This document shows positions 1 to 34,381 of a stretch of DNA of 34,381 nucleotides, in pieces. Position 1 is the first letter of the stretch, and every line of letters begins with the position of its first letter. The DNA comes from Acidimicrobiia bacterium (GTDB taxonomy: Bacteria > Actinomycetota > Acidimicrobiia > IMCC26256 > DASPTH01): positions 1 through 34,381 of the forward strand of contig JBBDHW010000021.1 of NCBI GenBank assembly GCA_040880805.1, in the 5' to 3' direction. A program made the translations under genes and the position numbers. The notes beneath the pieces are model-generated. The model was given only the letters and a program-made list of their open reading frames with translations, had not been told where the DNA came from and did no database searches.

Positions 1-102
1 GACCCGATACCGCGCGCCCCGACCCACTTGACAACACGGCGATTCACACCTCAGCTGCTGGCCGTGAGGCAAGCTCTACTCAATGGACTCGCCCCTGCTT
101 GA
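1..102 (+). CDS. possible 3' end of an upstream gene, partial at window edge
   Basis: The frame beginning at base 1 is open up to a TGA at 100-102, giving 33 residues that end NGLAPA. It overlaps the start of the restriction endonuclease gene by 20 nt, the kind of tight overlap common in restriction-modification operons. The visible tail carries no motif I recognise and does not match the end of the EcoRV methyltransferase as I remember it. Over this length an open frame in GC-rich DNA could be chance, so this is only a candidate. Confidence 0.3.
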   Translation, partial: DPIPRAPTHLTTRRFTPQLLAVRQALLNGLAPA

Positions 103-856
103 TTGGCTCCGGGAGCAAACAGCAGGTTGGACGCCGTCGATCATCGGAGTCTTCCGCGAGGACGCTCCACATGAGTGGCCGATCACCGCGTCATCCGCTG
201 AGGAGCTCCGAGTGCAGCTCACCACGCACGGTCATCTGCTACCGCTCCCAAGCGAACCCGCCGCCCTGGCGAACGTCATGGAGATCGAGCTTCGACAACA
301 TTTGACCGAAGCGGCTGAGCCATTGGCAGACGCGAGCATCGTCGCCGGCACCGAACGGTCGTATCCAGACCTCGAGTTCGCTGGTGGCGCGTTCGGCGGA
401 GGATTCCGCGCCGTCGACATCAAGTGCGCTCGCCGACGCGTTCGACAATCAGGCGGGCCCGCAACAATGCTCAACAACCGCATCGCGCTCTACACCGGCA
501 ACACCTACTTCTTGTGGCCCCAGCTGAAGTTCGGCGGGATCATGCGACCCTTCGAGCAATACGAAGAGCTGATCTCTGTGGTCGTCATCTACACGTTCGA
601 ACCGGAGCTACCGGAGCGCATCGCGGACGTCGAAGTCACCGCCCAGGAGACCTGGCGGATTGGCTCACGAAGCCGGGCGTCGGCGACCAGGGAATACATC
701 GGCTCGGTGCAGAACATCGAAGCGCTGACGAACGGTGCCGGCGAGTTCGCTACTGCCGAAGATTTTTACTCCTATTGGCGCCACAGCACGCGCAACTGGA
801 AGAAATCACCCGAGGCAGAGAAGCTGCTCCGCCAGGCCCTGAACCGAGAAAGCTGA
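83..856 (+). CDS. EcoRV-family type II restriction endonuclease
   Basis: The 257-residue protein has the PD-(D/E)XK core in EcoRV form: Y-P-D at 94-96 and D-I-K at 112-114. The spacing between the two acidic residues is 16, the same as Asp74 to Asp90 in EcoRV. Similarity continues beyond the core. A PFEQYEE segment (156-162) matches PFDQYIA, an I-G-S at 206-208 follows the recognition-loop position, and an EDFYSYWR segment (226-233) matches EDEFLDYWRN near the C-terminus. Glu67 or Glu69 is the likely counterpart of EcoRV Glu45. Length fits the family (EcoRV 245). ATG 83 is the first usable start in this frame. The expected role is Mg-dependent double-strand DNA cleavage. No methyltransferase is visible in the window, so the partner, if any, lies upstream. 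The recognition loop (199-204) differs from EcoRV, so specificity cannot be assumed. Confidence 0.85.
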   Translation: MDSPLLDWLREQTAGWTPSIIGVFREDAPHEWPITASSAEELRVQLTTHGHLLPLPSEPAALANVMEIELRQHLTEAAEPLADASIVAGTERSYPDLEFAGGAFGGGFRAVDIKCARRRVRQSGGPATMLNNRIALYTGNTYFLWPQLKFGGIMRPFEQYEELISVVVIYTFEPELPERIADVEVTAQETWRIGSRSRASATREYIGSVQNIEALTNGAGEFATAEDFYSYWRHSTRNWKKSPEAEKLLRQALNRES

Positions 857-859
857 CCT

Positions 860-2368
860 CTACGCAGCCTTCCCGCGCAGACGTTCCGCTTCAGCGTTCA
901 ATCGCGACAGCAGATCATTGTCGACCGAGATCACGAGTGACATGTCGAGCGCGACTTTGTCTTCCCCCGTCAAGGAGCCCTCGATCAACTGTGGAAGCTC
1001 GTCACCGAGCGCCACCCAGCGGTCGATGTAGTCCGCGACCTGCTGATTGGGCTTGTCGAGCAGCGACGCGTGCAGTTGCACGAGATCCGCGTATTGATCG
1101 CACGTCCGCGACGATCGCGCGCGACTTGACCAGCACAGCATGCGACCGTGCAGCAGGATCAACCGCTCGGCAAGGCCCAGGATGCGCTCGGCGTCGCCTG
1201 GCTCCCCCGGTGCGCCGAAGGCCAGCAGAACTTCGCTCTCCTCGAAGATCCGATCGAGATCCTCGACGAGCTGCACGGCTTCCTGGTTGTCACGTTGGAC
1301 GTGCTGCATCGCTCTGCGCCCGTCGAACGGCCTCTCGAACCGCCGTGTCCCTTCACGAGCTGTCGCCTCATGGTGTCCGATTGCCGGCAGAGACGCTTCG
1401 AGCCTCATGGCGAAGAGCATGTACTCCCAGCCGGGTGGTTGCTCGCGCTTCAATTGCTCGATGCGTTCACGACTGGCCCTCGACATCGCCAGCGCGTTTG
1501 TAGTGCGCGACTTCACGTGCTCGATGACGTGATCGACATCGGCACGAGTTGGCGGTCGACCGGCCATCACGAGCCAGGGCGCGTTTACGAAGCGCACAAC
1601 CGTACGCAGTCGGAGTCCGGCGGATCGCAGGACGCGTCGGCGCGCATACCTGCACACGACTCGATCGTCGCTCGCCAGCCACTTCAACCGGCTCAGAAGA
1701 CCGTCGTAACTCCCGTAGACGCCGAGCAGGTAGATGAATGGAAGCAAACAAAGAGTCAGCAGCGCGGGAGTGACCAGTTCACGAAGCATGTCCGTAGTTG
1801 CGACATCTCCGATGTTCTCGAGAACGCGCGTCAAGCTGTAGAGCAGCAAACCCAACCCCGCGACGGCAACCACACGTGTGAGACACCCGCGCGCGGGTGC
1901 GAACTCTTCACGCGTGGCCGAGACAGCGAGCGTCGCGCCCAGCAGCACGAGTAGAGGCACGAGCAAGAACTCCACCGGCAAGCTGAAGCTGGACAGGTTC
2001 GTCAGGAACTCAACGATCACAGTCAGTGAAAGCGCGCCGAGCATCGTGTGGCGAAAGAAGTGCGGATCCTCGACGACGTGGTCGTAGCGCGCGAAGAGGA
2101 CGAGCGCCGTGCCGACGAACCAGAAGAGCGTCTCCGAGAACAGGGACCAGTCCCATAGGAGCGCTGCGTAGAGGCCGAAGACGACCGCTGCCACGTACGC
2201 GACCATGAGGACGAGTGGGACCGAGATCTTCGGAGTAGCCACCGCTGCGACGACACGGACGAGCGCCCGACGGGTCCCTGGCCACAAGACGGCCGCGGCG
2301 AGTCCAACGGAGACCCAAAACACGATGACGAACTCACGGTTGTCGAAGAGCCTCGGTACCGGGTTCAC
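860..2368 (-). CDS. multi-pass membrane protein with cytoplasmic helical domain, unknown function
   Basis: The 502-residue protein has about seven hydrophobic segments in the first ~230 residues (for example FVIVFWVSVGLAAAVLW near residue 14 and LTLCLLPFIYLLGVYG near residue 210). A soluble, charged, mostly helical C-terminal half of ~260 residues follows. I do not recognise the family and see no nuclease, NTPase or enzymatic motif. It is convergent with the restriction endonuclease, with only 3 nt between the stops, and divergent from the XRE regulator. This places it in the accessory block and makes a defence-related role conceivable, but that is guesswork from position. The ATG at 2368 is taken because the first hydrophobic segment begins soon after it. 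Confidence 0.72.
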   Translation of the reverse strand: MNPVPRLFDNREFVIVFWVSVGLAAAVLWPGTRRALVRVVAAVATPKISVPLVLMVAYVAAVVFGLYAALLWDWSLFSETLFWFVGTALVLFARYDHVVEDPHFFRHTMLGALSLTVIVEFLTNLSSFSLPVEFLLVPLLVLLGATLAVSATREEFAPARGCLTRVVAVAGLGLLLYSLTRVLENIGDVATTDMLRELVTPALLTLCLLPFIYLLGVYGSYDGLLSRLKWLASDDRVVCRYARRRVLRSAGLRLRTVVRFVNAPWLVMAGRPPTRADVDHVIEHVKSRTTNALAMSRASRERIEQLKREQPPGWEYMLFAMRLEASLPAIGHHEATAREGTRRFERPFDGRRAMQHVQRDNQEAVQLVEDLDRIFEESEVLLAFGAPGEPGDAERILGLAERLILLHGRMLCWSSRARSSRTCDQYADLVQLHASLLDKPNQQVADYIDRWVALGDELPQLIEGSLTGEDKVALDMSLVISVDNDLLSRLNAEAERLRGKAA

Positions 2369-2488
2369 AAGCGGCCTTCTCTCCAGATCGGATCACACCA
2401 GTGTAACTCGAACGCACGTTCGTACATCCCGGACATCTCGGACGTGCCAGGCATGTGGACGCACGGCGGTCCGAGTCTCCTGGTCGAG

Positions 2489-2506
2489 TATGGGTTATTC
2501 CCCATA
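2489..2506. promoter_or_regulatory. palindromic operator over the promoter of the XRE gene
   Basis: A perfect inverted repeat, TATGGG-N6-CCCATA, ends 10 nt before the ATG at 2517. A -10-like hexamer TATGCT (2505-2510) overlaps its right end and lies 6 nt before the start codon, so a leaderless transcript is likely. An XRE protein binding here would block its own promoter; autoregulation is usual for such proteins but is inferred here. Confidence 0.55.
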
Positions 2507-2516
2507 TGCTCTGGGC

Positions 2517-2825
2517 ATGAGCGTCGATCTGGCCACCCACATCCGAGAGCTTCGCCAGGCCCTCGGCTGGACGCAGGACGAGCTCGCGAAGCGCGCGCGG
2601 ATCGACCAGGCCGACCTCTCGCGCATCGAGCGAGACAACATCGATCCTCGTTGGTCGACGGTGAACAAGGTCGTCAACGCACTTGGTGAGACCTTCGAGC
2701 TGGCCGCCGCTCCGACGACGGTTCGGCCGGCGCTCACTGCCGAGACCCGTGAGAACAGCCGAAGGACGGCGCTGTCGGCTGCGCCACGGCGTCGAACCCC
2801 CAAGGCAGTTCCCATCAAGCGATGA
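2517..2825 (+). CDS. XRE/Cro-type helix-turn-helix transcriptional regulator
   Basis: The 102-residue protein has an HTH_3 domain at roughly residues 7-62. It begins THIRELRQALGWTQDELA, continues with the recognition helix segment QADLSRIERD, and ends with a dimer-type helix VNKVVNALGE. A basic, disordered tail follows (RRTALSAAPRRR). The frame stays open upstream to 2205, but start 2517 is preferred. The HTH begins right after it, the upstream translation is not protein-like, and a -10 plus operator sit just before it. The antitoxin-like size fits HigA/HipB-type regulators, yet no clear toxin is adjacent. It probably regulates itself and perhaps the divergent membrane gene 148 nt away. Confidence 0.8.
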   Translation: MSVDLATHIRELRQALGWTQDELAKRARIDQADLSRIERDNIDPRWSTVNKVVNALGETFELAAAPTTVRPALTAETRENSRRTALSAAPRRRTPKAVPIKR

Positions 2826-2910
2826 CGCTCCTTCGTCCGGCGCGGCGCGGGATACAGAGCGCTGGCCGCTTCGAGTGCGCGCGTCCTGAGCCCTCCGACA
2901 CAATGGAGCC

Positions 2911-3147
2911 GTGGAGACCGAGTTCGTCGAACTCGACGGCAGCCTGCAGGTCAACCTCAGCGGGCTGGGACTGGCTCCTCATAGCCGGTACCTCGTCACG
3001 AAAGAGCCCGACGGCAGGCTGATCCTCACCCCCGTGGCCGCAACGTCCGAGAGCGAGCAGAGCCTTACGGCGAATGCGGCGCTGCGCGAGCGGATCGAAG
3101 CCAACCGTGCGGATCCCTCTCGGATGATTCTTCGCCCGAGCCGCTGA
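2911..3147 (+). CDS. small protein of unknown function, first gene of a two-gene unit
   Basis: The 78-residue protein has a short beta-rich N-terminal half (segments such as LQVNLSGLG and GRLILTPVA) and a charged helical C-terminus. The N-terminal half is vaguely like SpoVT/AbrB swapped-hairpin antitoxins, but I cannot assign it firmly. The start is GTG 2911. A -10-like CACAAT (2899-2904) ends 6 nt before it, which fits a leaderless message, while the GGAG at 2905-2908 is too close to be a normal ribosome site. The stop is 5 nt before the next GTG, so the two genes are almost certainly cotranscribed. Confidence 0.6.
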   Translation: METEFVELDGSLQVNLSGLGLAPHSRYLVTKEPDGRLILTPVAATSESEQSLTANAALRERIEANRADPSRMILRPSR

Positions 3148-3152
3148 CGATC

Positions 3153-3491
3153 GTGGAAGCACTCATCGCAACAATCCTCGAACGCATCCTGGACGATGGC
3201 GTCCTCGATGCCGCGGACCTCGCGCGCGTCACGCACACCTCCCGCCGCGCCGTCGCACGGTGGTGTGCGGGCGAACGCAGTCCAGCTCGCGACACGGAAG
3301 AGCGACTCCTCGAGACGACGGCCGTCGTCGATTTCCTTCGCACGCATCTTCGACGCGACGCTGCGCGGCTCTGGATCCGCAGCCCGAATAGCGACCTCGG
3401 GTACGCGAAGCCAATCGACCTCATCGCCGGCGGCGAGTACATGCGCGTCATCGGGGTTGTCCTGTCAATGGCCGAGGGCGTTCCGGTCTGA
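3153..3491 (+). CDS. ParS/MbcA/Xre-type antitoxin-like protein (toxin-binding domain)
   Basis: The 112-residue protein has an N-terminal HTH-like part, residues ~15-50 including TSRRAVARWCAGE. Its C-terminal part (~70-112) follows the DUF2384 pattern: LWIRSPN, G-Y-A-K-P-I-D-L-I, then AGGEYMRVIGVVLSMAEG. In characterised systems this domain binds and neutralises a RES-domain toxin encoded just downstream. Here the 700 nt downstream hold no RES gene, so this is a solitary antitoxin, a relic, or a plain regulator. It starts with GTG 3153, 5 nt after the preceding stop, without a strong ribosome site. Confidence 0.65.
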   Translation: MEALIATILERILDDGVLDAADLARVTHTSRRAVARWCAGERSPARDTEERLLETTAVVDFLRTHLRRDAARLWIRSPNSDLGYAKPIDLIAGGEYMRVIGVVLSMAEGVPV

Positions 3492-3505
3492 GAACAGCAC
3501 AGGCA

Positions 3506-3822
3506 CGTGGGCCGCGGTGGGGCCGCGGGGAGCGACGCAAATCGGTCACGCGGCTCGTGCGGTGTCAGCGGAAGTTCGAGCCGTGCAGTCCGCGGCGCGA
3601 ATCGTGGGCCGCGGATGGGCCGCGGGCCTTCGGAAAACGCTGCGAATCGACGACAACCGTCGAACACTGAAACCGCAGGTCAGGCCGCCGATCGCCTACA
3701 GCTCCGGCCCCAGGTCAGGGCCCTTCACGGTCTCCGGCGTACAGGCCGACTCGCTGCCCCACCGGTCCTGACCTGCGGAAACGTGGGTCAGGACCGACCG
3801 TGGGCCGCGGTCGGGCCGCGAG
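3506..3822. repeat. three copies of a 24-bp GGGCCGCG double box
   Basis: Near-identical 24-bp units lie at 3506-3529, 3603-3626 and 3799-3822. Each starts CGTGGGCCGCGG, then two variable bases, then GGGCCGCG, so each is itself an imperfect direct duplication of GGGCCGCG. Differences among copies are confined to the two central bases and one near the end. Function unknown. Confidence 0.6.
3673..3796. repeat. inverted repeats built on GGTCAGG
   Basis: CCGCAGGTCAGG at 3673-3684 is a perfect 12-bp inverted copy of 3767-3778. In addition, 3763-3773 (CGGTCCTGACC) is a perfect 11-bp inverted copy of 3786-3796, with a 12-nt loop. Another CAGGTCAGG lies at 3711-3719. No T-run follows the hairpin, so it does not look like a simple terminator. 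Confidence 0.55.
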
Positions 3823-3858
3823 ACGACGGCCCTGGAGCTGACGGTGTGGTGATCCGCG

Positions 3859-4137
3859 GTGTCCTCGAGGACTCGGGGCGACTGCGGGTTGGCGGCGTAC
3901 CTGATCGGTCGGGGCGAGGACCGCGTCGAAGCGTGGACGCGAGCCCATCACGAGCGCATCCGGCTCGGCGATGCGGCGCGAGCGGCTCGTTGCGCGTTCT
4001 GGTTGGCGTTTGGTCTGTTGCACACGGCTGACCTGGCCCGTGGGGGCGGGTGGGTCGACCCGCACCGGTTCGCGGCAGCGCTCGGGACCGCGGTGCAGGC
4101 TGTGCGCCACAACGTCTGTCTTCGCCACGGATTGTGA
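3859..4137 (+). pseudogene. decayed fragment of a LuxR-type regulator (TPR-like region)
   Basis: Residues ~11-60 of this frame (LAAYLIGRGEDRVEAW, then RAHHERIRLGD, ARCAFWLAFGLL, GGGWV) read like the first helical repeats of the large LuxR-family regulators of actinomycetes. Those proteins typically carry AAxLxGxxxxAxxAWERAHxxxxxxGDxxRAARCAFWLGxxL. The family is usually 500-900 residues and continues into more TPR-like repeats and a C-terminal HTH. Here the similarity stops at about 4053 and the frame ends at 4137. No start signal or ribosome site is evident. I read it as a remnant rather than a gene. Confidence 0.5.
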
Positions 4138-4228
4138 GCAATTTCTCGAAACGCCGGTCACCCGCGCCGCCCGCTCACTCGTCGGTCTGTGCAGGGACGG
4201 CAAGCCAGGGACGTGAGGGAGGTCGGCG

Positions 4229-5170
4229 ATGGCCGCGGTGATCGAGATCGACGGGCTCCACAAGGAGTACTCGAGACGGAGGCGACAGACCGTCGCCATC
4301 GACGGGCTCGACCTGTCGGTGCCCGAAGGCGGCGTGTTCGGCTTCCTGGGCCCGAACGGCTCGGGCAAGACCACCACGATCCGCTGCCTGCTCGGGCTGG
4401 TGCGACCCACGGCGGGGCGGGTCTCGCTGTTCGGCGCCGAAGCCCCGAGTGGCCTTCCCGGCGTGATCGGGAGGATCGGCGCGATCGTAGAGACGCCTGC
4501 GTTCTTCCCGACGATGAGCGCGCGCGAGAACCTGCGCCTGCTCGGCGCGATCGACCACATCGGCGTGGCGCGCGTCGACGCCATGCTCGAGCGGGTGGGG
4601 CTGGCCGATCGGGCAGGCGACCTCGTTCGGCGCTACTCGCTCGGGATGAAGCAACGGCTCGGCCTCGCGGCAGTGCTTCTGAAGGACCCCGCGCTCGTGA
4701 TCCTCGACGAGCCCGCCAACGGGCTCGATCCGGCCGGGATCCGTGAGACCCGCGAGCTGCTGCGTGGCCTCGGTGCCGAGGGGCGCACCGTATTCGTGTC
4801 GAGCCACCTGCTCACCGAGGTGGAGCACACGTGCGATCGCGTCGCGATCCTCAATCGGGGTCGGTGTGTGGCGACCGGCACGGTCGACGAAGTGCTCGAC
4901 CGAAGCGACGGCGGCGTGATCGTTCGCGTCGCCGACCTCGCGGCGGGGGCGGTCGCTCTCGCGCGCGCCGGGATGACGGTGGAGCGCCGCGACGGCCACC
5001 TGCACGTCGCGGTGCTGCCCGAGCTCGCGGCGAGCGTCACCGAGGTGCTCGCCGCCGAGCGGCTGTGGGTATCGGAGCTACGTGCGGTGGAGCACAGCCT
5101 GGAAGAGCGGTTCCTCGAGCTGACCGCGCCCGAGGAACCCGACCGTGACATCGAGGAGGTACAGGCATGA
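4229..5170 (+). CDS. ABC-2 type transporter, ATP-binding protein
   Basis: The 313-residue protein has Walker A GPNGSGKT (41-48), signature YSLGMKQR (136-143), Walker B ending LDEP around Asp160-Glu161, and the switch histidine in SSHL at ~193. The C-terminal ~90 residues form the accessory region typical of drug- or lipid-exporting DrrA/CcmA-like ATPases. GGGAGG 5-10 nt before ATG 4229 is a good ribosome site. The stop overlaps the permease start by 4 nt (ATGA at 5167-5170), so the pair is translationally coupled. Substrate unknown. Confidence 0.93.
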   Translation: MAAVIEIDGLHKEYSRRRRQTVAIDGLDLSVPEGGVFGFLGPNGSGKTTTIRCLLGLVRPTAGRVSLFGAEAPSGLPGVIGRIGAIVETPAFFPTMSARENLRLLGAIDHIGVARVDAMLERVGLADRAGDLVRRYSLGMKQRLGLAAVLLKDPALVILDEPANGLDPAGIRETRELLRGLGAEGRTVFVSSHLLTEVEHTCDRVAILNRGRCVATGTVDEVLDRSDGGVIVRVADLAAGAVALARAGMTVERRDGHLHVAVLPELAASVTEVLAAERLWVSELRAVEHSLEERFLELTAPEEPDRDIEEVQA

Positions 5171-5982
5171 ACCTGTTGATGGTCGAGATGCGGCGGGCGT
5201 TGCACCGCCGACTCGTGCGGGTGCTGGTGGTCCTCGCGCTCGTCGCGATCGTGATCGCCGGCTTCGTCGAGTTCTTCGCCAGCGTGGGACTCGACGTGGT
5301 CGCGCTGCAGGCGAAGGATGGCCACGACCCGGCGGTGATGACCGACTGGTGGATTGCGGGCTCCGGGGATGGAGTGCTCTCCGTTTCCGCGTTCCTCCTC
5401 TTGATGGGCGGATTGATCGGCGGCGCTTCGGTCGTGGGCGCCGAATGGCGGGCGGGGACGATCAGCACCGTGCTCACGTGGGAGCCGCGCCGGCTCCGCC
5501 TCCACGCCGCGCGGGTGGGGTCGGCGGGGCTGCTCGCCGCGGTCATCGCGCTCGCGTTGCAGGTGGTGTTCCTCCTGGCGTTCCTGCCGTCGGTGCTGGC
5601 TCACGGCACCACCGTCGGTGCCGACGGCGAATGGGCGCTGTCGCTCGCGGGCGCGCTCGCCCGCGTGTCCTTGCTCACCGCGACGGCCGCGGTGCTCGGG
5701 TGCGCGATCGCGACGCTGGGGCGCAACACCGCGGCCGCCATCGTCGTGGCGTGGGGCTGGCTCGCCATCGGCGAAGGGCTGGTGCGCGGCCTGCTGCCCG
5801 AGTACTCGCAATGGCTGGTCGGCGAGAACGCCACCGTCGTGCTCACCTGGGCGGGTCTCGACAGCCGCGATGCCACGAGCTTCTCGCCGGTAACGGCGGG
5901 CGCAGTGCTGGCCGTCTACACCGTGTCCTTCGCCGTGCTCTCGGCGGCGCTCTTCCAGCGGCGTGACGTGGCGGGTACCTGA
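5167..5982 (+). CDS. ABC-2 type transporter, permease protein
   Basis: The 271-residue membrane protein has about six hydrophobic segments: residues ~15-37 (RVLVVLALVAIVIAGFVEFF), ~76-95, ~117-143, ~158-180, ~183-200 and a last one at ~244-265. A hydrophilic loop follows the first helix. The segment GGLIGGASVVGAEWRAGTI resembles the conserved GxxxxExxxGT region of ABC-2 permeases. It partners the preceding ATPase through a 4-nt overlap. No exported substrate can be deduced. The next gene starts 44 nt downstream with its own ribosome site. Confidence 0.88.
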   Translation: MNLLMVEMRRALHRRLVRVLVVLALVAIVIAGFVEFFASVGLDVVALQAKDGHDPAVMTDWWIAGSGDGVLSVSAFLLLMGGLIGGASVVGAEWRAGTISTVLTWEPRRLRLHAARVGSAGLLAAVIALALQVVFLLAFLPSVLAHGTTVGADGEWALSLAGALARVSLLTATAAVLGCAIATLGRNTAAAIVVAWGWLAIGEGLVRGLLPEYSQWLVGENATVVLTWAGLDSRDATSFSPVTAGAVLAVYTVSFAVLSAALFQRRDVAGT

Positions 5983-6026
5983 GCCTCCGAGCGCCGTCGC
6001 CGATCGTCTGGGAGGATCACGCTCTC

Positions 6027-6719
6027 ATGGTTGCGCACGCGATCGTCGGCGAGGTGAGCGACCCGATCGGCATCGCGGTCGCCGACGCGCTCGCGGCCGT
6101 GCTGGGCATGACCGATGCGGTCTTCCCCGCGACCGGCACCTCCGCGCAGGTCGCCACCGACGACGTTGTCGACGCGGATCGCCTCGTGACGACATTGTTC
6201 GCCCAGGAAGGCGCGTCGTTGGTCAGGCTCGCGCGCCTCTTCGTCGACGATCGCAACGCCGCAGAGGATCTCGTACAGGAGGCATTCATCCGTCTCGCAC
6301 GGTCGACCCACCGGATCGCCGATCCGGCGAAGGCGCCCGCGTACCTCCGCTCGATCGTGCTCAACCTCGCGCGCGACTCCAACCGCCGCGGACTCGTGTC
6401 GATGCGTCATCAACTGCCGTTCGACGACCGGGTCGCGTCGATCGAGGATCAGATCACGGTGCGCGAGGACCAGCAGCAGGTGATCGACGCACTGCGCGAC
6501 CTTCCGCACCGCCAGCGGCAGTGCCTCGTGCTCCGCTACTACGACGAGCTCGGCATCGACGACATCGCCGACACGATCGGGTGCTCGCGCAACTCGGTGA
6601 AGACCCACCTCCAGCGCGGGCTCGCCGCGCTCGAACGGAAGCTCGCCGCCGCCGCCGCCGACGCGGCCGAGGACGAGGATGCGGCGCGCATCGCGGTCTC
6701 GCGAGGAGCCCCGTCGTGA
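6027..6719 (+). CDS. ECF-like sigma-70 family RNA polymerase sigma factor
   Basis: The 230-residue protein carries sigma region 2 at about residues 50-120, with the signature segment RNAAEDLVQEAFIRLA and then KAPAYLRSIVLNLARD. Sigma region 4 lies at about 150-205 (LPHRQRQCLVLRYYDELGIDDIA, then the HTH with CSRNSVKTHLQRGLAALE). An extra ~45 residues precede region 2; they may be real or reflect too early a start, though ATG 6027 has a GGGAGG 12 nt upstream. The stop overlaps the next gene's GTG, so a membrane partner is made with it, the usual genetic layout of an ECF sigma factor and its regulator. Target promoters are not identifiable here. Confidence 0.88.
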   Translation: MVAHAIVGEVSDPIGIAVADALAAVLGMTDAVFPATGTSAQVATDDVVDADRLVTTLFAQEGASLVRLARLFVDDRNAAEDLVQEAFIRLARSTHRIADPAKAPAYLRSIVLNLARDSNRRGLVSMRHQLPFDDRVASIEDQITVREDQQQVIDALRDLPHRQRQCLVLRYYDELGIDDIADTIGCSRNSVKTHLQRGLAALERKLAAAAADAAEDEDAARIAVSRGAPS

Positions 6720-7351
6720 GCATGCTCGAGGAGCGACTGCGGGGTGCGCTGCTCGACGAGGCCGCCGGCGTCGAGGAGAGCCCCGATCTCTTCGCACGGG
6801 TGCAGCTCAGCGTGGAGGACGACCGCCGTCGTGCGCGCCAGCGCCGACGCGGCGGGTGGGTCCTCGCGTGCGTGTTCGGCGCGCTCGCGGCTGTGCTCTT
6901 CGCAACAACCGACTACCAGGAGGGAGCCGTCGTCATGGACTGGTGGGTGCTCGAGGTGCTCACCGATGTCGTGTTGCTCGTGATCGCGCTCTGGCTCGGA
7001 CCGCTCATCAAACGGTTCGGCAAGAGCTACGCCGCCGACGTGTTCCGTGCGAACCCGCGAACCGGCAAGAGCTTCATCGTGCTCACCGACATCGCGTACT
7101 ACCTCATCTTCATGTCGTACATCTTGTTCACCATGAGCTTCGAGCCGAAGGGTTCGTGGGGCGAGACGGTCACGGCCGCGCAGCTGCAACACGAGACCGC
7201 GCGTGTCGCGGGCATCCTGTTGATCATCGGGCTATTGCACGGGCTCAACCTGCTCGCGCTCCCCGTGATCGGTCGGCTGCTCACCCTCAACCGGCAGCTC
7301 GACGAGTCGGCAACGCCGACCGCGCCGCGACCGCCGGACCCGAGCTCGTAG
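6716..7351 (+). CDS. four-helix membrane protein coupled to the sigma factor, possible anti-sigma regulator
   Basis: GTG 6716 is chosen over ATG 6722 because GAGGAG at 6703-6708 is at the right distance and the GTG overlaps the sigma stop as GTGA. The 211-residue product has a ~40-residue charged N-terminus (LEERLRGALLDEAAGVEE, then a basic RRRARQRRR). Four hydrophobic helices follow, at about residues 45-62, 78-102, 124-145 and 166-190. The acidic cytosolic N-terminus and the position suggest a sigma-factor regulator. No zinc-binding HxxxCxxC motif is present, so it is not a classical ZAS anti-sigma factor. The assignment is positional. Confidence 0.72.
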   Translation: MSMLEERLRGALLDEAAGVEESPDLFARVQLSVEDDRRRARQRRRGGWVLACVFGALAAVLFATTDYQEGAVVMDWWVLEVLTDVVLLVIALWLGPLIKRFGKSYAADVFRANPRTGKSFIVLTDIAYYLIFMSYILFTMSFEPKGSWGETVTAAQLQHETARVAGILLIIGLLHGLNLLALPVIGRLLTLNRQLDESATPTAPRPPDPSS

Positions 7352-7362
7352 GAACCGCGCAC

Positions 7363-8550
7363 GTGCTCCTCCTGGCGCCGCTCGCGGCGCTCCTCGTCGT
7401 GGGAATGGTCGTCGCTCTCACCGGCGCGCGGAGCATCGCGACGCGGCGAACGAGGCACCCGTCGGAGAGCGGCGTCGCGGCCGGGGTGGTGCTGGTCGGG
7501 ATCGCGGTCGGCGTCGTCCTCGTGGTCGGCGTGTTCGTGCTGGTCGTCGGCCGCGGCGGGGAGACCGATGAACCCGGTGGCCGCCGAGAACGGGTTCCGG
7601 CAGCCGCCGAGACGGGCGCCGACCGACCGGCGGAGACCCGTTCGGCGGCGACGTCGGCGTTGGCGGCTCGTGAGCCCACACTGCGCGAGCTCGAGACCGG
7701 GACCCGTGAGGTGGTCGTCACTGCACCGACCGGCGACGGGTTCCCGGCTCCCGAGGTGGTCGACGAGATCGACGGCAGAGTGGTGCTGCGAGTGAGCGCG
7801 TTCGGCTTCGAGCCGTCCGTGAGCGGACGGGTGGAGCAGTGCGTGGCGACTCGCACGGGAGTCGACCGGTGCGGCAACCACTTCCGCGTTCAGTTCGACG
7901 TCGCCGGGGCGGCGCGCTTTCAGTATCTCGTGGGAGATCGGTACCTCGGTGCGGGCGCGCCGACGTGCGGAACGGGCGCCATCGGGTGCGTCGTCCGGCT
8001 CACGGATGGCACCACGACCGCCATGGTGAGCACCGTGTTCGGCCGCCCTGTGGGCCGTAGCCGGGTGACGATGACGCCGCGCCCGACCGCGCTCGCGTCG
8101 GGCGAGCGCGTGGAGGTGTCGCTCTCCGGGTTCACACAAGGCGATGCCGCGCGTGTGACGGTGTGCGCGGCGCCGGCGACGACCGGGAAGCGCCGATGCG
8201 GCACTCCCGGCCCGGTCGCGCGTGTGCGGATCGGCGACAACGGCGCCGCGACGACGCGGCTCGTGCTCCGAGAAGAGGACGTGGGATCCGAGCGGGTCGC
8301 GTGTGGTCGGGACACACCCTGCGCGATCATCGTGACCACCGACTCGGGTGTCGCGACCGTCCCGCCGGTCGAGATCACGTTCGCGTCGGGTCCCGGCACG
8401 TCGTACGACGCGACCCGGCTGGCGCTCGGGCTCGCGCTGGCCGCGATCCTGCTCGGGGTCGCCGTCCTCCTCGTGCGCACGACCGACTGGCGCAAGCCGT
8501 CGGAGGCCGAGACGCCCGTGATGGACGCGGCGCCGCTCGCCGACCTCTGA
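7363..8550 (+). CDS. membrane-anchored protein with two neocarzinostatin-like domains
   Basis: Start GTG 7363 is 11 nt after the preceding stop and has AGGAA 8 nt upstream. The 395-residue protein has two N-terminal hydrophobic helices (2-22, 39-65), a linker, two beta-rich domains (~117-226 and ~235-350), and a final helix (~353-376) before a short tail. The second domain follows neocarzinostatin closely: TMTP, then ASGERVEVSLSGF, a first Cys pair, IGDNGAATTRLVL, a second Cys pair in ACGRDTPC, and VEITF at the end. The first has the same Cys-Cys/Cys-Cys arrangement. In neocarzinostatin this immunoglobulin-like fold carries an enediyne; in other actinomycete proteins the ligand is unknown. 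Third gene of the sigma unit. Confidence 0.75.
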   Translation: MLLLAPLAALLVVGMVVALTGARSIATRRTRHPSESGVAAGVVLVGIAVGVVLVVGVFVLVVGRGGETDEPGGRRERVPAAAETGADRPAETRSAATSALAAREPTLRELETGTREVVVTAPTGDGFPAPEVVDEIDGRVVLRVSAFGFEPSVSGRVEQCVATRTGVDRCGNHFRVQFDVAGAARFQYLVGDRYLGAGAPTCGTGAIGCVVRLTDGTTTAMVSTVFGRPVGRSRVTMTPRPTALASGERVEVSLSGFTQGDAARVTVCAAPATTGKRRCGTPGPVARVRIGDNGAATTRLVLREEDVGSERVACGRDTPCAIIVTTDSGVATVPPVEITFASGPGTSYDATRLALGLALAAILLGVAVLLVRTTDWRKPSEAETPVMDAAPLADL

Positions 8551-8606
8551 AGTACTCCGCACAGCGTTGTTCTTCGTCGCGAACGCGGCCGAGCCGACGG
8601 CTTCGT

Positions 8607-8612
8607 TACGCT
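8607..8612 (+). promoter_or_regulatory. -10 element of a probably leaderless promoter
   Basis: TACGCT lies exactly 6 nt before GTG 8619, and no ribosome site is present. This supports both a transcription start at or beside the GTG and the choice of that start codon. Confidence 0.45.
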
Positions 8613-8618
8613 CCCCCT

Positions 8619-9446
8619 GTGGAGTCGTCGGTGGCGCGGGTCTCGTTCACCTTGATCGACGCGTCGCGGCATACGCCGGCGAACGGCTCGTACGTGGGTG
8701 CACCCGACCGGACCTTGGAGACCGTCGTGTCATATCCCACCCGGGGCGCACGCGCGCTGAACGGACTGTTGCCGCTCGTCCTCTTCGCAACTGGCTACGG
8801 CGGTACGGCGACGAACTACACAGGGCTCTACGACCATTGGGTGAAGGCCGGGTATGTGGTGGCAGCACCGAGCTTTCCGCTCTCCCGGCAAGACGCCCCG
8901 GGCGGTACCAGTGGCGCGGATCTCGCGAGCCAGGCCGGAGACGTCGGCTTCGTGAGCAGCGAGGTTCTGAAGCTCGCCCGCACGAAAGACTCGGAGCTGT
9001 ACGGGCTCGTCGACCCCGATCGTATCGCTCTCGCCGGGAAATCCTTCGGGGCGATCACGGTGTTCGATGCGGGCTACAACCCGGCGGAGCAGGTCCCGAA
9101 CATCAAGGCGGTCATCGCCATGACCGGCGTAGCAACCGAGGGGCCGCAGTTCGGGACCATCGACACGCCACTCCTCCTCGTGCACGGCGACGCCGACGCG
9201 TTGGTCCCGAGCAGCGCCAGCCAGGCGGTGTACGAGCGAGCCCGGTCGCCGAAGTTCTTCGTCGAGCTCTTCGGCCAGGACCATGTCAGCGCGTTCCACG
9301 GGGGCTCGTCGCCCGCGGAAATCGTCGTCGAGCGCACGACCATCGAGTTTCTCGATTGCTACGTAAAGGGCGAGCAAGCAGCCCTCCATCGCCTGCAACG
9401 CGCCGGCGACGTCTCGAGTGTCGCGTCGATCGAAGCAGCCCCGTAG
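8619..9446 (+). CDS. alpha/beta hydrolase (PAF-acetylhydrolase/chlorophyllase-like esterase)
   Basis: The 275-residue protein has the nucleophile elbow GKSFG with Ser142, an acid candidate in HGDADAL (Asp191 or Asp193), and His222 in QDHVSAF, giving a full catalytic triad. An oxyanion-type stretch, LVLFATGYGG, lies near residue 50. No signal peptide is seen, so it is probably cytosolic. GTG 8619 is preferred because a -10 hexamer sits 6 nt upstream and the domain begins at once. Upstream in-frame codons run into the previous gene without coding character. An SDR gene follows 20 nt downstream and may share its transcript. Substrate not determinable. Confidence 0.82.
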   Translation: MESSVARVSFTLIDASRHTPANGSYVGAPDRTLETVVSYPTRGARALNGLLPLVLFATGYGGTATNYTGLYDHWVKAGYVVAAPSFPLSRQDAPGGTSGADLASQAGDVGFVSSEVLKLARTKDSELYGLVDPDRIALAGKSFGAITVFDAGYNPAEQVPNIKAVIAMTGVATEGPQFGTIDTPLLLVHGDADALVPSSASQAVYERARSPKFFVELFGQDHVSAFHGGSSPAEIVVERTTIEFLDCYVKGEQAALHRLQRAGDVSSVASIEAAP

Positions 9447-9466
9447 CTCAGCCCTAGGAGCAGATA

Positions 9467-10312
9467 ATGGAGGACAAGATCGCTTTCGTCACTGGCGCGA
9501 GCCGCGGGATCGGCAAGGCCATCGCGATCGAACTGGCCGCCGGTGGCTACGACGTCGCCATCACGGCGCGCACCGTGCACGAGGGCGACGCCCGTGAGCA
9601 CAGCTCGACGCTCAAGCGTTCGGACACGAGCGCGCTGCCCGGTTCGCTCGACTCCACCGCGGATCTCGTCCGATCGGCCGGACAGCGCTGCATGACCCTC
9701 CCCGCAGACTTGCTCGATCACCCGTCGCTGGTGTCGGCGGCCGACACGGTGCTCGCGGAGTGGGGCGGCATCGACGTCCTCGTGAACAACGGCCGATACG
9801 TCGGGCCCGGTCACATGGACTTCATCCTCGACACTCCCGTGCGTGTGTTGCGCGATCACCTCGAGGCGAATGCGCTCGCGCCCGTCGTGCTCATCAAGAC
9901 GATCGTGCCGCGCATGGCGGAGCGCGGTTCCGGCACCGTCATCAACATCACGTCCGGCGCGGGCTACGGAGACCCCCCGGCACCTGCCGGGCAGGGCGGC
10001 TGGGGGCTGGGCTACGCGTTCAGCAAGGGGGCACTGCATCGCATTGCCGGTGTGCTCGCGCTGGAAACGCAGGATCTCGGCGTGCGCGCGTACAACGTGC
10101 AACCCGGCTTCATCGCGACCGAGCGGATCGCGCAGGACATGGCCGCGTTCGGCTTCGACGCGTCCACGGGCGCGCCGGGTGCCGTCATCGGCAAGGTGTG
10201 CCGCTGGCTCCTGGAGTCGCCCGACGCCGCGCAGTACAACGGTCAGTGCATCCAGGCACAAGAGCTGTGCAGCGAGCTCGGCCTGTTGCCGGGCTGGTCG
10301 CTCACCGGTTGA
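9467..10312 (+). CDS. short-chain dehydrogenase/reductase (SDR)
   Basis: The 281-residue protein has the classical SDR cofactor motif TGASRGIG (9-16), a variant NNG at the NNAG position (VLVNNGRYVG), ITSGAG with the catalytic serine, and Tyr183-x3-Lys187 in YAFSK. The position after the second strand, ITARTVHEG, with a basic residue, suggests NADP(H) preference. A ~30-residue insertion with serine-rich sequence follows that strand, which is longer than usual. AGGAG 9 nt upstream of ATG 9467 is a good ribosome site. It lies 20 nt after the esterase gene and probably forms an operon with it. Substrate unknown. Confidence 0.9.
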   Translation: MEDKIAFVTGASRGIGKAIAIELAAGGYDVAITARTVHEGDAREHSSTLKRSDTSALPGSLDSTADLVRSAGQRCMTLPADLLDHPSLVSAADTVLAEWGGIDVLVNNGRYVGPGHMDFILDTPVRVLRDHLEANALAPVVLIKTIVPRMAERGSGTVINITSGAGYGDPPAPAGQGGWGLGYAFSKGALHRIAGVLALETQDLGVRAYNVQPGFIATERIAQDMAAFGFDASTGAPGAVIGKVCRWLLESPDAAQYNGQCIQAQELCSELGLLPGWSLTG

Positions 10313-10370
10313 GCGTCGCCTCCACGACCGTCGCCTCAAGCGACATGGCGGGCGTGCCGATAGCTGGCGC

Positions 10371-10682
10371 ATGGGAGGATCCGCGGGTCTCACGATTGCC
10401 TTGGCCTTCGCGCTCGCGTTGGTTCCGTTCGGGCTCTGGACGTGGTGGATGGTCCGCGCCGATCGCAGCGTGCGCGACGCACGGCCGGCCAGCGCGACCG
10501 ACGCAGACGTGCGTCCCCTGCCGGGACCGGAGCCGGAGCCGCAGGTGGCGCTCGTACGCTTGGGGTCCTACTGCCGGGTTCCCGGATCGATCGGGTTCGC
10601 ACCATCGGGCGCGGCACTGGTGTGCACCGCATCGGCGCCCGGCGCACCGCCGCGCTGGCGCCGCTTCCAGACTGCCGCCTGA
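10371..10682 (+). CDS. small membrane-anchored protein of unknown function
   Basis: The 103-residue protein has one N-terminal hydrophobic helix (residues 5-25, GLTIALAFALALVPFGLWTWW) and a proline-rich linker. A short C-terminal motif follows, with paired cysteines in YCRVPGSIGFAPSGAALVC and ending PPRWRRFQ. Such Cys-x(n)-G-x2-L-x-C ... RWRR endings are frequent at the C-terminus of actinomycete secreted proteins. ATG 10371 is the start nearest the helix; it lacks a clear ribosome site. The gene is small and could be questioned, but its composition is protein-like and it fills the gap between two firm genes. Confidence 0.55.
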   Translation: MGGSAGLTIALAFALALVPFGLWTWWMVRADRSVRDARPASATDADVRPLPGPEPEPQVALVRLGSYCRVPGSIGFAPSGAALVCTASAPGAPPRWRRFQTAA

Positions 10683-10758
10683 GCGGCGCAAATCGCGAGC
10701 GTCGGCCGAGCACTCGGCGTAGCGTCGTTCGCCTCTGGAGTACCCGTCGCTCTACCCC

Positions 10759-11844
10759 GTGACGCTCACCGGTGAGCGCATCACATTGCGCGAGCTCACC
10801 GTCGACGACGCGCCGGCCGCGTTCGAGTGGGGCGGCGATGCCGACTGGTTCCGGTACCTCCCCGTCGAGCACGTCGCGACCGTCGAGGAGGAACGAGCAT
10901 TTCTGGCGGCGCGCGAAGTCGAGGCGCAGGAGCAACCGCGCGTGCAGTACAGCCTCGGCGTCGTGTGGAACGCGACCGATGAGCTCATCGGAAGCGTGCG
11001 CCTCGGTATCAGCTCGCGGTCGCATCGCGGCGGAGACATGGGCTACGGAGTACGGCGCGACCTCTGGGGGCGCGGCATCACCACCGAGGCTGCCGGGCTG
11101 CTCCTCGACTTCGGCTTCGGCCCGCTCGGCTTGCACCGCATCTTCGCGGTCCATCATCCCGACAACGTCGGGTCGGGCCGCGTCATGCAGAAGCTCGGTA
11201 TGCGGTTCGAGGGGCGTCAGCGCGATCACATGTACGCGCACGGCGCGTGGCGCGACTCGCTCGCCTACGCGATCCTGGAAGACGAGTGGCAGCCGGGCCA
11301 ACACGTTGCGGTCACGGCGCATCAGGCTCCGATGCGCGCGCTCGACCTCCGATGCGATCGCGATCTCATCCTCGAGTTACATGTGCTCGCCAGCTACGAG
11401 AGCGAGACCCCGATCTCTCGTGTCCTGACCCTCGACGAATGGCGCACCAAGTGGCTCGCCACCGAGCAGCCGGGACAATTCCTCGACACGATTCTCGACG
11501 TATTGGCCGACCCGCGCGCGTTCTCCACAGTCTGGGAGGAGGACGGCCGCGCCGTCGGATACGCGTACGCACGGATCACGGAGGCTCCCGGGTTCGCGAC
11601 GATCGCGGAGTTCGGCGACGTGGCGATCCTTCCGGAATATCAGCGTCGCGGCATTGGGCGCGCACTGTTCCGCGCGATCGAAACGCACGCGATCGAGCAC
11701 GGCGCCGACATCCTCCGGTCTTCCGCCGGCATCGAGAATGTCGCGTCGCAGCGCCTTCACGAGCGCGCCGGATGGCAGCGGCACGAGATCGGCTACGAGA
11801 AGGACCTCCATCGTCGCGACGCTGACCGGCGTACAGGCGGATAG
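10759..11844 (+). CDS. tandem GNAT acetyltransferase (RimJ/RimL-like plus second GNAT domain)
   Basis: The 361-residue protein has two acetyltransferase domains. The N-terminal one (about 1-175) is RimJ/RimL type: LTGERITLRELTVDDA, then MGYGVRRDLWGRGITTEAAG as the acetyl-CoA loop, GLHRIFAVHHPDNVGSGRVM, and KLGMRFEG. The C-terminal one (about 190-350) has IAEFGDVAILPEYQRRGIGR with the Q/RxxGxG/A acetyl-CoA motif, and NVASQRLHERAGW. Each domain alone is usual; the fusion doubles the typical ~170-residue length. GTG 10759 starts right at the first strand. Substrates could be protein N-termini or small amines; the sequence does not say which. Confidence 0.85.
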   Translation: MTLTGERITLRELTVDDAPAAFEWGGDADWFRYLPVEHVATVEEERAFLAAREVEAQEQPRVQYSLGVVWNATDELIGSVRLGISSRSHRGGDMGYGVRRDLWGRGITTEAAGLLLDFGFGPLGLHRIFAVHHPDNVGSGRVMQKLGMRFEGRQRDHMYAHGAWRDSLAYAILEDEWQPGQHVAVTAHQAPMRALDLRCDRDLILELHVLASYESETPISRVLTLDEWRTKWLATEQPGQFLDTILDVLADPRAFSTVWEEDGRAVGYAYARITEAPGFATIAEFGDVAILPEYQRRGIGRALFRAIETHAIEHGADILRSSAGIENVASQRLHERAGWQRHEIGYEKDLHRRDADRRTGG

Positions 11845-11873
11845 CCTGATCAGACCGTCGACCAGGGGTCGCG

Positions 11874-12587
11874 ATGGGATTCTGGGAACGGCGCCGCCAA
11901 CGTGCTGCCACGCGCGCGGCGCAACAGACCGCCGCAGCGCGGCGCGCCACGGACGCGAACTGGCAATCGGAGCGCGCGCAGCTCGTCGACATGATCCGCG
12001 ACGCGGACCAGTTCAACGGCTTCACGCGAGCCGAAGCACCCGACCTCACGGTGCAGCTTACGAAGGACGAGCGCGTGCTCGGCGTGCTGCAAGGTTGCGC
12101 GCTGCTCGAACCGCGGCGCGCGCCCGGTCACTACTCCGGCGGCTACCAGGGCTTCTCGTTCAAGATCGCGAAGGGCGTGCGGTACCACGTCGGCGGCTCA
12201 CGCGGCACGTTCGTTCCGGGTGACGAGCAACCGACGGTGATCGACCAGGGTGTGATCACGATCACGACGCGGCGGGTGATCTTCCAAGGCGCCAAGCAGG
12301 CCCGCGAGTGGAGCTTCGCAAAGCTGTTGGGCGTGCAGCACGATCCGGTGCGCCCATGGACGGCGATCTCGGTGTCGAACCGTCAGAAGGTCTCCGGTTT
12401 CCTGTACGACCGCGACCACACGGAAGACATCCGCTTCCGGCTCACCCTCGCACTGGCGATCTTCAACGACGGCCGCGGGGCGCTGGCGGCCGACCTGAAG
12501 CGCCAACTCGCCGAGCACGACGCCGAGCGCTCGAGCGGGCCGGCCGCACTACCAGGCGCCGCGGACAGGGGACTTTCAGCAGGCTGA
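11874..12587 (+). CDS. PH-like domain protein of unknown function
   Basis: The 237-residue soluble protein has a basic, glutamine/alanine-rich helical N-terminus (RRRQRAATRAAQQTAAARR). A central beta-rich region (~60-190) resembles bacterial PH-like folds: LTKDERVLGVLQG, VIDQGVITITTRRVIFQG, EWSFAKLLGVQHD, and WTAISVSNRQKVSGFLY. The pattern of a threshold residue, then VITxRRVxFxG and exxxxkLxgVxHD, recurs in actinomycete proteins of this kind. AGGGG about 6 nt before ATG 11874 is the ribosome site. A strong hairpin spans its stop codon. Function unknown. Confidence 0.75.
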   Translation: MGFWERRRQRAATRAAQQTAAARRATDANWQSERAQLVDMIRDADQFNGFTRAEAPDLTVQLTKDERVLGVLQGCALLEPRRAPGHYSGGYQGFSFKIAKGVRYHVGGSRGTFVPGDEQPTVIDQGVITITTRRVIFQGAKQAREWSFAKLLGVQHDPVRPWTAISVSNRQKVSGFLYDRDHTEDIRFRLTLALAIFNDGRGALAADLKRQLAEHDAERSSGPAALPGAADRGLSAG

Positions 12588-12596
12588 CTGTCCCCT
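12567..12596 (+). terminator. hairpin spanning the stop codon of the PH-like gene
   Basis: AGGGGAC (12567-12573) pairs with GTCCCCT (12590-12596), and inside it TCAGC (12576-12580) pairs with GCTGA (12583-12587). The stop TGA at 12585-12587 is in the inner stem. No T-run follows, so it may slow transcription or protect the 3' end rather than act as a classical intrinsic terminator. Confidence 0.45.
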
Positions 12597-12662
12597 CAGG
12601 CCCATCTCAGGCGCAGGAGGTCACGATGGAGGGCGATTCACCCCAGACAGGGAGGCACCACT

Positions 12663-13367
12663 GTGAGCGACGACACGCCGGCGGGCGACACCGAACCTGC
12701 ACCGCAGGCCGAGGAACCGGCGGCGGCGGCCGGCGAACCCACGCCTGAGCCCGCGATCGCGGAGCCGGTCACGGCCGAGTCCGTGGTGGCGCCGGCAGCA
12801 GCCGCGGCCGCACCCCCGCCGGAAGGTCGAGGAGGGATCCTGCTGCCGACGTGGGTGGCGGTCGTGCTCGCCGTCCTCCTCATCGGTGGGGTCGGCTTCG
12901 CGATCGGCTACTGGACCGGCGACGACGGCGACTCCGACGAGAGGAATGCCGACAGCGGCCAGACCGTCCCGAACCGCCAGGGTCCCTTCGGGAACGTCCC
13001 CGGAAACAACCTGCCGAACCGCGGCACGCCGCCGAACGGCAACGGGAACAACGGGAACGGGCAGACCACCGCGCAGACCGCGTTCCTCGGTGTGTCGGTC
13101 GAGAGCGCCGACAACAGCGGTGGCGCGCGCGTGACGAGCGTGCAGTCGACGAGCCCTGCCGCCAGCGCGGGCCTGAAGACCGGCGACGTGATCACGAAGG
13201 TCGGTGACACCAACATCCAGAGCGATGCCGACCTGATCCGCGCGATCCGCAACCACGAACCCGGCGACGAAGTCACGATCACCTACACGCGCGACGGCAA
13301 TTCCGCTCAGGCGAAGGTGACGCTCGGCAATCGCTCGGACGCGACGCGTAGCTCGGTCCCCTCCTGA
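12663..13367 (+). CDS. membrane-anchored PDZ domain protein without protease domain
   Basis: The 234-residue protein has a long acidic, Ala/Pro/Glu-rich cytosolic N-terminus (1-57), one transmembrane helix (~59-82, LPTWVAVVLAVLLIGGVGFAIGY), an Asn/Gly/Pro-rich linker (~95-135), and a PDZ domain (~138-222). The PDZ has the carboxylate-binding loop FLGVSV, then SPAASAGLKTGDVITKVGDTNI and the strand EVTITYTRDG. This is the C-terminal half of an HtrA/DegP-type protein, but the trypsin-like domain with His-Asp-Ser is absent. GTG 12663 follows GGGAGG at a good distance. It probably binds C-termini or presents substrates outside the membrane; this is inferred from the domain. Confidence 0.82.
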   Translation: MSDDTPAGDTEPAPQAEEPAAAAGEPTPEPAIAEPVTAESVVAPAAAAAAPPPEGRGGILLPTWVAVVLAVLLIGGVGFAIGYWTGDDGDSDERNADSGQTVPNRQGPFGNVPGNNLPNRGTPPNGNGNNGNGQTTAQTAFLGVSVESADNSGGARVTSVQSTSPAASAGLKTGDVITKVGDTNIQSDADLIRAIRNHEPGDEVTITYTRDGNSAQAKVTLGNRSDATRSSVPS

Positions 13368-13399
13368 CCGAGCCGCGCGTCGCGCGCACGGCTACCGCC

Positions 13400-13405
13400 T
13401 ATCGT
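13400..13405 (+). promoter_or_regulatory. -10 element before the sulfotransferase gene
   Basis: TATCGT ends 7 nt before ATG 13413, with no ribosome site between them. This favours the ATG over the in-frame GTG at 13404, which would overlap the hexamer. Confidence 0.45.
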
Positions 13406-13412
13406 GCTGCGC

Positions 13413-14345
13413 ATGGCTGAGGCCGCCCCGCGTACCGATGCCGTGATCGCCGGCGTCAACAAGGCGGGCAGCACATCGCTCTTCGTCTCGCTGTCGACGC
13501 ACCCGGAGGTAGCTCCGTCCGCGATCAAGGAGACGCGCTACTTCCTCCCTGCGCGGTACGGGCAGCCACTCGAGCCGTTCTCCGTGTACGAGAACTACTT
13601 CCACGACGTGGCCGATCGGCCGGTGCGGCTCGAGGCCACGCCGAACTACCTCTACGGTGGGGCGGCGGTGGCCACGAAGATGCGCGAGCTGCTCACGAAC
13701 CCGCGCATCATCGTCATGCTGCGCGAACCGGTGAGCCGCGCGCTTTCGTTCTTCTCGTACCAGAAGGTGCGCCTCCGGATCCCTGCCGATCTGTCGATCA
13801 CCGACTACCTGGCCGCGGCCGATGCGCTCACCGACGCCGACTTCCGCGATCCCGAGAACGAGAAGTACATGGCGTTTCGCGGCGGCTGCTACGCCGGCTA
13901 CCTGCCGCCATGGCTCGACACATTCGGCACCGACCAACTGCGGATCGTGTGGTTCGAGGAGCTCGTCTCCGATCCTGCCGCCGTGATCGATCCGCTCGCC
14001 GCGTGGATCGGGCTCGACCCTCTGCAGTTCCCCGACGGCGCGCTCAGCTCCGAGAACCGCACCACCGGGTTCAAGAACAAGGCCTTCCAGAGGTTGGCGT
14101 TGAACACCAACGATCGGCTGGAGCGCGCGTTCCGGCGCCACCCCGATCTCAAGCGCAAGTTGCGCGCGTTCTACTACAAGCTGAACGGCACCCCGGTCGC
14201 CGACGAAATCCCCGTCACCGTGCGTGACGAGCTCGCCGAGCGTTACCGCGAGCCGAACGCGCGGCTTGCCGCCCAGCTCGGACGCGCGGGCATCGCGATT
14301 CCCCCCTGGCTCTCCGGTCAGCGTCGATCGGCCGACCGCGCGTAG
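13413..14345 (+). CDS. PAPS-dependent sulfotransferase
   Basis: The 310-residue protein has the 5'-phosphosulfate loop GVNKAGSTS (14-22) right after the first strand. It has the 3'-phosphate-binding segment IIVMLREPVSRALSFF around residue 100, with Arg and Ser in the expected places. Downstream similarity to the bacterial and NDST-like sulfotransferases (Sulfotransfer_1/3) includes YLPPWLDTFG, LRIVWFEELVSDP and FKNKAFQ. It would transfer sulfate from PAPS to a sugar, lipid or small molecule; the acceptor cannot be read. The 3' end overlaps the convergent phosphatase-fold membrane gene by 28 nt. Confidence 0.85.
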   Translation: MAEAAPRTDAVIAGVNKAGSTSLFVSLSTHPEVAPSAIKETRYFLPARYGQPLEPFSVYENYFHDVADRPVRLEATPNYLYGGAAVATKMRELLTNPRIIVMLREPVSRALSFFSYQKVRLRIPADLSITDYLAAADALTDADFRDPENEKYMAFRGGCYAGYLPPWLDTFGTDQLRIVWFEELVSDPAAVIDPLAAWIGLDPLQFPDGALSSENRTTGFKNKAFQRLALNTNDRLERAFRRHPDLKRKLRAFYYKLNGTPVADEIPVTVRDELAERYREPNARLAAQLGRAGIAIPPWLSGQRRSADRA

Positions 14346-16618
14346 ACGGCTTCACCGCTCGGTTCACGTTCCCGCGGAGGATCTGACGGCTCGTCCAGAC
14401 GGGCGGCGACCACGAACGCGGCTGCGCACTCGAGCACGAGCACCATCAGCGCGGGGATCGCGATACCCGAATCGTTGAGCGCGTAGCCGAGCAGCGCGGT
14501 GAGAGCGAACGCGACGAGCGTGTGCGCGATGACGGGCGTGGTACGCACCAACTGGCCGACGCGTGCCGCGCGCGTCCACCACAGGAATAGCAACAGCGCG
14601 GCGCCGATCGGGATCAGCCAGACCAGTCGGGTGGAGGTGAACGACCCGAAATTCTCCATCGCCTTGCGGCGGATCACGAGGAAGAAGCCGCTGAAGCCGT
14701 CCCGCGTCACCCGGTTGAAGAAGCGCCCCACGTGGGTCTGCTGCGAGCTTGGACGGAGGAGATCGACGATGCCCACCAGGAGTCCACTGGCGACGAGGAT
14801 CCCGCCGAGCAGCAGCGCGGTCCGCACCCGTACCCGCCGGCCGAGGAGCAGCCACGCGAGGAGCGCGAAGCCCGGTGCGCCCGCGAGCGCGGCGCCGAAG
14901 TCTCCGCCGAACGGCGCCGCCGCCATCACCAGCAGCGTGATGGCGAGCATCCCGATCGCGAGGTACACGGTACGCCGACCCGGCCGTCGCCAGACGAGCA
15001 ACCCCGCGAGGAGGATCACCGCCGCGGTGAGCTGCGCGAATGTGAGGTTGCCCTGGCCCGACACCCGGATACCGATCGTCGCCGAGTAGCCGAACACGGT
15101 GTTGAGCTCGAGGTGCGCGCCGGTGACGAGGTCGGCCACGTGGAGAACCACGATCAAGGCAAGCCCGGCGGCGAGTGGTCCCGCTCGGTGACGGCGCCCG
15201 ATCCCGAGGCACCCCACGCCGATCAACGCGCCGACGGCGATGACGAACGCCCAATAGGCCGCGACGTTGCCGTGCTCTCCGAAGTGGAGCGGTCCTGCGA
15301 GGTAGGTTGCATCGAGCAAGCCCAACAGCGCGAGCGCGCCCCACTGGACCGCGCGCGCACCTCGTCGCCCGCGACGGAGCATCATCCCCGTGGCAAGCGC
15401 GAGGATCCCTGCCAGCACGAACAGCGCGTCGTTCGCGCCGCTCACCCGCGCGTCGCGGAACACGCCGTCCTCGTTCGCGCTCACCAGGAAGTCGGTGCGC
15501 TCGCGGGGCGACGTACCCTGCGCGCGCACTTGCATGACACGCCCTTCCATGTCGTCGGGCACGTCGACCCCGAACAGGTCGAGCACAGTAGGGGCGACGT
15601 CGGCGACGTACACGAAGCCGGTACGGCGGCTCGTGGCCGAGCGCAATAGACCGGTCGGCACCTCGGGGGCGCGCACCGCGGCAACGGTGAGACCGGAACC
15701 GCGGCGCGACGCGGCGGGTCCGACCACGACCACCGCGTCGCGAGCGAAGTCGATGTCGACGAGCATCCGGCCGACGAGCGTGTCGGTGTCGCGCAACGCA
15801 CGCGTCTTGAGCGTGCGGAGCTGCTCGGATGTGGTGAACGCGCCGTAGAGGTCGGCGCGGAGCAGATCGGAGCCTTCCACGAGGACGACACTGTGGGGGC
15901 TCCACGCCCGCCGGAACGCGTCGTACACCGCGTCGGGGTCGAACCGCAGGCCGAACGGCGCCGCCGGGTCGCGGACGAGGAGCTCGTCGCCGACGCTTCC
16001 TTCGGGAACGACGCCGTCGTGGTCCATCAGTGCGCTCACCGCCGAGCGCTGGTACTCGGAGACGCCTTCGTCGACCACTGGCTGCGCGCCATCCGCATTG
16101 GCGACCACCGCGCGGGACACGTGCGCGCGTGTCAGCGCGTCGCCAAAGGCGCCGAGCGTGGGGTCATAGACGCCCTCCTGGTTCTCGCGGTCGAGCTCGT
16201 CGATCCCGAGGTGGACGAGTCCGGAGTCGACGGTGAGTCCCGTGCGCTGGCGGAAAACCTCGCCCGCCGAAGTGAGCCCATACGGCTCGCTCGGCTCGAA
16301 CGCCTGTCCGGCGAGCGGGTTCACCGCCGATGCCCGGCCACCGGCTCCCAGCGTCGCGTAGCCGCTGGCGGCCGAGTTCCGGCGTCCGGCCGCTCGGGTG
16401 ACGAGATCTGCGACGGCCGAACGCGCGAGCAGGGACTTCAGGTGCGGGGCATCAGCCGACTGCATGTCTGCCCACGACACCGCAGGCAACGAGATCACCA
16501 GCACACGGTCGACCGACGGCGTTGTCGCCGCTTCCGCGTTCGCGATCCCGGTGGCGCCAGCGAGCGCGGCGATCACGGCCATGAGGGCCGCGACAGCCGC
16601 GGGGCGGCTCGGCTTCAC
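14318..16618 (-). CDS. alkaline-phosphatase-fold membrane protein coupled to MurJ
   Basis: The 766-residue protein has a signal peptide (1-30), an extracytoplasmic domain (~35-400) and about ten hydrophobic helices (~405-750). The soluble part looks like the alkaline-phosphatase superfamily core: DRVLVISLPAVSW as the first strand, then DAPHLKSLLAR, and VADVAPTVLDLFGV near 350. The metal-binding Asp/His set is not evident, so catalysis is doubtful. Its GTG start overlaps the murJ stop by 4 nt, so the two are coupled. That argues for a role in the envelope, perhaps regulating or recruiting the flippase; this is inference. Confidence 0.75.
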   Translation of the reverse strand: MKPSRPAAVAALMAVIAALAGATGIANAEAATTPSVDRVLVISLPAVSWADMQSADAPHLKSLLARSAVADLVTRAAGRRNSAASGYATLGAGGRASAVNPLAGQAFEPSEPYGLTSAGEVFRQRTGLTVDSGLVHLGIDELDRENQEGVYDPTLGAFGDALTRAHVSRAVVANADGAQPVVDEGVSEYQRSAVSALMDHDGVVPEGSVGDELLVRDPAAPFGLRFDPDAVYDAFRRAWSPHSVVLVEGSDLLRADLYGAFTTSEQLRTLKTRALRDTDTLVGRMLVDIDFARDAVVVVGPAASRRGSGLTVAAVRAPEVPTGLLRSATSRRTGFVYVADVAPTVLDLFGVDVPDDMEGRVMQVRAQGTSPRERTDFLVSANEDGVFRDARVSGANDALFVLAGILALATGMMLRRGRRGARAVQWGALALLGLLDATYLAGPLHFGEHGNVAAYWAFVIAVGALIGVGCLGIGRRHRAGPLAAGLALIVVLHVADLVTGAHLELNTVFGYSATIGIRVSGQGNLTFAQLTAAVILLAGLLVWRRPGRRTVYLAIGMLAITLLVMAAAPFGGDFGAALAGAPGFALLAWLLLGRRVRVRTALLLGGILVASGLLVGIVDLLRPSSQQTHVGRFFNRVTRDGFSGFFLVIRRKAMENFGSFTSTRLVWLIPIGAALLLFLWWTRAARVGQLVRTTPVIAHTLVAFALTALLGYALNDSGIAIPALMVLVLECAAAFVVAARLDEPSDPPREREPSGEAVYARSADRR

Positions 16619-18210
16619 AGCTCGACGGCGAGGTCGGGATCGGTGGGCTCGAGCGCCGCCTCGCGCAGCACCGGGCGCTTGGGCAGCATGCGCAGCATCC
16701 CCACGTAAAGTCCCACTCCGAGCACTCCGATCATCGCGAGGACAGCAGCCGTGGCGAGACGCTCACGTGGCGCAATCGCGCGTTCCACACCCCACGCGGC
16801 CGCGCCGAGCACTGCCGAGATCAGTAACGCACGCCAGAATGAGTGTGGGAACAGCGGTCGGCCGAGTCGCGCCCGCAACATCACGAACAGCAGCACCGCG
16901 CCGACGAGGTACGCCGTGCTGTGCCCTGCACCGAGCATCGCCACCCGCGCCGGCCCGCCGTCGACCGCGTACACACCGATGATCTCCACCGCGGAACCGA
17001 GGAGCGCGGCTCCGAGCGCGACGAGCGCGGGGGTCCGGCTGTCGCCGAGCGCGTAGAACGCCCGCGCGAGCAACAGGAAGCCGCTGTAGACGAAAAGCCC
17101 GACGCCGAGGGAAGCCAGCGCTGCCGCGAGCAACTCGGGGCTGCTCGACGCGGGTGCGATCACGTTCATCGCCGGGAGAGAGAGTGCGAGGTACGCCGCA
17201 GATACCGGCAGCACGAGGATCGCGATTCGGTCGAGCGCCCAGCGCACGCGGTCGGCAAGCTCGGAGGTGCCACCGCGGCTCGCGTCGAGCGACATGTCGG
17301 GGAGGATCGTGGTGTGCACCGGCTGCGCGAGGATCGAGTACGCGGCCATGAACGCCACAAACGCGAACTGGTACGCGACCACTCCCCCTTCGACCCGGTT
17401 GCCCATCACGATCGCGGTGCCGAGCAAGATCCCGATTCCCGCATGCTGCAACACCGCCCACGCCGAAAGGTGCAAGGCGCGGCGCAACCCGGCGTCGGGA
17501 CGCATGAACCTGGGCCGGAACTTGAATCCCGACCGCATGAGCGCGACCACCGGCACCGCGACGAAGCCTGCGACGCCCAGGAGCCCGCCGATCGCGAGGA
17601 GCAACTTCTCGTCGAGCGTGAGGTCGAGACCCGGAGCCGGGCCAGCGACCACGCGGAACAGCACCAACGCGGCGACGACGAAAACGGTGTTCGCGATCGG
17701 CGCCATCGCAGTGACCACGAAGCGTCGCTTGGCGTAGAGGATCGCGGTGGCGACGGTACCGAGCACGTAGAGCAGCACCTGCGGTATGAAGAAGCGCAGC
17801 AGGAACGTCGAGAGCGCGATCTGCTGCTGCTCGACTTCCGGGTTGTGCACGCCGCTCGAGAGCAACCGCGCGATCTGGGGCGCCAGGATCACCCCGACGA
17901 CGCACACCACACCCATCACCGCAAGCGCGAGACCGAGCAGACCCGATGCGAGGTTCTCTGCCTCGTGGTCCTCTCCCGCCTCGAGCAGGTGCACGAAGCT
18001 CGGAACCAGCACGGCCGACAGTGCGCCCGCGGCGAGCAACTCGAACAGCACGTTCGAAACCGAGCTCGACGACTGGTACGCGTTCCCGAGGAACGTGGTA
18101 CCGAGGACAGCCGCGATCACCCACACGCGCACGAAGCCGATGCCGCGTGAGGCGAGGGTGGCGACGCTCATACGCGTCGCCGCACGAGTTGGACGATCGA
18201 CCGTGGCCAT
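16615..18210 (-). CDS. murJ: MurJ/MviN-family lipid II flippase
   Basis: The 531-residue membrane protein shows the MurJ pattern: TLASRGIGFVRVWVIAAVLG at the start, YQSSSSVSNVLFELLAAGALSAVLVPSF (the NxLxxLxxxGaLsxaFVP region), and FFIPQVLLYVLGTVATAIL later. About 14 helices fit the family. ATG 18210 is preferred over an upstream in-frame TTG because it follows a -10-like TAGGCT (18225-18230) at a plausible distance. The known role is moving lipid-linked peptidoglycan precursor across the membrane. The following phosphatase-fold gene overlaps its stop. Confidence 0.88.
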   Translation of the reverse strand: MATVDRPTRAATRMSVATLASRGIGFVRVWVIAAVLGTTFLGNAYQSSSSVSNVLFELLAAGALSAVLVPSFVHLLEAGEDHEAENLASGLLGLALAVMGVVCVVGVILAPQIARLLSSGVHNPEVEQQQIALSTFLLRFFIPQVLLYVLGTVATAILYAKRRFVVTAMAPIANTVFVVAALVLFRVVAGPAPGLDLTLDEKLLLAIGGLLGVAGFVAVPVVALMRSGFKFRPRFMRPDAGLRRALHLSAWAVLQHAGIGILLGTAIVMGNRVEGGVVAYQFAFVAFMAAYSILAQPVHTTILPDMSLDASRGGTSELADRVRWALDRIAILVLPVSAAYLALSLPAMNVIAPASSSPELLAAALASLGVGLFVYSGFLLLARAFYALGDSRTPALVALGAALLGSAVEIIGVYAVDGGPARVAMLGAGHSTAYLVGAVLLFVMLRARLGRPLFPHSFWRALLISAVLGAAAWGVERAIAPRERLATAAVLAMIGVLGVGLYVGMLRMLPKRPVLREAALEPTDPDLAVEL

Positions 18211-18357
18211 CCGGATCCGCAAGCAGCCTACGGGGAACGCACCCGCGTCCTTGCGTCATCGGACAACGTACAACGACGGTCGCTGACGCCGCGGCGCGTG
18301 ACGAGGGGGCGCGCGCGCTTTTCGGTCCGCGCCGTGCATGCTGTCCCGACGGGAGGA

Positions 18358-18418
18358 CGCCCACCTGCTGCGGGCACGACCACGTCAGGGGGGAGCGGTC
18401 GAGGCGAGCAGGTGGGCG
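18358..18418. promoter_or_regulatory. 12-bp perfect inverted repeat upstream of bioB
   Basis: CGCCCACCTGCT (18358-18369) is the exact reverse complement of 18407-18418, with 37 nt between the arms. It lies 53-113 nt before the bioB start, upstream of the -10 hexamer, so it is placed as an operator or upstream regulatory structure rather than as part of a leader. The region between murJ (divergent) and bioB otherwise shows no gene. Confidence 0.4.
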
Positions 18419-18457
18419 CTTCCCCGAACCTCCCCACGATGGTTTTGCGGCTGCAGG

Positions 18458-18463
18458 TAGCCT
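18458..18463 (+). promoter_or_regulatory. -10 element of the bioB promoter
   Basis: TAGCCT ends 7 nt before GTG 18471, with no ribosome site, consistent with a leaderless transcript. Confidence 0.45.
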
Positions 18464-18470
18464 CCCGGGC

Positions 18471-19544
18471 GTGCATCAGGTTCTCGACCACGCCGAGCGG
18501 GCTCTGCTCGACGAGCGCCGGCCGCTCACCCGCGACGAGGTGCTCGCAATCGCCGCCGTTCCACTCGACGAGCTTCCCGCGCTCGTTGCCCTCGCGCATC
18601 GGGTGCGTCTCGCGTACTGCGGGCCCGAGGTGGAGCTCGAGAGCCTGATCAACGGGAAGTCGGGCGCGTGCCCCGAGGACTGCGCGTTCTGCTCGCAGTC
18701 CGCGCGCTTCCACACCGACGTCGACGTGTACCCCTTCCTCGACCTCGATCGGGTCCTCGCGGCCGCGCACGCGACGCGCGACGCGGGCGCCACCCAGTTC
18801 TGCATCGTCGTGGCAGTGCGTGGACCCGAGGAACGCCTGCTCGCCAAAGTGATCGACGCGGTCGAGGTGGTGCATCGCGAGACCGGCCTCGAGGTGGCCT
18901 GCTCCCTCGGTCTCCTCACCGCGCCGCAGGCGAAACGGCTCGCGGCTGCCGGCGTGCGCCGCTACAACCACAACCTCGAGACCTGCCGCGAGGTCTTCCC
19001 GCGGATCTGCACGACGCACACCTACGGCGACCGGGTCGCGACCGCGCGACTCGCGATCGATGCAGGCATGGAGTTGTGCTGCGGCGGCATCCTCGGCATG
19101 GGCGAGACCCTCGAGCAGCGCGTCGACTTCGCGTTCGAGCTCGCAGCGCTCGAGCCGTGCGAAGTGCCCGTGAACCTGCTCGACCCACGTCCCGGCACGC
19201 CGCTCGGCGACACCACGTTGCTCCCGCCGCGGGAAGCGCTCCAGGCGATCGCGCTGTTCCGTCTCGTGATGCCGAGCGCGTGGATCAGGCTCGCGGGCGG
19301 CCGCGAACGCGTGCTCGGCGAGCTGCAGGCGATGGGGTTGCTCGCGGGTGCGAACGCACTCATCGTCGGCAACTACCTCACCACCATCGGACGTTCGCCC
19401 GAGGACGACCTCGCGTTGCTCGATGCGCTCGGTATGCCGGTTGCGGACGGACCCGGCGAAGGTCGCTTCGTGGTCGACGCTCACGGCGCCCACGCGCGTC
19501 CCGCGCAAACCGCGCGCACCACGATCCCAGTCCGCGCGCAGTAG
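18471..19544 (+). CDS. bioB: biotin synthase
   Basis: The 357-residue radical SAM enzyme has the CxxxCxxC cluster motif at Cys67, Cys71 and Cys74 (CPEDCAFCSQS), followed by family-specific segments: RYNHNLET, a variant of YNHNLDTS, and LCCGGILGMGE, PVNLLDPRPGTPL and ANALIVGNYLTT. It inserts sulfur into dethiobiotin. GTG 18471 is chosen because a -10 hexamer lies 7 nt upstream and the first helix begins there, although the frame is open much further upstream. No other biotin genes are nearby. The stop abuts the stop of the convergent membrane gene. A perfect inverted repeat lies upstream. Confidence 0.93.
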   Translation: MHQVLDHAERALLDERRPLTRDEVLAIAAVPLDELPALVALAHRVRLAYCGPEVELESLINGKSGACPEDCAFCSQSARFHTDVDVYPFLDLDRVLAAAHATRDAGATQFCIVVAVRGPEERLLAKVIDAVEVVHRETGLEVACSLGLLTAPQAKRLAAAGVRRYNHNLETCREVFPRICTTHTYGDRVATARLAIDAGMELCCGGILGMGETLEQRVDFAFELAALEPCEVPVNLLDPRPGTPLGDTTLLPPREALQAIALFRLVMPSAWIRLAGGRERVLGELQAMGLLAGANALIVGNYLTTIGRSPEDDLALLDALGMPVADGPGEGRFVVDAHGAHARPAQTARTTIPVRAQ

Positions 19545-20021
19545 CTACGCCGCGCCGCGCAGACGACCGGCGCGCAGCAGTTCGCGACGGGGACCCGGCA
19601 GGTAGAGGTCGTACTGCCCCACGAGTAACCAGCACACCGCGAGCCCCACGAACTCCTCGAGCACCACCACCCACGTCGCGGGAAGCAGTGTGTCGTGCGG
19701 GAACGAGCTCCCGAGGAACGGCCACCAGAAGAGGTCGTCGTTCACGAACGCGCCCGAGAGCACGAGCCCGCAGAACACACCGATCGGCAGGCACAGCAAG
19801 CGGCGCCGCAGGAGCCTCGGTCGCCCGATCGTGCCGATCATCACGAGCGCGAGCAACCCCACCGCGAACAGGAGCGTGTAGCCGTACGCGCGATATCCGA
19901 AGGGGAGGTCGACGATGAGCGGCAGTATCGATCCGAGCGCGACCAGGCGGTAGTCGATCCCCGAGCTCCTGAAGATCGTGGCGACGAGGAACGCCGAGAG
20001 TCCCACGTACCAGAGCAACAC
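19545..20021 (-). CDS. small integral membrane protein, metal-dependent-hydrolase-like or unknown
   Basis: The 158-residue protein has about four hydrophobic segments: LLWYVGLSAFLVATIF, YTLLFAVGLLALVMIGTIG, RRLLCLPIGVFCGLVLSGAFV, and LPATWVVVLEEFVGLAVCWLLVG. Between them lie DLPFGYRAYGY and NDDLFWWPFLGSSFP. The histidine/aspartate placement is suggestive of small membrane-bound hydrolases, but I cannot confirm it. GTG 20021 lies 11 nt after the RNase H stop, so this is the last gene of the PBP operon. Its stop touches that of bioB. Confidence 0.68.
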   Translation of the reverse strand: MLLWYVGLSAFLVATIFRSSGIDYRLVALGSILPLIVDLPFGYRAYGYTLLFAVGLLALVMIGTIGRPRLLRRRLLCLPIGVFCGLVLSGAFVNDDLFWWPFLGSSFPHDTLLPATWVVVLEEFVGLAVCWLLVGQYDLYLPGPRRELLRAGRLRGAA

Positions 20022-20032
20022 GAACGTGTCCG

Positions 20033-20461
20033 CTACGCGTCGAGCGCCGCGTTGACCAGCGCGTCGGCGTCGACGTTCTGCTCACGGCGAACGTGCGCGA
20101 GATCGACCTCTTCGTACTCGTCGAGGAGATCACGCGCGCGGGCATGCAAGGCACGGAGGTGCTCCTGCTTCACGCGCCACTTGCCCCCGAGCTGCTCGAT
20201 CACCAGCATCGAGTCGGCGCGAACCCGGACCGCACGCGACGGGAACTCGCGCGCGGCCTCGAGCCCGGCGATCAGCGCCCTGTACTCGGCGACGTTGTTG
20301 GTGGCGGAACCGATGCGCTCGCTCACCGTCGCGAGGCGTGTCGGAGGTGACGTCGACGGGTCGAGGACGAGCGCGCCGATGGCCGCGGGCCCCGGATTGC
20401 CGCGGGAGCCGCCGTCGCAGTAGATGACGACCTCGTCCCGCAGGACCGCGTCGTCGCTCAC
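20033..20461 (-). CDS. ribonuclease HI family protein
   Basis: The 142-residue protein has the RNase H catalytic set: Asp16 in YCDGGSRGNPG, Glu59 in NNVAEYRAL, Asp83 in RADSMLVIEQL and Asp133 in NVDADALVN, with VRREQN before the last. GTG 20461 overlaps the stop of the zinc-ribbon gene (GTGA) and sits just before the first strand, so the longer frame to 20560 is rejected. In Mycobacterium the same pair occurs as Rv2229c (zinc ribbon) and Rv2228c (RNase HI fused to a phosphatase). Here the phosphatase domain is absent. Function: cleaving RNA in RNA-DNA hybrids. Confidence 0.88.
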   Translation of the reverse strand: MSDDAVLRDEVVIYCDGGSRGNPGPAAIGALVLDPSTSPPTRLATVSERIGSATNNVAEYRALIAGLEAAREFPSRAVRVRADSMLVIEQLGGKWRVKQEHLRALHARARDLLDEYEEVDLAHVRREQNVDADALVNAALDA

Positions 20462-21180
20462 GGCACGAGAATACAGCCGCAGTTGTCGCAATACGAGATC
20501 GTTCCCTCGGGTGCTCTCCGCATCCCGTCGACTTCGGTCGCCGGGATCGACAGGTGACACCCCTGGCAGGTGTTCCCGACGAGTCGCGCCACCCCCACGC
20601 CTTGCGCGCGCGCCCGGCGTCGCTCGTACTCGGAAATGAGCGAAGGTTCGAGCTGGCCCGCGAGCGCGTCGCGCGCCTTCTGCTCACCCGCCATCTCCTG
20701 GTCGATGGCCGACTCGGCGCTCTCCAACGTCGCGCGCACCACGTTCAGTTCTGCGGCAAGGGTCGTGCGTTGCGTACGGAGCCGTTCGAGCTGGGCGTCG
20801 AGTGGCTCGAGCAACTCCATCAACTCGAGCTCGCGGCTCTCGAGCGTTCGCTCGTGTCTGCGGAGCTGCTCGACGTCGGCATGCATCGCTTGGAGCTCAC
20901 GAGGCGACGACACGGACCCCGAGTACATCTTGGCCTCGACTTCGCCGGCCTTCTCACGAAGCGAGCTCGCTTCGTCGTCGAGTCGTTTCTCCTCTCGGGC
21001 GAGCTCGTCGCGCTGTGCGGTGACCGTGCGAATCTGTGCCGCGAGTGCCCCGGCTGCCGTTTCGCCCTGCGCGACGGTGTCGCGCTCGGGCAGCGCGTTG
21101 CGACGGTGCGTGAGGCGGTCGAGCGCGGCGTCGCGTTCCTGGAGCGTCAGGAGCGACTCGAGCGCGGCCGCGCTCGTCAC
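20458..21180 (-). CDS. coiled-coil protein with C4-type zinc ribbon
   Basis: The 240-residue protein is a long coiled coil (about 5-175, heptad-rich, Glu/Arg/Leu-rich) ending in a zinc ribbon with CQGC and CDNC around residues 205 and 229. This is the layout of the CT398/Rv2229c family (DUF164). GTG 21180 overlaps the PBP stop by 4 nt, and its own stop overlaps the RNase H start by 4 nt. The role is unclear; nucleic acid binding or scaffolding is suggested for relatives. The longer frame upstream runs antisense-free through the PBP gene in another register and is not coding. Confidence 0.88.
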   Translation of the reverse strand: MTSAAALESLLTLQERDAALDRLTHRRNALPERDTVAQGETAAGALAAQIRTVTAQRDELAREEKRLDDEASSLREKAGEVEAKMYSGSVSSPRELQAMHADVEQLRRHERTLESRELELMELLEPLDAQLERLRTQRTTLAAELNVVRATLESAESAIDQEMAGEQKARDALAGQLEPSLISEYERRRARAQGVGVARLVGNTCQGCHLSIPATEVDGMRRAPEGTISYCDNCGCILVP

Positions 21181-23282
21181 GGCTTGCCGTGGCCGGGGAG
21201 ACCCGGCACGGTCAATACCGGCCGCGAGGTCGTGGGTGCTCCGGGGGTCACCGTCGGCTGGCGCGGGGTGACGGATATCACCGGCGTATCCGACGGTTCC
21301 GGCGCGATGACGAGCGCGGCGCGCCCGCCGTCTTCGTTCACCGCCTTGCCCGGGCGGTTGCACACCGCGTTGCTGCCCCGATCGGGGAGCGGGATGTTGG
21401 GTTGGTCGGCGAGGGCGTCCTGCATGAACTGCCGCCAGATCGGCCCGGACGTGGGTCCGCCGAAGCCGGCGCGCAGCGCGTTGGTGGTGCGGTTCCCGAA
21501 CCACACCGCGGTTGCCAACTGCGGAGTCGCGCCGATGAACCAGGCGTCGCCCAGGTTGTCGGTGGTGCCGGTCTTGCCGAACGGCTCGTGGCCCGGGACC
21601 TCGGTGTATCCGGTGCCCGTTCCCCCCGTGATCACGCCGCGGAGGAGGATCTGCTCGCACTCGGCGACGTCCTGGGCGAGCACTCGGTCGCCGGGGCGAT
21701 CGATCTCGGGGAAGCCGGGAAGCGGAAGACCGTTCGACCCCACCACGTTCTGCACGAAGTACGGCGCCTGGTGTACGCCGCCGTTGGCGATCGTGGCGAT
21801 CACCGTGGCCATCTCGAGCGGCGTGGCCTCGATGTCGCCGATCGAGAGCGTGAGATGCGGGAACAGCCGCTGCTGCGTGATGCCCATCTTGTGGGCCATT
21901 TCCATCACCTTGTCCTGGCCGACGCTCGTCGACAGCCGAACGAACGCACAGTTGACCGATCCAGCGGTCGCCGCCCAGATGGACTCGTAACCCCCACCGC
22001 CACCCTCGGCGTTGATGGTCGCCGCGGTGCCGAACTTGCTCGGCACGCTGCACGGCGCGTTCCCGTTCACCGAGTCATTGGGTGAGTAGCCGTTGGCGAG
22101 CACGGTGGCGAGGGTCATCACCTTCCAGGTGGATCCCGGCTGCCGGCCGACCGGATGCGTCGCGATGTTGTACTCGCTGTCGGCGAAGTCGGGGCCTCCG
22201 ACCATCGCCTTGACCGCGCCAGTGGCAGGCTCGATCGCGACGAGCGACGAGACCCAGTCGGGCCCACTCGGACTCCGGGGCAGCGCGTCCTGGGTCGCGG
22301 CCGTGGCCAGGTTCTGCAGGTTCCAGTCGAACGTCGTGTAGATCTGGAGGCCACCCTTCAGCAGAGCGTCGTGGCGCGCCTTCGGGGTCAACCCGAGCCG
22401 CGTGTCGTTGAGCAGACGGTCCTGGACTTCGGCGACGAGGTAGTTGCTGGGCCGGAGCTGATCCGGGGGCAACGATGTCGGCAACGGTTCGTTCTTGGCC
22501 GCGTCGGCCTCGGCCTGGGTGATGTAGCCCTGGTCGACTTCGATCTGCAACACGTCGGCGCGCCGCAGCCACGTGCGCTGTGGGTACGTGAAGGGGTTGG
22601 TGCCTTCAGGATTCGCAATGACACCCGCGAGGAGCGCGGCTTCTCCGATCGTGAGCTCGTCGAGACGCTTGCCGCGCGGGTACGAGTCGGGGTTGTCCTG
22701 GGTGATGAAGAAGCGCGAGGCCGCGCTCTTGATGCCGTAGGAGTTCTGCCCGAAGTAGACGGTGTTGAGATACTCCTCGAGGATCTTCGGCTTCGAGAAC
22801 TTCTCGTTGAGGCGCAGCGCGTCCTCGATCTCCTTGACCTTGCGGTTCACGTCGCGAGCGGGCGACAGAATGCGGTTCTTCACGAGTTGCTGGGTGATCG
22901 TCGACCCGCCCTGCTCGATCTTGCCCGACGTGACGTTGCTGACGAACGCTCGGAACACGGCGCCGAGATCGATGCCGTCGTTGGTCCAGAAGGTCTGGTC
23001 CTCGGTGGCGATCACCGCGTTGACCACGCGGACGGGGATGTCCTTGAACTGCACGATCTCCCGGTCTTGGAGGCCGAGATCTTCCATCTTCGAGCCGTCA
23101 GACCAGTACACCGTGGACTTCTGCGAGAGTTCACGGAGCTTCGTGACCGTCTTGACCGTGTAGTGATGCGCGGAGACGACCTCGGCGGCACCCGGGATGA
23201 GCGCGGCCAAGCAGGCGCCGACGGCGACGCCACCGACGACGATGCCGAGGATCAGGGTTCGGAGCGCGCGCAACAAAAGCAT
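21177..23282 (-). CDS. class A penicillin-binding protein (transglycosylase/transpeptidase)
   Basis: The 701-residue bifunctional enzyme has an N-terminal anchor helix (~5-35), a GT51 glycosyltransferase domain (~60-240) with ATEDQTFW and GGSTITQQLVKN, and a transpeptidase domain (~330-640). The transpeptidase has Ser384-x2-Lys387 in GSTWK, the SVN motif in GSVNCAF, and KTGTT. The C-terminal tail is Pro/Thr-rich and probably extracellular. Start 23282 is chosen because GGGGAG lies 5 nt upstream; a GTG at 23312 is possible. It builds and cross-links peptidoglycan. It heads a four-gene coupled set with the zinc-ribbon protein, RNase HI and a membrane protein. Confidence 0.92.
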   Translation of the reverse strand: MLLLRALRTLILGIVVGGVAVGACLAALIPGAAEVVSAHHYTVKTVTKLRELSQKSTVYWSDGSKMEDLGLQDREIVQFKDIPVRVVNAVIATEDQTFWTNDGIDLGAVFRAFVSNVTSGKIEQGGSTITQQLVKNRILSPARDVNRKVKEIEDALRLNEKFSKPKILEEYLNTVYFGQNSYGIKSAASRFFITQDNPDSYPRGKRLDELTIGEAALLAGVIANPEGTNPFTYPQRTWLRRADVLQIEVDQGYITQAEADAAKNEPLPTSLPPDQLRPSNYLVAEVQDRLLNDTRLGLTPKARHDALLKGGLQIYTTFDWNLQNLATAATQDALPRSPSGPDWVSSLVAIEPATGAVKAMVGGPDFADSEYNIATHPVGRQPGSTWKVMTLATVLANGYSPNDSVNGNAPCSVPSKFGTAATINAEGGGGGYESIWAATAGSVNCAFVRLSTSVGQDKVMEMAHKMGITQQRLFPHLTLSIGDIEATPLEMATVIATIANGGVHQAPYFVQNVVGSNGLPLPGFPEIDRPGDRVLAQDVAECEQILLRGVITGGTGTGYTEVPGHEPFGKTGTTDNLGDAWFIGATPQLATAVWFGNRTTNALRAGFGGPTSGPIWRQFMQDALADQPNIPLPDRGSNAVCNRPGKAVNEDGGRAALVIAPEPSDTPVISVTPRQPTVTPGAPTTSRPVLTVPGLPGHGKP

Positions 23283-23346
23283 CTCGGCTCCCCAGAATGG
23301 CATACGGAGCACCCCGATCCCCCGTCAGGAGACCCATTCGGGCGGA

Positions 23347-25182
23347 TTACAGGTACCCGGCGATGAGCTGGGCGTAATACTCGGCCCCTTCGGGCCGCAG
23401 ATGGATGCCGTCCTCCCAGAAGAACTCGGGATGATCGCCGCCGATGGTGTGCCAGTCGACCAACACCGCAGCGTTCTTGTACTTCTTCACGCCGTTGGCG
23501 AGGGCCTCGTTGACCTGGCCCTCCCACGGCCGAGGAACCTTGGCATTGACGATCACCACCCTCTTCACGTCCTTCAGCACGCCCATCATGCGATCGATGT
23601 CGTCCGGGTTGACGGCGCCGTTGGTACCGAGCTGTACAACGACCTCGTCGCCGAGCTGGCCGGTGTCGCGGTACTCCCGAAGCTTGTCGACGCCCTCCGA
23701 GAACTGCCGGCTCTCCTCGGCGTCCACGATCACCTTGTCTTGTCCGATGGTGCCCTGGAGCGCGGTCGCGGCGCCCAGCATCACGGAGTCGCCCACCGCG
23801 GTGACGTGCTCGGGAACCGGCGGTGGCACGGCAACCGTGGTGGTCGTCGGACTCGGCGTGCCCGGGAGCGTCGTAGTGGTCGGCCTGAGCACGATCGACG
23901 AGACCTCGGGGAGCCCCTCGGGACGCGGGGTGGGCTCGGCGCCGGCGAAGCCCGCCGCGATCACGAGGACCCCGGCCACGACGGCGCTTCCGACGATCGC
24001 GAACGCGGTGCCGAGTTGCCGCCGCCGCTCCCCCGCCGCGCGCCGGAACTCCCGGAGCTGGCGCCCGATCGCGCCGTGCCGCACTGGCTCCTCCACGTAT
24101 CGGTACGAGAGCGCCGCGAGGACGAACACGATCGCGATCCGCAGCACCAACAACGGGATGCCGGTCAACGGGAGGTCGGAGTGCGGTCTCGTGAGGACGA
24201 ACACCGGCCAATGCCAGAGATAGATGCCGTATGAGCGCACACCGACCCAGACCACCGGCGCCACGCTGAACAGCTTCGGCGTGAGCCGCGCCGCCGGATG
24301 CACGGTGGCCGCGAGCAGCAAGGCACTCAACAACGCGACGAGAAGGAAACCGCCGCGGTACATCCAGTTGTTGTACTCGCGGGCGTTGAGGAAGAACCAC
24401 AGAACGCCCACCATGCCGACGATCGACATCACGTCGAGCACGAGCGGCGCGCCCTTCGCGGTCTTACGGGTGAGGCGCCACGGCGTCCAGATGATCGCGA
24501 GCGCGGCGCCGATCAGCATCGTCGACGCGCGCGTGTCGCTACCGAAGTACACGCGAGACGGATCGGTGAACGGCTTGTAGAGCACCGCCATGAGCACGGT
24601 CGACGCGAGCGCGCACGCGAGCACGGCCGCGAGCAACTTCTCGCGCTGCTTTCCCCATCGTGCTAGCAAGAACGCGAAGATCAGCGGCCAGAACAGGTAG
24701 AACTGCTCTTCCACCGCGAGTGACCACACGTGCCGCAGCATCGACGGACGCCCCACGGCCACGAAGTAGGACACCTTGTGAAAGATCAGGTACCAGTTCT
24801 CGACGTAGAAGATCGCCGCGATCTGCTGCCCGCGGAGCTCGGAGACCGTGTCAGGAAGGAAGAGCAACGCGTAGAGGGCAACCACGGCGAGCATGAGGAA
24901 CAGTGCGGGCAGGAGGCGGCGTGCCCGCCGGAGGTAGAACCGCCCGAACTGGATGTGGCGAAACTCGCGGAAGTCGCCGAGGAGGAGGCTCGTGATCAGG
25001 TAGCCGCTGATGACGAAGAACACGTCGACGCCGAGAAACCCGCCCGGCATCCACTTGACGCCGCCGTGGTAAAAGAGCACGGCCACCACCGCGAGCGCCC
25101 GCAAGCCGTCGAGCGCCGGGATGTAGCCGACGCGCGGAAGGCGCGTCGGAACATCACGCTCCTCTGCGACGGTTCCGGGCAT
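23347..25182 (-). CDS. OafA/YrhL-type acyltransferase with C-terminal SGNH domain
   Basis: The 611-residue protein has an acyltransferase-3 membrane domain (~20-400, about ten helices). It includes IPALDGLRALAVVAVLFYHGG with the catalytic-type histidine, FFVISGYLIT, FYLRRARRLLPALF, and EEQFYLFWPL. After a Thr/Pro-rich linker (~430-465) comes an SGNH hydrolase-like domain with GDSVMLG, QLGTNGA and the C-terminal DGIHLRPEG. Proteins with this layout O-acylate cell-wall or surface glycans; the SGNH part is extracytoplasmic. The substrate is unknown. ATG 25182 starts the cytosolic N-terminus. It is separated by 35 nt from the upstream start of the PBP gene and reads in the same direction. Confidence 0.9.
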   Translation of the reverse strand: MPGTVAEERDVPTRLPRVGYIPALDGLRALAVVAVLFYHGGVKWMPGGFLGVDVFFVISGYLITSLLLGDFREFRHIQFGRFYLRRARRLLPALFLMLAVVALYALLFLPDTVSELRGQQIAAIFYVENWYLIFHKVSYFVAVGRPSMLRHVWSLAVEEQFYLFWPLIFAFLLARWGKQREKLLAAVLACALASTVLMAVLYKPFTDPSRVYFGSDTRASTMLIGAALAIIWTPWRLTRKTAKGAPLVLDVMSIVGMVGVLWFFLNAREYNNWMYRGGFLLVALLSALLLAATVHPAARLTPKLFSVAPVVWVGVRSYGIYLWHWPVFVLTRPHSDLPLTGIPLLVLRIAIVFVLAALSYRYVEEPVRHGAIGRQLREFRRAAGERRRQLGTAFAIVGSAVVAGVLVIAAGFAGAEPTPRPEGLPEVSSIVLRPTTTTLPGTPSPTTTTVAVPPPVPEHVTAVGDSVMLGAATALQGTIGQDKVIVDAEESRQFSEGVDKLREYRDTGQLGDEVVVQLGTNGAVNPDDIDRMMGVLKDVKRVVIVNAKVPRPWEGQVNEALANGVKKYKNAAVLVDWHTIGGDHPEFFWEDGIHLRPEGAEYYAQLIAGYL

Positions 25183-25237
25183 CGCACCATGGTCGCGCGT
25201 GCGACAATCCGCGCGACTGCAACAGCATGCGGTGGTA

Positions 25238-25795
25238 TCAGGGTTGGCGGCCGAGCGCCCCTACGAGCTGAGTCATCGCGTCGACGTTGGCGGGAACGGG
25301 CACCTCGGCCTCGAACTGGTCTCCTCGCATTTCCGGCGGGAACGACGACTGGACGAAGTCGAGCGTCTCGGATGCGAGCTCCTGGTCCCAGTTCACGTCG
25401 GCGCCGATGGCCTTGGCGAGATCCCATCCGTGCACGAGGACGTCGTCGGCCACGAGTTGGATCCCGAAGCCGGCGGGGAGCTCTGCAAAGGGAAGCTTCA
25501 CCATCCCGTCGAGCGCTCCCGGTGACCTGAAGGCAGCGACCATGCCGGCGGCCGCGGCGTCGAAGGAGGAGAGCGCGTCGTCACCGATCAGGTCGCCCAT
25601 GAGCTTGCTCATGTCGGCCTCACCCTTGGTCAGAGCGTCGCCGAACATCACCATCGCGCCAATCGTGTGGTTCACCAGTTGGCGCACGTCCCACATCGAG
25701 CAGGGCGTGGGCATCCCGTACTGATCCGGCGAGGTCTGCGCGAGTACACCCCGCGCTTCGCTGATCGAGCGTTCGAGCCTCTCGACGAGTTCCAT
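25238..25795 (-). CDS. TIGR03086/DinB-like metal-binding protein
   Basis: The 185-residue protein follows the TIGR03086/mycothiol-dependent maleylpyruvate isomerase-like pattern: TPCSMWDVRQLVNHTIG with the first metal-type His, and ADDVLVHGWDLAKAIG with the second His-rich segment. A helical-bundle DinB fold is expected, with metal bound by histidines. GGAGGG lies 4 nt before ATG 25795. It is divergent from the SDR gene at 25858. Relatives occur widely in actinomycetes, and most have no assigned reaction. Confidence 0.85.
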   Translation of the reverse strand: MELVERLERSISEARGVLAQTSPDQYGMPTPCSMWDVRQLVNHTIGAMVMFGDALTKGEADMSKLMGDLIGDDALSSFDAAAAGMVAAFRSPGALDGMVKLPFAELPAGFGIQLVADDVLVHGWDLAKAIGADVNWDQELASETLDFVQSSFPPEMRGDQFEAEVPVPANVDAMTQLVGALGRQP

Positions 25796-25857
25796 GAGCC
25801 CTCCGTTCGCATTCGACGGTCGTGCAAGACTGCGCGTCCGGACAGGAGGATATTGCT

Positions 25858-26625
25858 GTGGAGCTGGCGCTGCAGGGTAAGACCGTACTCATAACCGGCG
25901 CGTCCAAAGGCATCGGCCTCGGTATGGCGACCGCGTTCGCGCGAGAGGGCGCGGCGGTGATGATCTCTTCGCGCAAGCAGAACGCGCTGGACCTTGCCGC
26001 CCGCGACATCGAAGCCGCCGTCCCGGGCGCGCGCGTCGCGACGTTCGCGGCGAATGCCGGTGAGCCGGAACAAGCTGAAGCGTGCGTCGCCGCGACGCTC
26101 GATCGGCTCGGCGCCATCGACGTGCTGGTGAACAACGCGGGTACGAACCCGGTGATGGGGCGGACGATCGACGCCGATCTCGACGCGTGGGACAAGACCT
26201 TCCGGGTAAATGTCCGCGGTGCGCTCGTCTGGACGCAGTACGCCTGGCGATCGGCGATGCAGGAGCACGGCGGCTGCGTGATCAACATCTCGTCCGTCGG
26301 CGGGATCTCCGGCACCTCGGGCATCGGCGCCTACAACATCACCAAAGCCGCGCTCATCCATCTCACGAAGGTGCTCGCCGTCGAGCTGGCTCCCAAGGTG
26401 CGCGTGAACGCGATCGCGCCGGGCCTCGTGAAGACCGACTTCGCCCGCGCCCTGTGGGAACCGGCGGGCGATGCCGCAGGACTCGGTCTGCCCCTTCAGC
26501 GGCTCGGCGAACCCGACGATATCGCCGGCAGCGCGGTGTTCCTCGCGAGCGACGCCGCGCGATGGATCACCGGCCACGTGCTGGTGGTCGACGGTGGCGC
26601 CCTCGTGGGTCGGTCACCCGTCTAG
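25858..26625 (+). CDS. short-chain dehydrogenase/reductase (SDR, FabG-like)
   Basis: The 255-residue classical SDR has TGASKGIG (14-21), NNAG in VLVNNAGTN, the catalytic Ser145/146 in NISSVGG, and Tyr159-x3-Lys163 in YNITK. The C-terminus matches the family ending (AVFLASDAARWITGHVLVVDGG). GTG 25858 is chosen over an upstream in-frame GTG because AGGAGG lies about 9 nt before it and the Rossmann strand begins there. It is probably an NAD(P)-dependent oxidoreductase; the substrate is not readable. It is convergent with the next SDR, with a 4-nt overlap of the stops. Confidence 0.9.
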   Translation: MELALQGKTVLITGASKGIGLGMATAFAREGAAVMISSRKQNALDLAARDIEAAVPGARVATFAANAGEPEQAEACVAATLDRLGAIDVLVNNAGTNPVMGRTIDADLDAWDKTFRVNVRGALVWTQYAWRSAMQEHGGCVINISSVGGISGTSGIGAYNITKAALIHLTKVLAVELAPKVRVNAIAPGLVKTDFARALWEPAGDAAGLGLPLQRLGEPDDIAGSAVFLASDAARWITGHVLVVDGGALVGRSPV

Positions 26626-27518
26626 AAGTTCCGCAGGTCGAACTCGACGTCGGCGAAGCGCGCCGCCTCCTTCTGCAGTTCCTCCACCGTCCACCGACCG
26701 TCCTTGTGAATGCGGTCGACGAGCGAGAACGGCTTGAAGAGCGACACGTCGCCGCCCTGGACGAAGAACACCCGACCCTTGATCGGGCAGTCCTCGGTAG
26801 CCAGATAGGCGACGAACGGCGACACGTTGCCCGGGTCCGACGGGTTGAACTCGCCCGCTTTCGGCTGCGGACGGTTCTCCACGCCGGGGATCGTCTGGAT
26901 GAGGCGTGTCATCGCCGCGGGGGCGATGGCGTTGACGCGCACGCCGTAACGATCCAGTTCCATCTGGGCGATGATCGCCAGCGTCGCGATGCCGGTCTTG
27001 GCCGCGCCGTAGTTCGTCTGGCCGACGTTGCCGAAGAGTCCCGACGTAGACGACGTGTTGATCACCGACGCCTTCAACGGCGTGCCCGCCTTCGCCTGGT
27101 CGCGCCAGTACGCGGCGGCGAAGTGCAACGGCACGAAGTGGCCCTTCAGGTGGACGTGGATGACCGCGTCCCATTCTTCTTCCGACATGTTGGTGATCAT
27201 GCGGTCGCGCAGGATGCCCGCGTTGTTCACGAGCACGTGCAGCTCGCCGAACGTGTCGAGCGCCGTCTGGATCAGGCGCTGACCACCTTCCCAGTCGGCG
27301 CAGCTGTCGGTGTTGGCCACCGCCTCGCTGCCCATCGCCTTGATCTCGTCGACGACCTCTTGCGCCGGCCCCGCGTCGGCGCCCGTGCCGTCTTCCTTGC
27401 CGCCGAGGTCGTTCACCACGACCTTGGCTCCTTCGCGCGCGAAGAGCAGCGCGTGCTCCCGCCCGATCCCGCGCCCGGCGCCGGTGATGACGGCCACCCG
27501 TCCGTCCAATGTGCCCAT
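26622..27518 (-). CDS. short-chain dehydrogenase of the MFE/17beta-HSD4-like group
   Basis: The 298-residue SDR has TGAGRGIG (12-19), then VVVNDLGG, which is typical of the peroxisomal multifunctional-enzyme and 3-hydroxyacyl-CoA dehydrogenase branch. It also has NNAGILRDRM, INTSSTSGLFGN with the catalytic Ser, and NYGAAKTG (Tyr-x3-Lys). The length beyond 250 residues comes from a C-terminal extension after the cofactor domain. GGGGGAG 9 nt before ATG 27518 is the ribosome site. It is probably a 3-hydroxyacyl-CoA or steroid-type dehydrogenase; the exact substrate is open. Confidence 0.88.
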   Translation of the reverse strand: MGTLDGRVAVITGAGRGIGREHALLFAREGAKVVVNDLGGKEDGTGADAGPAQEVVDEIKAMGSEAVANTDSCADWEGGQRLIQTALDTFGELHVLVNNAGILRDRMITNMSEEEWDAVIHVHLKGHFVPLHFAAAYWRDQAKAGTPLKASVINTSSTSGLFGNVGQTNYGAAKTGIATLAIIAQMELDRYGVRVNAIAPAAMTRLIQTIPGVENRPQPKAGEFNPSDPGNVSPFVAYLATEDCPIKGRVFFVQGGDVSLFKPFSLVDRIHKDGRWTVEELQKEAARFADVEFDLRNF

Positions 27519-27581
27519 CGCAGAAGACTCCCCCGTCGATCGTCGATCCGGGCAGGGAGGCTACTGCGCGCGAGTTCGCGT

Positions 27582-27587
27582 TACCTT
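27582..27587 (+). promoter_or_regulatory. -10 element before the alpha/beta hydrolase gene
   Basis: TACCTT ends 6 nt before ATG 27594, with no ribosome site, consistent with a leaderless transcript starting at the ATG. Confidence 0.45.
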
Positions 27588-27593
27588 CTCGGC

Positions 27594-28340
27594 ATGCCCA
27601 TGTATCAAACCTTCGACGGATGCTCGCTCTTCTACGACGACCAGGGCGACGGGCAAGCCGTCGTACTCCTCCACGGCTTCGTCGGCGACATCAACATCGA
27701 CTGGGTGCGCTCCGGAGTCCTCGACCGGCTCCTCGACGAGGGCTACCGGGTCATCGCGTTCGACGCGCGCGGGCACGGCCTCTCGGAGAAGCCCCACGAG
27801 CTGAGTGCCTACGAGAACGACGCGCTGACGAAGGACGCGCAGGCGCTCCTCGACCAGGTCGGGCTCGATCAGTACCTGCTCGTGGGATTCTCGATGGGTG
27901 CGCGGACCGCGTTGCACGTGGCTGCGATCGACCCCCGCGTGCGCGGGGTCGTCGCGCTCGGCCTCGGCGAGCACAGCTTGCAGCACAACGCACGTGGCAT
28001 CGGCCTGGTACCGCAGGCACTGCTCACCGACGATCCCGACTCGATCGAGCACGATTCGATCCGCAACTTCCGCGAGATGGCCGACGCCATCCACGCCGAC
28101 CGTAAGGCGCTGGCGGCGTTGATGACCGCAGAGCGCACCGAAGTTCCCGACCTTCTCGACGACGTCAAGGTTCCCGTGCTCGTGGTCACGGGATCCGACG
28201 ACGCGACCGCGGGCGCGCCCGGCCCGCTCGCCGAGCGCTTTGCGAACGGCAGAGCCGTCCAGACCGCGGGCGATCACCCAGGCGTGAAGGACCAGCCGGA
28301 GATGCACGACGCGATGCTGGAGTTCCTCGCGTCGGTCTGA
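27594..28340 (+). CDS. alpha/beta hydrolase
   Basis: The 248-residue protein has a complete triad: Ser100 in GFSMG, Asp202 in the GSDD turn and His228 in GDHPG. The early segment VVLLHGFVGD carries the oxyanion HG motif, and FDARGHGLSEKP is typical of the family. No signal peptide is present. ATG 27594 is supported by a -10 hexamer 6 nt upstream; a second ATG lies two codons later. It is divergent from the SDR at 26622-27518, with a 75-nt gap. Substrate not deducible. Confidence 0.88.
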   Translation: MPMYQTFDGCSLFYDDQGDGQAVVLLHGFVGDINIDWVRSGVLDRLLDEGYRVIAFDARGHGLSEKPHELSAYENDALTKDAQALLDQVGLDQYLLVGFSMGARTALHVAAIDPRVRGVVALGLGEHSLQHNARGIGLVPQALLTDDPDSIEHDSIRNFREMADAIHADRKALAALMTAERTEVPDLLDDVKVPVLVVTGSDDATAGAPGPLAERFANGRAVQTAGDHPGVKDQPEMHDAMLEFLASV

Positions 28341-28570
28341 ACGTTCCCAGGATGTAGACACTGTGTCAGTCGCAAGAGCGCGGTTTGAAAGCCGTCCCAG
28401 AAGGTCCACCCGAGGCTCCGAGGTGCCCCGGCCCGGCTGACGTAGCTCGCGGAGATGTCGTCGACGTCGGAAGCCGAAAGCCGCCGCTGCACCGGGCCAG
28501 CTCGTCGATCGAGGGTGGGGCGGTTGCGGCGACGGCGTTTCTCGGCAAGCAAGGAATGCCCCGCCGCCGC
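28341..28570. other. intergenic stretch with no convincing gene
   Basis: Apart from a short palindrome at 28357-28367, I see no gene. One - strand frame around 28400-28500 contains a helix-like stretch (RRLSASDVDDISASYV) that faintly recalls the first part of a recombinase HTH, but it is too short to call. Confidence 0.4.
28357..28367. promoter_or_regulatory. GACAC-T-GTGTC palindrome, possible TetR-type operator
   Basis: A perfect 11-bp palindrome with one central base lies 16 nt after the hydrolase stop. GACAC/GTGTC half-sites are common in operators of TetR-family regulators. No gene starts directly beside it, so it may be a remnant or fortuitous. Confidence 0.3.
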
Positions 28571-28742
28571 GTGGTCAGGAAGATGACCGACACCCTGGTC
28601 GCCGACGCGGCAGCCATGTACCGCGACGGTCAGTCGCCAAAAGACCGTGGCTGACAGGTTCAAGATCGACACCAGGACTTTGGGCCGAGAGTTCCGCAAG
28701 GCCGGAGTCCCGATCAGGCCGCGGCGCGGATGGCTCTACTGA
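28571..28742 (+). pseudogene. frameshifted recombinase-type HTH remnant
   Basis: The first frame reads VVRKMTDTLVADAAAMYRDGQSPK and then stops. Shifting one base at the AAAA run (28639-28642) continues as TVADRFKIDTRTLGREFRKAG and VPIRPRRG to a TGA at 28740-28742. Joined, this is the C-terminal HTH that serine-recombinase or resolvase-like proteins carry (LVxxxxxMYxxGxSxxxVAxxFxVxxxTLxxxFRxAGVPIRPRRG). No catalytic domain lies upstream. One extra A explains the shift, so either the gene is dead or the read has a homopolymer error. Confidence 0.55.
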
Positions 28743-28971
28743 CCTCCAGGTCGGCCCGCTCACCCGACCCCCTGGAGCAGGCCGAGATCGACAGGCGCGC
28801 CACCCGCATAACCCTGCCGGTTCTGGGCCCGAGGGAGTCGCGTCGCCCACACCGCGCCATAACGACCCGGACGTGACACCGGGCCACTCGTACGTGGCGG
28901 CCGTGGGCTCTCCCCACGACGAGTTCCACACCGACGGCGGCGCCACTTACCTGTCGATCTTCAAGCTCTGA
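28743..28971 (+). pseudogene. possible orphan C-terminal fragment of a lost gene
   Basis: The frame ending at TGA 28969-28971 closes with about 30 protein-like residues (VTPGHSYVAAVGSPHDEFHT, then GGATYLSIFKL). These look like the last beta strands of a cupin- or dioxygenase-type barrel. The ~40 codons before it are not protein-like, and no start is visible. It runs over the end of the convergent oxidoreductase gene. Low certainty. Confidence 0.25.
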
Positions 28972-29932
28972 GGCGGTTCATCACCCGCGCGCACTCGACG
29001 CCGTCGGTGAAGGTCGGTTCGCCATCGGGGACCTTGCCGTCGCGAACGGCATCGCGCACGACCTGCGCCCACGCCCGCATCGGGACGAGGTGAGGATCCT
29101 CGGCCGGCGCGTCGAACGCGAAGACCTCGCTCGATCCCTCGTTGGTGCGCAGCTTGATGCGCTGGTCGCCGACGGATTCGAGGACGCCGTCGGAGCCGAG
29201 GACGGTAATGCGCGTCGGTACGTTCGCCGGCGCGACGAACGAGGTGTCGATGGTCACCGTCGCGCCGCCGGCGGTGCGCATCCACGCGGTGAACGCATCT
29301 TCCGCCGTGCACTCGAACCGGTTGCCGTCGCGGTCCGGTCGTTCGGCGATGGTGACCTGCGTGCGCGCACCCGCGTCGGTGAGGGCGCCGAAGGTCCAGC
29401 GCAGGAAGTCGATCGCGTGTGATCCCCACGCGCCGATCCACCCGCCGCCGCGCGACGCGTCGAACAGCCACCCGTACCACCGCAGGGGGATGCGTGAACC
29501 GGCGTTGAACGCGTTCCACTGCACGTGCTCCACCGTGCCCACCGCGCCCTCCTGCACCAGCTCCCGGAGCCGGGCCCGCCCGGGGTGGTGGCGGAACTCG
29601 AAGTTGAGCAGCGCGACGACGCCCGCGTCGCGGGCGGCGTCGTCCATGGCGAGCGCGTCGGCTTCGTCGCACCCGAAGGGCTTGTCACACAGCACGGCCT
29701 TGCCCGCCTCCACCGCGGCGACGACCAAGTCGCGATGGCAGAACGGCGGCGAGTGCACCGCGACGAGGTCGACATCGGCTCGGGCGAGCAGCGCGCGGAC
29801 CGCATCGTCGTCGCGGGGCGACACGACGTCGATGACCTCGCAGCCCTCGGTCCCGTCGAAGACCGGCGCGACTACGCGTGCGCCGAACCCCCGACCGATC
29901 ACGCCAACGCCGACCGCCGACTTCGTTACCAT
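28961..29932 (-). CDS. Gfo/Idh/MocA-family oxidoreductase
   Basis: The 323-residue protein has the Rossmann GVIGRGFGARV motif near the start, and VLCDKPFGCDEADA, the E/D-K-P motif with the catalytic-type Lys. Further on, GGGWIGAWGSHAIDFLRW supplies the conserved histidine region. ATG 29932 is chosen over a start 19 codons upstream because GGAGGAG lies just before it and the strand begins there. It is a probable NAD(P)-dependent dehydrogenase of a sugar, inositol-like or ring substrate; the actual substrate is unknown. It stands alone on the - strand between recombinase-HTH relics. Confidence 0.9.
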   Translation of the reverse strand: MVTKSAVGVGVIGRGFGARVVAPVFDGTEGCEVIDVVSPRDDDAVRALLARADVDLVAVHSPPFCHRDLVVAAVEAGKAVLCDKPFGCDEADALAMDDAARDAGVVALLNFEFRHHPGRARLRELVQEGAVGTVEHVQWNAFNAGSRIPLRWYGWLFDASRGGGWIGAWGSHAIDFLRWTFGALTDAGARTQVTIAERPDRDGNRFECTAEDAFTAWMRTAGGATVTIDTSFVAPANVPTRITVLGSDGVLESVGDQRIKLRTNEGSSEVFAFDAPAEDPHLVPMRAWAQVVRDAVRDGKVPDGEPTFTDGVECARVMNRLRA

Positions 29933-30327
29933 GACTCCTCCTCGTCCGCGTCCTGCCGGAATCGGTTTAGCACCGAGCACGAACTGCACCCGCTACGTGC
30001 CGTCGAATCCTTGTCCTCGATCAGCTCTTCGGCACGCACGGCGGAGCGTGACGAACTACGACGTCGACGACGAAACGGTTCGACAAGCGCTGAGGCGGGC
30101 TGGAGTCGTGCTTCGGGCGAGGCGCGGATGACCTGGATGGAGTGACTACTAGGCGCGCCCCCGCACCGATCCCTGCCGGTTCGGTACGGGCCGGAGTGAC
30201 CGGCGACGGTGTCGTTCGCCTCGCGGGCCGTCGATATCCGGCGCGCGACGTATGCGCGGTCTGGCGGTGAGCGCGCCAAGGTCCTGGGGTCGGGCAGCGA
30301 AGTTCTCGTGGTGCGAGACTCGAGGTC
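29933..30327. other. intergenic stretch containing one HTH relic
   Basis: Only the fragment at 30048-30131 is recognisable. The rest shows no coding frame, no RNA gene and no strong hairpin. A GAGACT hexamer 7 nt before GTG 30328 is a weak leaderless -10 candidate. Confidence 0.4.
30048..30131 (+). pseudogene. second recombinase-type HTH remnant
   Basis: The frame reads TNYDVDDETVRQALRRAG, then VVLRARRG and a TGA at 30129-30131. This matches the recognition-helix end of resolvase or recombinase-type HTHs (xFxVxxxTVRxxLRRAGVxLRxRG). The first helices and any catalytic domain are missing. It may be a separate relic from the one at 28571-28742. Confidence 0.4.
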
Positions 30328-31086
30328 GTGATCGACGTTCTCTACGCCCAGGCCGACGATGGGACGCATGTCGCGTACCGAGTCCTCGACGCCGACCCGT
30401 CCGCCGAGCCTGCCCGCGACGTCGTGATGGTGCCGGGTGGGCTAATCCCGCTCGAGTTGTTCGAGGAGGAGCCCGGGTTCGCCCGTCTGCTCGAGGGGCT
30501 GCGTGCGCTCGGTCGGGTAATTGTCTTCGACCGCCGCGGGGTGGGTCTATCGGACCCGATCCAGGACTGGGAGCGCACGGTCGTCGACCAGTGGACTGAC
30601 GATCTCGCGGCCGTCGTGGACGAATCGGGAACCCGCGACATCGTGCTGGTGGCCTGGGACGGCTTCGGCGTCGGCTCGCGGTACGCGGCGATGCACCCTG
30701 AGCGGGTGTCGGCGTTGGTGCTCTACGAGCCATTTGTCGTCGCGGACGATGATTGGGAAGCGTGGTCTGCCCGCCGCATGCAACGCGGCAACGCCAACGT
30801 GCGCGGAGAGGACGACATTCTCGCTGAGGTCGCACCGAGCCGAATCGCCGATCGCGAGTTTCGCGACTGGTACGCGCGAGCGGGCCGACTCGGCGCCAGC
30901 CCATCGACGGCTCCCCGAATCTGGGGATCGGTAATGCGCGCTCATCCGCGGGACGCTCTCCTCGAGCAGGTCGTTGCCCCGACGCTCGTACTTGACCGCC
31001 GCGACAACCTCGAGCCGCTCGGCACCCATGACCTCAAGGGGGTTCCCGGCGCCTGGCAACTGTTCCGCGTGGCGCCCAACACCTGA
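30328..31086 (+). CDS. alpha/beta hydrolase fused to the last residues of an adenylate cyclase (internal deletion product)
   Basis: Residues 1-226 follow the hydrolase half of actinomycete hydrolase-adenylate cyclase fusions (Rv1900c layout): VVMVPGGLIPLELFEEEPG, GRVIVFDRRGVGLSDP, and HPERVSALVLYEPF. The nucleophile elbow reads AWDGF, with Asp111 where Ser is usual (GxSxG). The hydrolase stops at VLDRRDN, and the next residues, LEPLGTHDLKGVPGAWQLFRV (about 227-248), match the extreme C-terminus of class III cyclases (GxHxLKGVPGxWxLF). The cyclase catalytic domain and the hydrolase's final histidine region are absent, as if an in-frame deletion joined the two ends near 31006. The frame is open, so a protein could be made; function is doubtful. 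Confidence 0.72.
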   Translation: MIDVLYAQADDGTHVAYRVLDADPSAEPARDVVMVPGGLIPLELFEEEPGFARLLEGLRALGRVIVFDRRGVGLSDPIQDWERTVVDQWTDDLAAVVDESGTRDIVLVAWDGFGVGSRYAAMHPERVSALVLYEPFVVADDDWEAWSARRMQRGNANVRGEDDILAEVAPSRIADREFRDWYARAGRLGASPSTAPRIWGSVMRAHPRDALLEQVVAPTLVLDRRDNLEPLGTHDLKGVPGAWQLFRVAPNT

Positions 31087-31203
31087 GCGATTCGCGGAGC
31101 GCGGTGGAGCGCGCGCTCGGTTCGCTCCTGGGATCCGTAGCCCATCGCACAACTCGACCGGGCGATCGACAACGACGGCTGAGGCTACCGACCGCCCGCG
31201 CCG

Positions 31204-31261
31204 GACCGCGCCGACAGAACACGCGCCGAACCGCCATCTCCGGGGAGCACCGAATCGGCAC
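31204..31261 (+). repeat. diverged direct repeat, left copy
   Basis: This 58-bp segment aligns to 33969-34024. The core CGCGCCGACAGAAC (31207-31220) is identical to 33972-33985. After a variable block, the tails share GGAGC and CGGCAC at matching positions. By hand I count roughly three quarters identical bases. The copies sit on the two sides of the P450/reductase pair. Confidence 0.5.
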
Positions 31262-31271
31262 CTTGAGGTGC
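31258..31271. promoter_or_regulatory. GCACCT-TG-AGGTGC palindrome upstream of the P450 gene
   Basis: Six-base perfect arms with a 2-base centre lie about 210 nt before the P450 start. A regulator site is possible, but the distance and lack of a clear promoter make this tentative. Confidence 0.25.
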
Positions 31272-31482
31272 ACTCGATCTGGCGCCGCGATGCTCGCCGG
31301 TCTGTGCGGCCCCTGCGGCCTGGCATCGTGCACCCCCTCACTGGGCATCCTGCGCGGCCGACCTCAGCGGGTCGCCTTGCACACCGACCCTTCGAAGTCT
31401 CGGTCGTCCCGAAAAAGCTGTGGCGGCGCCTGGGCTACCGTGCGTCTGCTTGGCAGTCGCTCGGCGAGATGAGGGAGGCGTC

Positions 31483-32766
31483 GTGGCGAGTGAATTCGAC
31501 CAGGTCGATTTCTTCTCGGACGCATCGTTGCTGGAGGACCCGTACCCGTACTTCGAGCACCTGCGCTCGAAGTGCCCGTTGACGCCGCTCCCGCATCACG
31601 GCGTGGTGGCCATCTCCGGCTTGGACGAGGCCAGCGACGTCTACCGCGCCCCGGACACGTTCTCCTCGTGCAACTCCGTGATCGGGCCGTTCGCCGCGTT
31701 CCCGGTGCCGCTCGAAGGCGACGACATCAGCGAGATCATCGAGACGTATCGCCACCAGCTCCCGATGAACGAGCACATGGTGACGATGGACCCGCCGGAA
31801 CACACTCGGCAGCGGGCGCTGCTCATGCGCTTGATCACCCCGCTACGCCTCAGGGAGAACGAGGAGTTCATGTGGCGCCTCGCGGATCGGCAGCTCGACG
31901 AGCTCCTGGCCCTGGGTCGCTGCGAGTTCATCTCCGCCTACTCCCAGCCGTTTGCCCTGCTGGTCGTGGCCGACCTCCTCGGGGTGCCCGAGTCCGACCA
32001 CCAGCGGTTCCGCGAGGGGTTCGGCCTCCTGAGCAGCGGGCCGGGCGAGCTCGGCGGCGGCGAGGAGCAGCAAGAGCTCAACGCGCTGGAGTGGCTTGAC
32101 GAGTACTTCGCGGCGTACATCGAGGACCGTCGCCGCGAGCCGCGCCACGACGTCCTGACCGAGATGGCGCTCGCCAAGTACCCTGACGGCTCCACGCCGG
32201 ATGTGATGTCGGTCGTGCGGAGCGCGACGTTCCTGTTCGCGGCCGGGCAGGAGACGACGGCCCGGTTGCTCGCCACCGCGCTGAAGTACCTCGCGGAGTA
32301 TCCGGAGCTCCAGGACGAGCTCAGGACACATCGCGAGCGCATTCCCGACTTCATCGAGGAGGCGCTGCGGATCGAGAGCCCGGTGAAGGCGGACTTCCGT
32401 CTTGCCCGTCGAGCGACGACGATCGGTGGTGTCGACATCGCGCCCGGGACGCCGGTGATGCTGCTCAACGGTGCCGCCAACCGGGATCCGCGGCGGTTCG
32501 AGTGCCCCGCCGAGTTCAAGCTCGACCGGCCGAACACCAGGGAGCACATCGCCTTCGGACGCGGTATCCACTCTTGCCCCGGTGGGCCGCTCGCGCGCGC
32601 CGAAGGCCGTATCAGCCTCGAGCGCATCCTCGACCGGATGCGCGACATCCGGCTCTCCGAGGAGCACCACGGCCCCGCCGGCGCCCGGCGGTTCGAGTAC
32701 GAGCCGACCTGGGTCCTACGCGGCCTCCGCGAACTCCACATCGAGTTCACGCCCGCCGACGCGTGA
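31483..32766 (+). CDS. cytochrome P450
   Basis: The 427-residue protein has the I-helix oxygen-activation motif AGQETT (254-259), the K-helix ExxR (Glu293, Arg296) in EEALRIESP, and the heme-binding loop FGRGIHSCPGG with axial Cys365. The N-terminus is soluble and lacks a membrane anchor, as in bacterial class I enzymes that take electrons from a ferredoxin. GTG 31483 follows GAGGGAGG at 4-5 nt. No ferredoxin gene is adjacent. The downstream DapB-like gene, 92 nt away, points to a shared catabolic or modification pathway. In mycobacteria P450s and this reductase family are often near each other. Confidence 0.93.
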   Translation: MASEFDQVDFFSDASLLEDPYPYFEHLRSKCPLTPLPHHGVVAISGLDEASDVYRAPDTFSSCNSVIGPFAAFPVPLEGDDISEIIETYRHQLPMNEHMVTMDPPEHTRQRALLMRLITPLRLRENEEFMWRLADRQLDELLALGRCEFISAYSQPFALLVVADLLGVPESDHQRFREGFGLLSSGPGELGGGEEQQELNALEWLDEYFAAYIEDRRREPRHDVLTEMALAKYPDGSTPDVMSVVRSATFLFAAGQETTARLLATALKYLAEYPELQDELRTHRERIPDFIEEALRIESPVKADFRLARRATTIGGVDIAPGTPVMLLNGAANRDPRRFECPAEFKLDRPNTREHIAFGRGIHSCPGGPLARAEGRISLERILDRMRDIRLSEEHHGPAGARRFEYEPTWVLRGLRELHIEFTPADA

Positions 32767-32858
32767 CGCGGCCGCGAGGGGAACGAGCTGACGAACGATC
32801 ATCGGAGTTGGGGCGCGCGGCCCTGACTGTGCGGCTGACTGAAGAGGGGCCACGACGC

Positions 32859-33917
32859 ATGAGCGGGACGCACCATCGCGTCGTCCAGTGGGCAACCGGG
32901 AACATCGGGACCAAGTCGTTGCGGGCGGTGATCGAGCACCCGAATCTCGAGCTCGTCGGGCTGTACGTACACTCGGCCGACAAGGCCGGGAAGGACGCCG
33001 GAGAGCTCTGTGGCGCGGGGACAACCGGGGTGGTCGCGACGAACTCGATCGACGACATCCTCGCTCTCGGCGCCGACTGCGTCCTGTACATGCAGCAGGG
33101 CTGCGACTTCGACGACGTGTGCCGCATCCTCGAGTCGGGTGCCAACATCGTGACGACACGCGGCGAGTTCCACCGCCCGGCGAGCATGGACCCGGCTATC
33201 CGTCGGCGGGTCGAGGACGCGTGCGCGAAGGGCGGCACCTCGATCCACTCGATCGGCAGCAGTCCAGGGTTCATCTCGGAAGCTCTACCCCTCGTGCTGC
33301 TATCGATGGAGCGCAGCCTCGAGCTGTTGCAGATCGATGAGTTCGCCGATATGTCGTCGCGCAGCTCGCCCGAGATGCTGTTCCAGCTCATGGGCTTCGG
33401 CCTCGACCCGGGGAAGTTCGACGTGCGGCGCTTCGGCCACATCGCCAACGCCTTCGGCCCGTCGCTGTCGGCGCTCGCCGACGCCATCGGTATGCCGATC
33501 GACGCGATCGAACCCGGCGGCGAGATCGCAGTGGCCACGCGCGACGTCGTGATCCCCGCCGGCACGGTCAAGGCCGGGACCGTCGCCGCCCAGTCTCCGT
33601 CCGTGACCGGTCTCCGACACGGGAAGCCGCTGCTGCGCTTCCGCGCGAACTGGTACGTCACCACCGATCTCGAGCCGGCCCGGGACCTCCGGGAGACCGG
33701 CTGGCGGGTGCAGGTCCACGGCGACACGCCGCTCGACGTCGAGATCCGGTTCCCGGTGGAGCCGGAGCGCTACCCGCAGGTGTCGCCCGGCTTCACCGCG
33801 CATCCGGCCGTCAACGCCATTCCGGTGGTGTGCGACGCGAAGCCCGGGATCCGCAGCACCTTCGACCTGCCCAGGGTCGTCCCCACCTTGGCTGACGCGC
33901 CCGCAACGCGCCGGTGA
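32859..33917 (+). CDS. DapB-like NAD(P)-binding dehydrogenase (diaminopentanoate dehydrogenase/reductase family)
   Basis: The 352-residue protein opens with VVQWATGNIGTKSLRAVI, the glycine-rich nucleotide-binding turn of the dihydrodipicolinate-reductase N-terminal fold. It continues VVATNSIDDILALGADCVLYM and ANIVTTRGEFHRPASMDP. Relatives include 2,4-diaminopentanoate dehydrogenase and many mycobacterial homologues without a known substrate. ATG 32859 is preceded by a weak GAGGGG. The lysine biosynthesis role of true DapB (about 270 residues) is unlikely at this length and context. It is probably the second gene of the P450 unit. Confidence 0.82.
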   Translation: MSGTHHRVVQWATGNIGTKSLRAVIEHPNLELVGLYVHSADKAGKDAGELCGAGTTGVVATNSIDDILALGADCVLYMQQGCDFDDVCRILESGANIVTTRGEFHRPASMDPAIRRRVEDACAKGGTSIHSIGSSPGFISEALPLVLLSMERSLELLQIDEFADMSSRSSPEMLFQLMGFGLDPGKFDVRRFGHIANAFGPSLSALADAIGMPIDAIEPGGEIAVATRDVVIPAGTVKAGTVAAQSPSVTGLRHGKPLLRFRANWYVTTDLEPARDLRETGWRVQVHGDTPLDVEIRFPVEPERYPQVSPGFTAHPAVNAIPVVCDAKPGIRSTFDLPRVVPTLADAPATRR

Positions 33918-33968
33918 GCGAGCGGGGTACCAGTCGCGGTCGGCGTCTGCGCAATGCCTCCGAGCACA

Positions 33969-34024
33969 GAACGCGCCGACAGAACGTTCAAGGAATCGCC
34001 GTCGCGTGGAGCGGAGAACGGCAC
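33969..34024 (+). repeat. diverged direct repeat, right copy
   Basis: This segment aligns to 31204-31261, with the 14-bp identical core at 33972-33985. It begins about 50 nt after the stop of the DapB-like gene. The rest of 33918-34166 holds no gene that I can support. Confidence 0.5.
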
Positions 34025-34166
34025 ATCTCGCGCACTCGTCCGGCGCGGGGACTGTCCCGAGTTCAACTGCAGTCGGAGTTTGAAAGAAGCGACGAAGTGG
34101 TTTGAGCCAACGGGCACGCGAATTGGCGTGTGACCTGCGCAACGTTGTGATTTTGGCAACGACCCG

Positions 34167-34239
34167 TGGGCGTTGAGGGTTTCGATCCCCCGACCTCCGC
34201 CTTGTAAGGGCGGCGCTCCTCCTACTGAGCTAAACGCCC
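34167..34239 (-). tRNA. tRNA-Val (anticodon TAC)
   Basis: The 73-nt - strand sequence folds completely. The acceptor GGGCGTT pairs with AACGCCC and the D stem GCTC with GAGC. The anticodon stem CCGCC/GGCGG encloses loop CTTACAA (anticodon at 34204-34206 on the + strand). The T stem GGGGG/CCCTC has one G-T pair, and the discriminator is A. No CCA is encoded. Two conserved positions differ: the T loop begins ATCG rather than TTCG (T54 to A), and position 21 is G rather than A. It may still function, or be decaying. Confidence 0.8.
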
Positions 34240-34381
34240 GAGCTCAGTCACGGTACAAGAAGGCGCCGCCCACGACGCTCCTCGCCTCCACCACTACTGG
34301 GAGCGAAACGCCCGACGCCCGTCACCGTACAAGAAGGCGCCGCCCACGACGCTCCTCGCCTCCACCACTACTGGGAGCGAA
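34234..34381. repeat. 74-bp tandem repeat abutting the tRNA 5' end, two copies visible
   Basis: Bases 34247-34307 and 34321-34381 are identical over 61 bp except one base (34252 against 34326), with a period of 74 bp. The flanking 8 bases ACGCCCGA at 34234 and 34308 also match, so the full unit is about 74 bp. Read on the - strand, each unit begins GGGCGTTT, then one differing base, GCTC, two extra bases and AGTAG, closely like the first 20 bases of the tRNA. The array reaches the window end and may continue. Confidence 0.75.
34250..34255 (-). promoter_or_regulatory. possible -10 element of the tRNA promoter
   Basis: On the - strand TACCGT lies 10 nt before the first base of the mature tRNA. 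The corresponding hexamer in the second repeat copy is TACGGT, so the repeat carries a potential promoter. Confidence 0.35.

Follow-up and report, generated by a model that had tools for sequence, protein, structure and literature searches.

Described systems related to EcoRV

EcoRV is a model enzyme for the reading of DNA by proteins. It is known from the E. coli plasmid pLG13 (NC_005019.1; PDB 2ge5, 1b96), and its partner is an adenine methyltransferase together with an HTH regulator. Of 18 possible contacts in the major groove, 12 are made by the R-loop of the enzyme; the Q-loop, which carries Asp74, touches the minor groove, into which Lys38 reaches at the central step (PMC4081073). Relatives on the EcoRV side were found on plasmids and in viral contigs (Rhodothermus, Antarctobacter, Acinetobacter, Geobacillus, Leuconostoc, the loci L102-L137 and halovirus HGTV-1). 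They have the Pfam family and the active site in common with the nuclease described here. Unlike it, they keep a GSGxTxN R-loop and have a Dam-type adenine methyltransferase next to the gene, except for some viruses without any. C5-cytosine type II systems with Vsr resemble the present locus in their C5 methyltransferase and Vsr, but the nuclease here belongs to the EcoRV fold family.

An EcoRV-family nuclease at the start of a contig

The window analyzed here is a stretch of 34,381 nucleotides from an Acidimicrobiia bacterium, starting at base 1 of contig C21. The genome consists of 69 contigs with 3.49 Mb. The original prediction, made from the sequence alone, placed the first gene of the window in the EcoRV family. 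Judging from profiles and the predicted fold, the gene is a true member of this family. The only Pfam match of the 257-aa protein is Endonuc-EcoRV (PF09233), at 8.5e-10 and 38.9 bits (cut-off 25). EcoRV was found in the PDB with phmmer at 3e-4 when the protein was the lone query, and at 6e-14 with a profile of nine relatives, which gave no other match below 0.5. Profile-profile comparison with EcoRV resulted in 99.5% probability. As predicted, the spacing of the motif PD(96)-x15-D(112)-I-K(114) equals that of D74/D90/K92 in EcoRV (16 residues in both), and PFDQY and the C-terminal DYWR of EcoRV have aligned counterparts in PFEQY and SYWR. The start at position 83 is backed by the N-termini of two close relatives, L007 and L008.

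An AlphaFold model (AF2) reached a mean pLDDT of 89.3 from 21 sequences (38 with 3 sequences); since the input alignment includes EcoRV-side relatives, this model does not test the homology independently. The best 39 Foldseek matches of this model are all EcoRV chains. In the structural alignment (VIA), EcoRV (2ge5) superposes with Z 19.8 and 2.7 Å over 200 residues at about 22% identity. SwaI (PDB 5tgx; Z 13.5) and HincII (PDB 1tw8; Z 10.6) are the next-best folds; they share 8-10% identity and are clearly behind EcoRV. The expectation that EcoRV relatives are few is borne out: within the phylum, only 6 genomes out of 396 have a PF09233 match, and there is none among 60 relatives.

Table 1. 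Positions of the described features. Coordinates without a contig name refer to the window.
Feature	Position	Strand	Evidence or remark
EcoRV-family type II restriction endonuclease, 257 aa	83..856	+	PF09233, PDB profile, AlphaFold model, pN/pS
A60 codon at the place of EcoRV Lys38 (residue entering the minor groove)	260..262	+	ungapped alignment to E45
E67 codon (EcoRV E45)	281..283	+	invariant in 16 A+B members, also in 21
Q-loop equivalent TERSYPD (EcoRV QQNHYPD)	350..370	+	alignment
D96 codon (EcoRV D74, YPD)	368..370	+	invariant in 16 and in 21 members
D112-I-K114 codons (EcoRV D90-I-K92)	416..424	+	D and K invariant in 16 and 21 members
R-loop equivalent ASATREY (EcoRV GSGNTTN), predicted base-reading loop	677..697	+	alignment
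502-aa protein, hydrophobic N-terminal half, island cargo	860..2368	-	no family match
Xre-type HTH regulator, 102 aa, island cargo	2517..2825	+	HTH_31 8.9e-13
Xre/MbcA/ParS antitoxin-like protein, island cargo	3153..3491	+	PF09722 2.2e-5, barely above cut-off
attR-like copy of rnpB 3' end and hairpin, island right end	3733..3823	+	direct repeat of C22:4759-4669
C5-cytosine methyltransferase	C22:1167-2387		sole C5 match in genome
Vsr	C22:2378-2899		sole Vsr match in genome
D12 adenine methyltransferase	C42:88735-89775		no recognised nuclease adjacent; in 5/30 relatives of same order

A probable integrative island across two contigs

The gene was said to lie within 100 nt of the left edge, and 82 bases indeed precede it. 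The further statement that no methyltransferase is in view holds within the window, but only because the window starts at base 1 of C21, so that the sequence to the left is unread and not absent. A connection to another contig is provided by a 91-bp repeat (2 mismatches, 98% identity), which has exactly two copies in the genome, one on C21 and one at C22:4669-4759. The C22 copy begins no more than 25 bases before the end of a complete gene for RNase P RNA (rnpB, 271 bits) and enters a strong hairpin. In a head-to-head arrangement, with C22 and C21 connected by their left ends, the two copies become direct repeats that enclose an element of about 8.6 kb plus the gap. One copy is then adjoined by an integrase (Phage_integrase, 2.1e-24). 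The element combines what is expected of an integrative element, namely direct att repeats, an integrase and insertion at a conserved RNA gene. GC content is 0.61-0.67 inside and about 0.69-0.71 outside.

The order on the island would be att, integrase, Vsr, C5 methyltransferase, HNH/MTaX1 gene, gap, EcoRV-like nuclease, 502-aa protein, HTH regulator, ParS-like antitoxin and att. The join itself is inferred, since the ends of C22 and C21 do not overlap and there is no read or contig that spans the gap from C22:1 to C21:1; mis-binning is also possible in this incomplete assembly of 69 contigs. With this join, a single integrative island at the 3' end of rnpB, cut by an assembly break, would carry both halves of a restriction-modification system.

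On C22, the methyltransferase and Vsr were recognised by TIGR00675 (2e-47) and TIGR00632 (4.2e-37), respectively. They share the element with the nuclease, and the att repeat is their tie to the window. A gene for an HNH nuclease with a methylase-associated MTaX1 domain lies left of the methyltransferase and extends to the first bases of C22. Right of Vsr, a tyrosine integrase follows, preceded by an excisionase-like ORF (by eye). The earlier suggestion of either a partner just outside the window or a solitary enzyme was correct in its first part, with the partner found beyond the edge on C22; the solitary alternative found no support. The partner is not the adenine methyltransferase that was expected to the left, but the C5-cytosine methyltransferase with Vsr. 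In the sequenced part of the island no adjacent Dam or D12 methyltransferase is present, with 82 bp seen upstream of the nuclease before the unread gap.

Two groups of EcoRV-like nucleases with different methyltransferases

A scan of 84,980 species genomes revealed two close relatives of the nuclease, L007 (78%) and L008 (70%, truncated at residue 124). Directly upstream of each nuclease, on the same strand, lies a C5 methyltransferase; these methyltransferases are 81-84% identical to the one on C22. Search with the single sequence gave nothing in plasmids, only HGTV-1 in phages and nothing confirmed in viral contigs. When more genomes and viral contigs were searched with the PF09233 model and a profile, further members were found in G191, G222, G261, G646, G677, G950 and the viral contig L033. 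In the resulting tree, two groups are split with 100/99 support.

Group A comprises EcoRV and its relatives, with HGTV-1 on the A side on a long branch. A Dam-type adenine methyltransferase is present on 6 of 6 plasmids shown and in G289. At viral group-A loci, it was detected in 13 of 24 examined and a C5 enzyme in none of them. Since these viral loci were partly found through the R-loop pattern, the R-loop is not independent evidence for them; the linkage to the methyltransferase is. Group B comprises Actinomycetota and one tailed-phage contig. Here a C5 methyltransferase adjoins the nuclease in 10 of 10 loci, including this genome via the inferred join. Vsr accompanies it in six (this genome, L007, G191, G222, G261 and L033), and none was found beside the nucleases of G646, G677 and G950. 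The C5 methyltransferase of G950 is of another kind (33%) and seemingly frameshifted. The best explanation, with high probability, is that the window gene encodes the cutting component of a type II restriction-modification system and belongs to a sister subfamily of EcoRV linked to C5 methylases.

Alternatively, the nuclease could be solitary or stand outside the C22 module; methyltransferase and Vsr would then serve only the HNH/MTaX1 nuclease, with the EcoRV-like gene as a chance neighbor. The HNH gene directly adjoins the methyltransferase on C22. Moreover, the same methyltransferase family occurs in 8 sampled genomes of the class, of which 4 have an EcoRV-like gene; among the other four, an MTaX1-domain protein lies beside the methyltransferase in G562, G727 and G725, with no EcoRV-like gene next to it, and none was found in G582. 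However, ten independent loci tie the EcoRV-like gene to such a methyltransferase, most of them without an HNH_MTaX1 match, and the att repeat places the nuclease on the same island. This alternative is very unlikely.

A point against the preferred reading of a C5-methylase-linked system is that the HNH/MTaX1 gene lies between methyltransferase and nuclease here, unlike in L007 and L008. This genome has both EcoRV-like and MTaX1 proteins. Since the same methyltransferase family occurs with either kind of nuclease elsewhere, the nuclease partners have apparently been exchanged, or here stacked, round a fixed methylase. A tentative idea, to which we would give less than even chances, is that a single C5 methyltransferase on the island protects the host from both nucleases, unrelated enzymes of EcoRV fold and MTaX1-HNH type that would read the same site.

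MTaX1-domain proteins are also found beside the same C5 methyltransferase family at L147 5390-6922, L148 3773-4936 and L150 about 5880-7006. Their C-terminal parts differ, and one has a PD-(D/E)XK-like DGMPDFRIRLDDKRELTIECK motif (by eye). In G950 the different C5 methyltransferase by the EcoRV-like gene (L038 about 4100-5270, minus strand) has its C-terminal part in another frame. The tailed-phage or prophage contig L033 (IMGVR_UViG_2856766937_000001) carries a full cassette of EcoRV-like nuclease, C5 methyltransferase and Vsr at 1004-8372 beside a terminase; terminase- and portal-like genes were named by eye. Integrase-like genes lie beside the cassette also in G222 (L019 8720-10222) and G950 (L038 6099-7424), so that mobility of the cassette seems recurrent. 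Several viral contigs (L105-L117) and halovirus HGTV-1 (L012 5815-6408) have a short EcoRV-like gene of 197 aa, with no methyltransferase detected in the stretch examined. Such viral enzymes could be phage enzymes cutting host DNA.

Conserved catalytic residues and altered DNA-reading elements

The catalytic set E67/D96/D112/K114 is unchanged across groups A and B. Compared with EcoRV, in group B the R-loop is changed from GSGNTTN to SxTREY, the Q-loop from QN to ER and Lys38 to Ala. S-x-T-R-E-Y is invariant in the R-loops of group B, and Ala was found at the Lys38 position in 9 of 9 group-B members in the alignment. The GSGNT(x)N R-loop of the EcoRV isoschizomer type is thus absent from the window protein. 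Unaltered scissors together with altered reading elements form a pattern that would fit a new target. This argument is carried by the loops, because a C5 partner needs a cytosine in the site, yet GATATC has a cytosine too. A target other than GATATC, with protection by 5-methylcytosine, is the best reading.

As a homodimer, the nuclease would cut unmodified foreign DNA at a short palindrome that contains cytosine and differs from GATATC. The C5 methyltransferase would set 5-methylcytosine in the same site on host DNA and thereby block cutting, and Vsr may mend the T:G mismatches that arise by deamination of this base. Tyrosine integrase and excisionase would carry the module between hosts.

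It was also considered whether the enzyme might be an ordinary EcoRV isoschizomer that cuts GATATC and is served by an adenine methyltransferase elsewhere in the genome. It shares the Pfam family and the fold with EcoRV, and a D12 adenine methyltransferase, the one strong D12 match in the genome, is present on C42. Against this stand the changes in the R-loop, Q-loop and Lys38 equivalents and the C5 enzyme beside every group-B locus. GATATC is not avoided either (22 sites seen, 22 expected, ratio 0.99, although sites are few). The C42 enzyme is regarded as unrelated to M.EcoRV, to which it has no significant match; it has a weak distant match to the G289 enzyme (21%, 2e-9). Proteins 59-70% identical to the C42 enzyme occur in five relatives without an EcoRV-like gene, and it was rejected as the partner. 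An isoschizomer is extremely unlikely on these grounds, and a new target of the C5-linked system is preferred.

Avoidance of palindromes was analyzed in this genome (435 kb), in four other carriers and in four genomes where a search for PF09233 gave no match. No hexamer was consistently prominent in this sample, and no clear target candidate resulted. AGCGCT has a ratio of 0.59 here, but also 0.59 in the control G002. For CTGCAG the difference was mainly due to G677. GAGCTC is not avoided here; it was considered for the closest plasmid methylase homologue by a named nuclease (Haladaptatus, SacI family), whose specificity is not transferable because this homologue is only 41% identical.

The gene could also be a remnant that has decayed and lost its activity, for which its place at a contig end and the truncated copy in L008 might speak. 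This is exceedingly improbable, since the frame is full-length, all catalytic residues are present and pN/pS against L007 is 0.24 over 257 codons. Between this genome and L007, the methyltransferase has a corresponding value of 0.16 and Vsr one of 0.41; these values indicate that all three are kept as working proteins.

The sister group, with the active site of EcoRV, another base-reading loop, loss of Lys38 and a cytosine methylase as partner, represents a natural experiment in specificity change. Group B may yield a restriction enzyme whose target is new and probably contains GC. In a literature search of partial coverage, no description of an EcoRV-like nuclease paired with a C5 methyltransferase and Vsr was found; given this coverage, the novelty of the pairing is claimed with moderate confidence. 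The locus also illustrates that a restriction gene may look solitary as an artefact of assembly, and that repeats of att sites resolve such cases.

Further features of the window

At the right end of the island, two small genes are located at 2911-3491, the second with the weak Xre/MbcA/ParS match; no obvious toxin precedes the att site. Just past att, a short ORF (3859-4137) resembles a fragment of the N-terminus of a regulator (by eye). At 26888-26976, a tRNA-Pro of 89 bases was predicted by ARAGORN, unsupported by Rfam at the gathering score.
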